This document shows positions 1 to 49,936 of a stretch of 49,936 bases of DNA, piece by piece (positions within the stretch are counted from its first letter, which is position 1; each line of letters starts with the position of its first letter). This DNA is from a virus. The notes under the pieces are model-generated. The model saw only the letters and a program-made list of their open reading frames with translations, had not been told where the DNA came from and searched no databases. The translations under genes and the position numbers were made by a program. The DNA lies in the IMG/VR virus record IMGVR_UViG_3300046804_001058, positions 64,001 to 113,936 of that record. One strand, 5' to 3'.

Positions 1-2238
1 TTCATATTGTGGTAAGTTTCTAGCTACAATAGGTAGAGCATACCCAATAGCTTCTCTTAGTACAAGCGGATTACATTCCCATGTGCTATTAAACATAAAG
101 ATGTCTGCAGCTTTTAAGAATTCATCTACATCATCTCTTTCTCCCCACACTTTAACATTGCTTGGTAAGTCTTCCATCAGTGGTTCCCAATACTCTCTAA
201 AGTTAGGAGCTTGATTACCTACAAAATGAAAGTCCATATGAGGATATCTCTTAGCTATCTCTATACCTTCCTTTTGATTCTTACCAGGAGTCCATAGTCC
301 TACATTAACAACAGCAGTTTTAAATGGAGCAAAGCCCAATCTATCTTTAGCCATTATCTTTGATAAGATACCTGGTTGTTTATTCTCTATAGGAAACTGT
401 ATTACCTTCTTGTGAGCTTTCATATTAGCAAATGTCTTAAGGTGATATGTTGTACAGAAAGCATATGCTTCTGGCTCATACTTCTTAAGGTTGTCTGGAT
501 TAAACCAAACATTATGACAAGTCTCTACAATTCTCCATGTTCTATCAGGAGCATATAATGCATCTAGTAACTCAGGGCTCACTTGATTAAAGCTCTCAAA
601 TCCTTCCAACATCTCCTCTACATGCACAATATCAATATCATTTCTTTTGATAATGTCTATTAGCTCCATCTTATTCTCACCTAGTGTAAAGAATCTATTA
701 TCAGGTACTAATTCTTTGATTTGATTCTTTTGTACTACGTACACTGGACTGAAGTTGGAATACTCCACTACATAAATTCGTACGTAATTTTGTAGTTCCT
801 GCACTCTTTTTAGGAGGAAAGAAGGCATACCACCTGTAGACAAGTGAGGAGCTAAGAACAATACATTTAACCTATTCTCTGTATGTACCAAATTATCTAT
901 CATATTATGCATTATTTTTGGATCTTTCTCTCCGTGTAAGAATAATAGTTTATGTTTGCTATCTGGTAATCTATACCAACTACTGTGGTGTTTTCCCCAC
1001 TCAAGTTTGTTGTATATATCTTCTATTCTATCTAGACTAGCGTTAGTGTAGATATATGGTAAACCGTCTAACACTCCCCACTTCCACAATAATACATTGG
1101 CTATTGTTTCTTCATGGTATGGAGCATACCACTCATGGTTAGCTAACACCTTAGGATTGATACACATCCAATACCACTCATCTAAGAAATCAAAACAGTA
1201 ATGGTTGGCTACAAAGTATCCTGTCTGTCTGTATCTCTGTCTGATGTATTGATTAACACCAAACAATTCACATGCTGGTGCCTCAAGAGTAGTTGACATG
1301 TCTTCTCTAGTATCAGCCCCACCTCTACCATTAATGTGTAGATAGTCATAGATACCCTCTACAAAGTAAGGATAGTTCATCTTAGGATACATATCAAAGA
1401 TGCTATCAATATATTCTGTAGCCACACTATCAGAATCTATATAAGCTACAGTGTGAGCATACTTTAATAACGCATCTTTAACAATTCTAGGACGTTCTAT
1501 CAACAGTCTATAAACGTCCTTATCACTTCTGTCAATATAGTTGTTGATAGAATCTATCACTGGAACATTACACTGCCAGTTGACCACCTCAGCACCAGGT
1601 ATATGGGCATCAGTGTTAAGTAAATATACGTAAATAGGAAGTTCACTAAAGGTTTGTATAGAAGCTACACAAGCTTTCACTGTAGGAATATACGCTGCAT
1701 TTGCATATAAAACGTACGCTTTTTCAACCTTTACAGGCTTATTTGTATAGTATCCATATAGGTGATTGCTGTAAAGTTCAATTAGTTCAGGATACCTAGT
1801 CTTCATTACATCATGAGTTAGGTCCTCTTGGAGATGGGTTTCATACTCATTACCATACTCCTCACCATCTTGAGCCATCATATATGGTACAGCTACTAAA
1901 CATTCTTTGCCTGCATTTGTTATATCTGTAATAAGTTTCTGCCCTTCTTCAGCTGTAAGGTGTTCTAATATATCTCCTAGAATTATGTAGTCATATTCTG
2001 AATAGTCAAACGTACGAATATCTCCATTGTGGATAACTCCATAATGATCCCAGAGCTTAAATTCATCAATATATGGTGCCCAAACTTCAAGAGCGTCCAT
2101 GTTGTATCCAAATTCTCCCAAAAGCTTGGCATAAGTACCCTGTCCTGGGCCCACATCCAATATTTTTTTCGTGTGTGATACATGATGTCTAAAGTATTCT
2201 TTGATCTCTGGTTTATAAAAAGTGTAACTATTGGGCAT
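1..2238 (-). CDS. Partial SAM methyltransferase plus two glycosyltransferase domains
   Basis: An open frame of 746 codons with no stop runs off the left window edge; the ATG at 2238 starts MPNSYTFYKPEIK. Residues about 20-150 look like a class I SAM methyltransferase, with motif I DVGPGQGTYAKLL and a following acidic strand. Residues about 165-400 look like a GT-A type nucleotide-sugar transferase with the metal-binding run YIDSDS. The last part is GT4-like, with VGLWTPGKNQ and the acidic/nucleotide motif ECNPLVLREAIGYALP near the edge. This suggests synthesis or modification of a glycan on the virion or the host surface. It is divergent from a DUF6165 gene, a family that I recall near glycan loci. 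The C-terminus is not in the window. Confidence 0.8.
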   Translation of the reverse strand, partial: MPNSYTFYKPEIKEYFRHHVSHTKKILDVGPGQGTYAKLLGEFGYNMDALEVWAPYIDEFKLWDHYGVIHNGDIRTFDYSEYDYIILGDILEHLTAEEGQKLITDITNAGKECLVAVPYMMAQDGEEYGNEYETHLQEDLTHDVMKTRYPELIELYSNHLYGYYTNKPVKVEKAYVLYANAAYIPTVKACVASIQTFSELPIYVYLLNTDAHIPGAEVVNWQCNVPVIDSINNYIDRSDKDVYRLLIERPRIVKDALLKYAHTVAYIDSDSVATEYIDSIFDMYPKMNYPYFVEGIYDYLHINGRGGADTREDMSTTLEAPACELFGVNQYIRQRYRQTGYFVANHYCFDFLDEWYWMCINPKVLANHEWYAPYHEETIANVLLWKWGVLDGLPYIYTNASLDRIEDIYNKLEWGKHHSSWYRLPDSKHKLLFLHGEKDPKIMHNMIDNLVHTENRLNVLFLAPHLSTGGMPSFLLKRVQELQNYVRIYVVEYSNFSPVYVVQKNQIKELVPDNRFFTLGENKMELIDIIKRNDIDIVHVEEMLEGFESFNQVSPELLDALYAPDRTWRIVETCHNVWFNPDNLKKYEPEAYAFCTTYHLKTFANMKAHKKVIQFPIENKQPGILSKIMAKDRLGFAPFKTAVVNVGLWTPGKNQKEGIEIAKRYPHMDFHFVGNQAPNFREYWEPLMEDLPSNVKVWGERDDVDEFLKAADIFMFNSTWECNPLVLREAIGYALPIVARNLPQYE

Positions 2239-2250
2239 AGTGTTGGCTAT

Positions 2251-2279
2251 TTTCAACAAAAATACTATATTTGTTGAAA
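2251..2279. promoter_or_regulatory. Divergent promoters inside a perfect inverted repeat
   Basis: The arms TTTCAACAAA (2251-2260) and TTTGTTGAAA (2270-2279) are perfect 10-base complements around a 9-base spacer. On the plus strand TATATTTG at 2266-2273 fits the Bacteroidota -7 element TAnnTTTG, 23 bases before the 2297 start. On the minus strand TATTTTTG within the same repeat fits the same element for the 2238 start. The two divergent genes may therefore be controlled from one symmetric operator. Confidence 0.55.
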
Positions 2280-2296
2280 TTAAACAACATTTTGTT

Positions 2297-2665
2297 ATGA
2301 GAATAGAAGTAAGTATAGGAGAAGTTGTAGATAAATGGACCATATTATCTATCAAAACTTTAAATATTTCAGACAATTCAAAGCTAGAGAACGTCAATAA
2401 GGAGAGAGCCTACTTGAATACGGTGATAGATCCTGAGATTCTACATGACCCCTTAACAGACAGACTTCTTGAAGTGAACAAAGCTCTCTGGAAAGTGGAA
2501 GATTTGATAAGAGAGTTTGAGAGAGTACGCAGTTTTGGACCAGAGTTTATTGACTTGGCTAGATCTGTTTACAAATTGAATGACAGTAGAGCAAATATTA
2601 AAAAAGAAATTAATATAAAGTATGGTTCTGAATTTGTAGAGGAGAAATCCTACCAACCATACTAG
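2297..2665 (+). CDS. DUF6165-like protein
   Basis: 122 residues. The ATG at 2297 was preferred to one at 2231 because the upstream part covers the divergent promoter, and the protein then opens directly with MRIEVSIGEVVDKWTILSIK. That opening resembles DUF6165, whose members start with a V-S-x-G-E-x-x-D-K-x-T-I-L run. The remainder is charged and helical, with repeated E/R/K residues and no membrane segment. The family function is not known to me; members are often near glycosyltransferases, and here the neighbour is a glycosyltransferase fusion, so a role in glycan modification is inferred only from context. Confidence 0.6.
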   Translation: MRIEVSIGEVVDKWTILSIKTLNISDNSKLENVNKERAYLNTVIDPEILHDPLTDRLLEVNKALWKVEDLIREFERVRSFGPEFIDLARSVYKLNDSRANIKKEINIKYGSEFVEEKSYQPY

Positions 2666-2673
2666 AAAAAAAA

Positions 2674-2705
2674 TTTGGTTAATTCATTTATTTTACATAC
2701 CTTTG
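2674..2705 (+). promoter_or_regulatory. Bacteroidota-type promoter
   Basis: TTTG at 2674-2677 and TACCTTTG at 2698-2705 are separated by 20 bases, matching the TTTG-N19..21-TAnnTTTG pattern. The ATG of the next gene follows after 9 bases, so the transcript would have almost no leader. The core TTACATACCTT is shared with the promoter at 14361-14392. Confidence 0.65.
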
Positions 2706-2714
2706 GCCATTATT

Positions 2715-2921
2715 ATGCCATTAGTCAAACGACATGTTGCAAAAACTATAAGTTATAGAATTATAAGCACCCTGATTGGGTTTCTAATCATGTGGTGGAT
2801 CTCTGGTTCTATCAAAGTGGGAGCTGCTTTTGGAGTAGCTGAGCTTATCTATAAGCCCCTACAATACTATATCCACGAACGAGTTTGGTACAGATGGATT
2901 AAGTACGGCCTCAAGAAATAA
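2715..2921 (+). CDS. DUF2061-like small membrane protein
   Basis: 68 residues from the ATG at 2715, which directly follows the promoter; a start at 2703 would overlap the -7 element. The pattern KRHVAKTISYRIISTLIGF, then a second hydrophobic stretch and IYKPLQYYIHERVWYRWIKYG, is that of DUF2061 membrane proteins. Two short membrane helices are visible at about residues 14-32 and 36-52, and the C-terminus is basic. The family's function is unknown. It lies first in a block of holin-like genes, so a role at the inner membrane is plausible, but holin activity is not shown by the sequence. Confidence 0.6.
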   Translation: MPLVKRHVAKTISYRIISTLIGFLIMWWISGSIKVGAAFGVAELIYKPLQYYIHERVWYRWIKYGLKK

Positions 2922-3001
2922 CCTTTTCTTATTTTATAAACTACATAGATGTGCCTTCTTCTGTAATGGGAGAGGGCTTTCTATTTTCATTCCTTTTATA
3001 G

Positions 3002-3307
3002 ATGAATAAACAAGAAAGTTCTGTAATCACAGAAGTTAAAACATGGATATTCCCTGGCATCATTAGCCTAATTGGCATATTTGCTGGTATGATGCTTAAT
3101 GGCATCAAGAGTGATTTAGCAGAAGTTAAAGCTGATGTTAAAGCTCTCATGGCTCAGTCTAACATAGACAAAACTAGAATTGATAACTTGGAGAGACAAG
3201 TGTACAAATCAGTGGCATCTACTCCACTTAGACCTTTTGAGAAAGAGCCTGTTAGAGATATGGTATATGCAGTGTTACCAGATAACAAAATCAAATTTAG
3301 CAAATGA
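3002..3307 (+). CDS. Small membrane protein with coiled-coil tail
   Basis: 101 residues with one hydrophobic segment at about 15-33 followed by a heptad-like charged stretch at 36-66 and a polar C-terminus. This topology, a single membrane helix with a coiled coil, is common in phage lysis cassettes (haemolysin-XhlA-like or antiholin-like proteins). Its stop overlaps the start of the next, two-helix membrane gene by 4 bases, and an endolysin follows about 1 kb further on. I see no family signature, so the lysis role is inferred from position. Confidence 0.5.
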   Translation: MNKQESSVITEVKTWIFPGIISLIGIFAGMMLNGIKSDLAEVKADVKALMAQSNIDKTRIDNLERQVYKSVASTPLRPFEKEPVRDMVYAVLPDNKIKFSK

Positions 3308-3525
3308 GTTTTAAACAATTTATAACAAGCATGCTTGCAGATGAGCGAGGGTCCACTAGTCACAAGAGAGTTATTGTGAGCTTGGGGGCTTTGTGTTTAT
3401 TTGTAGGTTTGTTTATACCTCACATCAATGAGCATGTGGCAGAACTAGTTGCTGGTATTGTAGCCTTTGGTATGGGATTTACTACTTGGGATAAGTTTTC
3501 ACTTAAAAAGAAAAATGATGAATAA
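3304..3525 (+). CDS. Holin-like two-helix membrane protein
   Basis: 73 residues. A cytoplasmic-looking N-terminus with DERGSTSHKRV precedes two membrane helices at about 22-39 and 45-62, then a short basic tail (KFSLKKKNDE). The layout of a polar start, a K-R pair before helix one, and T-x-D/E-K-F after helix two is common in small holins of Bacteroidota phages. The start overlaps the previous gene (ATGA overlap) and the stop overlaps the next gene, so all three are translationally coupled. Position two genes before the endolysin supports a holin; a second holin-like candidate lies at 8169-8795. Confidence 0.55.
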   Translation: MSFKQFITSMLADERGSTSHKRVIVSLGALCLFVGLFIPHINEHVAELVAGIVAFGMGFTTWDKFSLKKKNDE

Positions 3526-4129
3526 ATTACTGACGGTAATCATAGCAGGACTTATCCTGTTTATAGCAGTTGGAAAAGGTGGAGGTTGTCACAGTGGTGG
3601 TGCTAAGAAATCAGACACTACTATTGTACGTGATACACAATGGGCTGTACATGACACAATTATCTACAAAACATTAAAAGGAAAGACATTGCATGATACA
3701 ATTGTTACTCCTCCTCAATACATAGCAGATACAAACTATCCTGCTTTGTTGGTTCAGTACAAAGAGTTATTAAGTAAATACCTAGCTCTTGTAGAATATA
3801 GAGATACAATTAGACTTGATACTCTTGGTTATGTAGCTATTCTAGATACAATTAATCAGAATGCTATCAAGGGACGCTCTGTAAGAACTAACTACAAAAT
3901 TCCTACAATTACAAATACAGTTACCATTCAACATTATGAAAAGCCTAAGGCTCAATTGTTCTATGGTGGTGGTATAGATCTAAGTCCAACATTAGCTCCT
4001 ACTGGTGCTCATGGTGGATTATTACTTAAAACTAAAAAGGATCAGATAATTGGTCTTCAGGTTGGTACAGGTATTGGTGGAGGCATCAATTATGGCTTCA
4101 GCAGTTATTGGAAAATTAAATTGAAATAA
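3515..4129 (+). CDS. Exported or membrane-anchored lysis-cassette protein
   Basis: About 204 residues. Two adjacent ATG codons (3515 and 3518) overlap the stop of the preceding gene, and both are better starts than the upstream 3467. An N-terminal hydrophobic segment (LLTVIIAGLILFIAVG) is followed by a cysteine in GGGCHSGG, so it could be a signal anchor or a poor lipobox. The central part has recurring D-T-I/V units (DTTIVRDT, HDTIIYK, HDTIVTP, RDTIRLDT), and the C-terminus is glycine-rich and beta-like. Proteins of this layout sit between holin and endolysin in Bacteroidota phages and may act as spanins, but no spanin signature is clear. Confidence 0.5.
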   Translation: MMNKLLTVIIAGLILFIAVGKGGGCHSGGAKKSDTTIVRDTQWAVHDTIIYKTLKGKTLHDTIVTPPQYIADTNYPALLVQYKELLSKYLALVEYRDTIRLDTLGYVAILDTINQNAIKGRSVRTNYKIPTITNTVTIQHYEKPKAQLFYGGGIDLSPTLAPTGAHGGLLLKTKKDQIIGLQVGTGIGGGINYGFSSYWKIKLK

Positions 4130-4130
4130 A

Positions 4131-4304
4131 ATGAAGAAAATTATAGCTTTTATTAAAGGGTTATTTGCTAAGGAAGAAGAACTTCATGTTGGTAAATATG
4201 CAGAGATTAAGAAAGAATTAATAGAAGAAAAGAAAGCGGTAGCTCAGGAAGTACCTGCAGCTCCAAAGAAGAAAAAGAAAAAGAAGAAAGATGAACTTAA
4301 GTAA
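4131..4304 (+). CDS. Small protein with poly-lysine tail
   Basis: 57 residues, starting MKKIIAFIKGLFAKEEELHV and ending in a block of eight consecutive lysines followed by DELK. The N-terminus could form an amphipathic helix. The gene starts one base after the previous stop and overlaps the endolysin start by 14 bases, so it belongs to the same transcript. It is too short for family assignment. The A-rich stretch encoding the lysines could also be a slippage-prone site. Confidence 0.55.
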   Translation: MKKIIAFIKGLFAKEEELHVGKYAEIKKELIEEKKAVAQEVPAAPKKKKKKKKDELK

Positions 4305-4890
4305 GTTAAAAGGACATATTCCTGATAGTGTAATAGATCAAATTCCTGGTATCCAGGATAAGTTTGGTATTAATACAGAATTAAGACTTGCTCATTTTCT
4401 TGCACAAGCTGGACATGAGTCTGGTGGATTTAAAGTGACTAATGAGAATCTAAACTATTCTGCTAAAGGCTTGATGAAAATCTTCAAAAAGTACTTCCCT
4501 AGTGAAGCAATAGCTAATGAATATGCTAAGAAACCTCAGAAGATTGCTAATCGTGTATATTCAGGAAGAATGGGTAATGGTAATGAAGCTACAGGAGATG
4601 GATACAAGTTCCGTGGTAGAGGTTACATTCAATTAACTGGACGTAGCAATTATACAGCGTTTGGTGATTCACTTGGTGTGGCTATTGAAGAAACTCCTGA
4701 TTTAGTGGCTACAGAACATGCGTTGTCTTCAGCTGCTTGGTTCTGGAGTAAGAATGGATTAAATAAAATTGCAGATACAGGAGCTACAGATGCTGCTGTT
4801 ACAATGATTACTAAGCGTGTTAATGGTGGTACAATTGGTTTGGCTGATCGTATCAAACACTTCAAAGAGTATTATTCATTATTAAAATAA
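4291..4890 (+). CDS. GH19-type endolysin (chitinase-like muramidase)
   Basis: 199 residues. HESGGF at 42-47 supplies the likely catalytic Glu43. NENLNYSA (51-58) and GDGYKFRGRGYIQLTGRSNY (102-121) are the recognisable blocks of glycoside hydrolase family 19 lysozymes, which cut the peptidoglycan glycan chain. There is no signal peptide, so access to the cell wall would need a holin, and membrane proteins suited to that role lie just upstream (3304-3525) and downstream (8169-8795). The length fits a single-domain GH19 endolysin with no wall-binding domain. Confidence 0.88.
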   Translation: MNLSKLKGHIPDSVIDQIPGIQDKFGINTELRLAHFLAQAGHESGGFKVTNENLNYSAKGLMKIFKKYFPSEAIANEYAKKPQKIANRVYSGRMGNGNEATGDGYKFRGRGYIQLTGRSNYTAFGDSLGVAIEETPDLVATEHALSSAAWFWSKNGLNKIADTGATDAAVTMITKRVNGGTIGLADRIKHFKEYYSLLK

Positions 4891-4896
4891 ACCAAC

Positions 4897-5025
4897 ATGG
4901 CAAAGGCTAAAGGTGCTGCATCAGCAAAGAAAGTTACTTTTGGTAAGAGAAAAGGTGGCAAAGCTGCTAAATCTCAAGGTCCAAAAGACAAACCAGTTAA
5001 GAAATATCGTGGTCAAGGTAAGTAA
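4897..5025 (+). CDS. Short lysine-rich protein
   Basis: 42 residues, MAKAKGAASAKKVTFGKRKG and onward, with about one third Lys/Arg and many Gly and Ala. The start has the A/C-rich leader AAACCAACATGG seen before other genes here. It is similar in style to the small basic proteins at 8069-8182 and 14701-17265. Nucleic-acid binding is possible from composition alone. The following gene probably starts inside it in another frame. Confidence 0.5.
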   Translation: MAKAKGAASAKKVTFGKRKGGKAAKSQGPKDKPVKKYRGQGK

Positions 5026-5638
5026 TATATTAGATAGATTAGCATTAAGTTTCATATGTTTAGTAGGTATATGGATAGTATTTGCGTTGCTTATTCAAGT
5101 GACAGCAATCAGCTTACACTTTACAGGACATGATGATATTTTATCTAAAGCTTCTAACTGGTTCACTTGGAAATTTGATGGTAGATTTAAAAATGATCCA
5201 GGAAACATTTGGTATGAAGAGCCAAAAGATATTGCAATTGGAAACATTACAAACAAAGTTAAAATTGGACCAGTAGCTGGTAATAGAAAGCTAGAGTTTG
5301 GTGTTAAGAATGTAATAGAAGAAGTTTTACAGGATAAGGAGTATAGTATAGATCATGCTTCTGATCAAAGAATTGACATTGATATTGTATACTTGGATGT
5401 GTTAAAAACACAATCTAGTTTTTCAGTAATACATAATAATAAAGAATCTGTAGTAATTAGACTGTATGGAACAATTATCAAAGATGGCAAAGTTATTAAA
5501 AAGGCTCTTGTTGAAGAGTCTGCGGATGAAACAAGTATGTCCACTTTATTGATAGATGAAGGGGGCAAGTTTAACCAACAAAATCTATCAACGGCTCTGA
5601 AGAAGGCATGTAACTCATTGGTTAACAAATTATTATAA
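5009..5638 (+). CDS. Membrane-anchored protein, function unknown
   Basis: From a GTG at 5009 the protein has 209 residues; an ATG at 4913 is possible but would add a long stretch out of frame over the preceding basic gene. A strong membrane helix lies near the N-terminus (ALSFICLVGIWIVFALLIQV). The C-terminal 120 residues alternate strands and helices and end with an amphipathic helix, LSTALKKACNSLVNKLL, similar in style to periplasmic assembly lipoproteins. The ATG of the next, secreted protein overlaps its stop (TAATG). It probably belongs to the export module that ends at 10725. Confidence 0.55.
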   Translation: MVKVSNILDRLALSFICLVGIWIVFALLIQVTAISLHFTGHDDILSKASNWFTWKFDGRFKNDPGNIWYEEPKDIAIGNITNKVKIGPVAGNRKLEFGVKNVIEEVLQDKEYSIDHASDQRIDIDIVYLDVLKTQSSFSVIHNNKESVVIRLYGTIIKDGKVIKKALVEESADETSMSTLLIDEGGKFNQQNLSTALKKACNSLVNKLL

Positions 5639-7371
5639 TGAAAAAACTATTATTACTTGTCACAATTTTTCAAATAATTGTGACAGTTTCTTATGGTCAA
5701 AACCCTGAATTGAAAATAGTCCCTAATATTGTATCAACAAATATTAGAGGAGGAGTGATTAAAAAAGGAGACACTGTACAAGTGTCTTTGGTATATAAAG
5801 CAGCTGCAGGTAAATCTGTACGTTCTTTCTACCTAGATTTTCAACACCAAATTACAGCAATCAACATGTTAGACTTAACATTTGGTAATGCTGTTCCTCA
5901 AGGTGCACAAACATCTTATCAGAACACGTACTATCCTGGTTATTTCCTAAATAGAACTCCACAAAATACAACTGAGTCTGGTCAAACTAACTCTAACAAC
6001 TTGAGTTACGGATATAGTCAAACTAGTGGTAAAGCTATTAATCGTATCTGGGCAGTGTCTAGTCAAGACTTAGTAGATGGTACACTATGTAACATTAGAT
6101 TTAAAGTGGAGCAAGTGTCTGCAGGTTTTGCATATGACTCTATCTATTACAACTTTGCACAAGCATATAGTGGTAACTATGGAGGAATGTATTATGATGT
6201 AAAGATGCCTAAACCCAACTCAGCTTGGATAAATGTATTAGCTACATCTAATGCCCTTGTTAACGGACAAATAAAACTAAATAGTAACCTTACAGGATCT
6301 TATCAACCTCAGGTGGTATTTGTTGATTCAGCAACTAGTATTGTAAAAGCTACAGTTGTTCCTTCTGCTAATGGTACATTCACTCTTGGTAGTCAGTTAC
6401 TTCCTAACACTGCATATAAAGTTTATTTAAATGTTGTGTCAGATAGTATTCCTGCCATCCTTAACAAAGCTATTACAGTGAGTGATTACACTGCAGCGGC
6501 TACAGAGTTTGTAAAACAAAACCTAGATGGTACGTTTACTAATAGTAATATTGCTTCTGGTATTGGTTACATGGCAGCTGATGTAAATGGTAATAGGGTG
6601 CTTGATGGTGGAGATGTTACAGCATTGTTTGCACAAGCTGTAGGAGCTGACACAATCTTTGCAGCACAACAGGGACAGACTTTATGGAATGTACCTGCTT
6701 TCTTAACTGATACGTATGATACACTATCTGCTACCTCTTGGAAGAATGTAACAGACAAGTATACAGTACATTTTAGAACAGGAGACACTGCTAAGTCATT
6801 AAGTATTAACTATTTGATCCCTGGAGATATTAATAGGTCTCATAGCTCAGCTAGAACACAGGCAAATAGTGTTACTACTTACTCCACACCAATGGAGAAT
6901 GTTATAAGATCGTTTAGTGCTAGTTCATATATAAATACACAAGCTACTACAGCTCAGTCTATAGATGTAAGTTTAAACAATCTTACAGTGACATCTAACG
7001 AGTTTACAATTCCTATAACTGTAGATACAAAAGGTGGAAGTTTATCTGGACTACAGTTTGAGTTTGTATATGATCCAACTAAAGTGAAATTTGAATCTAT
7101 AAAAGCAGATATGCCTACATGGGTAGTGTTTGTAAATAATCATGATGGCCGTGTGAAGTTTGGTGCTGTAGATAAAGATGTAAAGACTCCTTATACAGGT
7201 AAAGATTTAACTCCGTTTAAGTTAGTGTTCTCTACACTACAAAATGGTTTAAACATAAACTCAGCTATTAAGGTGACATCTAATATGGATGCTTCAGATA
7301 TGAAAGGTAACCAAGTGGGCATCAATCTCAATTCAACAACAATTAAATTAACAGGATACAATAATTTTTAA
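5638..7371 (+). CDS. Secreted protein with dockerin-like and cohesin-like regions
   Basis: 577 residues with a clear signal peptide (MKKLLLLVTIFQIIVTVSYG, then Q). The middle contains a dockerin/EF-hand-like loop, DVNGNRVLDGGD at 315-326, and a weaker PGDINRSHSS near 395. The last 135 residues look like a cohesin-type beta-sandwich, with LQFEFVYDPTKVKFESI and GRVKFGAVD. Cohesins and dockerins pair in extracellular complexes; having both in one phage protein suggests assembly of an extracellular or virion fibre structure, which is inference. The gene is coupled to its upstream neighbour by TAATG and is followed 2 bases later by a lipoprotein gene. Confidence 0.7.
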   Translation: MKKLLLLVTIFQIIVTVSYGQNPELKIVPNIVSTNIRGGVIKKGDTVQVSLVYKAAAGKSVRSFYLDFQHQITAINMLDLTFGNAVPQGAQTSYQNTYYPGYFLNRTPQNTTESGQTNSNNLSYGYSQTSGKAINRIWAVSSQDLVDGTLCNIRFKVEQVSAGFAYDSIYYNFAQAYSGNYGGMYYDVKMPKPNSAWINVLATSNALVNGQIKLNSNLTGSYQPQVVFVDSATSIVKATVVPSANGTFTLGSQLLPNTAYKVYLNVVSDSIPAILNKAITVSDYTAAATEFVKQNLDGTFTNSNIASGIGYMAADVNGNRVLDGGDVTALFAQAVGADTIFAAQQGQTLWNVPAFLTDTYDTLSATSWKNVTDKYTVHFRTGDTAKSLSINYLIPGDINRSHSSARTQANSVTTYSTPMENVIRSFSASSYINTQATTAQSIDVSLNNLTVTSNEFTIPITVDTKGGSLSGLQFEFVYDPTKVKFESIKADMPTWVVFVNNHDGRVKFGAVDKDVKTPYTGKDLTPFKLVFSTLQNGLNINSAIKVTSNMDASDMKGNQVGINLNSTTIKLTGYNNF

Positions 7372-7372
7372 A

Positions 7373-7753
7373 ATGAAAGAAACACTTAAATTACTTGCAA
7401 TATATATTGGTATTATTATAATTTTTGTAGTTTACTCTTGTACTAAAGTGGATATTCCAGAACCAGTAATTAATTTAGGAACACAATCTACATCTACAGC
7501 AATCACTCATTTGTCTACAGCTATTACATCTGGTAAGGTTGATGTTACAATGAGCGTTACTCCAGGGGCTAAGTACTCTCTTCAGTTAATTGATTTAAAA
7601 GGAGATGTTAAATATGCTACAGGATTCACAGCTGATAACAACGTAGTAATCAAGAACTTAGACTACTCAGATGTTAATTCTGGAGACTACACAATTGTAT
7701 TAATTGATATTTCAGGTAAAGAATATAAAAGATCATTAACCATCAAAAAATAA
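7373..7753 (+). CDS. Lipoprotein with beta-sandwich-like domain
   Basis: 126 residues. A hydrophobic N-terminus ends in IFVVYSC, a plausible lipobox whose cysteine would be lipidated. The rest, with VDVTMSVTPGAKYSLQLIDL and SGDYTIVLIDISGKEYKRSL, resembles a small Ig-like/secretion-sorting-like fold in which a C-terminal strand carries the Y-T-I-x-L-I-D pattern. It starts 2 bases after the cohesin-like gene. Surface exposure at the outer membrane is expected for such lipoproteins in Bacteroidota. No exact family was recognised. Confidence 0.6.
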   Translation: MKETLKLLAIYIGIIIIFVVYSCTKVDIPEPVINLGTQSTSTAITHLSTAITSGKVDVTMSVTPGAKYSLQLIDLKGDVKYATGFTADNNVVIKNLDYSDVNSGDYTIVLIDISGKEYKRSLTIKK

Positions 7754-7758
7754 TTATC

Positions 7759-8067
7759 ATGGCAGAAGAACAAGAAGAAAAAGGTGGCACCTCTATTAAG
7801 AGTATTGTCATTGGATTAGTAAGCACTATTACACTAGGTGTGGGTGGCTTTATAACTAATAAGTTAACAGGTGGAGGAGATGAGAAAGAAACTCCTGCAG
7901 TTGCTCAACCAGTTATTAATATCACAAACTCTAATCAGCAGTCTCAAGCTGCAGGTGGTAAGACAGTTATCATCAAAGAAAAGGAAGCAGCTAAACCAGC
8001 TGAACCAGCTAAGCCTCTTAAGAAGAAAGAGGGTGACGAATTTAAAGAAGAAGCTCCAAAGTGGTAA
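7759..8067 (+). CDS. Single-pass membrane protein with charged tail
   Basis: 102 residues. The acidic N-terminus (MAEEQEEKGG) precedes one hydrophobic segment, SIVIGLVSTITLGVGGFI, followed by a Pro/Ala/Lys/Glu-rich tail that ends in KW. No signal cleavage site is evident, so it is probably anchored in the inner membrane. It starts 5 bases after the lipoprotein gene and ends just before a small basic gene. Lysis-cassette or export-module membership is by position only. Confidence 0.5.
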   Translation: MAEEQEEKGGTSIKSIVIGLVSTITLGVGGFITNKLTGGGDEKETPAVAQPVINITNSNQQSQAAGGKTVIIKEKEAAKPAEPAKPLKKKEGDEFKEEAPKW

Positions 8068-8068
8068 T

Positions 8069-8182
8069 ATGGCAAACGCAAAGAAAAAACCAAAAGCTCA
8101 GAGATCTAGAAGATCTGGTATAAAGAAAGCTGAGCTACTAAAAGCTAACCAACAAGTAATTAAAAAGTATGGACTTATTTAA
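8069..8182 (+). CDS. Short Arg/Lys-rich protein
   Basis: 37 residues, starting MANAKKKPKAQRSRRSGIKK, very basic in the first half and amphipathic in the second. It overlaps the following holin-like gene by 14 bases. The composition is compatible with nucleic-acid or membrane-surface binding. No family was recognised; similar small basic genes occur at 4897-5025 and in the 14701-17265 array. Confidence 0.45.
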   Translation: MANAKKKPKAQRSRRSGIKKAELLKANQQVIKKYGLI

Positions 8183-8795
8183 ATCAAAACCAGCTGAAGA
8201 AAAGCCTGAGCAAGCTTCAGGTTTTAAAGACTTATTGAATTCAATGATGGAACGTAGATGGTACATCACTGGATTAGTATTAGGATCATTTATATTAATT
8301 ATAGGTGGTATATTCATGGCTCTTAATAACAACATCCCTGCTGCTGCAGAATGGAAAGAGTTATTATTATTAATGTTAGGTGCCTTCATTGGTTCTTACG
8401 GTAAGATCATTGACTACTGGTTCTCTGATACTGACAAAGATAAGATGTTGGTACAGAAGATGGATGAGGAAGATGGTGTGTCTATGTCTCATACCAATGA
8501 CATGAAAGAGTCTAACAAACCTGTAGCTCCAACTATCCCTGATGCATTTGTACAAGGTGCTGCTGCAGCTAGAGACTTAGCTGTTGTAGAAAACAAACAG
8601 AAGCATGAGATAGTGCGTGATGAGCAAGAACACAGACAAGCTCTTGAGATTGATGAACAAGAACATGAGCAAGAAATGGAAAAGCTTAAGCTTGAACATG
8701 AACTAAAAGCTCACAGACAATGTCAACATGTATATGCTGATGTAGATCATGATGGAGACTATGAGTGTATTCACTGTGGTAAAATCAAAGAGTAA
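8169..8795 (+). CDS. Holin-like membrane protein with coiled coil and zinc-ribbon tail
   Basis: 208 residues. Two membrane helices at about 33-51 and 63-79 are followed by a polar linker, a long charged helix at about 138-182 (many E/H/Q/K), and a C-terminal metal-binding candidate with C185, H187, C200 and C203. The helix pair followed by GSYGKIIDYWFSDT resembles phage holins of Bacteroidota. The zinc-ribbon-like tail is an unusual addition for a holin. The stop overlaps the start of the CsgG-like gene. An alternative is a membrane adaptor for the export module. Confidence 0.55.
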   Translation: MDLFKSKPAEEKPEQASGFKDLLNSMMERRWYITGLVLGSFILIIGGIFMALNNNIPAAAEWKELLLLMLGAFIGSYGKIIDYWFSDTDKDKMLVQKMDEEDGVSMSHTNDMKESNKPVAPTIPDAFVQGAAAARDLAVVENKQKHEIVRDEQEHRQALEIDEQEHEQEMEKLKLEHELKAHRQCQHVYADVDHDGDYECIHCGKIKE

Positions 8796-9514
8796 TGAAA
8801 AAATTATTGATACTTCTTGTAACATTTTTATATACAAATTTGTTACAAGCCCAGCTAGCTAAAACCTCTACAGAGCAATACAAGGCTAGCTTTGAGAAGG
8901 CTATAGATATTTCAAGCTTTATGGATTATGACGGACCTCAAATCCCTATTCAAATCCTGAAGTGTGGTATCAATGATGAGATGTACGAGATGTACCCTGA
9001 GCTTAAAGAGAAACGTGTGGGCTTAGGTGTAGCTAATATATCTATGGAATATTTAGAAAATCTTAACAGATTCAAGTTTACAGAAGATAAAACTGAAATC
9101 AAGAACAGGATGGTTAAGCAGTTCCAAGCTAGTCAAGCTGGAATATCTGAGAACAAACTGGACGGACGTGGCAAGATTAACCTTGCAAAGTACTTTGTAA
9201 CTATTGAATGTTATGATTATAGTATTTCAGAAGATGAGACTATTAGCCTTAAGGATGGTACAAAGCAACTTATGGTTACCAGGATTGGTTTACAAGTTAG
9301 ATTCACTGATGCTGAGACTGGGGTGGTATTTAGTGGTTCTGGGCTTGGTGATGCAAAAACTACCAAAGAAACTGCTGGGATAACATCAGATGCTGCACTG
9401 GACCCTGTTAAATTTAATCAATCAACCATATCTATTGCTACGAAGAAAGCTCTAGATATAGCATGTGCTCGTATTCTAGATAGAATGGTGAAGAAAGGAA
9501 TCTTCACAAAGTAA
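8795..9514 (+). CDS. CsgG-like secretion pore protein
   Basis: 239 residues with a signal peptide ending near LLQAQ but no lipobox cysteine, unlike bacterial CsgG lipoproteins. The later half matches the CsgG/LPP20-type layout: RIGLQVRFTDAETGVVFSG (strand with D-x-x-T-G), a Gly-rich linker and a closing helix, IATKKALDIACARILDRMV. CsgG forms the outer-membrane channel that exports curli subunits; it is about 260 residues after processing. The gene sits between a membrane protein and an exported protein, all joined by overlapping stop/start codons. It could export the cohesin-like or 9514 product, or act as a lysis pore. Confidence 0.6.
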   Translation: MKKLLILLVTFLYTNLLQAQLAKTSTEQYKASFEKAIDISSFMDYDGPQIPIQILKCGINDEMYEMYPELKEKRVGLGVANISMEYLENLNRFKFTEDKTEIKNRMVKQFQASQAGISENKLDGRGKINLAKYFVTIECYDYSISEDETISLKDGTKQLMVTRIGLQVRFTDAETGVVFSGSGLGDAKTTKETAGITSDAALDPVKFNQSTISIATKKALDIACARILDRMVKKGIFTK

Positions 9515-10725
9515 TGAAACAGTTTATATTCATTTTAATAACAGTAGTATTACTACCAACTTATGCGTATTGCCAAACCATTATCCAAACTTGGACGGAC
9601 CCTTGTACTAAAGTTACAAGTGTATTTAGCATTCCTATTACTGGCAGCACCACTATTGTTTTTTATAATAAATACAAGACTTTTACAGCTAACGATGTAC
9701 GTAGTGGGGCTTTTCAAGCCTGGATCAATGAAGTTTACGCAGAGTACCAAAAGCTATCTCCGTGCTCAGTGGCACAAACAACGCAAACTGCTACAGCTAT
9801 TACAGCATCTGCTGTCTCATCCGCTGTAGGAGCTGCTGTTAGTGGAGCTGCTTCTTCTGCTGCTAGTTCAGCTGCAGGTGCTGCAGCATCTAGTGCTGCT
9901 AGTTCTGCTTCAACAGGTGGTGGTGGTGATAGTGGAGGTGGTGGTAGTTCTGAAGCTAGCTCTTCTGAAAGCTCTTCAGGGGAATCTAAATCAGAATCTA
10001 AATCTGAAAGCAAGGGGGGAGGGGGTAAGTCCTCTTCTAAATCTGGAGGAAAGAGTCAAGCTAAAATGAATCCTATACTGTTTAACTCTGACCTCACTGG
10101 AGGACAAACATTAGATGGTTCTGTAAACGCTGTTATTACATCAGGTATATCACAGAGCTCTATGGCTGGTGATGTAAGTTGGGGAGTAACAGGAATGATC
10201 TGGAGCAACTTTAGACAGTTTGCTCTTTCAGGTAGATATACAAAGATGAACATGAATGAGCAAGGAAATCTTGCTAGTATATCTAACTTTGGTGGTACAG
10301 TGGCATATGCCTTTGGTAATGTGTTTGGGTTTGTAACATACGCTCAGATATTCCCTTTAGGAAAATGGGGAGTGACAGGTGCAAATGCTACAATCAGTGT
10401 AGCGTCTGCAGACTACGGTGTAGAAGGTGAAAAACAATTCACCACAACCCATTCATTACTATTATTCTACACTAAACCATTTAGTGTAAATAGAAGACTG
10501 ACCATATCTCCTGATCTATATATCTCTGGGAGCCCTGTAACTTATGGAACAAAGGATAATTCCTTTACAGTAAGTGAAGATATGATGTTCCTTACAGGCT
10601 TCAGTATGGACTATTCAATAACCAAAAGATTCAAGTTCAATACAGGTGTTAGGACCAGCTTGAGTACAAATCCAAGTATTCCAATGTTACTATTTATGGT
10701 AGTTGGAAGTAAGATAAATCTCTAA
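9514..10725 (+). CDS. Exported protein with Ala/Ser/Gly linker and probable beta-barrel
   Basis: 403 residues. A signal peptide (MKQFIFILITVVLLPTYAYC) is followed by about 70 ordinary residues, then a low-complexity Ala/Ser, Gly and Ser/Glu/Lys linker at about 92-185. The last 210 residues show alternating strands with aromatic ends (SWGVTGMIWSNF, GFVTYAQIFPLGKWG, LLLFYTKPFSV), like an outer-membrane beta-barrel or autotransporter end. It is the last gene of the export block, and a hairpin overlaps its stop codon. An outer-membrane location fits a partner of the CsgG-like protein, but this is inferred from layout. Confidence 0.55.
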   Translation: MKQFIFILITVVLLPTYAYCQTIIQTWTDPCTKVTSVFSIPITGSTTIVFYNKYKTFTANDVRSGAFQAWINEVYAEYQKLSPCSVAQTTQTATAITASAVSSAVGAAVSGAASSAASSAAGAAASSAASSASTGGGGDSGGGGSSEASSSESSSGESKSESKSESKGGGGKSSSKSGGKSQAKMNPILFNSDLTGGQTLDGSVNAVITSGISQSSMAGDVSWGVTGMIWSNFRQFALSGRYTKMNMNEQGNLASISNFGGTVAYAFGNVFGFVTYAQIFPLGKWGVTGANATISVASADYGVEGEKQFTTTHSLLLFYTKPFSVNRRLTISPDLYISGSPVTYGTKDNSFTVSEDMMFLTGFSMDYSITKRFKFNTGVRTSLSTNPSIPMLLFMVVGSKINL

Positions 10726-10740
10726 TCAATTTGATTAGAG
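10720..10740 (+). terminator. Perfect hairpin at end of export block
   Basis: CTCTAATCAA and TTGATTAGAG are perfect complements with one base between them, so the actual loop is formed by opening the top pairs. It overlaps the stop codon of the previous gene and is followed by an AT-rich stretch, not a T-run. A promoter follows 40 bases later, which supports a transcription boundary here. Confidence 0.4.
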
Positions 10741-10780
10741 TTGACTTAATTAATTTGGTTATACCAATTTAATAAAGCTC

Positions 10781-10811
10781 ATTGATTATAGTAAAAAACA
10801 ACATATCTTTG
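10781..10811 (+). promoter_or_regulatory. Bacteroidota-type promoter for the virion-gene block
   Basis: TATCTTTG at 10804-10811 fits TAnnTTTG; ATTG at 10781-10784, 19 bases upstream, is a weak match to the -33 TTTG. It lies 19 bases before the ATG at 10831, after the hairpin that ends the preceding gene block. Confidence 0.5.
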
Positions 10812-10830
10812 AACATTAATTTTTTTAATC

Positions 10831-11604
10831 ATGGCAATACCTTCTAGACAGATTGGCTGGGGCACAGAAGAGAACCTTTTGTGGCAGATATCTAAGCAAT
10901 TAGAATATCTTACTAGAGTTATATATAATATACCCAATAACACAACAACAACTACTTCTACAACAACAACTGCAGCTCCAGTTCCTGGAAATGTAGATAT
11001 TCCTGCTAGTACACAATTTGATATTGTAGGAGACTTTACAATTGAGATGTTTGTTAACATGTCAAATCTTGATGGTTTCCCACGTCCATATAGTTTTGGT
11101 GCATATCCTGCTCCTAATGCTATGTCAATTGAAGGAGGTCAGTTATATTTCTGGGCTAATAATGCTGCATTAATCAATGGTTCATTCTCTCCTAGTGTAG
11201 GACAATGGTATCATATTTGTGTAATGGGTTATGGCTCTACAGCATACATGTTTGTTGATGGTGTAGAAGTAGCAAATTCTCCTTATGGAGGATCTATTTC
11301 TAGCCAAGGTTTACCATTAACAATTGGATATGGTAATGAGTCTGGCTCTTATTTCAATGGTTTAATAAGTAACTTTAGATGGAGTAATATTGCTATGTAT
11401 CCTACAACTGGATTCTCAGTGCCTACAGCACCATTAGGATATGATGGTGGAACAGTAGTGTTAATATTCCAAGGTACTACATTAAATGATGAGTTATCAG
11501 ATCAAACTGGTAATGGACATAATGCTAGCAACACTGGAGCTACGTACTCTTCAAGCAATCCATTTGTTGGATATGAAGGATCATTACAAATGGGAACAGT
11601 TTAA
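10831..11604 (+). CDS. LamG/concanavalin-like protein with shared N-terminal module
   Basis: 257 residues. The first 30 residues (MAIPSRQIGWGTEENLLWQI, then SKQLEYLT) are nearly the same as the start of the next gene. A Thr-rich linker with TTTTTSTTTTAAP follows, then a LamG-type beta-sandwich (WYHICVMGYGSTAYMFVDGV, PLTIGYGNESGSYFNGLISN, FRWSN). LamG domains bind carbohydrates or proteins. The likely meaning is a virion decoration or receptor-binding protein anchored by the N-terminal module, which is inferred. A promoter lies just upstream. Confidence 0.65.
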   Translation: MAIPSRQIGWGTEENLLWQISKQLEYLTRVIYNIPNNTTTTTSTTTTAAPVPGNVDIPASTQFDIVGDFTIEMFVNMSNLDGFPRPYSFGAYPAPNAMSIEGGQLYFWANNAALINGSFSPSVGQWYHICVMGYGSTAYMFVDGVEVANSPYGGSISSQGLPLTIGYGNESGSYFNGLISNFRWSNIAMYPTTGFSVPTAPLGYDGGTVVLIFQGTTLNDELSDQTGNGHNASNTGATYSSSNPFVGYEGSLQMGTV

Positions 11605-11615
11605 ACTAATTAGAA

Positions 11616-12017
11616 ATGGCAATACCAAGTAAACAGATAGGACAACCATCAAGTACAAAAGCAGCTTTGCTTTGGGACATTTCTAAGCAATTAGAATTGA
11701 TGACACAAGTGGCAGGTAATGTTGTAGTACCTCAAATAACTACTATATATAGTAATGAGTTATCTTTTCCTATATCATACACTAGCATGATTTTAAGATG
11801 TAATAATACAGGAAATAATTTAGGAAACTATATATACACAAGTGAAACTGTAAATGACATAAATGAATTAGTTACTTTATTTAATAATAATCTTGAAGCA
11901 GCTGCTATTGGTACATATAGTGCTTCTGGATCAAATGTTTTAGCATTAACTACAACTAAATCTATAGAAGCATGTTGTGTTGGAGACGCAGTTTACATAG
12001 ATGTTTTTAATGACTAA
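11616..12017 (+). CDS. Paralogue with the shared MAIPS N-terminal module
   Basis: 133 residues. MAIPSKQIG and LLWDISKQLELMTQV align with the preceding protein, but the remaining 95 residues differ and form a Ser/Thr/Asn-rich beta domain with NNTGNNLGNYIYTSETVND. There is no signal peptide. The pair seems to use one attachment module with exchangeable C-terminal domains, as in phage decoration or tail-adaptor proteins. It starts 11 bases after the previous stop. Confidence 0.6.
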   Translation: MAIPSKQIGQPSSTKAALLWDISKQLELMTQVAGNVVVPQITTIYSNELSFPISYTSMILRCNNTGNNLGNYIYTSETVNDINELVTLFNNNLEAAAIGTYSASGSNVLALTTTKSIEACCVGDAVYIDVFND

Positions 12018-12044
12018 CTCAAAACAAACCAACAATAACTACAT

Positions 12045-13061
12045 ATGAAGGATTTAAAGTTTATCTGTGCTCAGCCAGATGATACCTACTACACATGGCA
12101 GGTACATGCATGGTTAGAGAGTTTAAAAGCTCTTGGGCACTCAGACAAAGCAATTGTATTAGTATATACACCTAGCTTTAGAGAGAAAAGTGATAAATGG
12201 CAGAAGATAGTAGATTTATATCCAGAAGCAGAATTTGCTTTCTATCAAGATAGTGGAGATGTAAGTAAGTATTTAGGAGTGTATATTCCTGTCTTACGTC
12301 CATATGTTTTGATGAGATATTTTCAGGATCATCCTGAAATGGTAGCTAAAGCAGTGTTCTATTGTGATTGTGATATTCTATTTACAGATAAATTTGATGT
12401 AGAAAAGTATAAAGATGATGATATAAACTATCTATCTGATACTAACAGCTACATAAATGCTTCATATTTTGATAGTAAAGTTAAAGACGTAAAAGCTGAT
12501 AAGCTTGACGAATATAAAACTAGAGACATCCTTGCAGAAGTTACAAGCTTCATAGGAATCAATAGAGAAATAGCAGAAGCTAATAACTTAAACTCTGGAG
12601 GAGCTCAATACTTCCTTAAGAATATAGATGCTAACTTCTGGAAGAAGGTGATGAATGATTGTATTATCATCCGCAGTTACCTTCAACATATAAATAAAGA
12701 ATTCTTCCCTAGTGAAGAAAAAGGATTTCAAAGCTGGTGTGCAGATATGTGGGCTGTGTTATGGAACCTTTGGTTGAGAGACCAAGAAACTAAAAACATT
12801 CCTGAAATGGACTTCTCTTGGGCAACAGACCCAATTGAGAAGGTTGAAAGACTGGGATTGTTTCACAATGCAGGAGTAACAGCAAGAAATATGTTTGGTT
12901 ACCCAGCGTTTTACAAAGGAACATACCACACAGGTAAGAATCCTTTTGATGATACTCATATGCTCACTGTAGCAAATGATGAAACATCACAAAAACATGG
13001 TACCTATTACTATGTTACAAAACTATTAGAATTAAAAAACAAATATAACCTTAACTATTAA
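12045..13061 (+). CDS. GT-A type glycosyltransferase
   Basis: 338 residues with no signal peptide. DCD at 108-110 in VFYCDCDILF is a DxD metal/nucleotide-sugar motif, and the protein has the general outline of the GT8/hydroxyproline-galactosyltransferase-like phage proteins (FHNAGVTARNMFG, YHTGKNPF near the end). The role is likely sugar transfer to a virion protein or a surface glycan; the acceptor is unknown. It sits among probable virion proteins, separate from the glycosyltransferase fusion at the left edge. Confidence 0.65.
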   Translation: MKDLKFICAQPDDTYYTWQVHAWLESLKALGHSDKAIVLVYTPSFREKSDKWQKIVDLYPEAEFAFYQDSGDVSKYLGVYIPVLRPYVLMRYFQDHPEMVAKAVFYCDCDILFTDKFDVEKYKDDDINYLSDTNSYINASYFDSKVKDVKADKLDEYKTRDILAEVTSFIGINREIAEANNLNSGGAQYFLKNIDANFWKKVMNDCIIIRSYLQHINKEFFPSEEKGFQSWCADMWAVLWNLWLRDQETKNIPEMDFSWATDPIEKVERLGLFHNAGVTARNMFGYPAFYKGTYHTGKNPFDDTHMLTVANDETSQKHGTYYYVTKLLELKNKYNLNY

Positions 13062-13082
13062 CCTAATTAAAAACAAAAAATT

Positions 13083-13511
13083 ATGGGAAGCAATCAAAAC
13101 TTAAAAGCTTTTGTTCGTTACGATGGTAGCAACAGAGTAGTTGCAGGTAGTCTTATCTTCAGAAGAAAGAAACCTACAGTTGGCAAATGGCATGAAATTA
13201 ACAGAAATGAATGTTGCAATTTTGACCAATCAACTATTGTAGTAAATGTACAAAGTTCATTTCCTTTTAACTATCCAGACTTTGTTCTAGAATCTGATGG
13301 TGGGCCGTACACATACCAATTTTATTCTGGAGATAATACAACAGTAAATGATGTATATGAGTTAGCAGACTACAACAACAACAGATATGGTTTTGTTGGT
13401 ACATTTAAAGTGTTAAGCGGTGAATTAGTATTCACTCCAAATGCTTCAACTGCTGCTTACTTTGCTGCTGCTGGTGCTGATGGACTTGCTGCTTATTCAT
13501 TTGCTGACTAA
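13083..13511 (+). CDS. Probable virion-associated protein
   Basis: 142 residues. It starts MGSNQNLKAFVRYDGSNRVV and has a CC pair in NECCN at about residue 40. The rest is beta-rich and ends in an Ala-rich stretch (STAAYFAAAGADGLAAY). I recall proteins with this opening next to MAIPS-type proteins in environmental phages, which agrees with a structural role, but there is no defining domain. A short A-rich leader precedes the ATG. Confidence 0.5.
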   Translation: MGSNQNLKAFVRYDGSNRVVAGSLIFRRKKPTVGKWHEINRNECCNFDQSTIVVNVQSSFPFNYPDFVLESDGGPYTYQFYSGDNTTVNDVYELADYNNNRYGFVGTFKVLSGELVFTPNASTAAYFAAAGADGLAAYSFAD

Positions 13512-13526
13512 TTAAAAACTATAACA

Positions 13527-13673
13527 ATGGCAGAAAATATTAAAGAACACGTTGCTAAAATTAAAGCAATAATTGGTAAAGAAGCTCCTCAAACTGTTGT
13601 AGAAACTACAACAGAAACTACAACTAGAGCTGATTTAGAAGACGTACCTGAATATCCTTTAAACCAAGACTAA
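13527..13673 (+). CDS. Small protein with Thr/Glu-rich linker
   Basis: 48 residues. A helical start (MAENIKEHVAKIKAIIGKEA) is followed by a Thr/Glu-rich stretch and an acidic end. Its stop shares a base with the next ATG (TAATG), so the genes are coupled. It might be a partner or scaffold for the Dps-like protein downstream; no family was recognised. Confidence 0.5.
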   Translation: MAENIKEHVAKIKAIIGKEAPQTVVETTTETTTRADLEDVPEYPLNQD

Positions 13674-14086
13674 TGGCAAAATCATTATTTCCAGAAAAAA
13701 TGATGGAAGGAGTATCGTTAAACTTAGACTCAATCAAAGCTAAGTTAAACTACTTTGATTTACAACTGCATGAACTACACTGGCAAACAAGATCTCTAGC
13801 TGAGCATTTAGCTCTAGGAGATGCTTATGACATGGTAGCTGATATCAAAGATGAAATTGTAGAGAAAATTATGGGTTACACAGGAACTAGAACTAAAGCT
13901 ATGCCTGTAGATCCTATTAAACCATATGCTCCAGGGGTACCTGATCAGGTTATCAATGAGCTTATGAGCTTTGCAAAACAACTAGAAGCATTTGGTGAAT
14001 CAAACGGAATGCCTGACATTGAAAATATTGCACAATCCTTATCTGGGGACGCAGCTAAAATCAAATATCGTTTAACGTTATCTTAA
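13673..14086 (+). CDS. Dps/ferritin-like protein (DUF5856-like)
   Basis: 137 residues, mainly helical. HELHWQT at 33-39 followed by H45, D50, D53, D57, D60 and E61/E64 in the next helix resembles the Dps arrangement of HW, then acidic residues in A-x-x-D-x-x-x-D-x-I-x-E. Dps proteins bind iron and can coat DNA. I recall the family as DUF5856 in Bacteroidota phages. Iron oxidation is inferred and not proven. The gene is flanked by coupled small genes and precedes the lysine-rich array. Confidence 0.5.
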   Translation: MAKSLFPEKMMEGVSLNLDSIKAKLNYFDLQLHELHWQTRSLAEHLALGDAYDMVADIKDEIVEKIMGYTGTRTKAMPVDPIKPYAPGVPDQVINELMSFAKQLEAFGESNGMPDIENIAQSLSGDAAKIKYRLTLS

Positions 14087-14376
14087 TGCAGATTAACAAA
14101 AAGTATTTTCCCAAGATAATGCAAGATAATGAGAGTATTTATTTTGCACATCTTGAGGGAATCATTGATTCAATAGATGAACTGTCTACCTTAGAGATAG
14201 TTAGAAACCCTCGTTCTTATCATTTTAGATTGGCTCCTAGTGTACCAAAGTATACACAACCTCTACTAGAAGAACTGTTGAAGTTTCATAACATGTTTAA
14301 GATTAGACTACAGTTGTCTAAAAGCATTAAGAGTTCAGCAACTATCGTGTTTGAAATAAATTTGGAGGATTCGTAA
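14086..14376 (+). CDS. Hypothetical protein
   Basis: 96 residues. It starts immediately after the Dps-like gene (TAATG overlap) and shares its transcript. The sequence (MQINKKYFPKIMQDNESIYF) is mixed alpha/beta and not strongly basic or acidic, with no signal peptide or metal ligands. The end overlaps the -33 region of the promoter at 14361. I do not recognise a family. Confidence 0.55.
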   Translation: MQINKKYFPKIMQDNESIYFAHLEGIIDSIDELSTLEIVRNPRSYHFRLAPSVPKYTQPLLEELLKFHNMFKIRLQLSKSIKSSATIVFEINLEDS

Positions 14377-14392
14377 GAATTACATACCTTCG
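14361..14392 (+). promoter_or_regulatory. Bacteroidota-type promoter for the lysine-rich array
   Basis: TTTG at 14361-14364, a 20-base spacer, then TACCTTCG at 14385-14392 (one change from TAnnTTTG). The segment TTACATACCTT is identical to that in the 2674-2705 promoter. The ATG at 14417 is 24 bases downstream, so the block 14417-17339 likely has its own promoter. Confidence 0.6.
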
Positions 14393-14416
14393 TACTTAAA
14401 CCAAAAAAATTATATT

Positions 14417-14701
14417 ATGTCAGAAGAAATTAAAGAGTTTGCTCCAGTGGTGGAAGCGTCTGAAGGTCCTAAGTTTGATCCTAATAAGAAATATACATGG
14501 ACTAATGATGCTAATATTGTAATTTCTGGTGCAGAGTTTGGATTAATTTTAAATGCTTTACGTGGTGTTACAGGCACACAAGAGGCACAAGCAATTTTCT
14601 TAGCTGCAAAAGCTGCTGATAAAGTTGAAGATGTATTAGTTAGAAACGTGGAGAATGGAGTGATCGTTGAAGCTCCAGAAACCCCTAAAGGAAGTTTATA
14701 A
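14417..14701 (+). CDS. Conserved-looking small phage protein
   Basis: 94 residues. It is acidic at the start (MSEEIKEFAPVVEASEGPKF) and contains NKKYTWTNDANIVISGAEFG, then LILNALRGV, a pattern that I have seen in hypothetical proteins from phages of this type, without a known role. It is not basic, unlike the genes that follow. It is the first gene after the 14361-14392 promoter and its stop shares a base with the next ATG. Confidence 0.6.
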   Translation: MSEEIKEFAPVVEASEGPKFDPNKKYTWTNDANIVISGAEFGLILNALRGVTGTQEAQAIFLAAKAADKVEDVLVRNVENGVIVEAPETPKGSL

Positions 14702-14847
14702 TGGCTAAACAAATGATTAAACGCAAGGATGGTTCTGTCTCACAACGTGGCTTGTGGGACAACATCCGTGCTAACAAAGGTTCTGGGAAGAAACCTACGG
14801 CTGCTATGCTTAAGCAGGAAAAGAAAATCAAAGCAAAAGGAAAATGA
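14701..14847 (+). CDS. Small basic protein with SQRGLWDNIRANKGSGKKP motif
   Basis: 48 residues, MAKQMIKRKDGSVSQRGLWD and onward, ending in a Lys-rich tail. SQRGLWDNIRANKGSGKKPT is a compact repeated theme in small phage proteins that I recall only as hypothetical. It overlaps both neighbours by a few bases. A nucleic-acid-binding role would fit the charge. Confidence 0.55.
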   Translation: MAKQMIKRKDGSVSQRGLWDNIRANKGSGKKPTAAMLKQEKKIKAKGK

Positions 14848-15044
14848 TCTATGAACCTGTAAACAGAATAGATGTTACCACTCCTAAAGGTGATGGAATC
14901 ATCTGGCTGGTTACAGATTATGGTCATGAAACAGATACTATGTATACTGTGATTATTAATGATACAGGAGAACTGTGGCAATTTACTCACAAGGATATAA
15001 TAGTTAAACCTAATATAACATTTAGAAGAAATGGCAAGCATTAA
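14844..15044 (+). CDS. Small beta-rich protein
   Basis: 66 residues. Predicted strands GIIWLVTDYGHETDTMYTVI and WQFTHKDIIVKPNITF suggest a small beta-barrel, perhaps of SH3 type. It is the least basic product in this run. It is coupled by ATGA to the previous gene and overlaps the next start by 14 bases. Confidence 0.55.
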   Translation: MIYEPVNRIDVTTPKGDGIIWLVTDYGHETDTMYTVIINDTGELWQFTHKDIIVKPNITFRRNGKH

Positions 15045-15423
15045 GAAACCAGGTCCTTATAATCCTCAAAAGGCTACAGCTTATGTAGGTAAGGGGGTTT
15101 TAAAGAATGGTGGTGGCATTACTCCTGTTCCTAATGGTCATCTTATTAAGAAAGATGGTACATCATTAAAGAATGGTGGTAAAGTTACAGTGATTGCTGG
15201 TGGTGAAAAACATGTTGTATATAAAAAGACTAGTCCTACAGGTGTTGGTAAAGGTAAGAAAGGTCACATTATGGTAAACCATCCTACTAAAGACAAAGGC
15301 AAGTGGGATACTATAGATCTTACAAAGATAGGTAGAGCCAAAACTGTTAAACAGGGTGTTGCTTCTACAAAGAAATGGCACAAGGACAATCCTGATTATA
15401 AGTATAAAGGTAAAAAGAAATAA
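15031..15423 (+). CDS. Lysine/glycine-rich protein with K-x-GG motifs
   Basis: 130 residues, high in Lys and Gly. LKNGG occurs twice (about residues 26-30 and 47-51), with other KKG and GKGKKG runs. The pattern matches the K-x-GG motifs of the next four genes. There is no signal peptide. Candidates are virion-internal DNA-associated proteins or substrates of a maturation protease; neither is shown. It starts within the end of the previous gene. Confidence 0.6.
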   Translation: MASIKKPGPYNPQKATAYVGKGVLKNGGGITPVPNGHLIKKDGTSLKNGGKVTVIAGGEKHVVYKKTSPTGVGKGKKGHIMVNHPTKDKGKWDTIDLTKIGRAKTVKQGVASTKKWHKDNPDYKYKGKKK

Positions 15424-15424
15424 C

Positions 15425-15751
15425 ATGGCAACAGTTAAGAAGCAACAAGCAGCTATTGCTATTGCAATGAAAAAAGCAGGTAAAACACCTAAGTCTATGA
15501 AAGATGGTGGTTCTACACCAGCTTGGCAAAGAAAAGAAGGTAAGAGTCCTTCTGGTGGGCTCAACGCAAAAGGTAGAGCTTCTTTAAAAGCTGCTGGTCA
15601 TGACATTAAAGCTCCACAACCTGAAGGTGGTCCTAGAAAGAAATCATTTTGTGCTAGGATGACAGGTATGAAAAAGAAACTCACATCTGCTAAAACAGCT
15701 AATGATCCTAATAGCAGAATTAATAAATCACTTCGTAAATGGAAATGTTAA
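15425..15751 (+). CDS. DUF6321-like phage protein
   Basis: 108 residues from the ATG at 15425; a longer frame from 15356 lies over the previous gene and is not used. MKDGGSTPAWQRKEGKSPSG, GLNAKGRASLK, then GGPRKKSFCARMTGMKKKL and DPNSRINKSLRKWKC form a distinct conserved block that I recall as DUF6321 of phages. Two cysteines (SFC and the terminal KWKC) may bind metal or form a disulphide. Basic overall. Function unknown. Confidence 0.65.
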   Translation: MATVKKQQAAIAIAMKKAGKTPKSMKDGGSTPAWQRKEGKSPSGGLNAKGRASLKAAGHDIKAPQPEGGPRKKSFCARMTGMKKKLTSAKTANDPNSRINKSLRKWKC

Positions 15752-15752
15752 C

Positions 15753-16220
15753 ATGGCAATAGTAAAAAAAGCAGCAGTTAAAAAAACTGTAAAAAAGGCT
15801 CAATTAGGATATTCTATTGGTACTTACACTACTAGAGATAAAGATGGATATACCACTCTTGATAGATTCAAGAATGAAAAAGGAGAAGATAGATATTATA
15901 GATCTACTGGTCCTGATTTAGCTGCTTTACAAAAACAAAATAGTAGAAAAGCTTTAATGAATAGACCTGACTCTGTAATATCTAGCACTTTATCTCCAAG
16001 AGAAAGAGAAGTTATGAAGTCTCAGGAGAATCCTATGAAAAAAGGTGGTAAGATAGCAAAAGCTAAAGATGGTAAATGGATGCAGAAAGCTGCAGCTTCC
16101 ATCAAACGTAGAGGTACAGAAGGAAAATGTACCCCAATTACTAAACCAGGTTGTACTGGTAAAGCAAAAGCATTGGCAAAAACATTTAAAAAAATAGCTG
16201 CAAAGCGTAAATCCAAGTAA
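15753..16220 (+). CDS. Lysine-rich protein with MKKGGK motif and Cys pair
   Basis: 155 residues from the ATG at 15753, one base after the previous stop. The N-terminus is Lys/Ala/Val-rich (MAIVKKAAVKKTVKKAQLGY). MKKGGKIAKAKDGKWMQKAA, ASIKRRGTEGKC, then TKPGC, links a K-x-GG motif to a block containing two cysteines. I recall the WMQKAAASIKRRGTEG block in other phage proteins of unknown role. The end is strongly basic. A nucleic-acid role is inferred from composition. Confidence 0.6.
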   Translation: MAIVKKAAVKKTVKKAQLGYSIGTYTTRDKDGYTTLDRFKNEKGEDRYYRSTGPDLAALQKQNSRKALMNRPDSVISSTLSPREREVMKSQENPMKKGGKIAKAKDGKWMQKAAASIKRRGTEGKCTPITKPGCTGKAKALAKTFKKIAAKRKSK

Positions 16221-16221
16221 A

Positions 16222-16683
16222 ATGGCAACTGTAAAGAAAACAAAAAAATACCAAGGTGGAGGAGATGTTCCTTCATGGGCTTCTAAAGTTAATGAACAAA
16301 CTAGAGCTGAGATGAAGAATCCTGCGTTAGGTGATGAAAGACGTAGAAAAGCAGATAGTACAGCAATGGCTGCTTGGAAGAAAGCTGCTGACTTTGAGCG
16401 TGCTTATCATAAAAAAGAAGGCAACAAAATTGAAGATAGACCAAGTGGTTCTACTGCGTATACTGTTGTAGCTAAGAAGAAAGAAATGAAAACAGGTGGT
16501 AAGATGAAAAAAGCTAAGTCTGGTGGTTCATTCCCTGACTTAAACAAAGACGGTAAAATCACTAAGGCTGACATCTTAAAAGGTCGTGGTGTTATTGCTA
16601 AGAAAGGTGCAAAGATTGCAAAGAAAGCTGCAAAGGTTGTTAAGGTGGCTAAAAAAGTTGTTAAATCTGTTAAAAAGAAATAA
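16222..16683 (+). CDS. Lysine-rich protein with K-x-GG motifs and EF-hand-like loop
   Basis: 153 residues. YQGGGDVPSWASKV starts near residue 11 (the same opening as YQTGGDVPKGY in the next gene). MKTGGKMKKAKSGGSFPDLN joins a K-x-GG motif to the loop DLNKDGKITKADILKGRGV, which has the D-x-N-x-D-G-x-I-x-x-x-D spacing of an EF-hand or half dockerin. The C-terminal 35 residues are almost all K, A and V. Calcium binding and a DNA-facing tail are inferred. Confidence 0.6.
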   Translation: MATVKKTKKYQGGGDVPSWASKVNEQTRAEMKNPALGDERRRKADSTAMAAWKKAADFERAYHKKEGNKIEDRPSGSTAYTVVAKKKEMKTGGKMKKAKSGGSFPDLNKDGKITKADILKGRGVIAKKGAKIAKKAAKVVKVAKKVVKSVKKK

Positions 16684-16685
16684 TC

Positions 16686-17105
16686 ATGGCTAAGATAAGT
16701 AAATCACAAAAGTATCAAACTGGAGGAGATGTTCCTAAAGGATATGTCAAAGGTGAGATGACTGGTAGACTATATAAAAAAGAAGCTATGGAGAAGCATG
16801 AATCTGCTATGGCTGATGCTTTAGATAGACAAGCTGGTAAAGGTAAGTATGCTCCTAAAAAGAATGATGCTATCAAAAACGCTGCTCCTAAAAAGAAAAT
16901 GAAGAATGGCGGTAGTTTATCAGGATTAAAAGCTGGTACTAAACGTGTAGGACCTGTAGATGCTAAAGGTGCTTGGACCAAAGTTCAAGAGAAAACATTA
17001 GCTAAGTCTAAAGGTAAAGCTACATTAAAGAAAGACAAACCATTAGGTGCTACTAAAATGAAAATGGGTGGTGCTATGAAAAAATGTAAGTATGGCTGCA
17101 AGTAA
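16686..17105 (+). CDS. Lysine-rich protein with repeated K-x-GG motifs
   Basis: 139 residues. YQTGGDVPKGYVKGEMTGRL, MKNGGSLSGLKAGTKRV and MKMGGAMKKCKYGCK carry three GG motifs spread over the protein; the last includes a CxxxC pair at the extreme C-terminus. Its N-terminus aligns with the previous gene, which suggests duplication. It is three bases downstream of that gene. No enzyme signature is present. Confidence 0.6.
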   Translation: MAKISKSQKYQTGGDVPKGYVKGEMTGRLYKKEAMEKHESAMADALDRQAGKGKYAPKKNDAIKNAAPKKKMKNGGSLSGLKAGTKRVGPVDAKGAWTKVQEKTLAKSKGKATLKKDKPLGATKMKMGGAMKKCKYGCK

Positions 17106-17106
17106 T

Positions 17107-17265
17107 ATGACTGCTGGTAAAGCTAAGAAATCTGGAAGTCCTCGTAAGGCACCAAAGGTAGCTCCTCCTAAACCAATCAATGGTAATTATATGAGAGAAG
17201 CTGACAATCCTAAAAGATTGAAAAGTCCTATGGCTCCTATGAAACAAAAAAGATTATCAAAATGA
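17107..17265 (+). CDS. Short basic Pro/Lys-rich protein
   Basis: 52 residues from ATG 17107, or 57 from an in-frame ATG at 17092 that would overlap the previous gene. It is Pro, Lys and Ala-rich (APKVAPPKPINGNYMREADN) and basic to the end. It completes the run of basic proteins. The stop overlaps the next tiny gene. Confidence 0.5.
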   Translation: MTAGKAKKSGSPRKAPKVAPPKPINGNYMREADNPKRLKSPMAPMKQKRLSK

Positions 17266-17339
17266 TTTGTTCTATTCATGAAATAGTAATCAAGGATAAT
17301 GAAGGTTGTCCTAAATGCTTAGAAGAGAACAATAAATAG
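17262..17339 (+). CDS. Tiny Cys-containing peptide
   Basis: 25 residues, MICSIHEIVIKDNEGCPKCL and five more. C3, H6, C16 and C19 could form a minimal zinc site (C-x2-H, C-x2-C). It overlaps the previous stop by 4 bases (ATGA), so translation is possible. It is too short to be sure it is a gene. Confidence 0.35.
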   Translation: MICSIHEIVIKDNEGCPKCLEENNK

Positions 17340-17386
17340 GTAGTACCTATCTGCATACCGTAAGATCTGCTCTTAGGTCATATAAG

Positions 17387-17420
17387 AAAAGCCCCCTGAT
17401 TAATTTCAGAGGGCTTTTTT
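17387..17420. terminator. Bidirectional terminator between convergent blocks
   Basis: AAAAGCCCCCTGA (17387-17399) and TCAGAGGGCTTTT (17406-17418) form a 13-bp stem with one mismatch and a 6-base loop. T-runs occur on both strands. It lies between the end of the plus-strand array (17339) and the minus-strand GroES-like gene (17426), so it can stop both. Confidence 0.85.
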
Positions 17421-17425
17421 ATTTA

Positions 17426-17713
17426 CTACCAGATTTGAATCACGTCAAATGGTGATACCAGTATTGCACGGTCATCTTTATCATTGATAGGAACTAGTGT
17501 AGCTTTGTTTAAAGCTGCTGGATCTACCAACACTACATCTCCTTCTTTGATTTCTGTAACAATAGTACCCACTTGTAACACTTTTAACTTTGACATCTTA
17601 TTAAGCAATTCTCTTTGTAATGCTTCTTTTGTGTTCTCGTCTACAATTAATTTGCTTTCCTCATCTTGTGGAGGTAATTCTAATAGAATTCTGTTTCCTA
17701 ATAACTTTGCCAT
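17426..17713 (-). CDS. GroES-like cochaperonin
   Basis: 95 residues. LLGNRILLELP at the start, VGTIVTEIKEGDVVLVDPAA in the middle and AILVSPFDVIQIW at the end follow the Cpn10/GroES barrel order, and the length is close to the usual 95-100. Phages use such proteins (T4 gp31 type) with the host GroEL to fold capsid proteins. The mobile-loop region (about 20-40) is atypical and acidic, which could adjust GroEL binding. It is the last gene of the minus-strand block, just before the bidirectional terminator. Confidence 0.7.
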   Translation of the reverse strand: MAKLLGNRILLELPPQDEESKLIVDENTKEALQRELLNKMSKLKVLQVGTIVTEIKEGDVVLVDPAALNKATLVPINDKDDRAILVSPFDVIQIW

Positions 17714-17715
17714 TG

Positions 17716-17997
17716 CTATTTATTTAAGTTGTTAAATCTTGTCATATCTTCATCATACAGTCTAATCTCTGTTTGATACGTATTACGCTCTCTTTTCTGA
17801 CCAATCACTTTACCATTCTTAACGTCTGGTACGTTCTCTGAACGCTCATGAATATCATCTAAGATGATTAATAACTCGTTATCATCCATTTGGATTGATC
17901 TAATCACTTTATTTAAGTTAAAGCTGTCTGTGTAGGATTTCTCTGGGCCATTACCTGTACCGCCACCTACTTTTCTTGTGTAAAAGAATAAACTCAT
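17716..17997 (-). CDS. Hypothetical protein
   Basis: 93 residues. MSLFFYTRKVGGGTGNGPEK opens the protein; the rest is polar, with a short Asp/Glu-rich strand (DDNELLIILDDIHER) and a basic stretch. No signal peptide, metal ligands or known family was seen. It lies 2 bases from the GroES-like gene and overlaps the lipoprotein gene start by 4 bases, so it is co-transcribed. Confidence 0.55.
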   Translation of the reverse strand: MSLFFYTRKVGGGTGNGPEKSYTDSFNLNKVIRSIQMDDNELLIILDDIHERSENVPDVKNGKVIGQKRERNTYQTEIRLYDEDMTRFNNLNK

Positions 17998-18431
17998 GGT
18001 TTAATATTTATTTGGTTATCTAATTGTTTTGACAAATATTGTAATTGGTATGCATAAACTTCCTCTGTAGAATCATTCAAAGGAACACCAGCCCATTTCA
18101 TTATATTAATTGTAGTGTGAAATAGCTCATGGTTAATTATATCTATACGAGTTCCGTATGGCATCCACATGATGATAGGTTTACCATCCTGTGTATCAAA
18201 TGTAACTGCTCTACAATCAAAGATCTCAGATGTAACTGTAGAGTCTAAGTTTTCTCTTACATACTTAGCAGCAAATGCTGTATCATCTGTAATAAGAACT
18301 TTTACATCTAAATCAAATATACTTCCTGGGAGAGTAACTAATTCATACTTAGTTGCAATTTCTTTAGTTTCCTTGCATGATGAATATAGCATTGTAGATA
18401 AAATGGCGAATAATAAAATTTTAAATTTCAT
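17994..18431 (-). CDS. Lipoprotein with zinc-metalloprotease-like HELFH motif
   Basis: 145 residues. A lipobox (MLYSSC, Cys19) predicts a lipid-anchored envelope protein. HELFH at 101-105 fits the HExxH zincin signature, with Glu123 or Glu124 as a possible third ligand 18-19 residues on (gluzincin-like spacing). The domain is short for a full peptidase, so activity is uncertain. It is embedded among HNH, dUTPase and GroES-like genes, where an envelope protein is unexpected. Confidence 0.55.
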   Translation of the reverse strand: MKFKILLFAILSTMLYSSCKETKEIATKYELVTLPGSIFDLDVKVLITDDTAFAAKYVRENLDSTVTSEIFDCRAVTFDTQDGKPIIMWMPYGTRIDIINHELFHTTINIMKWAGVPLNDSTEEVYAYQLQYLSKQLDNQINIKP

Positions 18432-18837
18432 ATTTCTTTTTTAATTGTTCACGTCTATTGTTTACTTCCTCATACTTATACATGTCCTTTTCTACTTGGT
18501 CATGTTCATTTAATGTCAAAAGTATGATATTTTCTTCATCTAGAGCAGCTTCAGGATATTTTTCTTTTGATAAAATGTGGTGAAAATATACTGACAATGG
18601 TTCTCCAACTAATGGAAGCCCACTCACTTCAGATAAATGCTGTCTCTTTTTCCAGATTTCTAGAAAGAAAGACCTCATTATATTAATTTTCTCTTTATCT
18701 ACAAAAGACTGCACCTTGGCTTTTACTCCTAGTTGTTTAGAAGCAGCTAAGGGTTTACGTTTAATATGATTAACACATAAACCCTTAGACCACACTCTAT
18801 TTTCACAACCTTCTATTACGCAGGTTTTGCTTTTCAT
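18421..18837 (-). CDS. HNH-like nuclease with N-terminal zinc motif
   Basis: 138 residues. C6, C11, C21 and H24 (in SKGLCVNHIKR) form a likely zinc knuckle, followed by a basic helix region. SVYFHHILSKEKYPEAALDE and ENIILLTLNEHDQVE at about 85-120 resemble the HNH/NinG-like core. It probably acts on branched or phage DNA, as NinG-type nucleases do, but no specific type is shown. It starts 4 bases upstream of the dUTPase stop and overlaps the lipoprotein start by 11 bases. Confidence 0.6.
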   Translation of the reverse strand: MKSKTCVIEGCENRVWSKGLCVNHIKRKPLAASKQLGVKAKVQSFVDKEKINIMRSFFLEIWKKRQHLSEVSGLPLVGEPLSVYFHHILSKEKYPEAALDEENIILLTLNEHDQVEKDMYKYEEVNNRREQLKKKYEI

Positions 18838-18841
18838 AGGA

Positions 18842-19282
18842 CTACTTTAATCCTGTTGAACCAAAACCACCATCTCCTCTATCAGACTCTTCCAACTCAT
18901 TAGCTTGGATGATGTCTACAAGAGTAACTGGTTCAAAGTAGATTTGTGCTACTCTTTCACCTACACCATAAGGGAATTGATTATCCATCACAGTGCCTCT
19001 CAATGATGTAAATACAGCTTTCCATTCACCACGGTAGTCTGCATCTATTACACCAAATGAATTGTTTAACACCCAATCATATTTAGTTAAGTTGCTTCTA
19101 GGTACAATAATACCCTTATATCCTACAGGGATTTCTGTTTTGAATCCTAAGCCAACAACTATTTTGTTATTGGCATTGGATGTAATATCATGTGCATACA
19201 CATCATAACATGCAGCATACTTAGATCCTTTGATGGGCATCTTTACATCATCTGTAGTTTTCTTAAATTTCACTTGTATCAT
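18842..19282 (-). CDS. dut: dUTP diphosphatase
   Basis: 146 residues from the ATG at 19282; an upstream start at 19363 would read through the RecA end. All five motifs of trimeric dUTPase are present: AACYDVYA (23-30), PRSNLTK (61-67), GVIDADYRGEW (77-87), GERVAQI (108-114) and RGDGGFGSTG (135-144). It removes dUTP and supplies dUMP. The start overlaps the RecA gene by 20 bases. In a phage that also encodes a UDG-like protein, it may control uracil in phage DNA. Confidence 0.95.
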   Translation of the reverse strand: MIQVKFKKTTDDVKMPIKGSKYAACYDVYAHDITSNANNKIVVGLGFKTEIPVGYKGIIVPRSNLTKYDWVLNNSFGVIDADYRGEWKAVFTSLRGTVMDNQFPYGVGERVAQIYFEPVTLVDIIQANELEESDRGDGGFGSTGLK

Positions 19283-20306
19283 CTTGTTCAGTTTTTGTTT
19301 CTGTTTCTGTTTGCTTAATTTTATTAATGATCTGCTGTTTGATGTCATTGTAGAACTCTTCATTGTCTGTCAACATTGATTTGAATTCTTCAAGGTCATA
19401 CTTAATATCATTGATAGTCATAGTTTTACCATACTTTCTACCAATACCATAATCATTAATAAGAGTCATGATTTCATCAAGCTTGTCAATACCTACACCA
19501 TATACAATCTCAAATTGTGCTAATTGATATGGAGGGCACATTTTGTTCTTGATAGCTTTCACTTTAGTAATATTACCATAGTTTACATCACCATCTTTTG
19601 CTAATGATTTGCTCACCTCAATTCTACAATCACTGTAGAACTTCAATGCATGACCACCTTGAGTTGTAGTAGGATTACCAAACATAACACCAATCTTCTC
19701 ACGATACTGAGAGATAACAATAAGACATACATTATTGTCTGCAACAGCAGATTTTAACTTAGGATAGGCATTACTATTCAATCTAGCCTTATAGCCAATA
19801 GTGCTATCACCTACATCACCATCTAATTGTTTCTTAGGAATCAATGATGAGTCTGAGTCAATGATAACAAGACCAACTTCTCCAGTTTCAATCATTTCCA
19901 TAGCAATGTTAAAACCTTCCTCACCACATGATGGTTGAGCAATTAACATTTCTGATGTGTTAACACCAATAGCTTCAAAATAATTTTTATCAACAGCATG
20001 CTCGCCATCAATATAAACTACTTTGTTACCTTTCTTTTGTGCTTCTGCTACAACGTGACCACATATAGTTGACTTACCAGAACCTTCCCAGCCCATCAAC
20101 TCATACATTTTACCTTTAACAAAACCACCAACACCTAATGTAATGTAATCAAACCCAATAGATCCTGTAGAGATGACATCATATTCACCACTACCTTTTG
20201 AGTCAAGTGTAAGTACTGTACCTACACCATAAGCTTTGTTTAATTTGTCCAAAGCTTCTTGGAATTTAGAGACACCGCTGTCTGCTGTTTTTGCTGCTTT
20301 CGCCAT
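19263..20306 (-). CDS. recA: RecA recombinase
   Basis: 347 residues, close to bacterial RecA. Walker A GWEGSGKST (72-80), catalytic-region IDGEHAVD (99-106), VGLVIIDSDSSLIP (Walker B) and the linked C-terminal domain are all visible. It coats ssDNA and pairs strands for phage recombination and repair. The C-terminus is E/T/K-rich. It is preceded on the minus strand by a promoter with a 14-base palindrome and by a terminator (20382-20413), so it probably starts its own transcript with dut. Confidence 0.92.
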   Translation of the reverse strand: MAKAAKTADSGVSKFQEALDKLNKAYGVGTVLTLDSKGSGEYDVISTGSIGFDYITLGVGGFVKGKMYELMGWEGSGKSTICGHVVAEAQKKGNKVVYIDGEHAVDKNYFEAIGVNTSEMLIAQPSCGEEGFNIAMEMIETGEVGLVIIDSDSSLIPKKQLDGDVGDSTIGYKARLNSNAYPKLKSAVADNNVCLIVISQYREKIGVMFGNPTTTQGGHALKFYSDCRIEVSKSLAKDGDVNYGNITKVKAIKNKMCPPYQLAQFEIVYGVGIDKLDEIMTLINDYGIGRKYGKTMTINDIKYDLEEFKSMLTDNEEFYNDIKQQIINKIKQTETETKTEQDDTSEI

Positions 20307-20318
20307 GTTTTAACTGTT

Positions 20319-20336
20319 TTTGTACGTACAAATTTA
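20319..20336 (-). promoter_or_regulatory. recA promoter with palindromic operator candidate
   Basis: On the minus strand TAAATTTG (20336-20329) fits the -7 element, 22 bases before the recA ATG. TTTGTACGTACAAA (20319-20332) is a perfect 14-base palindrome overlapping the end of that element and the expected transcription start. A clear -33 TTTG was not found at the right spacing. Confidence 0.45.
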
Positions 20337-20381
20337 CTGAAAATGTATGAAATTTCCATAACTTTTTTGGATAATTGCCAC

Positions 20382-20413
20382 AAAAAACCCCCACCGTAGA
20401 AACAGCAGGGGTT
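20382..20413 (-). terminator. Terminator upstream of recA
   Basis: On the minus strand AACCCCTGC and GTGGGGGTT pair (two G-U wobbles), with a 10-base loop and then TTTTTT. The wobble pairs become mismatches on the plus strand, so the direction is minus. It separates the RNR/DUF5522 transcript from recA. Confidence 0.7.
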
Positions 20414-20480
20414 ATGTGACATACAATTAAACAAAAACAGTTATGCAATATTACGTATATAAAAGCATATAAACGTAATA

Positions 20481-20648
20481 TTATCCAATATTTTCTTTTT
20501 CTAACTTTTTGTTTCCTTTTTTAACAGGTTTAGTGTAAGGGCAATGTCTGCAGTTATTACCACAGCAATGCCCTCGTTCCTTGTGAAACTTCTCAGTAAA
20601 GACTACCTTACCGTTCTCCAGATAATATAAATCATTATTGGACTTCAC
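20481..20648 (-). CDS. DUF5522-like small cysteine protein
   Basis: 55 residues from a GTG at 20648, which has GGAGG five bases upstream (rare in this window) and lies inside the last codons of the RNR gene. An ATG at 20696 would give 71 residues but overlap the RNR by 62 bases. FTEKFHKERGHCCGNNCRHC followed by PY is the DUF5522 signature, with cysteines and histidine suited to a metal site. The family function is unknown. It is coupled to ribonucleotide reductase here. The tail is Lys-rich. Confidence 0.6.
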   Translation of the reverse strand: MKSNNDLYYLENGKVVFTEKFHKERGHCCGNNCRHCPYTKPVKKGNKKLEKENIG

Positions 20649-22566
20649 AAGCACCTCCTGCACAGGCTGCAACTTGACCAAAGTCAACATTGTCATCAGC
20701 CTCTATAACTTTTGTTAAATCTATTTCTTTTACAGAAGCAATACGTGTATTGTATTCTTCTTCTGTAATATCTTCAAATGGAGCTTGTTTGTATGTACCA
20801 CCAAAGTATGGTAATACAGATAAGCCATTGTACACTTCTCTATTGCCCCACATCCAAAGTCCCACAGCTTCCCATTCATCTAACCAACCATCTTCTCTCA
20901 ATGTAAATTGATTTCCGTTACCATCATTCATGTTAATAGCACTATACTTCTTAGCACTGTCAATAGATATAGTAGCACTTACATTGTGTGTATTAGCCCC
21001 ATCAATGTGACCAGGTTTAATCCATTCTGTAGAGAACTTCTTAACACGCTCTAACGTATCAATTGCTGTCTCTGTTCTGAAGATAGAACCTTCAGGTGCT
21101 TTCACAGGGATACGTACACAAACTGTATCTTGAGGACGTAATACATCATCTTCACATAACTCAGGATGGTTAATCATCAGGTATTGTGCAATAGCCTCAT
21201 TCTTGTTAAATCTCATAGTACGTAAGTAATATGGAGCATGCCAAGCATGAATACCGCTTGCTGTACCTAATACAAGACTAGTTGTACCTGAAGGCTTGAT
21301 ACATGTAATACGAGCTGCTTCGTTGGTTCCAATTAATGCAGAGATGTCTCTGTTAACAGTCTTGGCTGTGTGTGCAACTAATTCTAGATTGTACTTCAAT
21401 ACTTCACCAGAACCAATACCAGTCATACCAATACCCAATAGAGCATCTTTAGCTGTTGTCTTCTGCCAGATAGGACGTAAGTAATGGAAATCTACAAACC
21501 CTGCTTGTAATGTACCAAAGAATGCAGCCACTGCTACACGGTTGTTAAGATCTTCTTGAGACTCAACATCTGATACATTCACCTCACATAAGTTACAGAA
21601 TTGGAAAGGACGTAATCCAATCTCACAACAAGGATTAGTTCCCCAATCTAGGTCATTAGACCAATAGATACCTGGTTCACCTGAACCTGATGCTTCAATA
21701 CGCTTCCATAAAGCCATGAATTCTGCTTCATCCACTTCACCTCTCTTTAACACTGCAGAGTTATTACTTCTACCACGTTGCTCATTCAATTCCCACCAGT
21801 TACCATACTTACATGTAATCATTTCCTTATCATCATGGCTGAATAAGCTAATCATTGCTGATCTACGAATTCCACCTGCTAGTACTGAGTTAGCAATGTG
21901 ACACATGATGTCATGACACTCTAGAGGAGATAGTTTTGATCCATTCTCTTTACGCTCCATGATGGCATCAATATGAGCTAAAGCAATCTTCAATGGTTCT
22001 GGACCAGGTGCTTTACCACCAGCTGTTACTAATCTTGCTCCTTTCTCACGAATAGCTCTGAAGTCAAATTTAGGCTTAGCTCCACCCTCAAAGTAGAACT
22101 TCATCAATACCTTCACTGCATCAGCCCATCCCATAATAGAATCTTCAATTAAGAAGTTACGGTGCTTGTAGTTTTCCTGCTTCTTAATAGCTGGTAACTG
22201 CTCTACATGGTGCTTCTGTACAGAGAAACCTACACCTGAACCACCTAACAACAAGAACATTGTCTCACTGAAGCTGTATAAGCTATCAACTGGCAGATAA
22301 GCACAGTTATAACCTCTTGCATTATTCACTTCCATGGCTGGACCAGCAAACTGTAAAGCTCTCATAGAAGGTAACACCTTCTTTTCTCTGATAAACTTGG
22401 CACTTTCTATAATTGCTAGCTCTAATTTAGGATATTTCTTGATCATCATTGTCTGATATCTATCCACTATTTCATCCCAAGTCTCTCTTCTTTGGAGCTG
22501 GGGCACATGCTTAGCATATTTGCTAAACACTGTAATTTTTCCTAAGGCATCTAATCCTAAATCCAT
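20635..22566 (-). CDS. nrdJ: Adenosylcobalamin-dependent ribonucleoside-triphosphate reductase (class II)
   Basis: 643 residues, shorter than the 739 of the Lactobacillus enzyme. It has the class II pattern: C88 (first redox Cys), NPCCE with N311, C313 (thiyl) and E315, C324 eleven residues later, and a C-terminal C635-x4-C640 pair that hands on electrons. The spacing between C313 and C324 equals that of C408/C419 in RTPR. It makes dNTPs from NTPs and needs coenzyme B12 but no oxygen. The DUF5522 gene overlaps its end. A terminator hairpin lies just upstream. Confidence 0.9.
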   Translation of the reverse strand: MDLGLDALGKITVFSKYAKHVPQLQRRETWDEIVDRYQTMMIKKYPKLELAIIESAKFIREKKVLPSMRALQFAGPAMEVNNARGYNCAYLPVDSLYSFSETMFLLLGGSGVGFSVQKHHVEQLPAIKKQENYKHRNFLIEDSIMGWADAVKVLMKFYFEGGAKPKFDFRAIREKGARLVTAGGKAPGPEPLKIALAHIDAIMERKENGSKLSPLECHDIMCHIANSVLAGGIRRSAMISLFSHDDKEMITCKYGNWWELNEQRGRSNNSAVLKRGEVDEAEFMALWKRIEASGSGEPGIYWSNDLDWGTNPCCEIGLRPFQFCNLCEVNVSDVESQEDLNNRVAVAAFFGTLQAGFVDFHYLRPIWQKTTAKDALLGIGMTGIGSGEVLKYNLELVAHTAKTVNRDISALIGTNEAARITCIKPSGTTSLVLGTASGIHAWHAPYYLRTMRFNKNEAIAQYLMINHPELCEDDVLRPQDTVCVRIPVKAPEGSIFRTETAIDTLERVKKFSTEWIKPGHIDGANTHNVSATISIDSAKKYSAINMNDGNGNQFTLREDGWLDEWEAVGLWMWGNREVYNGLSVLPYFGGTYKQAPFEDITEEEYNTRIASVKEIDLTKVIEADDNVDFGQVAACAGGACEVQ

Positions 22567-22594
22567 GTTTAATTGTTTTTATTTTATTTAAAAA

Positions 22595-22622
22595 ATGAGG
22601 GTTGCAAATGTACAACCCCCAT
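22595..22622 (-). terminator. Terminator upstream of RNR, with promoter-like loop
   Basis: On the minus strand ATGGGGGTTG and CAACCCTCAT form a 10-bp stem (one G-U) with loop TACATTTG, then TTTTTT. The loop itself fits TAnnTTTG, and TTGG lies 19 bases upstream. It ends the gene set upstream and may at the same time start RNR transcription. Confidence 0.75.
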
Positions 22623-22650
22623 TTTTATATTCCAAGAAAATCAGAAAATT

Positions 22651-22902
22651 CTATCTAATCAATTCTCTTATTTTATAGCCCAATTCTGCATCATTTGCAT
22701 AGGTTTTAACTAAGTTAGTTATTTCCTTATTTTGGTCCATAATTTTCTGTAAATAAAGGGTTGCATCCATCAATTCTTCCTGGAGATGTTTAAGATAGTT
22801 ATCCTTATTATTAGTTTCTAGGGTGGTGCCATACTTGGCTATACCCACCTCACTACGTTTGGCATACTTCTCAATTACCTCCAATACTACTTGATCACTC
22901 AT
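22651..22902 (-). CDS. MazG-like nucleotide pyrophosphohydrolase
   Basis: 83 residues. The pattern of helices with KYGTTLETNNKDNYLKHLQE, ELMDATLYLQK matches the small MazG/dATP-dGTP pyrophosphohydrolase-like proteins of phages, in which E-E-x-x-D residues bind Mg. These adjust nucleotide pools. The C-terminal 20 residues are extra. Catalytic Glu pairs (QEELMD) are present but activity is not assured by length. It is coupled to the gene upstream by ATGA overlap. Confidence 0.55.
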   Translation of the reverse strand: MSDQVVLEVIEKYAKRSEVGIAKYGTTLETNNKDNYLKHLQEELMDATLYLQKIMDQNKEITNLVKTYANDAELGYKIRELIR

Positions 22903-23261
22903 AACTTATCATTTAAGATTTGAAATGCTAATTCAATGGCTTTCTTTTCAGCTTCTACTCTAGTAGCTCCTTCACCAGACTTTGATTCCACTACATACTT
23001 GAAGTTCATACCTCCAACCAGTTCATTAGGCATAACTCCAATATACACTTCATGAGCATCAAATGCATCAAACAAAGCTCTAGGCATTGCATCTATCATC
23101 TTAGCTACTGTGTCATTATCTATACCTTGCTCCTTGGCAAACTCTTTAAAGTTATCTGGAAGGTCTTCACCCTCCATAGAATCTAAGAATTTACCTAAAT
23201 AGAAGTCTTTAACTACACTGGCTGCTTTGCCATAATTTTCTAACAATTCTTGACTACTCAT
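22899..23261 (-). CDS. Protein with dsRNA-binding-like C-terminal domain
   Basis: 120 residues. The C-terminal part (MNFKYVVESKSGEGATRVEA, EKKAIELAFQILN) has the strand followed by G-x-G-x-x-R-x-x-A-E-x-x-A helix of a double-stranded RNA-binding domain. The N-terminal 75 residues are helical and acidic. If functional it would bind dsRNA; it may instead be a structural analogue. Overlapping starts and stops join it to both neighbours. Confidence 0.45.
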   Translation of the reverse strand: MSSQELLENYGKAASVVKDFYLGKFLDSMEGEDLPDNFKEFAKEQGIDNDTVAKMIDAMPRALFDAFDAHEVYIGVMPNELVGGMNFKYVVESKSGEGATRVEAEKKAIELAFQILNDKL

Positions 23262-23478
23262 AGTTTACACATTTATTACGTTTTTCTAATTTTTTACCAT
23301 TCTCCTTCCACCAGTCTCTTTCATAAGACCATTCACTTGGCTCAGGATAGTATTGTTTGTCTTTCTCTACGCTGTCAAACAGCATAGCATTCTTTACACT
23401 CTCCATTTTACAGAAGAGGATAGTAGCCTCCTCACCAAACTGGCGAACAAGCTCTTCTAATATCTCATGATTGTACAT
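23254..23478 (-). CDS. Hypothetical protein
   Basis: 74 residues, with many acidic and aromatic residues in the second half (EPSEWSYERDWWKENGKKLE). The first half is an amphipathic helix (MYNHEILEELVRQFGEEATI). No family or metal site was seen. It overlaps the previous gene by 14 bases and the next by 8 bases, so it belongs to one transcript. Confidence 0.55.
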   Translation of the reverse strand: MYNHEILEELVRQFGEEATILFCKMESVKNAMLFDSVEKDKQYYPEPSEWSYERDWWKENGKKLEKRNKCVNYE

Positions 23479-24022
23479 GCTCTTTAAGTTTATCTAAGTT
23501 AAGTACTTCATTTTCTTCAAAGAAACCATCCCAAACTTCCATTTTTTCATCTAGTTCCATGTCAAATTTGTCTTCCCAAAATTTCTTCAGATCATTTGTC
23601 TTATTGAAGATGCGATACTGTAAACTCACCTCATCTTTTCTAAGCCCATTTCTGTTAATTTTAACAACTTTAGGGAATATTTCCTGGAATTTAGGAGAAG
23701 TTTGAGAATATTTACCTTGTTTTATTAGCTCAAAGTCTTTTTCTAGCTTCTCATTTAGCTTATAAACCACCACTACATAACCATCTTCATAATCATAATC
23801 ATCAATGATTTGTTTAGTGCGTTCATATTCTTCATCTAGAAAATCTCTGAATTTATCTAAATCCTCTGGTTTAAAAAGAAGATAGACAGCATCTTCATAC
23901 TGTATTTCTTTTCTACCATCTTTTATATAACCATTAATAAATCCATTGTCCACCAGCTTTTCTCTTCCAATACTAAGCGTGGGGACAATGAATATACTGG
24001 TTATGGTCTTTTTTATTTCCAT
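23465..24022 (-). CDS. Hypothetical protein
   Basis: 185 residues. It opens with MEIKKTITSIFIVPTLSIGR, then has an acidic central region with DEEYERTKQIIDDYDYEDGY and predicted mixed alpha/beta structure. No signal peptide or known motif is present. It shares its first base with the stop of the exonuclease gene upstream and overlaps the next gene by 14 bases. It may act with the exonuclease, but this is context only. Confidence 0.6.
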   Translation of the reverse strand: MEIKKTITSIFIVPTLSIGREKLVDNGFINGYIKDGRKEIQYEDAVYLLFKPEDLDKFRDFLDEEYERTKQIIDDYDYEDGYVVVVYKLNEKLEKDFELIKQGKYSQTSPKFQEIFPKVVKINRNGLRKDEVSLQYRIFNKTNDLKKFWEDKFDMELDEKMEVWDGFFEENEVLNLDKLKEHVQS

Positions 24023-25065
24023 TAACCTAATTTTGCTACACCGTTATTTAAATAGTTTTGTCTAGAGATGTTCCATTTGTCATTCTCAATGGCCCATTGT
24101 AAGTCTTCAACAATAGCTTCAACACCTGGATACTGAGTTCCTTTGTACTCAAATCCAAACTTTGCTTCTGTCATGTTGATATCAGACATTTGATAAACTA
24201 GTGGAGCAGTGTAATTTGTACTATCACATACAATAAATGCAGGATACAACACTGTATATCCATCTTTTACTAAGTCAGCAAAATGATGCTTTGCTGCATA
24301 ATAATACAAATAGCCCTGGATATACGCTCTACGATATAAGTAATACTCTTTGTAGAAGTTCTCTACAGACCAAGTACACTTCAAGTCATAAGGTCTGATG
24401 TATTTCTCTTTGTGATCAACAATCACTTTGTCAATCATAGACTTAAACATGTGACCTTCCACTTCATATCCCTCAATTTGTAATTGATTATATACGTCAT
24501 AGTTAGCACTTCTAACCAAGTTTACAATTGGTGCAGTGAAGTCATTAGTCTTTAACTCTTCTACAATCTTAGTAGCATTATCTACTTCTTGCATTGTAAT
24601 AACAGTTAATCCTCTACGTCTCACTTCAACCATCTCTTTAAAATAAACTTCTGCATCTGTGCCTAAGAATTTACCTAGTACAGCATCAAGTTTAATCTTG
24701 AAACCGCTATCAACATATGCATCTTTAGTTAGATCCTCAAAGGTTCTGGTAACTACACCATCTTCATTTGTAGCTGCAAGAGTGTGCTTACATAATGCTT
24801 CTACAAAATCTAACATCATTGCTGTTGGAGCAGATGTAACAACTGACATATGGAAACGGTTATCAAACTCTTCTGGTTCTAATAACATTGTTTCTACAAC
24901 CCTACCTGTAGTGGCAGCTTTGTTGTCTTCTTCTTCTACTGCTTCATTAAGAATGTACTTCTTGTGGTACTTCTTACGGTTCATTGAGAACTCTTTTAAG
25001 CTGGAACTGCTGTCCATCTTAACTGCTCTGTACTGAGCTTCTGTTTTTGTTTGTCCTTGTATCAT
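24022..25065 (-). CDS. PD-(D/E)XK exonuclease, RecB/Exo VIII-like
   Basis: 347 residues. SMIDKVIVD with D212, then YDLK with D227 and K229, give the D-x(n)-(D/E)-x-K core, followed by Q250-x3-Y254 (QGYLYY), the QxxxY of RecB-type nucleases. An early GRVVETMLLEPEEFDNRF matches the opening block of Exo VIII-like phage nucleases, with Glu at the usual His. It probably resects dsDNA ends for recombination with RecA or a single-strand annealing partner. It is the last gene before a run of small genes on the minus strand and overlaps neighbours by 1-4 bases. Confidence 0.75.
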   Translation of the reverse strand: MIQGQTKTEAQYRAVKMDSSSSLKEFSMNRKKYHKKYILNEAVEEEDNKAATTGRVVETMLLEPEEFDNRFHMSVVTSAPTAMMLDFVEALCKHTLAATNEDGVVTRTFEDLTKDAYVDSGFKIKLDAVLGKFLGTDAEVYFKEMVEVRRRGLTVITMQEVDNATKIVEELKTNDFTAPIVNLVRSANYDVYNQLQIEGYEVEGHMFKSMIDKVIVDHKEKYIRPYDLKCTWSVENFYKEYYLYRRAYIQGYLYYYAAKHHFADLVKDGYTVLYPAFIVCDSTNYTAPLVYQMSDINMTEAKFGFEYKGTQYPGVEAIVEDLQWAIENDKWNISRQNYLNNGVAKLG

Positions 25066-25301
25066 TTGTTTAATTGTTTAAATGCGTCAATAATCTGAGG
25101 GACCATCCCTCTAATTTCTCTTGGTACTCTTTGGAAGAACCATCTTACATCTAGTTCATACTCATTACCGTGAGGATCAACTCCCTTAGGATGTATAAGC
25201 CAAAACTGATAAAGTTCTCCTTTGTAATTAACAGCTCCTTCATACCAAATCTCATTGAATGATGGAGTTTTGTTAATCTCAATTGTGATGTTCTGTTCCA
25301 T
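25062..25301 (-). CDS. Hypothetical protein
   Basis: 79 residues. Beta-rich, with TPSFNEIWYEGAVNYKGELY and a Trp/Phe-rich second half (VRWFFQRVPREIRGMVPQI). It overlaps the exonuclease start by 4 bases, so it is likely co-expressed. I do not recognise the family. No signal peptide or Cys motif was seen. Confidence 0.55.
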   Translation of the reverse strand: MEQNITIEINKTPSFNEIWYEGAVNYKGELYQFWLIHPKGVDPHGNEYELDVRWFFQRVPREIRGMVPQIIDAFKQLNK

Positions 25302-25302
25302 A

Positions 25303-25551
25303 TTAATAATCTATTTCATCAGGAATCCACTTATATCCATATAAATGGTAGTCAGCTCCTCCTATTTTACTTTTATACTTATCTTTTGAAACATAAGTAC
25401 GTTTAGTTTTGAGTTCTTCTGGTGTTAACACCATTGTATCACTACCATACTTCACTCTAACTGATTCGTTTTCATCAATGCATTTCTGCACTTCAAAATC
25501 ACGGAGGTGAATCCTTCCCCCAAAATCTGATGTTACTTTAATATCTTTCAT
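25303..25551 (-). CDS. Hypothetical protein
   Basis: 82 residues. Short beta strands alternate with charged turns (MKDIKVTSDFGGRIHLRDFE, VRVKYGSDTMVLTPEELKTK). The layout suggests a small nucleic-acid-binding barrel, but without a signature. One base separates it from the previous gene and it overlaps the HNH gene start by 4 bases. Confidence 0.55.
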   Translation of the reverse strand: MKDIKVTSDFGGRIHLRDFEVQKCIDENESVRVKYGSDTMVLTPEELKTKRTYVSKDKYKSKIGGADYHLYGYKWIPDEIDY

Positions 25552-25955
25552 TTCTTTTCATTTTGTGTTTTAACATTGTGACATGCTTCGCAAAGCACTT
25601 GTAAATTATCTTGCTCACAGAATAATCTTTCTACAAATCCTGGTAAGTCTTCTTTACAGTTTAAGCTTCCTGCAGGTATGATGTGATCTACGTTAATTAG
25701 TTTCTCTGGAAACCAATCACCACAACATTTGCATTTATACTCAAACTTTTGTCTCTTACCTGGACCCTTATAAGGTCTACGAGCTTTCATTTTACATTCA
25801 GAAATGGGCTTCCACCACCTTGACTTCTGTCTGAGAGCACTTCTGATGAAACTCCAGAAGGCTGATTCTGTCATAGTACCAGCGTTCCTAGTTTTAGGAA
25901 CTCTTGGTCTCTTAGGGACAGCAGACTTTCTCTTGTTTGCCTTTTTCTTTATCAT
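25548..25955 (-). CDS. HNH endonuclease
   Basis: 135 residues. The N-terminus is strongly basic (KKKANKRKSAVPKRPR). CKCCGDWFPEKLINVDHIIP (Cys pair and the D-H of the HNH motif), then NLQVLCEACHNVKTQNEKK (second C-x2-C and the final H/N), form a complete treble-clef HNH nuclease with zinc ligands. These enzymes nick DNA; in phages they serve packaging, homing or host-DNA attack. The isolated position among replication genes gives no specific clue. A short intergenic region separates it from the RIIB-like gene. Confidence 0.8.
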   Translation of the reverse strand: MIKKKANKRKSAVPKRPRVPKTRNAGTMTESAFWSFIRSALRQKSRWWKPISECKMKARRPYKGPGKRQKFEYKCKCCGDWFPEKLINVDHIIPAGSLNCKEDLPGFVERLFCEQDNLQVLCEACHNVKTQNEKK

Positions 25956-26004
25956 ACTATAGTTTTAAATAATCCCAGGGAACTTAATCCCTGGGACTAC
26001 AAAT

Positions 26005-27567
26005 TTAGTCAATTGCTACGATTCTTCCTGAAATTTCTTCCTTAATTTCGTCCAAAGATTTCACAATTGTGTACACTTCTACAGCAGACAATGCAGGTAA
26101 ATTGAAATCATATTTCTTAGCTTCTGCAGTGAATCCTTCCTTAGCTTTTTCTGCAAGGTTTTCTAATTCACGTACAGCATAAGAATCATCAAGTTGCAAT
26201 GTATCAAAGTCTAAGTCATGTAATATTTCTGTTGCTTCTTCACGAGGTACAGTCATAATTGGTAAATACTCATAGCATCTACCTTTAGACTCACCAATAC
26301 CTACAACCTTCATTGGGTTAATAAGTACGATAACACTCGTATCACCACAACCTACATAATGAATCTCATCAGATGTAAAGTGTAAACCTTCAGCACCACA
26401 ATCATCAGTATTCCATCTACATTGCTCCATAGGCATGTTTACTGGTCTACCAATACGGATGTCAAACGTTCTTGTATGAGCATCTGTGAATCTGTTCTCT
26501 GCTCTATTAGGCAAATCAAGATATAACTCAGTTAGGTTACCAATCTCTTCACCATACTGAGACTCACAATGCTTATACACTGTACCAGAACCTTCACATT
26601 CTGGACACTCTACATTGTCACCATTGTAACAATCATTGTATCCTTCAAAACAATCATCTTCTTCATGATAAGGAACATATCCTGTACCATCACAGAATGT
26701 ACATGGCTCTAATTCTTCAAATACAGACTTATGAACCATTGTGTATTCACCATTCTTTAAGAACACTAGATAATCATCAGGCTTCTTCTTCCATACAGCT
26801 TTCACTTTATTATAAGCATTACTTACAAAGTGTACAAGCTCATTAGAACCATGAACAGTAACTACATTACGTAATGCTACAAAGAAGCCCTGCTTTGTAA
26901 TCTTAAAGCTATTCTTGCGTAAGAAGTTGTATAACTTATCTGCCACTTCAGCTCTAGGATTCAAGCAACACCACATAAAGAAACGCTTAAGTGCTTGATA
27001 TTGCTCATCTTCTCTAACCAAAGCATTCATTTCATCAATATTAGCCATTCCATTATAAGAATAACTACCAATGATTTCTAAGAACTCTTCTACCATCAAT
27101 GGTGGGATGCTTCTGTTAATACCTTTTAAGTATAAACTACCATGCTTCATTTCAAAATCATCAAACTTAGCAAGATATTCAGCACCTTTCTTAATGGCTT
27201 TTGCCTTCTCATACTCAGCTTCAGCTTGTCTTCTTTGGTCCTTTACTTCTTGTGTGCTCACAAGATCAAATAGACACGCTTCTGTTTTACATTCTCTAGC
27301 AGCATTGAAATCATCTGATGTTGCTGGAGACTTAGTGATAATGTTACCATCATTCATTACAATAGTCAATGTGTCATTAACCATTTTAATGTTTAGATAG
27401 GGTTTAATCACTGATGTACTGGTAGTGGTTGAATGCCACGTACTATAAGAAGAGGGTTGTTCCCCCTCTTCTTTATCTAATTCATTGAACGCTTGTTCAA
27501 TTTTGCTTTCTACTGCTTTCTCAATTGTGCGTTCAATAGCACTCTTAAACCATTTTAGACTTAACAT
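26005..27567 (-). CDS. rIIB: RIIB-like protein with zinc-finger insertion
   Basis: 520 residues, much longer than T4 RIIB (about 312). Residues 150-270 contain MVEEFLEIIGS and FFMWCCLNPRAEVADKLYNF, then FKITKQGFFVALRNV, matching the conserved RIIB core. C289-x2-C292 in CTFCDGTG and C321-x2-C324 in CPECEGSG form a DnaJ-type zinc domain not expected in RIIB. The C-terminal 200 residues are specific to this protein. In T4, RII proteins protect against exclusion by a resident prophage. It is directly downstream of the RIIA-like gene (12 bases), supporting the pair. Confidence 0.65.
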   Translation of the reverse strand: MLSLKWFKSAIERTIEKAVESKIEQAFNELDKEEGEQPSSYSTWHSTTTSTSVIKPYLNIKMVNDTLTIVMNDGNIITKSPATSDDFNAARECKTEACLFDLVSTQEVKDQRRQAEAEYEKAKAIKKGAEYLAKFDDFEMKHGSLYLKGINRSIPPLMVEEFLEIIGSYSYNGMANIDEMNALVREDEQYQALKRFFMWCCLNPRAEVADKLYNFLRKNSFKITKQGFFVALRNVVTVHGSNELVHFVSNAYNKVKAVWKKKPDDYLVFLKNGEYTMVHKSVFEELEPCTFCDGTGYVPYHEEDDCFEGYNDCYNGDNVECPECEGSGTVYKHCESQYGEEIGNLTELYLDLPNRAENRFTDAHTRTFDIRIGRPVNMPMEQCRWNTDDCGAEGLHFTSDEIHYVGCGDTSVIVLINPMKVVGIGESKGRCYEYLPIMTVPREEATEILHDLDFDTLQLDDSYAVRELENLAEKAKEGFTAEAKKYDFNLPALSAVEVYTIVKSLDEIKEEISGRIVAID

Positions 27568-27579
27568 GTTTTTGTTTTT

Positions 27580-29940
27580 TTAAATTGTTTGTAATTCATT
27601 AATTGTGTCTTCTGTCAACGTTTCTTCAAGTACAGCATCTTCTGTTAACTTAATAGTGTAGTGCTGTAAATTAACCTTTTGCTTGTGGTATTTGAATAGG
27701 TCTACTACAGCTTGCATCATAGGATTTTCCACTGCATTTTCTCTGTAGCCCATTTTATCCATTAACACATTCAAGAAAGGTAATTTAGTAAACACCTCAT
27801 TAACTTGCTTATAGACCATATATATAGGTTGGTCAAACAAGTTGTTTTGTGTAGCATGCTCAATAATAATATTTTTAGTTGTATCATCAGCATAGTTTTT
27901 GGTATTAAGCCTGTTGTACTCGTCCAATATGTTTAACTTGTCTCCTAGATCCTTAGATATTTCTGTAACTACATTAATTCGTTGAAATGTAGCTCTTTTA
28001 GTTCTAACAAGTTCTTCCACTAAGAATTGTGTAGCCATTGTTTTAAATGGTCTGTTCTTTCCTTCCATAAATTTGTCAATTGTTATCCAGTTATGTAAAT
28101 CAGCTTTCTGTAAATTGTCTATTGTAGCTTGTGCAACAATAACAAAGTTTGCATGTTTATTAAAGCAAGACCATAACTTATCTAGTTTTTCTCTTTGATC
28201 TTCTTTACCATACACATGTAGCTTATTAACTTTATGAACATCTTCTAATTTAAATGTAGTAGGAACAAACTTAGCATATCTATCAGAATATTGGATTTCT
28301 GTAGCTGTACCCACCTTACCAGAGAATTCACCTTTCATTCTCACCTTCTTAACACCATTCACTGTTACAGGGCTAGCTAACACCTTCATTCTCTTAGCTT
28401 TCTGAGCATCCATCCAGTCTTGTGGAATCTCAATAGCATCAACATCAATGAAATCTTTAGCATATAAACTGATTATATACTGGAACTCTTTGATAAGTTG
28501 TCTCCACTGACTCTTTGGATAGTTCTTAAGACCTAATACAGAATGATAATACTTATTGTAATCAATTTCTTCACCATTCATTAGTGTGAAAGGCTTATCT
28601 TTCTTTACAAATAAGTGACATTTACTGTTATCTCCAAGCAAACTTCTCATGTAATCCTGCTTAGTTTTAGTCAATCTATCAGAGAACACATAAACTTTAC
28701 CAGAATTATAAGAATTCAAGTCCTGAAGTCTCAAGTTAGTAGTCCAATAGTTTTTGGCATTGTTGAATCTATTTCCCTGATATCTATATTTGATTTGATA
28801 TTCAGACAATATATATTCTTTATTCTTCTCAGCCATTCTTTGTAGATCTAATAACTCTATACCTTCCATTTTAGGCTGCTTCATAGGAATTGTAGCATGC
28901 TTGATAAGCTCATCAATCTGAACTTTATCTTCATCTTTTCTATAAAAGCTTGGTAGATATCTGTATCTCTCTCCATAGAAACTCATAACAGCATCAATGT
29001 TAGCGTTATCAGAGATTGACTCATTGAACTTCTCCATGAATACATCTGCTACCTGAGCTATCTTCTTAAGGATAACTTGCTTAGCTTCTTGTGTATATCT
29101 GATAGCCTCTCTATTTGGTGTAGGAAACAATCCATCACTGAGACTAAAGCGTAGTGCTATCTTAATATTGATTCTATCAATACCAAGTTTCTCCCAGTCA
29201 ATTGGATAACTAACATTGTCCAAACATAAGTGCATGCTGTTATTAGTTGCCATACTAGAGAACTGAAAGTGTTCAGCTCTATAGATTACAAAATCATTAG
29301 ATACAGAGTGACCAATAGATTGATCTACATCAAAGTAAACATTCTCAAAATAAGCTAATTGCTCTTTAATCTTCTGAGTGAAGTTGTATCTATCATAATA
29401 GTTTACAGGTACAATCACCTTTACACCATTACCTTCTGTAGTTGGCTTCTCATATAAAAGGTCAATACTATTAGTATCTTCACCTTCATACATCATGTAC
29501 TTACGTTCCATACCATTCTTTCTAGCTACAAAATAAAAGCTAGAACTGTAAGCTAGTGGGGCTTTGAAACCTAAACCCATCATACCTAACTCCGTATTAC
29601 TGTCACGCTTGGTTGATTTACCGTACTTGCTGATAATGTTAACTACATCATCTGCATCTAAACCAATACCAAAGTCTTCAACAGCAAATTCATATGTATC
29701 TGCCTGGTTGTTTCTCTTAAATGAAACAATGATAGGCTTGTCACTCCCAGCTCTTCTGTGACTATCTAGTGCATTAGATGCACATTCTCTGATAGTAGAG
29801 CCTATTGAATCTGAATAGAGATTCTTACTTAACATCTGCATCAATACTTGAGCAGAATCTAAGTCTAGTGACATTTTCACAGTGTCCTGTGATTCTCCTT
29901 CTTGGAGGATGTGTGCTTCTGTTTGTTTTTCTAGGATCAT
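27580..29940 (-). CDS. rIIA: RIIA-like GHKL ATPase
   Basis: 786 residues (T4 RIIA 725). The Hsp90/histidine-kinase (GHKL) fold is clear: N box IRECASNALDSHRR (E52, N56, D59), G1 box VEDFGIGLD (D89, G91, G93) and G2 box GMMGLGFKAPLAY (G119-G124). ATP binding and conformational change are expected. T4 RIIA acts with RIIB near the membrane to block host or prophage exclusion. The gene is next to the RIIB-like gene and just downstream of a small gene at 29943. The N-terminal ATPase is well conserved, while the last 400 residues are divergent. Confidence 0.75.
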   Translation of the reverse strand: MILEKQTEAHILQEGESQDTVKMSLDLDSAQVLMQMLSKNLYSDSIGSTIRECASNALDSHRRAGSDKPIIVSFKRNNQADTYEFAVEDFGIGLDADDVVNIISKYGKSTKRDSNTELGMMGLGFKAPLAYSSSFYFVARKNGMERKYMMYEGEDTNSIDLLYEKPTTEGNGVKVIVPVNYYDRYNFTQKIKEQLAYFENVYFDVDQSIGHSVSNDFVIYRAEHFQFSSMATNNSMHLCLDNVSYPIDWEKLGIDRINIKIALRFSLSDGLFPTPNREAIRYTQEAKQVILKKIAQVADVFMEKFNESISDNANIDAVMSFYGERYRYLPSFYRKDEDKVQIDELIKHATIPMKQPKMEGIELLDLQRMAEKNKEYILSEYQIKYRYQGNRFNNAKNYWTTNLRLQDLNSYNSGKVYVFSDRLTKTKQDYMRSLLGDNSKCHLFVKKDKPFTLMNGEEIDYNKYYHSVLGLKNYPKSQWRQLIKEFQYIISLYAKDFIDVDAIEIPQDWMDAQKAKRMKVLASPVTVNGVKKVRMKGEFSGKVGTATEIQYSDRYAKFVPTTFKLEDVHKVNKLHVYGKEDQREKLDKLWSCFNKHANFVIVAQATIDNLQKADLHNWITIDKFMEGKNRPFKTMATQFLVEELVRTKRATFQRINVVTEISKDLGDKLNILDEYNRLNTKNYADDTTKNIIIEHATQNNLFDQPIYMVYKQVNEVFTKLPFLNVLMDKMGYRENAVENPMMQAVVDLFKYHKQKVNLQHYTIKLTEDAVLEETLTEDTINELQTI

Positions 29941-29942
29941 AA

Positions 29943-30302
29943 TTAAAAGTTTACTTCAATTTTAAATTCTTGTAATATTTCTTTTGCTTTTTCTATTGTT
30001 TCTATTTCTTTTGGATCTGTAATGTTTTCTCTGTTTAATTTCATAATCCTGGTGTCTCTTGGAGAATTTATGTAACATTTCCATATTCTATTTAATGCCC
30101 AAGGTTTTTTATAACTGTCATATCCACTATCTGTTTGTGCTTGTTCCCACCAATTTCTAGAGCTTATCACTCCGTGGGGCATAAAATATTGAACTGTGCC
30201 TCTACCTTGTCCATAATAAATACCAATACTAAAATCATTACCATTAGCAATTGCTATTAGATCTCCTTTTTGGACATCTCCACCGTGTTTAACTGTATAC
30301 AT
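29943..30302 (-). CDS. Hypothetical protein
   Basis: 119 residues. The first part is beta-rich with several conserved-looking aromatic residues (RNWWEQAQTDSGYDSYKKPW), then a helical C-terminus. It starts 12 bases after the UDG-like gene and ends 2 bases before the RIIA-like gene, all in one transcript. No known family or metal site was identified. Confidence 0.55.
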   Translation of the reverse strand: MYTVKHGGDVQKGDLIAIANGNDFSIGIYYGQGRGTVQYFMPHGVISSRNWWEQAQTDSGYDSYKKPWALNRIWKCYINSPRDTRIMKLNRENITDPKEIETIEKAKEILQEFKIEVNF

Positions 30303-30314
30303 AATTGTTTTTGT

Positions 30315-31031
30315 TTAAAATGGTGTACCATCTAACCATTCAATTTGAAAATTATTGTTGTCTTTAATTACTTTGTTAACCATTCTGAATACATCACCAG
30401 ACTCCCATTCTGTGTTCTTATAGCTAGCTGACGCAGGATGTGTTGTTACAAATGAATATGCAAAAGGACTTGTATATCTAGCATATTTAGCTGCATCCTT
30501 ACCTAGGAATACTATAGGCACCATGGTTGGAGATATTATCTCTTCTAGTACATATTTAGTGAATGGTTCCCATATCTCTAAATGAGAGCCTGCTTTGTTT
30601 ATCTCAGTGGTTAGTGATGCATTAAACATCAATACACCCTGATGAGCTAGATAGCTAACATCTGCAGGTTTCTCACAATGAAGACATAGTCCATTATACA
30701 CTTCTCTCTCAATAGCATTGTAAAACTGTTCTAATGATGGCTGTAATACACCAGTGGTAGAACAACCCATTAGTAATCCGTCTGCTACAGGAGAGCCCTG
30801 TTTTAGTGTATGATATGGAGCCATACCTACTATAACAACTTTTAGCTCATCTAGTGAGGTCTCTTTAAAACATCTATAGACATTAGAAGAAAGAGGAGCA
30901 ATTTTCTTGCCCCTCTGACTCTCTGACTTAAGAAATTTATAGATGTTATCACAAGCTTCGCTCTCAATAAACGGTTTCATCTTCAAGTGCCAACTCTCAT
31001 GAAACTGATCTTTAAATTTTTCCCAATTCAT
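30315..31031 (-). CDS. Uracil-DNA glycosylase-like protein without the catalytic Asp
   Basis: 238 residues, a usual length for family 1 UDG. The motif GQDPYH of UDG is here GMAPYH (69-74), so the catalytic Asp is Ala71. Other features remain: SPVADGLLMG (80-89), the pyrimidine Asn in GVLMFNASL (N137), and the intercalation-loop HPASAS (H198). Uracil recognition may persist while cleavage is weak or lost. Family 4 enzymes also carry A-P after the first residues (GEAPG), so another mechanism is possible. It sits in the core replication operon. It may act as a uracil-DNA reader, a scaffold or a modified glycosylase. Confidence 0.7.
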   Translation of the reverse strand: MNWEKFKDQFHESWHLKMKPFIESEACDNIYKFLKSESQRGKKIAPLSSNVYRCFKETSLDELKVVIVGMAPYHTLKQGSPVADGLLMGCSTTGVLQPSLEQFYNAIEREVYNGLCLHCEKPADVSYLAHQGVLMFNASLTTEINKAGSHLEIWEPFTKYVLEEIISPTMVPIVFLGKDAAKYARYTSPFAYSFVTTHPASASYKNTEWESGDVFRMVNKVIKDNNNFQIEWLDGTPF

Positions 31032-31032
31032 A

Positions 31033-31830
31033 TTAAAATATTGATAATTGTCTAAAATGTTCTTCTTCAGTTTCTACACTAACAGACATGATTTGTTCTG
31101 CTGATGCTCCTGTAGAAGTCATTAATGTTCCTGTAGCGTCAACAAAGAATTTATGTGCACTAATATGGTTTTCCATCCATAATCCTGGATGTACTTCCTT
31201 CATAGCAAATGTTGTATAATTGTACAACTCCCATAAACTATCTGGAGCACCGTAATCATGCGTAGGAGCTTTTAACTCTCTGCTGATGATATTCAGCTGT
31301 GTAGACTGAATAAACTGCTCTTCAATAATCATTCTACCAATTAGCTCAGCTTTTGTACGCTTAGTGATTTCCACTTGCTTCATTGCTTCTCTTTGAGTTT
31401 GCATTAACTTGAATGAATCTGCAGCTGTCTTGATGTAATCTCCAATAGCCTGTGGTGTGAATGATTGAATCTCACCAACGTGTTTCTTCTTGAATGCACC
31501 ATAATCACCAGACACACAACCATTAGAACATACTAATATGCGTGTACCAATAGCAAACTTTAATGTAAGTTGCTTGTTGTAGCTATTCTGCCAACCAATC
31601 TGTAATTGCATCTCACTATCTGCTACGTTTCTGATAGAGAATCTACCATTAGCAATTTGACCATCTGCAGCTGCTGAATATGTTTCTTTATCTAATATGA
31701 AACCAGCTTTCAAAATACCATCTAATGTAAGGTCTACTAATTGACCATGTGAAACAGGCTTATAAGTTCTTGTCTGTGCAGGAACTGGTGCGTTGAGAAT
31801 TAACTCTTTTGTTGTGTTATAAATTTCCAT
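31033..31830 (-). CDS. DUF932-like protein
   Basis: 265 residues. FAIGTRILVCSNGCVSGDYG and the following helix-rich stretch with repeated K/Q/M residues match DUF932, a phage/plasmid protein family without firm function. The N-terminus has PVSHGQLVDLTLDGILKAGF. It shares its start base with the primase stop and leaves 1 base to the UDG-like gene. Its repeated location in replication modules suggests a link to DNA metabolism, but this is by context. Confidence 0.65.
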   Translation of the reverse strand: MEIYNTTKELILNAPVPAQTRTYKPVSHGQLVDLTLDGILKAGFILDKETYSAAADGQIANGRFSIRNVADSEMQLQIGWQNSYNKQLTLKFAIGTRILVCSNGCVSGDYGAFKKKHVGEIQSFTPQAIGDYIKTAADSFKLMQTQREAMKQVEITKRTKAELIGRMIIEEQFIQSTQLNIISRELKAPTHDYGAPDSLWELYNYTTFAMKEVHPGLWMENHISAHKFFVDATGTLMTSTGASAEQIMSVSVETEEEHFRQLSIF

Positions 31831-32834
31831 TATAATAACTGTTTTTGTTTTAAATACTGTTCAATTGTTTCTAATCCATGGACTTTTGCAAGATCTGCCC
31901 AATCTTTTATCCCTTCAGCTAAATACTTACGTGGGACGTTAGCATAACCAAAATCAAATAACTTAGTTATCTGTTGAGAATTGGTTACACCAGTAACATC
32001 ACTATCAAAACTTAATATCTGTCTGTCAGAGTTAGCTTTTAGATATTCTACATTCTCATGTGAGAAACATCCTATACCTTCATTCTGTACAGCACAGCTA
32101 CATGGGAATACTTTCTTCATCACCATATAGTCCTTCTTACTCTTGTTGATAAATGCTACACTGCAGTTAACTATATCTTCTTTACCATCCATGCATGTAA
32201 TAGGAACATTATTAGGAATCCATTTATGCTTCTTGTCTCCAAAAGGTCTATAAATCTTCCAATACTGTCCCTCATACAGATAACCAAATGTAAATTCATT
32301 ATCTGGGATGGCAAACTTGCTCTTGTTCAAGAACACGTTTTTCACTGCATATATATTATTATCTCTAAGGTCTTGGATATCTATATGATACTGATTCCAA
32401 TACTCAAGCTCCTTATTAGTAAACTTCCTGGTACTCACCTGGATGATAGAATATCTCTTCTCTATCTCAGGCTGCTTGTATTCAGATACTATCTTCTTAT
32501 ACTCTTCTGTTGATTTACCTGTACTGATGCCCAACCCAAAGTCTTTATCTATGAGTTTTAGTACATCTATCATGTTTGGTAAATTATACAGCTTTTGTAC
32601 AAAGTTAAAACAGTCACCTCTCAAGCTTGTATCAGCAAAGTCTATGAATGATATGTAACCAAGTTTATTACCAATAACAAACGATGGATTATTCTCTTTC
32701 CTAAAAGGAGAATATGTAACCCTATTAAGTTTCCAATCATGATCTGGCATATAGAATCTAAATATATCATACTCAGATATCTTGCTCAACACTGCTTCTA
32801 TAGACAATTTTGTCTTTTTTACTCCTTTAATCAT
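31830..32834 (-). CDS. DnaG-type DNA primase lacking zinc cysteines
   Basis: 334 residues. The N-terminal CHC2-like region keeps the fold (YSPFRKENNPSFVIGNKLGY, DFADTSLRGDCFNFVQKLY), but zinc Cys/His residues are replaced. The Toprim part has the acidic pair in ILSFDSDVTGV (D277, D279) and a later KDWADLAKVHG. It makes RNA primers for the DNA polymerase. The 5' end lies just after a terminator and a -7-like TAAATTTG, so transcription may start nearly at the ATG. It is shorter than host DnaG and lacks the C-terminal helicase-binding domain. Confidence 0.8.
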   Translation of the reverse strand: MIKGVKKTKLSIEAVLSKISEYDIFRFYMPDHDWKLNRVTYSPFRKENNPSFVIGNKLGYISFIDFADTSLRGDCFNFVQKLYNLPNMIDVLKLIDKDFGLGISTGKSTEEYKKIVSEYKQPEIEKRYSIIQVSTRKFTNKELEYWNQYHIDIQDLRDNNIYAVKNVFLNKSKFAIPDNEFTFGYLYEGQYWKIYRPFGDKKHKWIPNNVPITCMDGKEDIVNCSVAFINKSKKDYMVMKKVFPCSCAVQNEGIGCFSHENVEYLKANSDRQILSFDSDVTGVTNSQQITKLFDFGYANVPRKYLAEGIKDWADLAKVHGLETIEQYLKQKQLL

Positions 32835-32838
32835 GATT

Positions 32839-32875
32839 CAAATTTAATGAAAAAGCCCCACATTTCTGTGAGGCT
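32839..32875 (-). terminator. Terminator followed by -7-like element before the primase
   Basis: On the minus strand AGCCTCACA, GAAA loop and TGTGGGGCT (one G-U pair) followed by TTTTT form a strong terminator at 32875-32850. TAAATTTG at 32846-32839 then fits a -7 element, 4 bases from the primase ATG at 32834. The direction is shown by the wobble and the T-run. Confidence 0.75.
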
Positions 32876-32896
32876 CTCAATGGACAAAACACACTA

Positions 32897-33772
32897 TTAA
32901 TAATCACTATCGTCTTCAGCAATCACCTTATCAGATGCTACTAAATTATCATCAGCATTATAATCTTTCAAGTCTTTTAGTGTATAGAAATCTCTACAAC
33001 CATATTCACCTGTTACATTGATTACAAAACGCTCATGAGGTTTTAACTCTTTAGACTTCTTAGCACGCAATGTCTTTTGAACATCTGCATCACCATAATT
33101 GATCAATCTAAAGTTCTTTAATGCATAAGCTGGTAAGAATGCTTTATTGTAAATTGTTTGATACTCTTTAGGACCATCTTCTTTCTCTACAGTTTTGATA
33201 GCTGCTAATGCTACTACATTCGTAGCAAATTCACCACCAACTTGAGCTCTTAAATCTTTGGTGTTACCCTTCATCAATTTAGACCACTCAATCTGTAATG
33301 TAGATTCAGCATCACGTAAATCCAAGTTACCTAACCATGTACGTAAGAAGTTATATAAATCCTCTTCACCTACATATGCTACACGGTATTCTCTACCAGA
33401 GAACCATGAAGGTAAGTTGTTTTCATCATCAGACCAAGTACACATACCTACAGAATTGATATACTGCTTCTTGGTACCATCCTTGTTCTCTTTCTCTTTG
33501 TTTTCTAAGAAGAAAGTCACCTTGAACTTATCTTTGTTCTTGATTTCTTCCAACCAAACATCTACACGTAAGATAGTATTACCATCTTGGTTCTTACTTA
33601 GATACTCAGTTGCTTTACTGTCTTCTTTCAAGTCCATTCCTAAAATGTCCTTGTACTCTTCTGTTGTTGGATTGATTGCTACTACTTCAGCTTCAAATAA
33701 GCCTACTTTTTTAGCAAAGTCTTTTCCATCAAACTGTTGTTGTTCTCTTTTTTTGCCTCCAATGTTACTCAT
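32897..33772 (-). CDS. Single-stranded DNA-binding protein candidate
   Basis: 291 residues. A beta-rich N-terminal half with ILRVDVWLEEIKNKDKFKVT, then FFLENKEKENKDGTKKQYIN, resembles OB-fold or phage ssDNA-binding proteins, with an aromatic SVGMCTWSDDENNLPSWFSG. The acidic C-terminal tail (DEDDSDY-like end, AEDDSDY) is the standard feature of SSB proteins used to recruit partners. It lies between the AAA ATPase and the primase and ends at the terminator. No exact family was recalled. Confidence 0.55.
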   Translation of the reverse strand: MSNIGGKKREQQQFDGKDFAKKVGLFEAEVVAINPTTEEYKDILGMDLKEDSKATEYLSKNQDGNTILRVDVWLEEIKNKDKFKVTFFLENKEKENKDGTKKQYINSVGMCTWSDDENNLPSWFSGREYRVAYVGEEDLYNFLRTWLGNLDLRDAESTLQIEWSKLMKGNTKDLRAQVGGEFATNVVALAAIKTVEKEDGPKEYQTIYNKAFLPAYALKNFRLINYGDADVQKTLRAKKSKELKPHERFVINVTGEYGCRDFYTLKDLKDYNADDNLVASDKVIAEDDSDY

Positions 33773-33795
33773 GTTTTCTACGTTTTTGTTTATGA

Positions 33796-34467
33796 TTAAT
33801 TATAATACTCGTCAATTGTGTCTACTACTGTCTGTAAATTATTTGGAATCTTGATGTCAGCAAACATACCATCTGGACTCTTAGCTGGGTACTTCTTGAA
33901 TCTGTTAGTTACAAAACTATAGGTAGCAGTACCATCTTTTGACTCATCAACATGTGTATACAAGCAGATTGTTAATAATCCCTCTAATACAATTTGATTG
34001 TCAATTAACTTACCAGCGGTTTTAATCTTATATCCTATAATCTCACCAGAATCTTCAATAGTCTCTGGGTGTGTAAAATAGAATATCTTCAAGTCATCAC
34101 GTAACTTACGAGCTTCTCTGAATAGTTCTACCATATCCTTAGCCATTAAGCTAAACTTAGTAAAACCAACTTGGTCAGCTTTAGATACAATATTGAAACC
34201 CATAATGTAATTAGAGTCTTCAATAATGATGTTCTTGATGTGAGGAGCTTTCTCTGAAATCACTCGTAATAACTTTGTGATTTCTACAGCATCATCTACC
34301 TCTTTGTAATTCTTGTTCTCCAAATTGTACAACTTCTCTGCTCCTTTGAAAGGTAATTCTTTCTTAGCAACGTTAATGATGTACGTCTCTTTTGGATCTA
34401 AATGTTTGATTGATGTGGACTTTCCTGTTCCAGTGGGACCCACAATCCCAATTAATTTACTTGCCAT
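33796..34467 (-). CDS. AAA-type ATPase (phage recombination/repair-like)
   Basis: 223 residues. Walker A is GPTGTGKST at 10-18, followed by HLDPKETYIINVAKKELPFK. The middle has IIIEDSNYIMG, the likely Walker B strand with acidic residue, and FYFTHPETIEDS as sensor-like strand. The size and layout resemble the Sak4/RecA-like ATPases in phages, which support recombination. It is the last but one gene of the helicase/primase set. It is followed by a 70-residue gene with which it may interact. Confidence 0.65.
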   Translation of the reverse strand: MASKLIGIVGPTGTGKSTSIKHLDPKETYIINVAKKELPFKGAEKLYNLENKNYKEVDDAVEITKLLRVISEKAPHIKNIIIEDSNYIMGFNIVSKADQVGFTKFSLMAKDMVELFREARKLRDDLKIFYFTHPETIEDSGEIIGYKIKTAGKLIDNQIVLEGLLTICLYTHVDESKDGTATYSFVTNRFKKYPAKSPDGMFADIKIPNNLQTVVDTIDEYYN

Positions 34468-34471
34468 GTTT

Positions 34472-34684
34472 TTAACTGTTTTGTTCTATCAAAGGTACAT
34501 TAATTTCATCACTTTTCAAAATAATTTTAGTAGGTTCTAGTACGCTTGGATTAGCTAAAATCTCATCATAAAACTTCTCTGCGTCTTCTTTTCTTGAAAA
34601 CCATTTAAGACTTGAACCATCAGCTCTCACTACATACATTGTACCTGTATCAGGTCTACTTTCTTCAAATAATTCTAGTATCAT
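34472..34684 (-). CDS. Hypothetical small protein
   Basis: 70 residues. It contains GTMYVVRADGSSLKWFSRKE, DAEKFYDEILANPSVLEP, a small alpha/beta fold typical of ATPase accessory factors. Its ATG overlaps the helicase stop by 4 bases and it lies 4 bases before the AAA ATPase gene. It may be an accessory to either helicase or ATPase, which is inference. Confidence 0.55.
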   Translation of the reverse strand: MILELFEESRPDTGTMYVVRADGSSLKWFSRKEDAEKFYDEILANPSVLEPTKIILKSDEINVPLIEQNS

Positions 34685-35781
34685 ACGTATTTAATTTTGT
34701 TTTTGTCAAAGAACTCTAACGCTTTGTTGAGCCATTTCTTTTCTACATCTTCTGTAGAGCACACTATATATATTTGTGCTTTCTTCTCTGGATTGTTGTA
34801 TTCCATAGCCATACATCTATTAATCTTTTGGGCTAGGTTTTCACCATTACTATCAAAGTAATTGATAATCACACGGTTGAGTGGTTTATATGTTACACCA
34901 GTGTTTCCAATCTTTACAACAGCCAGGTGATTACCCTTACCAGAAGCAAAGTCTTCAAAGACTTGTTTGTCTCCTGCTTTGCTATGATATACAGGTATAC
35001 CTAGTTCATCTGCTATAGCTGTTACACCACAGAACACCAAAATACGCTCATCCTTGTACTTATCTAGAATCCTTTTGGTAAGATTCAATTTGGCCACACT
35101 GTTCTGGATTATTCTCATTCTGGCTAGACGTAAGAACATAGTTGCCTTACCCTGTCTTTCCATTTGATCTATTACCCATCCATATGCATCAAATTGCTTC
35201 TTCTCAGTCTTCCATTTACCCTTATAGTTACGTTTTATTACATCATCCAAAGGAGTGGTAACCACGGTGATTTGATAGTCTACAATAACACCTTCTTCAA
35301 TAGCCTGTTCAATAGGATATTCAGCTAATACAGTTAAGTCAAGCTCTTCTCTGAGTGTTTTCTCAGTCCAGCTAGACAATGTACCAGTTAAACCAAGCAC
35401 CTTTGTGCACGTAAGCTCTTTTACAGCCTCTATTTGTGCTTCAGAGAGTAAATGTATCTCATCAAGCACAACTAAGTCATAAAAGCCACCTGTGTGCTTT
35501 TTAATGGATAAGTGCGTAGTATAAGTGATATTAGGATTCTTGTACTTTCTAGCTTTGAAATCCTCTTCCCAAGATGCTTTGATCTTTAAGTCAGGATATG
35601 CTATCAGGATATTAATGTTCTTATCTAATTTCTCTAGAATATTGATGGTAGTGTATATCTTACCAAATCTAGGACATAGATTAAGGATACCAAACATTCC
35701 ATGATTCAACCATATATCAGCAAATTCTTGCTGTCTTTTATTCCTTAAAGTAGGACTCTGGTTCTTCTGGAGGGTTGCCAT
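34681..35781 (-). CDS. SF2 DNA helicase
   Basis: 366 residues. Motif I LCPRFGKIYTT has K41 but Ile in place of the usual Thr/Ser. Motif II VVLDEIH gives DEIH at 107-110, motif III is LTGTLS, and motif VI is GENLAQKINRCMAM. These place it in superfamily 2 (RecG/UvsW/SNF2-like small helicases of phages). It may unwind forks or recombination intermediates. The start overlaps a 70-residue gene in another frame by 44 bases, an unusually long overlap for this phage. Confidence 0.8.
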   Translation of the reverse strand: MATLQKNQSPTLRNKRQQEFADIWLNHGMFGILNLCPRFGKIYTTINILEKLDKNINILIAYPDLKIKASWEEDFKARKYKNPNITYTTHLSIKKHTGGFYDLVVLDEIHLLSEAQIEAVKELTCTKVLGLTGTLSSWTEKTLREELDLTVLAEYPIEQAIEEGVIVDYQITVVTTPLDDVIKRNYKGKWKTEKKQFDAYGWVIDQMERQGKATMFLRLARMRIIQNSVAKLNLTKRILDKYKDERILVFCGVTAIADELGIPVYHSKAGDKQVFEDFASGKGNHLAVVKIGNTGVTYKPLNRVIINYFDSNGENLAQKINRCMAMEYNNPEKKAQIYIVCSTEDVEKKWLNKALEFFDKNKIKYV

Positions 35782-35950
35782 AATTTATAATAATTGTATG
35801 TGACCAAAATAACCATTCTATATTAATTGCTATGTATGGGTCAAACTCTTGAATGTTATTCATAATAGCAATCGTTGGTATCAGGACCACCTGCCACCAA
35901 TGACTTTCTTTACTTGGTAATGTGTTGTACACATTGCTTGTTATTCTCAT
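35738..35950 (-). CDS. Small Trp-rich protein
   Basis: 70 residues. AINIEWLFWSHTIIINYGNP is a conserved-looking Trp-rich segment, and the N-terminus has SHWWQVVLIPTIAIM. Hydrophobic patches could insert in a membrane, though no clear helix pair is seen. Its 3' end overlaps the helicase gene start by 44 bases and its start lies 3 bases after the DnaB-like helicase stop. Function unknown. Confidence 0.5.
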   Translation of the reverse strand: MRITSNVYNTLPSKESHWWQVVLIPTIAIMNNIQEFDPYIAINIEWLFWSHTIIINYGNPPEEPESYFKE

Positions 35951-35953
35951 GTT

Positions 35954-37018
35954 TTATTTGTTTAGGAAATACGTTTTATTTAATACAGACCTATAATCAT
36001 CTTCAGTCATATCTCTCTGTCTTGGTAGTTCTTTAAACATACCAATTTGACCTAGGAAACCTAAGCCTATTCTTACATCATCCTCACCGTAACTATTCTT
36101 AATTAGTCTCAGTGATCTGAAATACTTTGCACCATAATCATCTACTAGTCTGTTTAAATCATAACCAGATGGATCTGCCACTTTATATCTCATAGGGTCA
36201 AACAATGCTAATACAACATCAGCATCATCCTGAGTAGAACTTGATTCTTTAAAATCCTCTAGTCTTGGTTCAACGTCACCATTCTTCAATCTCATTTGAT
36301 TTGAAATGTCACGGTTAAACTGACTAACCACTACAGGACTATATCCATACATGTCACGAGCATATCTCAGCTCATCAGACATCTTATCAATAGCTTGCTT
36401 TTTAGTTGGTTGGTCTTTGGTAACTTTCAATAGACCAATATGATCAATAACAACAATAGTTATTTCATTCTCATTATTAGGAATGTATTTCTTATTGTAT
36501 TGATCCATTTGTTCTATTGTACCATTAGCCAAAGCATGAGTCTTTAAATCTTTAGCAATACCTACAGCATTCTCTGGTCCATCTATGATAGTCATCACTT
36601 CATTCATCTCTCCCATGTAGTCTTCATACATCAGAAACAAATCATGTTCATCATGAGTCATCTTGTCTGTCCAACCTAATAGTTTATTAACAGGAATGAT
36701 TACACCTTGATCAAGAAATATCTTACGACTCACCCACTTAGCAAACTTATATGTTCTGCTACGCTCCATGGATCTATAGATAATCTTTAACTTAATGTTG
36801 GTTTTATTCTCCTTGCTTATATACCAATCAAATGGATTAAGGACATATGCATCATCAATGAATGATGTTTTACCAGAACCAGTTAGTCCGCCCACTAATG
36901 TATACATAGACTTTCTAATGCCTATATATCTGTTCAATCTGTTAAAGCCCATAGGAATACCATTATTCCTACCGTCTAAACCTTCTTGAACTGCTTTCTT
37001 TAAATCTTCAAAACTCAT
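35954..37018 (-). CDS. DnaB-like replicative helicase
   Basis: 354 residues. It contains only the RecA-type motor: Walker A GGLTGSGKT at 43-51, a Walker B strand (ITIVVIDHIGLL), SQFNR as motif 3, and SSSTQDDADVVLAL near the arginine-finger region. The N-terminal DnaB domain that binds primase is missing, so primer coordination may rely on other proteins. It unwinds DNA ahead of the polymerase. It is the gene upstream of the small Trp-rich gene and downstream of the radical SAM gene. Confidence 0.8.
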   Translation of the reverse strand: MSFEDLKKAVQEGLDGRNNGIPMGFNRLNRYIGIRKSMYTLVGGLTGSGKTSFIDDAYVLNPFDWYISKENKTNIKLKIIYRSMERSRTYKFAKWVSRKIFLDQGVIIPVNKLLGWTDKMTHDEHDLFLMYEDYMGEMNEVMTIIDGPENAVGIAKDLKTHALANGTIEQMDQYNKKYIPNNENEITIVVIDHIGLLKVTKDQPTKKQAIDKMSDELRYARDMYGYSPVVVSQFNRDISNQMRLKNGDVEPRLEDFKESSSTQDDADVVLALFDPMRYKVADPSGYDLNRLVDDYGAKYFRSLRLIKNSYGEDDVRIGLGFLGQIGMFKELPRQRDMTEDDYRSVLNKTYFLNK

Positions 37019-37027
37019 AATTTTTGT

Positions 37028-37879
37028 TTAAAATATGTAACGTATATTTGATACATCAAAGAATTCTGAATACAACTCTTTGAACTGTTCTACCATATTT
37101 CTTTTCAATTGCCATTTATAGCGTATATTATCTGCAGCATAGCTTGAATCTTTTGCTTCCTGTATATCTGGCTTCCACAACAACTCTTGTACAGCATCAC
37201 TGTTACGTGCATGCTGATGAACATTGTGTGTTAAGAATATACATTCACATTTAACATCAATACCTGCGTCCTTCACCTCTTGAAATAGCTTTCTATACTC
37301 ATCTAACCATCCCTCTTCATATATAATAGGGCTATAGTTTATATGCACTTCCATATAATTCTGCAGATTTGGTATAGATTGTATGCGATCTGATATAGAG
37401 TCTGTGTTAGGTTCTAATATATCAGAATACTTCTGAGGCATCAAACTCACTCTAATCCTATTCTTGTCTTTGTTCAGAGTGTATCTCTCTGGTCTAAACA
37501 TTGTAGGATACTTAGTGGCAAAGGTGCTTTTGGCTTTTGGATGAGTATTAAAGAAATCAAATACCACTTGCCAATTGTAATGCTTGGACATCAATGGTAC
37601 ATCTGTACTACAGCCTATATCAAGCGTGTAGTATTTATCATCACATTGATTAGGAATCTTTACATCTGGTTGTTTAACTAGCCATAGTTCCATAGATTGT
37701 ATTATGTCATCTGTGTTCTCATTTAGATACACTTTATCATTATTGTATCTACCTACATAACAATAAGAAGACATACATCCACCTAAGCAACCATATACAA
37801 AGTTTGGAGTGACAGCATCTGAACTTCTACCATTATCTCTTGTAACAAGAGTTTTGGTTCTTTGTCTGATAATTTTCAT
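37028..37879 (-). CDS. Spore photoproduct lyase-like radical SAM protein
   Basis: 283 residues. GCLGGCMSSYCYVGRY provides C31, C35 and C40: C-x3-C-x4-C in place of the radical SAM C-x3-C-x2-C. YTLDIGCSTDVPLMSKHYNW and IRVSLMP, then YMEVHINYSPII, resemble the beta strands of spore photoproduct lyase, which repairs UV thymine dimers. The 4Fe-4S cluster would need an altered loop. If active it would repair phage DNA after UV exposure or process another nucleic acid. The gene is flanked by helicase and a replication-associated gene. Confidence 0.65.
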   Translation of the reverse strand: MKIIRQRTKTLVTRDNGRSSDAVTPNFVYGCLGGCMSSYCYVGRYNNDKVYLNENTDDIIQSMELWLVKQPDVKIPNQCDDKYYTLDIGCSTDVPLMSKHYNWQVVFDFFNTHPKAKSTFATKYPTMFRPERYTLNKDKNRIRVSLMPQKYSDILEPNTDSISDRIQSIPNLQNYMEVHINYSPIIYEEGWLDEYRKLFQEVKDAGIDVKCECIFLTHNVHQHARNSDAVQELLWKPDIQEAKDSSYAADNIRYKWQLKRNMVEQFKELYSEFFDVSNIRYIF

Positions 37880-38502
37880 ATATCTGTGCCTCCTCTTACT
37901 ACTGGTTCTTCAACCACCGTTTTACCTTCTCTAATCAATTCAATGAAGGGTTCAAATGTTCTTTGATTTAGATACGTGAGACTATTCTGCATAAATGTCA
38001 ACCTATTGGTCTTTGTCTTTACAGAATTCTCTTTCTTTTGAAGCACTTCGTATTCTAAAGCTGCTATCATTTCTTTGATAGTGTATTCACCTTCAGATAG
38101 AATGTTGTAAAGCTTGACCTTACAGTCATCTTTCTTTACACGCATGCTTCTAGTACCTGTGAAAGATTGTCCTTTGTGTGTGAATGTGTCAGTACCTGGA
38201 TAAGCTTTCCACCACTCATCAAAATCATTAGCGTTCTTTTTCTGCTTAACTAATTTAGTTTCTGGTGTACCATCTTCATCTAGAAATCCTAATACAGATT
38301 TACCAATGACAGTGAGCTTGAAAGATTCTGATAATAGCCCCTTTCTTCTCACTGTCTGGCAAAGCATTTGTAGTTTTGGATCTGAGCACATACTTTCCAC
38401 ATCAACACCTTCTTCCACAAGTTTAAGGAAATAAATCATATCTAGCGTATAGCCAGCTTTAATAATCTCCTCAAAATGGTAATGTGTTACTGTGATATTC
38501 AT
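37876..38502 (-). CDS. Probable replication-associated protein
   Basis: 208 residues. FDEWWKAYPGTDTFTHKGQS, FTGTRSMRVKKDDCKVKLYN and ILSEGEYTIKEMIAALEYEV resemble the C-terminal part of phage helicase-loader or replisome-organiser proteins (W-K-x-Y-P). The N-terminal 70 residues look like a winged-helix unit. It overlaps the radical SAM gene by 4 bases. It sits next to the helicase region, so helicase loading is reasonable but unproven. Confidence 0.5.
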   Translation of the reverse strand: MNITVTHYHFEEIIKAGYTLDMIYFLKLVEEGVDVESMCSDPKLQMLCQTVRRKGLLSESFKLTVIGKSVLGFLDEDGTPETKLVKQKKNANDFDEWWKAYPGTDTFTHKGQSFTGTRSMRVKKDDCKVKLYNILSEGEYTIKEMIAALEYEVLQKKENSVKTKTNRLTFMQNSLTYLNQRTFEPFIELIREGKTVVEEPVVRGGTDI

Positions 38503-38680
38503 GTTGTTTGTCTAATATATTGTCTTTGTCAACAACTGTTATTTTAGCAGGTTTTCTGTTAATTTCCTGTTGGATTTCTTCAGCAATTATCTGCTTTTCC
38601 TCATGCAAATATATGAAATCTTTGAGTGCTTCACGCTCCCAATCCTCATTTATTTTCAAACTTTGGTCTTTCATTTTCAT
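38471..38680 (-). CDS. Small acidic/basic helical protein
   Basis: 69 residues, a charged helix with no known motif (WEREALKDFIYLHEEKQIIA, EEIQQEINRKPAKITVV). It overlaps both neighbours by about 30 bases in other frames. It ends where the replication-associated gene begins. Function unknown. Confidence 0.5.
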   Translation of the reverse strand: MKMKDQSLKINEDWEREALKDFIYLHEEKQIIAEEIQQEINRKPAKITVVDKDNILDKQHEYHSNTLPF

Positions 38681-38879
38681 AGTCTTTATTGTTCCAAAAG
38701 AAAGGACATGCTGTGGTCACAACACCAAAACTGTTAAAATGCTCACTAAACATAAAGTCCATTTTATATGGAGGATCTTGAAAATATGATTGACCTAATG
38801 GCTCAGCTGTTGCTGTATATCTGTGGCAGTTCAGTCTTAATGGACAAGAACCACCTTTGCACATTGAAATATCTGGCAT
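38646..38879 (-). CDS. Small Cys-rich protein
   Basis: 77 residues. CKGGSCPLRLNCHRYTATAE supplies three Cys and one His near the N-terminus; a further Cys lies in TTACPFFW. This suggests a zinc or Fe-S site. Similar small proteins occur in phages without a function. The thioredoxin gene ends one base before, so redox coupling could be imagined, but there is no direct evidence. Confidence 0.55.
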   Translation of the reverse strand: MPDISMCKGGSCPLRLNCHRYTATAEPLGQSYFQDPPYKMDFMFSEHFNSFGVVTTACPFFWNNKDYENERPKFENK

Positions 38880-38880
38880 G

Positions 38881-39147
38881 TTATTTATGGGTTTTGATTA
38901 ATGATTCTAATTGACTTTTTGGCATTACACCAACGTTTCTAAATACTTCCTTACTATCCTTAATCATTATAACTGTAGGAATACTCCTAACTGCATGATC
39001 CTTAGATAATTCTTGATTATCATCAACGTTAATCTGTTGTACATCAATATCATCAAACTTTTCAACTGTCTCGTTGAATGCTGGTTTAAACATTTTACAT
39101 GGTCCACACCATGGTGCACTAAAGTACAACACCTGTAATTTGCTCAT
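38881..39147 (-). CDS. Thioredoxin
   Basis: 88 residues, a short thioredoxin. The active site is WCGPC at 13-17 and SIPTVIMIKD holds the cis-proline. The rest follows the usual alpha/beta order. It may reduce the class II ribonucleotide reductase C-terminal Cys pair (C635/C640) or other phage proteins; this is an inference. It overlaps the next gene by 29 bases in another frame. Confidence 0.9.
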   Translation of the reverse strand: MSKLQVLYFSAPWCGPCKMFKPAFNETVEKFDDIDVQQINVDDNQELSKDHAVRSIPTVIMIKDSKEVFRNVGVMPKSQLESLIKTHK

Positions 39148-39358
39148 CTGTTCTATTTTTATGGTTTATATATAATCGTAATGTCTTTCCTGTGTCTTCA
39201 ACCATTGCATACACTTTACATCTGCCGTCCCAGTTATAGTATTTAACAACTCCGTTCTCTATAACTTCAACTTGTGTAACTAGTGTAGTATTTAATATAT
39301 TTTTGCTTGGTAACTTGTTACTTCTTATATCTTTTGTTGTTACTTTTCTTCCTTGCAT
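39119..39358 (-). CDS. Hypothetical protein
   Basis: 79 residues from the ATG at 39358, chosen over 39391 because the extra part overlaps the preceding gene. It opens MQGRKVTTKDIRSNKLPSKN, then has beta strands with VEVIENGVVKYYNWDGRCKV. No family was identified. It overlaps the thioredoxin gene at its 3' end. Confidence 0.5.
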   Translation of the reverse strand: MQGRKVTTKDIRSNKLPSKNILNTTLVTQVEVIENGVVKYYNWDGRCKVYAMVEDTGKTLRLYINHKNRTDEQITGVVL

Positions 39359-39360
39359 AA

Positions 39361-39924
39361 TTATTCTGCTGCATAACCAAAGAAAATCCACTCACCGTTT
39401 CTTTCTGTTGGTGCTTTTTTATATGTGATTCTAGCTACTGTTCTATTGCCTTTTTCAAGCCCTTTCTCCATGCATATGTTTGTAGGAGTTTGATGCTTTT
39501 CTGTATATTCTCTAGCTTTCTTGACAGCTTCACCTTTAGTAGAACAAGATGCAATCATCTGATCATTGTAACCATTGTACACTACATAATAAAGTACCCA
39601 TTTCTTGGTACCTGGTGTAACAATGTGCTCCACTTGAGACTTGGTCTTGTTCTTATTACCTATAGGTGGTACAACACATATAGCTGAACAATCACGTTTG
39701 CCCATGCTATGACTATCAAATCTATCATATATGTAAGAAGACACATCTTTGAACTTACTTTTCTTATATGCTTCTGTTTCATCTCTGAATCCAGTAGTAG
39801 TACTAATGGTACCATTGTAACCATCTTGATGACCATATTCTTCTTCAGCTTCTTCACAAGCTCTTTTGTATGCTTCTGCTGCTGTTCTGCCAGTGCTTCT
39901 TACTTTAAATTGTGTTGCTCCCAT
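39361..39924 (-). CDS. Conserved-looking phage protein
   Basis: 187 residues. MGATQFKVRSTGRTAAEAYK, then ACEEAEEEYGHQDGYNGTIS, is an opening I recall in hypothetical proteins of environmental phages. Helical N-terminus with many acidic residues; beta-rich centre (KKWVLYYVVYNGYNDQMIAS); Tyr/Lys-rich end. No enzymatic motifs. It follows a short intergenic stretch and precedes the gene at 39119-39358 by 2 bases. Function unknown. Confidence 0.6.
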   Translation of the reverse strand: MGATQFKVRSTGRTAAEAYKRACEEAEEEYGHQDGYNGTISTTTGFRDETEAYKKSKFKDVSSYIYDRFDSHSMGKRDCSAICVVPPIGNKNKTKSQVEHIVTPGTKKWVLYYVVYNGYNDQMIASCSTKGEAVKKAREYTEKHQTPTNICMEKGLEKGNRTVARITYKKAPTERNGEWIFFGYAAE

Positions 39925-39936
39925 AATTAATTGTTT

Positions 39937-40122
39937 TTATCTGCCATTCCAAGCAGGTGTTGAAAATGAAATCCCTCCCTCTGTTCTATGATTGTTATTG
40001 ATTTGATCATCAGATGGTTCATCATCTGTCTCATCTTCCCAATCGCAATGGTCCATACAGTCTGGACAAATGTCTATCTCAGGCATACGAGAGTATGCCC
40101 CACAACATGTTGAATAAGCCAT
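39937..40122 (-). CDS. Small zinc-ribbon-like protein
   Basis: 61 residues from the ATG at 40122. C5, C6, C18 and C21 in STCCGAYSRMPEIDICPDCM suggest a zinc ribbon, followed by CDWEDETDDEPSDD, an acidic stretch. The end is Gly/Ser/Pro-rich. Function unknown; such proteins often modulate transcription or bind nucleic acid. Confidence 0.55.
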   Translation of the reverse strand: MAYSTCCGAYSRMPEIDICPDCMDHCDWEDETDDEPSDDQINNNHRTEGGISFSTPAWNGR

Positions 40123-40124
40123 AA

Positions 40125-40301
40125 TTATTTGTTTAAAATTTGATCTAATTGTTGTTGTGCGTCCCATCTAGAATAATATGGACCGCTGTGTTTCTTCTTT
40201 TTAGGAACCATGGTGAATATCCACCAGTTAATCATTCTTTTACCAAGATGTGATCTTTGTCCCACTTGAACAGGTCTTATTATATATTTTTGTTCAGACA
40301 T
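40125..40301 (-). CDS. Small basic protein
   Basis: 58 residues, MSEQKYIIRPVQVGQRSHLG and onward, with a basic cluster VPKKKKHSGP. The start is at 40301. It is separated by 2 bases from both neighbours' ends and starts. It is real by its gene-sized gap in a packed region, but function is not visible. Confidence 0.5.
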   Translation of the reverse strand: MSEQKYIIRPVQVGQRSHLGKRMINWWIFTMVPKKKKHSGPYYSRWDAQQQLDQILNK

Positions 40302-40303
40302 GC

Positions 40304-40558
40304 TTAACCTTTTATGCGTAATCCAAATTGTAAATCAAACCAGCCAAAGGTAGCTTCTGCTCTTGCTTTGTTGCATTTAAATACCTTTTTAATTAAAGGA
40401 ATAGCATAAGCTTTGAATTCTTCATGCTGTTCCTCTGTCATAGTCCATTTACTATACCATTCTTTTGTCATATGAGCCTCTTGTATAGACTTACCAATCA
40501 TATATAATTGGTAGTCTACCAAGTGGTCAGCTATGTTTTCTCTATTAATCTTTGCCAT
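40304..40558 (-). CDS. Hypothetical protein
   Basis: 84 residues, helical, ending in ATFGWFDLQFGLRIKG. This conserved-looking end appears in other phage proteins that I recall only as hypothetical. It shares one base with the stop of the DNA polymerase gene. No motifs for activity. Confidence 0.55.
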   Translation of the reverse strand: MAKINRENIADHLVDYQLYMIGKSIQEAHMTKEWYSKWTMTEEQHEEFKAYAIPLIKKVFKCNKARAEATFGWFDLQFGLRIKG

Positions 40559-42510
40559 TAGAATAAACTCATTTGATTAGGATTAACAATAATTTTACGT
40601 TTCTTACCTTCAAACTGTATCTTACTAACTATGCGTTCAGCACGCTCTATATAATAAGCGTGGTTAATGTTATCTAGAGGATGATCTGGTGTTAGATGAT
40701 TACATACATGCATCACCCATTCACCTGCTTCCACTTGAGATACGTCAGCAGCATTAGAAGTACATTCAGGATTCTTTACTTTTAGTAATTTCTCACCTGT
40801 TTTGGATACATAATAACGAATAAGCTTATTGTACACTGTTCTCTTAGTACCAGCTACACCTTCATAATGAAAGTCTTTACTAGCCTTCTGTCTTAGACAG
40901 AAATCATAAATGTTTTTATGATTGCGTATAGTTTCATCAATAGGTATACCTTCTGTATAAAATCTATCAAGAGCAATAGGAACAATACGAGCAGACTTAT
41001 TTTTATGCAGCTCAAAATCCGTGAGAAAATCACCTTTCTTTTTAATTTCTCCATCTGTTTTAATTGCTAAATAGTCATTAACTGTGCTGAAGATAATCTT
41101 AGAATAGTCAGTGCGTTCTAGTTCATACTGTGTGATGTCCATCCACCATTTGTTAATCTCATGCATCTTATCTACATGCGTAAGCTTTACAGAGATAGTT
41201 ACACCGTCTGTATTTGCAGATATAACATGTATACTAGCTAGTTCATAAGCTTCAATAAGCATAAGCAAGCTAAGCTCGCCAGTGATAGTAGTAAACATAG
41301 TAAGTTGTCTATCATAGATCCATGACTGCATATCACTAGATTTACCGTACACACTATTAACAGCAAGCTTGAGAGCACCAACAATACCTTTAATCTTTTT
41401 ATCTTTCTTAGCCAGAGGCTTAAGTTCCAATCTTTTCTCAAACATCTGCTTGTAGCCCTTAAGAAACTCACGGCCCAAATGCTGAGGGTAACGATTGTTG
41501 TTAATAATAATAGCAGGATAATAAGAGGAGACATCCCAATCCACAATAAGAGTTTCTTCATCAGCTTCAAATATTTTAGGTTTGTTTTCTGTATGTAAAC
41601 CACCCTTGGCAAACGTATATACATTATCATAGAATTCTAATGACTCTTTAAAATCATCAGTGAGTGTAAATACTTGCTTTTGTACATGTTTTAAGAACTG
41701 TTGCAGCTCTGGTGTCTGGAATGCTACATAATCAGCTATACAATTCTTGGCCTTCACTTCCTTACGAAAATATCCTTTCTTTGGTAGATCACCATATTGT
41801 ATACCTTTCTCTTGACAATAATATTTCTTAATCATCTCGTCACCAATCTTACTATCAGAATAGTTAAGACATGGTATACCAAACTCTTCTTCAATATCTT
41901 GTCTGAGCTCTATTTGATTATTGCCCTTGTACAATGGATGATCTGTATCACCTGTTGTTACTTTGTAGAACTCATAGGTTGCATATATATCATTACGACA
42001 ATACTCAATAGTCAGCTGAATTTCTTCATCTGTCATGTTTGTCTTGGTGTGATGTATAGGCATCTCTTCTATGTTCTCTAGGTCCATCTCAAACTCTAGT
42101 CTCTTCAGGCTCACTCTACGATTCTTGTTATCATAGTGGTTCACTCTGAATAAATCTATCTGTTTGTTGTGTAACCATTCCTCTCTATATTCAGGGAATA
42201 CATCATAGTTAGCATCATGTATAACATCTGCAGCTTTCTGAGCTATTAATGCAGTTACTTCTAATGCACCTAATTCATGCCAATCTTGATGAGTGCGTAT
42301 GATCCACTCAACTACTTGACTGTCAAAGCGTAGATTGTTATAACCTACCCAATAGAAGTCTTTGTAATCTTCTGTAAACCTAACAAATGCATCAATCTGG
42401 TTTGTATTCTTACTCACCTGGAATTCATGCCATTGCTGTGTCTCAGGATTATATATACAAACTAGAAACAGCTCCTGCATGGTTTCTATGTCATAGATGA
42501 GTATATTCAT
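40558..42510 (-). CDS. Family B DNA polymerase with proofreading exonuclease
   Basis: 650 residues. Exonuclease motifs: I YDIETM (D7, E9), II NNLRFD (N59, D63) and III YCRNDIY (Y169, D173). Polymerase motif A is WDVSSYYP (D325), motif B is KLAVNSVYGK (K380-K389), and motif C is ANTDGV in place of DTDS, with Asn432 and Asp434. Only the second Asp of motif C is retained, which is the metal ligand in the RB69 enzyme, so activity is probable. The region between motif A and B is short. This enzyme copies the phage genome. It opens a cluster that also encodes thioredoxin and the DnaB-like helicase. Confidence 0.9.
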   Translation of the reverse strand: MNILIYDIETMQELFLVCIYNPETQQWHEFQVSKNTNQIDAFVRFTEDYKDFYWVGYNNLRFDSQVVEWIIRTHQDWHELGALEVTALIAQKAADVIHDANYDVFPEYREEWLHNKQIDLFRVNHYDNKNRRVSLKRLEFEMDLENIEEMPIHHTKTNMTDEEIQLTIEYCRNDIYATYEFYKVTTGDTDHPLYKGNNQIELRQDIEEEFGIPCLNYSDSKIGDEMIKKYYCQEKGIQYGDLPKKGYFRKEVKAKNCIADYVAFQTPELQQFLKHVQKQVFTLTDDFKESLEFYDNVYTFAKGGLHTENKPKIFEADEETLIVDWDVSSYYPAIIINNNRYPQHLGREFLKGYKQMFEKRLELKPLAKKDKKIKGIVGALKLAVNSVYGKSSDMQSWIYDRQLTMFTTITGELSLLMLIEAYELASIHVISANTDGVTISVKLTHVDKMHEINKWWMDITQYELERTDYSKIIFSTVNDYLAIKTDGEIKKKGDFLTDFELHKNKSARIVPIALDRFYTEGIPIDETIRNHKNIYDFCLRQKASKDFHYEGVAGTKRTVYNKLIRYYVSKTGEKLLKVKNPECTSNAADVSQVEAGEWVMHVCNHLTPDHPLDNINHAYYIERAERIVSKIQFEGKKRKIIVNPNQMSLF

Positions 42511-42512
42511 AA

Positions 42513-42674
42513 TTAGTTTCGTTTATTTCGTTTAGCTTCATAAATTGGTCTTGCTTCATCTAATTGCCTTATGAACTGTTTGTTCTCAAACTTTTCATTG
42601 TCCCATAGTGAAGACACTGCAAATTTACGTGCCCAATCGTTAAATTGTACCTGTTTTTCTATTTTTGTTGCCAT
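42513..42674 (-). CDS. Small protein before the DNA polymerase
   Basis: 53 residues, starting MATKIEKQVQFNDWARKFAV and ending with a basic tail. Its ATG shares a base with the previous stop (TAATG), and its stop lies 2 bases from the DNA polymerase ATG. It is missed by length cut-offs but fills the gap exactly. Function unknown. Confidence 0.55.
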   Translation of the reverse strand: MATKIEKQVQFNDWARKFAVSSLWDNEKFENKQFIRQLDEARPIYEAKRNKRN

Positions 42675-42904
42675 TATTCTGTTTCGTTAGTGTATATACT
42701 ATCAAATTTTACTGCAGATAAACTATCTTGTTCTGATAATAGCTCAAGAGTCATTTCATATCTACTAAGGTTTATATTAGTAATATATAGTTCTTGCTGT
42801 AGTGAATCTATTACCTGTTGCTGTTCACCTAGCTGTTTGTTGTCACCCACAGCAATGTAAAACATTATCAGTATACATATTGCCACAATTATTAATTGTC
42901 TCAT
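42674..42904 (-). CDS. Single-pass membrane protein with coiled coil
   Basis: 76 residues. A hydrophobic N-terminus, LIIVAICILIMFYIAVG, followed by a long Q/E/L-rich helix (EQQQVIDSLQQELYITNINL), predicts a membrane-anchored coiled coil facing out of or into the cell. Such proteins occur in Rz-like spanin inner components, but position here does not suggest lysis. It overlaps both neighbours by 1-4 bases. Confidence 0.5.
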   Translation of the reverse strand: MRQLIIVAICILIMFYIAVGDNKQLGEQQQVIDSLQQELYITNINLSRYEMTLELLSEQDSLSAVKFDSIYTNETE

Positions 42905-43119
42905 ATGTGTATTGTTTTAGCTACAGTTTTCCACTCTTCCCAATAGTCCCATCCATCATTACATGAAGAGTACACTTGCTCAGCAACATATAATTCTAAC
43001 CATATCCAATGATCAGTCATTGTTAACTTGCTAAGAACACGTGTTGGAAGGAATGCAAATCTAGTTTTGAATCTAACATCACCAAGGTTTGGTCTATTAT
43101 TTGTTATTTCCCATTTCAT
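42901..43119 (-). CDS. Hypothetical protein
   Basis: 72 residues, MKWEITNNRPNLGDVRFKTR, FAFLPTRVLSKLTMTDHWIW and a Trp-rich end. The R-F-A-F-L-P-x-R-V pattern recurs in environmental phage proteins. It has the common leader AATAACCTATGAAATG (see 43119-43760). Function unknown. Confidence 0.55.
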   Translation of the reverse strand: MKWEITNNRPNLGDVRFKTRFAFLPTRVLSKLTMTDHWIWLELYVAEQVYSSCNDGWDYWEEWKTVAKTIHI

Positions 43120-43132
43120 AGGTTATTTGTTT

Positions 43133-43288
43133 TTAATCAATAAAATTTAATTCTACTATATCAAAAGTATCTTCACTGTCTAATTGTTCAATATACTTTT
43201 CAGCATCCATTTTGTTTTTAAAGACATAAGAATTATTAAAATAATATCCTTCATTTATACTGCAAGATACTACTACATAACATTTCAT
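43133..43288 (-). CDS. Small protein
   Basis: 51 residues, starting MKCYVVVSCSINEGYYFNNS and carrying two early cysteines. It has the same leader as its neighbours. The sequence suggests a small beta-alpha unit with an acidic end. Function unknown. Confidence 0.5.
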   Translation of the reverse strand: MKCYVVVSCSINEGYYFNNSYVFKNKMDAEKYIEQLDSEDTFDIVELNFID

Positions 43289-43291
43289 AGG

Positions 43292-43504
43292 TTATTTGTT
43301 TTGGTTAATTAAATCTTGGTATTTATGTGATTCTTCAATACCAATTTTTGTAGCTTCTTCCCAACCTTTTGCATACCATTCTTGTATCTGCTCTTTTTCT
43401 TTTTCAATATAAACCTCTTTAATAACATCAATCAAATGTGGTAAAGGCTCGTTTGTTGTATTAAGTTCTAATAACTCAATTAGTTCTTGCATTGCTGTTT
43501 TCAT
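43292..43504 (-). CDS. MKTAMQELIE family small protein
   Basis: 70 residues, helical. MKTAMQELIELLELN is shared with the next gene upstream, and both hold EKEKEQI followed by an aromatic stretch. The two are clearly paralogues with the same leader. The family is common in Bacteroidota phages as hypothetical proteins. Function unknown. Confidence 0.65.
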   Translation of the reverse strand: MKTAMQELIELLELNTTNEPLPHLIDVIKEVYIEKEKEQIQEWYAKGWEEATKIGIEESHKYQDLINQNK

Positions 43505-43507
43505 AGG

Positions 43508-43747
43508 TTATTTGTTTTGGTTATAATTCATATTGTAATATAAATCTCCGCTTGTTAGCTTTTTATTTACTTCCATAACTTCATCCATATCACAAGCCTC
43601 ATATCCATCTTCATAAGCATTTATTATCTGCTCTTTTTCTTTTTCAAGTGCTTTAATAAACATTCCTTCCCTTTCAAGTCTTTCAAATATTGATATAACC
43701 ATATTATTTGACAAATCTTCTATCAATTCTTGCATTGCTGTTTTCAT
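43508..43747 (-). CDS. MKTAMQELIE family small protein
   Basis: 79 residues. Its first ten residues are identical to those of the gene at 43292-43504; LEKEKEQIINAYEDGYEACD forms the middle and YYNMNYNQNK the end. A TAATTTTG -7-like element with GTACAAAAAC lies upstream, similar to the recA promoter context. Paralogue of the gene at 43292-43504; function unknown. Confidence 0.65.
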   Translation of the reverse strand: MKTAMQELIEDLSNNMVISIFERLEREGMFIKALEKEKEQIINAYEDGYEACDMDEVMEVNKKLTSGDLYYNMNYNQNK

Positions 43748-43802
43748 AGGTTATTTGTTTTTGTACAAAATTACTTAAATACAATAATGTATCATTAAGT
43801 AT

Positions 43803-44381
43803 TTATACTGAGTTTTTTAATGTTGGTGTTAATTTATATCCCAATATATCTAATAGCTTCTCAATAGTAGCATAAGAAGGATTGCCTTTTCCTAGCTCAA
43901 TATCAGTTAATGTTCTTGATGTAATACCAGCCATCTCTGATAAATCTTGCTGTGTTAAGCCTCTTGTCTTTCTTATATGTTTGATAAAGCCATTAATAGT
44001 GCGTAGTTCATTAATAGTGTCAAGCACTTTATTTAATGTTGCATCTAATTCTTTCTGAGCTTCAGCAACTTGTTGTTCAAGTTTTTCTATCGCTGCACCT
44101 CTATAGAATATAGAATTCATTAGCTTACATCCTCTAGCTGTATAATATTGTATCCAGAAGTGCTCTTTTATCTGCAAATCTTCTTCTAAACACTCTTCAA
44201 GTACATCTATTAAAGGACAAAAACCTTGCTCTCTTAACTCAGCTACCCAATGATTCACTGATTCATTATGTGAATACGTTAAATGAGCTTTGGCTCTTTC
44301 TAATCCTGAACTACTTTTACCTATATATTTGTAGTCATCTGTTTTGGGACATCTAAGTCCATATATTAAATATTGATTCAT
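43803..44381 (-). CDS. GIY-YIG nuclease fused to XRE-type repressor domain
   Basis: 192 residues from the ATG at 44381; a GTG at 44408 would lie inside the promoter spacer. The N-terminal part has IYG (6-8), YIGKSS (19-24), R29 and E73 as GIY-YIG nuclease features. Residues 97-130 form a coiled coil. Residues 132-186 (HIRKTRGLTQQDLSEMAGIT, then SRTLTDIELGKGNP) are a complete Cro/XRE helix-turn-helix of HipB/YKL type. A 14-base palindrome between the -33 and -7 elements upstream suggests self-repression. Fused homing nuclease/repressor proteins are uncommon in my knowledge. Confidence 0.8.
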   Translation of the reverse strand: MNQYLIYGLRCPKTDDYKYIGKSSSGLERAKAHLTYSHNESVNHWVAELREQGFCPLIDVLEECLEEDLQIKEHFWIQYYTARGCKLMNSIFYRGAAIEKLEQQVAEAQKELDATLNKVLDTINELRTINGFIKHIRKTRGLTQQDLSEMAGITSRTLTDIELGKGNPSYATIEKLLDILGYKLTPTLKNSV

Positions 44382-44385
44382 GCTA

Positions 44386-44417
44386 CAAATATATGAAATA
44401 TATTTCACACTACCAAA
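44386..44417 (-). promoter_or_regulatory. Promoter with palindromic operator for the GIY-YIG/XRE gene
   Basis: On the minus strand TTTG (44417-44414), a spacer of exactly 20 bases, then TATATTTG (44393-44386). The 14 bases TGAAATATATTTCA (44394-44407) form a perfect palindrome next to the -7 element. The ATG at 44381 follows 4 bases after TATATTTG, so the mRNA is likely leaderless. The position is ideal for blocking RNA polymerase by the XRE domain encoded downstream. Confidence 0.75.
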
Positions 44418-44425
44418 TCTAATAT

Positions 44426-44737
44426 TTATTTCTTAGGCTTAGATGCTGTTTTCTTAGGCACTATATTGCTCTTTTTAGAAATAGATTTCTCTTTTTGAGA
44501 AAATTTTACTCTTTCCCAATTAGAATCTTTTTCTTTTCTTTCAATAACTGTTAATAATGCAGCACTCATTAGATCAAAAAACTTATCATCATCTTGCATT
44601 ACTGTAGCCAATGCTGCACCAATTGCTGCGTTTCTAGGTGTATTATCATGCATTATGATTTCTATGTTTTCACCTTGGATTGCCATAAAGAAATAGCCAC
44701 TTAAATCTTTAAGTGCTGGAAGTTTACTTTTTGCCAT
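44426..44737 (-). CDS. Hypothetical protein with Lys-rich tail
   Basis: 103 residues. The first part is alpha/beta with MAIQGENIEIIMHDNTPRNA and repeated Ala/Met helices; the end is Lys/Ser/Pro-rich (KKTASKPKK). It lies between the tmRNA and the GIY-YIG promoter. I see no family. Confidence 0.5.
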   Translation of the reverse strand: MAKSKLPALKDLSGYFFMAIQGENIEIIMHDNTPRNAAIGAALATVMQDDDKFFDLMSAALLTVIERKEKDSNWERVKFSQKEKSISKKSNIVPKKTASKPKK

Positions 44738-44764
44738 GTTTGTGTTTGTTTAATTGTTTAAAAT

Positions 44765-45182
44765 TGGTGGAGGTGAGGGGAGTTGAACCCCTGTCTCCAC
44801 AAGTATACGTAATACCGTTCTTACATGCTTAGTACTAATACTGAAGGGTGTGGTTAGTAACTTTTATCCTTCTGTTTCTCCATCCGTCTGTTAAGACAAG
44901 TATTTGCACCGTAATGGGATCGCAGGGTCTGCTTTCTACCACCACTCTGTTTATATGACTACAGAGAAAACTCTTGTAACTTTCTGTTTCCAGGTTGTTA
45001 CCACCCAGTTGCCTTAGGCAGCTACTGCTACCTCAGAAGCGAAGGCCATAGCAATGATGCTAGCTCCTTCTGCAACACGCTCAGATTGACTCTTTACGGT
45101 TATTGTTTAGAACTTGTTTACCTGTTCCAAGGCTTGCATGTGATACTACCCATCTCATGTGGATCAAATCCAATACACCCCC
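44765..45182 (-). ncRNA. ssrA: tmRNA (transfer-messenger RNA)
   Basis: The minus-strand 5' GGGGGTG (45182-45176) pairs with 3' CACCTCC before A and an encoded CCA, 7 pairs with one G-U. AGGGGTTCAACTCCCCT is the T-arm. The tag frame ends ...SEVAVAA followed by TAA (45016-45014), which lies in the loop of a short hairpin; the start of the tag is not certain (the open frame allows up to about 27 residues). The 418-base length is normal. It should tag stalled peptides with help of host SmpB, which is not encoded here. The tag's end, AVAA, resembles the LAA signal for ClpXP. Confidence 0.9.
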
Positions 45183-45188
45183 AAAGTC

Positions 45189-45302
45189 TTATTTTTTCTT
45201 GTTGATGATGTTACCATCTTCATCCATCATTGGAGCCCTATGAAATTCATAGGACATCCAAATGATGATTGAAAATAGAACAAAGATAACTAAATATATC
45301 AT
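45189..45302 (-). CDS. Small membrane peptide
   Basis: 37 residues. MIYLVIFVLFSIIIWMSYEF is a membrane helix, followed by a polar, Asp/Asn/Lys-rich end. Its ATG shares the TA of the previous stop (TAATG). It stands just before the tmRNA. Function unknown. Confidence 0.5.
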   Translation of the reverse strand: MIYLVIFVLFSIIIWMSYEFHRAPMMDEDGNIINKKK

Positions 45303-45538
45303 TATCTATTGAATTTTGCTCTGATAAATCTTGATTTAACTTTTGTATACTCATTTGATGGTGTATACATGTAGCGTCCATTTTGGATCACCAATCTGTT
45401 AGCTGCAGCAGCTGTAGTTGGTCTGTTAAATACTGTATCAATTAGCTTATCAATAGCATGATCTATACCAGCCATTGGATCATAAGTAAGAATACTATCT
45501 CTTGAATGCATTCTAGTGGAATAAATTAATGTTGCCAT
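45302..45538 (-). CDS. Hypothetical protein
   Basis: 78 residues, with AGIDHAIDKLIDTVFNRPTT, AAAANRLVIQNGRYMYTPSN and a basic C-terminus (KVKSRFIRAKFNR). No known family. It is 6 bases downstream of the ParB-like gene's start region and may be co-transcribed with it. Confidence 0.5.
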   Translation of the reverse strand: MATLIYSTRMHSRDSILTYDPMAGIDHAIDKLIDTVFNRPTTAAAANRLVIQNGRYMYTPSNEYTKVKSRFIRAKFNR

Positions 45539-45544
45539 GTGTTG

Positions 45545-46276
45545 TTATTTTAATTTTGTGAACAATTCAGACAATTTACCTTCTTCATGTGTAGCCATTA
45601 CAAACTGTTTCTTGTTCTTCTCTAGATTTGATATGAACTTCTTGTGATTATAGTTTTTAGTCACTCTCAAGAACTTAACATACTCTGAACAAGCATATTT
45701 ATTCTCAAATCTGTTCATTCTAGGAACAACTTTTAACATGTCTGTAACATAATCAAGGATTTGTACATTCTCTTTCTCATTTGAGATTCTGAACTCACCT
45801 GATTTAATCTTTCTACCTGCAGATCCTGTATCAGCACTTGGAAGAGTTAATAATACTCCTGCAAGAAAACTGATTTCAAAATCATACACTTGGAAATAAT
45901 GATTTAACTTAACATAATCAGGCACTAATGATGCCCATGCTGTTACATAATCAACCATTGCCCAGTTTTTAGATGATGCATTTAACAATGCAATCTTCTC
46001 TACTAACTCTTTTTTATCCTTTATATCAATTGATACGTATGGAATATCCATATTATTTCTAATCAATGCATTGAATAAGTGTTGACCATCAATGATATAT
46101 GGTTTCTTCTTACCATCAATAAATGCTAACTCAGATATTACAACTGGTCTAATGATGCCCATCTTGTTTACTGAATTTGCTAATTTAGTCACTTGAGAAG
46201 GATTAATAGGTCTATTAATACCTGCTAAATAAGAGAATGACTGTTTGCTGTTTTTTGTTAAAGTTTGAATTTTCAT
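45545..46276 (-). CDS. ParB/Srx-like domain protein
   Basis: 243 residues. LAGINRPINPSQVTKLANSV, NKMGIIRPVVI and IIDGQHLFNALIRNNMDIPY form the N-terminal ParB-type (ParB/sulfiredoxin) fold, with GQH at the usual GxRR/GERR position. Typical DNA-binding HTH of chromosomal ParB is not evident, and the C-terminal half is phage-specific. It may be an NTP-binding clamp or nuclease-like relative. A parS-like site lies 3.5 kb away, which makes a partition link worth testing; this is inference. Confidence 0.6.
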   Translation of the reverse strand: MKIQTLTKNSKQSFSYLAGINRPINPSQVTKLANSVNKMGIIRPVVISELAFIDGKKKPYIIDGQHLFNALIRNNMDIPYVSIDIKDKKELVEKIALLNASSKNWAMVDYVTAWASLVPDYVKLNHYFQVYDFEISFLAGVLLTLPSADTGSAGRKIKSGEFRISNEKENVQILDYVTDMLKVVPRMNRFENKYACSEYVKFLRVTKNYNHKKFISNLEKNKKQFVMATHEEGKLSELFTKLK

Positions 46277-46316
46277 GCTTTCTGTGTTTTGACTTTTTGT
46301 TTTCTAGATTTGTTAT

Positions 46317-46556
46317 TTATTTCTTGTTCTTTATATGCTCAGACATAGCTGCATCATCATACAGACTCATCATGTTGTGAGCGTTATCTGTTGATCCGTT
46401 ATTGTACCAAGCAATACCAACCCTGTATTCAGCAGCCCATTGTTCATAAGTCAATTGCTCATCTGGCATGACAGTAGATTTTGTTTTGATTACACATATC
46501 TTTGGTCTGTCTTCAGGAGCTTTGTCTTTGTACAATAAATCTAATACCTTTTTCAT
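46317..46556 (-). CDS. Hypothetical protein
   Basis: 79 residues: MKKVLDLLYKDKAPEDRPKI, then a TVMPDEQLTYEQWAAEYRVG segment and a polar tail. No known family. It lies upstream of the ParB-like gene in the same direction, 40 bases away. Confidence 0.5.
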   Translation of the reverse strand: MKKVLDLLYKDKAPEDRPKICVIKTKSTVMPDEQLTYEQWAAEYRVGIAWYNNGSTDNAHNMMSLYDDAAMSEHIKNKK

Positions 46557-46587
46557 AATTGGTTTAATTAGAGATTAATTAATTTGA

Positions 46588-47187
46588 TTATTCTGTCTCA
46601 TGATCAGAATCATATCTTGGACATCTATCTTCTGATGTAAAACCTGCACTGTCTGTGTCTGGTTCATCATGAGTCCAATCATCTATGTCATCCCAATCTT
46701 CTTCGTCTTCAGGATAATCATCTTGCTCATACAAGTAATCATCTTCATCCCATGGTAATCTGATTGTTACCTTGTCCATATATATTATAGGAACAGCTAG
46801 ATCATCTTCCATAGCTTCATCAACCACTTCTATATCCAATTCACCTTCATAGTCTGATAATATCGTATTGATATCTTTGAGCTCTATATCTCTAAGCTCA
46901 TCAGAATCAGGTCCATCATCCCACCAACCTATTTGATAAGGATAAGCTAGCACTTCTGCTCTTGCATCAGCATTAGCTGTGATGGACACAATGATAGGAT
47001 TAACAGGACAACCATTTTCTGCTATATATGCATCTGGGTCTTGTGGTTTGTGAAACAATTGAAAGATTCTATCATATGTATATCTTTTACCATATATTGT
47101 GTCTGTGATTTGTTGTTTAAACCACATACCTGGTTGTAGTTCTTCAGGTAGATAGGATTCAAACACTAGTTTTGCTCTTATAAACAT
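46588..47187 (-). CDS. Protein with strongly acidic C-terminus
   Basis: 199 residues from the ATG at 47187; 47214 is a less likely start. The N-terminal half is beta-rich with a conserved-looking YLPEELQPGMWFKQQIT. The last 60 residues hold a very high share of Asp and Glu (DEDDYLYEQDDYPEDEEDWD). This could mimic DNA, as some anti-restriction phage proteins do, but there is no family match. Preceded by the terminator at 47223-47248. Confidence 0.55.
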   Translation of the reverse strand: MFIRAKLVFESYLPEELQPGMWFKQQITDTIYGKRYTYDRIFQLFHKPQDPDAYIAENGCPVNPIIVSITANADARAEVLAYPYQIGWWDDGPDSDELRDIELKDINTILSDYEGELDIEVVDEAMEDDLAVPIIYMDKVTIRLPWDEDDYLYEQDDYPEDEEDWDDIDDWTHDEPDTDSAGFTSEDRCPRYDSDHETE

Positions 47188-47222
47188 ATTCGTATTTTTA
47201 ATAATGAATAACAAATAAATAA

Positions 47223-47248
47223 GGACCCAGCTGGGGGAAGCTGAGCCC
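47223..47248 (-). terminator. Terminator hairpin
   Basis: On the minus strand GGGCTCAGCT and AGCTGGGTCC pair over 10 positions (two G-U), with loop TCCCCC, followed by TTATTTATTT. The G-U pairs become mismatches on the other strand, so it ends the minus-strand genes from 47272 upward. Confidence 0.75.
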
Positions 47249-47271
47249 TATATTTACCAACACACACACAT

Positions 47272-47412
47272 CTAATAACCTATTAAAGCCAAATCTTTTG
47301 TATCAGCCTCTATGAAGACTGATGTGTGTTTAATTCTTTGTATCCTATATTTAAACTTTGCTACCACTTTAAATATATAGAATTCTTGAGGAGTTAGTTG
47401 TATTGTTTTCAT
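47272..47412 (-). CDS. Small protein
   Basis: 46 residues, starting MKTIQLTPQEFYIFKVVAKF and ending in LALIGY. The region is otherwise an empty gap of 180 bases before the terminator. The frame is intact and has a usual A-rich leader, but evidence is limited to that. Confidence 0.4.
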   Translation of the reverse strand: MKTIQLTPQEFYIFKVVAKFKYRIQRIKHTSVFIEADTKDLALIGY

Positions 47413-47424
47413 AACTATTAATTG

Positions 47425-47676
47425 TTAGTTTTTAGACATACGTTTTAACATGCTTGGTAAACTATCTTCACCTTCTAGTCCTGCTAGTATAGATGATACA
47501 GATTCACCTCTATCCAATAGACATTTTAATGCAAACATCTGTGAGAATAAAACAATTGCTCCTTCAGCCTTCTTATTAGAATCATCAAGCTTGTATTCAG
47601 CTATTGCTTCTTCAAGCTGTTCAATGATTTCATTCATGGGCATAATCTTTGCCCCTAATACGATAACTTCTTTCAT
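47425..47676 (-). CDS. Hypothetical protein
   Basis: 83 residues, alpha-helical, with MKEVIVLGAKIMPMNEIIEQ and an acidic helix (LEEAIAEYKLDD). The end is SLPSMLKRMSKN. No known family. It lies 9 bases from the upstream neighbour. Confidence 0.55.
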   Translation of the reverse strand: MKEVIVLGAKIMPMNEIIEQLEEAIAEYKLDDSNKKAEGAIVLFSQMFALKCLLDRGESVSSILAGLEGEDSLPSMLKRMSKN

Positions 47677-47685
47677 AATGCTATA

Positions 47686-48093
47686 TTATTGTGGGTTCTT
47701 AGTTAGGTTAAATCTTGGTACTACTTGAATGTAAATGTTATCTGGATAGTTTCCACCAAATACATATTCTGTTACAGGACACAACCACAAATGGTGATTG
47801 TTGTGCTCAGGTACAGAGTAATACGCACCGTAATCAACTGGTGCATGACCAATTGCATCTAATAATGATTGGTTCTTACCCATATCAATTTTGTTTAATG
47901 TATGTGTATGACCATCAAATGGCTTTACGTCCATTTCAATAGACACTCTATTACCATTATTAGATAAATAGTCTAAGAATGTATCAGCACCATCTACCAT
48001 TAATAAATTAGCTGTAGTGCCTAAACCTGCTTCTAAGAACTCTGGTAAATCAATATACCATAATCCGTTTTCTTTGTAAAATGTGTGTTTCAT
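47686..48093 (-). CDS. DUF6717-like protein
   Basis: 135 residues. FYKENGLWYIDLPEFLEAGL, ANLLMVDGADTFLDYLSN and the Trp/Cys-rich CPVTEYVFGGNYPDNIYIQV match the opening and middle of DUF6717 as I recall it. It is predicted to fold as a compact beta/alpha protein. The family has no known role. It precedes 47425-47676 in the same direction. Confidence 0.55.
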   Translation of the reverse strand: MKHTFYKENGLWYIDLPEFLEAGLGTTANLLMVDGADTFLDYLSNNGNRVSIEMDVKPFDGHTHTLNKIDMGKNQSLLDAIGHAPVDYGAYYSVPEHNNHHLWLCPVTEYVFGGNYPDNIYIQVVPRFNLTKNPQ

Positions 48094-48098
48094 TTGTT

Positions 48099-48338
48099 TT
48101 ATTTATTTAAATGTGCGTCTTCTAATCCATCATTATATCCTTTGACATAATAATGTGTTTCAACTCTGCAGATATGACTATCAACTAGCAAATAGCCAGT
48201 CATATATCCTATTGCAGATAATATACATATCAATGCTAGATTACTAGCACTAAATGGAACAATCATTGGAAATAGTATATCCAACGATGTTGTTATGACA
48301 ATCATAAAGATGCCAAGTAGTAATTCAAATTTTTTCAT
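48099..48338 (-). CDS. Two-helix membrane protein
   Basis: 79 residues. Helices at about 5-23 (LLLGIFMIVITTSLDILFPM) and 33-52 are followed by a polar end with HYYVKGYNDGLEDAHLNK. It may be a small superinfection or membrane-modifying protein; no family was identified. It is 5 bases from the DUF6717-like gene. Confidence 0.55.
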   Translation of the reverse strand: MKKFELLLGIFMIVITTSLDILFPMIVPFSASNLALICILSAIGYMTGYLLVDSHICRVETHYYVKGYNDGLEDAHLNK

Positions 48339-48386
48339 AAACGATGTGTGTTAATAGATTAATAATCAATGTGTTGTGTAAAAAGA

Positions 48387-48406
48387 TATGGTTTGGCCTC
48401 ACCATA
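48387..48406 (-). terminator. Weak terminator candidate
   Basis: On the minus strand TATGGT, loop GAGGCCAA and ACCATA followed by TCTTTTT give a 6-bp stem with T-run. It lies in a 160-base gap without genes, after the 48501-48662 gene. Confidence 0.45.
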
Positions 48407-48442
48407 AAGCCTCTATTCAATGAAGTAGAACAGATAAACTCC

Positions 48443-48519
48443 TGTAATAATGTATATTCTTACCTTTGGTACGCTAAAGGCTAATAACTAAAAGAATATA
48501 CTAACGCTTGTAATAATGT
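48443..48519. repeat. Nested repeat element: direct repeats around inverted repeats
   Basis: TGTAATAATGT occurs at 48443-48453 and 48509-48519. Within it GTATATTCTT (48452-48461) and AAGAATATAC (48492-48501) are perfect 10-base complements, and inside that CCTTT/AAAGG (48463-48467, 48476-48480) form a small hairpin. The second direct repeat encodes the last codons of a small lipoprotein gene. It could fold as a structured RNA or be a minute mobile element with duplicated target. Confidence 0.65.
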
Positions 48520-48662
48520 GGTTTAACATGTGCTTGCTTGTACCAGAATTGTGGATCTGTTGAAGGACATGTAGTCTTAATAACTGTGCATGATGACATT
48601 AACACTATAATTAATAGTGTAGCAAAGAACCATGCTAGTAATGTAGGTAATTGCTTTTTCAT
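48501..48662 (-). CDS. Small lipoprotein
   Basis: 53 residues. A hydrophobic stretch TLLAWFFATLLIIVLMSSC gives a lipobox (LMSSC) near residue 25. The mature part is short and polar (TVIKTTCPSTDPQFWYKQAH). The ORF ends TAG at 48503-48501 in the nested repeat. It may act in superinfection exclusion or as an envelope-modifying lipoprotein, by analogy only. Confidence 0.55.
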   Translation of the reverse strand: MKKQLPTLLAWFFATLLIIVLMSSCTVIKTTCPSTDPQFWYKQAHVKPHYYKR

Positions 48663-48664
48663 AA

Positions 48665-48895
48665 TTACTTGGTTTTAAATACTTTAATGGAATCAAATTC
48701 CTCATCATGTCCCAATGCTACATATGTAATGAATGATAATACATTGTAGAAGAACGACACGACAATGAACACCTCAGAACGTACAGCTTCACTATAAGTG
48801 AAAGCAAATCCTGTAATAAGCATAAAGAATAAGACTATAACATATGGTATAGTCCATAGTGCAAAAATGTTTGCAAGGTGTTTGATTAAGTTCAT
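48665..48895 (-). CDS. Two-helix membrane protein
   Basis: 76 residues. Two hydrophobic helices at about 9-31 (ANIFALWTIPYVIVLFFMLI) and 41-62, with an acidic end (GHDEEFDSIKVFKTK). It lies just upstream of the lipoprotein gene (2 bases). No family was recognised; an inner-membrane accessory function is likely. Confidence 0.55.
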   Translation of the reverse strand: MNLIKHLANIFALWTIPYVIVLFFMLITGFAFTYSEAVRSEVFIVVSFFYNVLSFITYVALGHDEEFDSIKVFKTK

Positions 48896-48910
48896 GTGAT
48901 TGTGTATTTA

Positions 48911-48938
48911 ATGCTATATATATTTAATTGTATAGCAT
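48911..48938. promoter_or_regulatory. Inverted repeat upstream of the membrane-protein genes
   Basis: ATGCTATA (48911-48918) and TATAGCAT (48931-48938) are perfect complements with a 12-base AT spacer, 16 bases before the 48895 start. It could be an operator. A second inverted repeat, ACACTT (48997-49002) and AAGTGT (49009-49014), lies nearby. The rest of 48939-49081 has no gene. Confidence 0.4.
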
Positions 48939-49081
48939 GATTGATGAATGTATATTTTTACTGTGATAACCTATCTATGGTCACACACCTATTCTCACAC
49001 TTACATTAAAGTGTTGATTATCAGTGTGTTTTTAAAAGCCCAACCCTATATATGTATCATATGCCCACCCTATGTATAAAA

Positions 49082-49111
49082 ACAAGGAGATAGATTGCTC
49101 TATCCCCTTGT
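49082..49111 (-). terminator. Strong terminator after the 49123 gene
   Basis: On the minus strand ACAAGGGGATAGA, loop GCAA (a GNRA type) and TCTATCTCCTTGT pair over 13 positions with one G-U, followed by TTTTAT. It isolates the 49123-49563 gene from those downstream. Confidence 0.85.
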
Positions 49112-49122
49112 TAATTAACTAA

Positions 49123-49563
49123 TTACAATGCAATTAAGTCTTGATAGTTAGTTGCTTTTGTACTAACAGCAACAGTCTTCAATTCAGAAGCATTGTACTT
49201 AACAACACCTGTTCCTGGCATACTGATGTAATTGATTCCATTCTCATCTTCTAAGATGGAATAGTCTGCTAACTCAGATAATGTGATGTTCTTAGCTCTT
49301 AAGTCTCTACTAACAGACTCAGAACAACTAATGCTGATAGACTCAGGTTGTCCATTTTCAGCAATCTTGCCATTGTACACTAACACTAAGACACGATTGT
49401 AAACCATTTCGCCCTTAGCATTCAACTTAGTCTCACGCTTTAAGTTAGATGGAATCAAACCTAATGCACCTTTCTCAGTCATTAAGTCTCTTACAGTACC
49501 GTTATTAACTAATGTAGTAGCGGTTGCTTGTCTTTGGTAAGCTTGGAATTGTGGTAAAGCCAT
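49123..49563 (-). CDS. Hypothetical protein, single-gene transcript
   Basis: 146 residues. MALPQFQAYQRQATATTLVN, then KGALGLIPSNLKRETKLNAK, is followed by a beta-rich part with VYNRVLVLVYNGKI and SISCSESVSRDL. No signal peptide or known family. The terminator directly after its stop and the non-coding region before it suggest it is transcribed alone, so it may be highly expressed or differently regulated. Confidence 0.6.
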   Translation of the reverse strand: MALPQFQAYQRQATATTLVNNGTVRDLMTEKGALGLIPSNLKRETKLNAKGEMVYNRVLVLVYNGKIAENGQPESISISCSESVSRDLRAKNITLSELADYSILEDENGINYISMPGTGVVKYNASELKTVAVSTKATNYQDLIAL

Positions 49564-49809
49564 AATAATTGGTTGGTTGACCTAAACACCATAAGGTTTT
49601 TTGTTTAATTGTAATTTGATTGTATTGTCAACGATCAGGAGGGGTATCCCCAACTTCTCAATTCACAGGTGGGGTATCTGGTAGGAGTAGCCTCCTCTCC
49701 CATCAACATGGGGGGTATAGGCATTGGAAAAAAAATTTTAGAAATTGTTCCACGTGGAACCATGGCTCCAGTCACTTCCTGTTTTGGCAGCTTTTTGCTT
49801 CCTGGTTTG
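49564..49809. other. Non-coding GC-richer region with direct repeats
   Basis: This 246-base gap shows no credible gene. GGGGTAT occurs at 49641-49647, 49671-49677 and 49712-49718, spaced 30 and 41 bases apart. An A/T tract (AAAAAAAATTTTAGAAATT) at about 49729-49746 lies next to a parS-like palindrome at 49747-49760. The local base composition is richer in G and C than its neighbours. A replication origin or partition/packaging site is possible. Confidence 0.55.
49746..49761. promoter_or_regulatory. parS-like ParB-binding palindrome
   Basis: GTTCCACGTGGAAC (49747-49760) is a perfect 14-base palindrome. With flanking bases (TGTTCCACGTGGAACC) it matches the bacterial parS consensus tGTTnCACGTGnAACa at all specified positions but the last. 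Host ParB binds this sequence to guide chromosome segregation. Its presence in a phage non-coding region may recruit ParB. Confidence 0.65.
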
Positions 49810-49936
49810 TCAAGCTATGTCTTTACTATATACAGTAAATAGTAAACCTATAACTTGACTTATATGACCCATCATAGCCTTAAGTTGTTCCTTATAAGGG
49901 ATGTTATAATATGGTGCTGTACCGGAATTATAATCC
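49810..49936 (-). CDS. 3' end of a minus-strand gene, off right edge
   Basis: The last 41 codons are open from the window edge to the TGA at 49812-49810: DYNSGTAPYYNIPYKEQLKA, MMGHISQVIGLLFTVYSKDI, A. The end is a predicted helix. The 5' part is outside, so product and length are unknown. A plus-strand reading across the same region is not supported. Confidence 0.55.
   Translation of the reverse strand, partial: DYNSGTAPYYNIPYKEQLKAMMGHISQVIGLLFTVYSKDIA

Follow-up and report, generated by a model that had tools for sequence, protein, structure and literature searches.

A candidate orphan parS site in a crAss-like phage and its possible use of host ParB

Described partition sites and the phage palindrome

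In Pseudomonas aeruginosa, as reported by Jecz et al., segregation needs one of the chromosomal sites parS1-4 and any one of them is enough, ParB binding to parS1 and parS4 is slightly below that to a perfect palindrome, and sites with a single intact half, parS10 (TGTTCCACAGGGAACA) included, are bound more weakly (PMC4368675). Sites of the parS type have also been reported in 12 of 12 genomes of a gut consortium, Bacteroides among them (PMC10197239). Outside chromosomes, the genomic island SGI1 is a mobile element with parS-like repeats that is stabilised via the ParABS system of another replicon, an IncC plasmid (PMC10954446). The phage-plasmids P1 and N15 and the actinophages with parABS likewise have a centromere-like site on a phage genome, together with partition proteins of their own. 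Finally, Carjvirus communis (crAssphage) is reported to live as a phage-plasmid that persists without integration (PMC11844821). Our literature search, which covered mainly open-access journal papers, returned no orphan parS in phages; within that literature, the element described as mimicking parS is an integrative one that uses a plasmid ParB, and not a phage that uses a chromosomal ParB.

The window analysed here is a stretch of 49,936 nucleotides, positions 64001-113936 of the 113,936-b viral record IMGVR_UViG_3300046804_001058. It contains the 16-mer TGTTCCACGTGGAACC at 49746-49761, which is identical to P. aeruginosa parS1/parS4 (PMC4368675, Table 1). Within this 16-mer lies a perfect 14-bp palindrome, GTTCCACGTGGAAC (49747-49760; neither feature is assigned a strand), with GTTCC/GGAAC arms that are constant among relatives and a centre that is variable. 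An earlier reading of the letters, made without database searches (hereafter the sequence-only reading), had stated that the parS consensus is matched at all but one specified position, and so it proved: the site agrees with the 16-bp consensus tGTTnCACGTGnAACa at 15 of 16 positions, the last base being C and not a, and the 14-bp core is perfect. The same reading put the chance of such a match at one in 17 million bases, a figure that is plain 4^12; with the record's own dinucleotide composition, 0.0013 matches to GTTNCACGTGNAAC are expected per record, and 6e-6 in a sequence as long as the intergenic region. Neither the window nor the entire record has any zero-mismatch match to GTTNCACGTGNAAC other than GTTCCACGTGGAAC. 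Moreover, CpG is strongly depleted in the window (0.25 of expectation), and maintaining a CpG-centred palindrome should therefore be costly. As judged from its sequence, the phage site is a genuine parS.

The phage site shares the whole 16-mer with P. aeruginosa parS1/parS4 and lies at a skew switch that may mark an origin; unlike bacterial chromosomal sites it is present in single copy, on a phage, with no parA or parB alongside, and is known from its sequence. SGI1 is integrative and mobilizable, and has two sites and a plasmid-encoded ParB, whereas here we deal with a crAss-like phage and, as we infer, a chromosomal ParB (PMC10954446). Carjvirus communis is crAss-like and non-integrating but a different phage; a RepL match is absent from our record, and the available part of the source does not describe a role for parS (PMC11844821). 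The phage-plasmids encode their own partition proteins, neither of which was found here: in HMM searches, which very divergent versions could escape, the whole record gave no ParA (PF13614), HTH_ParB (PF17762), tyrosine integrase or RepL at E<=0.1. With the same reservation about divergent versions, 0 of 14 group members had HTH_ParB (PF17762) at E<=0.1, and 0 of 14 had ParA above the cut-off. The two components of a phage-encoded ParABS cassette, a ParB with an HTH domain and a ParA ATPase, are not recognisable; the sequence-only reading had suggested looking for ParA elsewhere in the genome.

Map position and conservation among relatives

The site lies in a divergent intergenic region of about 605 b at a switch in GC skew. 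The window ends within this region, which occupies 49564-49936 (no strand assigned) and runs on across both record ends, the remainder being 53 b plus 179 b that join the record's left end. A contig from another sample (L002; 99.98-100% identity, virtually the same virus) bridges the right and left ends of the record across the 53-b gap, and the map is therefore circular. On one side the region is bounded by a leftward 146-aa gene (49123-49563, minus strand), which in this phage heads the leftward (replication) block and is not conserved here in most relatives. On the other side the rightward genes begin with a 120-aa winged-helix-like (wHTH) gene; next comes a 117-aa HU-like gene and, after it, terminase and portal. 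The site is 409 b away from where the wHTH gene starts and 183 b away from the 146-aa gene. GC skew is negative in the window's right part, from the record's left end onwards it is positive, and gene direction flips at the same point. Bacterial parS sites are located near oriC. With its skew switch and divergent gene blocks the intergenic region looks like an origin, although gene direction is inseparable from skew.

Two further elements were recognised in the region. Adjoining the site, a conserved non-coding element at 49634-49745 (minus strand) consists of an A/T tract, a C tract, ATGGGAGAGGAGGCTACT and GTTGGGGATACCCC, with a landmark core at 49686-49706; the core reads TCCATGGGAGGAGAGGGTACT and is followed by C-rich and GTTGGGG...CCCCC parts. 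This element is conserved more widely than the parS site, siteless relatives included (L004, L033, L046, L070, L077 and L091 are among the relatives that have it), and an RNA structure for it was unsupported. The site stands about 52-65 b from the landmark core in most relatives and 89 b from it in L070. At the record's left end, upstream of the wHTH promoter, lies TGCATAATATAGCA (L021, 95-108), the palindrome-like core of which, GCATAATATAGC, is present within 2 mismatches at all 30 loci, at -72 to -110. It is likely to be a regulator-binding element.

Counting the exact pattern among relatives proved misleading. It occurs in 18 of 40 records with relatives, its reversed control in 0 of 40, and we rejected the former as a conservation count because 12 of the 18 matches are codons of conserved genes. 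Ten of these are GTTACACGTGAAAC (V-T-R-E-T) within a 517-aa capsid gene of ten relatives (L270, L273-L279, L281 and L282), and the other two fall in a 176-aa gene. The capsid-gene string is a codon coincidence that mimics parS, and a pitfall for pattern counts. Conservation was consequently judged from intergenic sites alone, after removal of the codon matches.

By this measure, exact sites occur at the same place in six records of five further lineages (L057/L058, L070, L074, L077 and L091). The site of L070, TGTTCCACGTGGAACA, matches the consensus at 16 of 16 positions, and in that of L091, GTTTCACGTGAAAC, both arms have changed in step (GTTTC/GAAAC), giving the other common form of parS. 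The sequence-only reading had named conservation of the palindrome in relatives as one of its checks, and several diverged relatives do have the palindrome in the corresponding position. Across 66 pairs of site-bearing loci the flanks share a mean identity of 33% and the site 12.5 of 14 bases, a comparison that measures the contrast to the flanks, and not the frequency of the site, since its rows were chosen for having it. A distant relative, G005, has a full parS, TGTTCCACGTGAAACA, in a different intergenic region, and another match that lies in probable coding sequence. No such site was present within 1 mismatch in four named crAss-like phages and Lbo-JY46, and a nucleotide search of a phage collection with the intergenic region gave no match.

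At the same place, further relatives retain both arms around a centre of ATGT, ACAT, TTGT or ACAA. Such an altered core, which should reduce ParB affinity, is present in about half of the same-place sites. The altered-centre variants retain one complete half besides both arms, an arrangement they share with parS10. Of the loci that have this intergenic region, about half lack the site altogether; with so many siteless relatives, it is therefore dispensable. The ATGT and ACAT centres are, to all appearances, CpG-to-TpG changes, as would be expected. On a polymerase tree the exact sites are scattered and the altered ones interspersed, and this scatter would fit an old parS that has decayed several times.

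Proposed role and competing explanations

Our preferred interpretation, which we hold with somewhat better than even confidence, is that the palindrome acts as an orphan parS on which host ParB loads, most likely for the tethering or partition of a non-integrating phage. Capture of host ParB for partition or nucleoid tethering had been put forward in the sequence-only reading, as had a possible phage-plasmid lifestyle; capture is the best reading because the site has a bona fide parS sequence, is conserved at the same place, and stands in a genome with no recognisable ParA, HTH_ParB, tyrosine integrase or RepL. According to this proposal the helix-turn-helix domain of the host's chromosomal ParB would recognise the palindrome; ParB would load at this point as a CTP-gated clamp and from there spread across the divergent intergenic region. 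ParB on phage DNA could then connect the phage genome to the nucleoid through host ParA, and to SMC, so that a non-integrating genome would be held in place and inherited through slow or carrier-state infection. We consider it likely that host ParB binds the phage site. Our confidence that the phage gains tethering or partition from this, and not titration or silencing, is about half as high; this role is preferred because crAssphage is reported to be a phage-plasmid (PMC11844821), and because of the SGI1 precedent (PMC10954446). The parS of this crAss-like phage is probably functional. For crAss-like and other non-integrating phages, recruitment of host ParB would be a minimal, 16-bp means of staying in dividing hosts without partition genes. 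If the proposal is correct, infected cells have ParB, ParA and SMC at work on viral DNA, and parS is a sequence signature by which such phages can be found.

Host ParB could, of course, bind the site to another end, either because the site is a decoy that titrates ParB as the genome multiplies, or because spreading ParB silences or times the adjacent divergent promoters. We regard this as unlikely, yet it deserves serious consideration. The site does lie between divergent transcription units at the distances given above, a plasmid with parS1-parS3 was silenced on ParB overproduction (PMC4368675), and a multicopy phage genome would presumably exceed the chromosomal sites in number. A titrating decoy, however, should have several strong sites, whereas most relatives have one per genome and G036 two, and the altered-core sites would be poor titrators. 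It is distinctly less probable that the palindrome serves some phage DNA-binding protein as its operator, with the 120-aa wHTH and the 117-aa HU-like proteins as candidates, and that its likeness to parS is coincidental. Genes for both proteins flank the region in all relatives where the region was located, and constant arms with a variable centre are typical of an operator with a spacer. Yet the wHTH promoter has its own element, GCATAATATAGC, at every locus, the GTTCC dyad is absent in half of the wHTH-bearing relatives, and the centre is anything but random, with ACGT, ATGT/ACAT and TTGT/ACAA as its only forms. It is also unlikely that the parS matches in L070, with 16 of 16 positions, in L091 and in G005 are coincidental.

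The remaining explanations we judge improbable to a still greater degree. That the arms always pair at this place, even through the double change to GTTTC/GAAAC in L091, while the loops vary, is what one would expect of an RNA or single-stranded DNA hairpin (5-bp stem, 4-base loop) acting in a leader or origin; but the site region folds no better than shuffled sequences (z -0.63), the centre variants come as reverse-complement pairs, fitting a double-stranded dyad, and the G005 site, GTTCCACGTGAAAC, disrupts the stem and retains parS. We thus find a hairpin very improbable, and hold even less to the idea that the phage's own ParB-domain protein recognises the site. This protein of 243 aa, encoded at 45545-46276 on the minus strand, carries an invariant DGQH motif, and the sequence-only reading had correctly placed its gene 3.5 kb away (3.47 kb) and linked it to the site. 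It matches ParB-like PHROGs, more weakly ParB_N and, as a weak sequence match, the N-domain of Noc, and its predicted model (pLDDT 88) resembles ParB/Noc and sulfiredoxin folds in Foldseek. Over the full length, however, the best ParB/Noc structural matches are poor (TM-score by query length 0.26-0.41, rmsd 9-16 A), and the protein has no HTH_ParB match. Gene and site are also uncoupled across relatives in both directions, the gene being absent from the near-complete, site-bearing genomes G036, G037 and G042 and present in the near-complete, siteless G003, G004, G006 and G045. We weighed this protein as the partner of the site and rejected it, and the link made in the sequence-only reading falls with it. 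Least credible of all is a functionless palindrome that arose by chance. Such strings do arise otherwise, as the 12 of 18 exact matches that are codons in the 40 records illustrate, but an expectation of 0.0013 per record, recurrence in the corresponding intergenic position of diverged relatives and the empty reversed control (0 of 40) speak strongly against it.

Wider occurrence, phage kinship and host

Across IMG/VR, at least 120 stretches contain canonical parS, TGTTNCACGTGNAACA, compared with 34 and 38 for two control palindromes, a count to which contigs of misclassified host or plasmid DNA may have added. Real parS has Y and R at the two free positions, and so do 138 of 145 sites among the matches listed versus 15 of 34 controls; several sites occur together in 15 of 120 loci among the matches listed versus 0 of 34 controls. 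Canonical parS 16-mers are clearly over-represented in viral contigs among the matches listed (loci L111-L230), sometimes form clusters of 3-5, and mostly occur with no recognisable ParB. HTH_ParB was above the cut-off in 0 of 42 parS-bearing contigs of >=15 kb among the matches listed. We offer tentatively, as something that may well not hold, the idea that capture of host chromosomal ParB by an orphan parS is a widespread strategy used by many phages without ParB or ParA. Were it true, host centromere machinery would tether, segregate or organise viral genomes, and the persistence of crAss-like phages in growing hosts would be accounted for.

The terminase of our phage shares 41% identity with that of Leptolyngbya phage Lbo-JY46, 34% with Cellulophaga phage phi4:1 and 25-29% with named Crassvirales, and among named phages its capsid protein matches Lbo-JY46 only. 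From these comparisons the phage is crAss-like, a relative of the order Crassvirales. Upstream of the wHTH gene, 30 of 30 loci have a TTG-N18-21-TAnnTTTG promoter, and full-length matches to the TTTG-N19-TAnnTTTG promoter type number 5 in the window versus 1.2 expected. The TAnnTTTG form is characteristic of Bacteroidota, and the host is therefore probably a member of the Bacteroidota, as crAss kinship also suggests. Lbo-JY46 (PP438436.1) is listed with a cyanobacterial host, which conflicts with the Bacteroidota-type promoters of the group. A host search with the polymerase in bacterial genomes found nothing. A search with the capsid protein found a single 13.4-kb contig (L283, JACIXZ010000023.1) with 88% capsid identity inside a Tissierellales MAG; we distrust Tissierellales as the host, since the contig may be mis-binned.

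The phage also has a tmRNA gene at 44765-45182 on the minus strand (Rfam, 74 bits), the sole family above the gathering score in an Rfam scan. With a GC content of 0.445, versus 0.386 for the region of the parS site, it corrects the sequence-only reading, which had taken the latter for the only GC-richer non-coding region. The predicted tag peptide, VKSQSERVAEGASIIAMAFASEVAVAA, looks unusually long at 27 aa.
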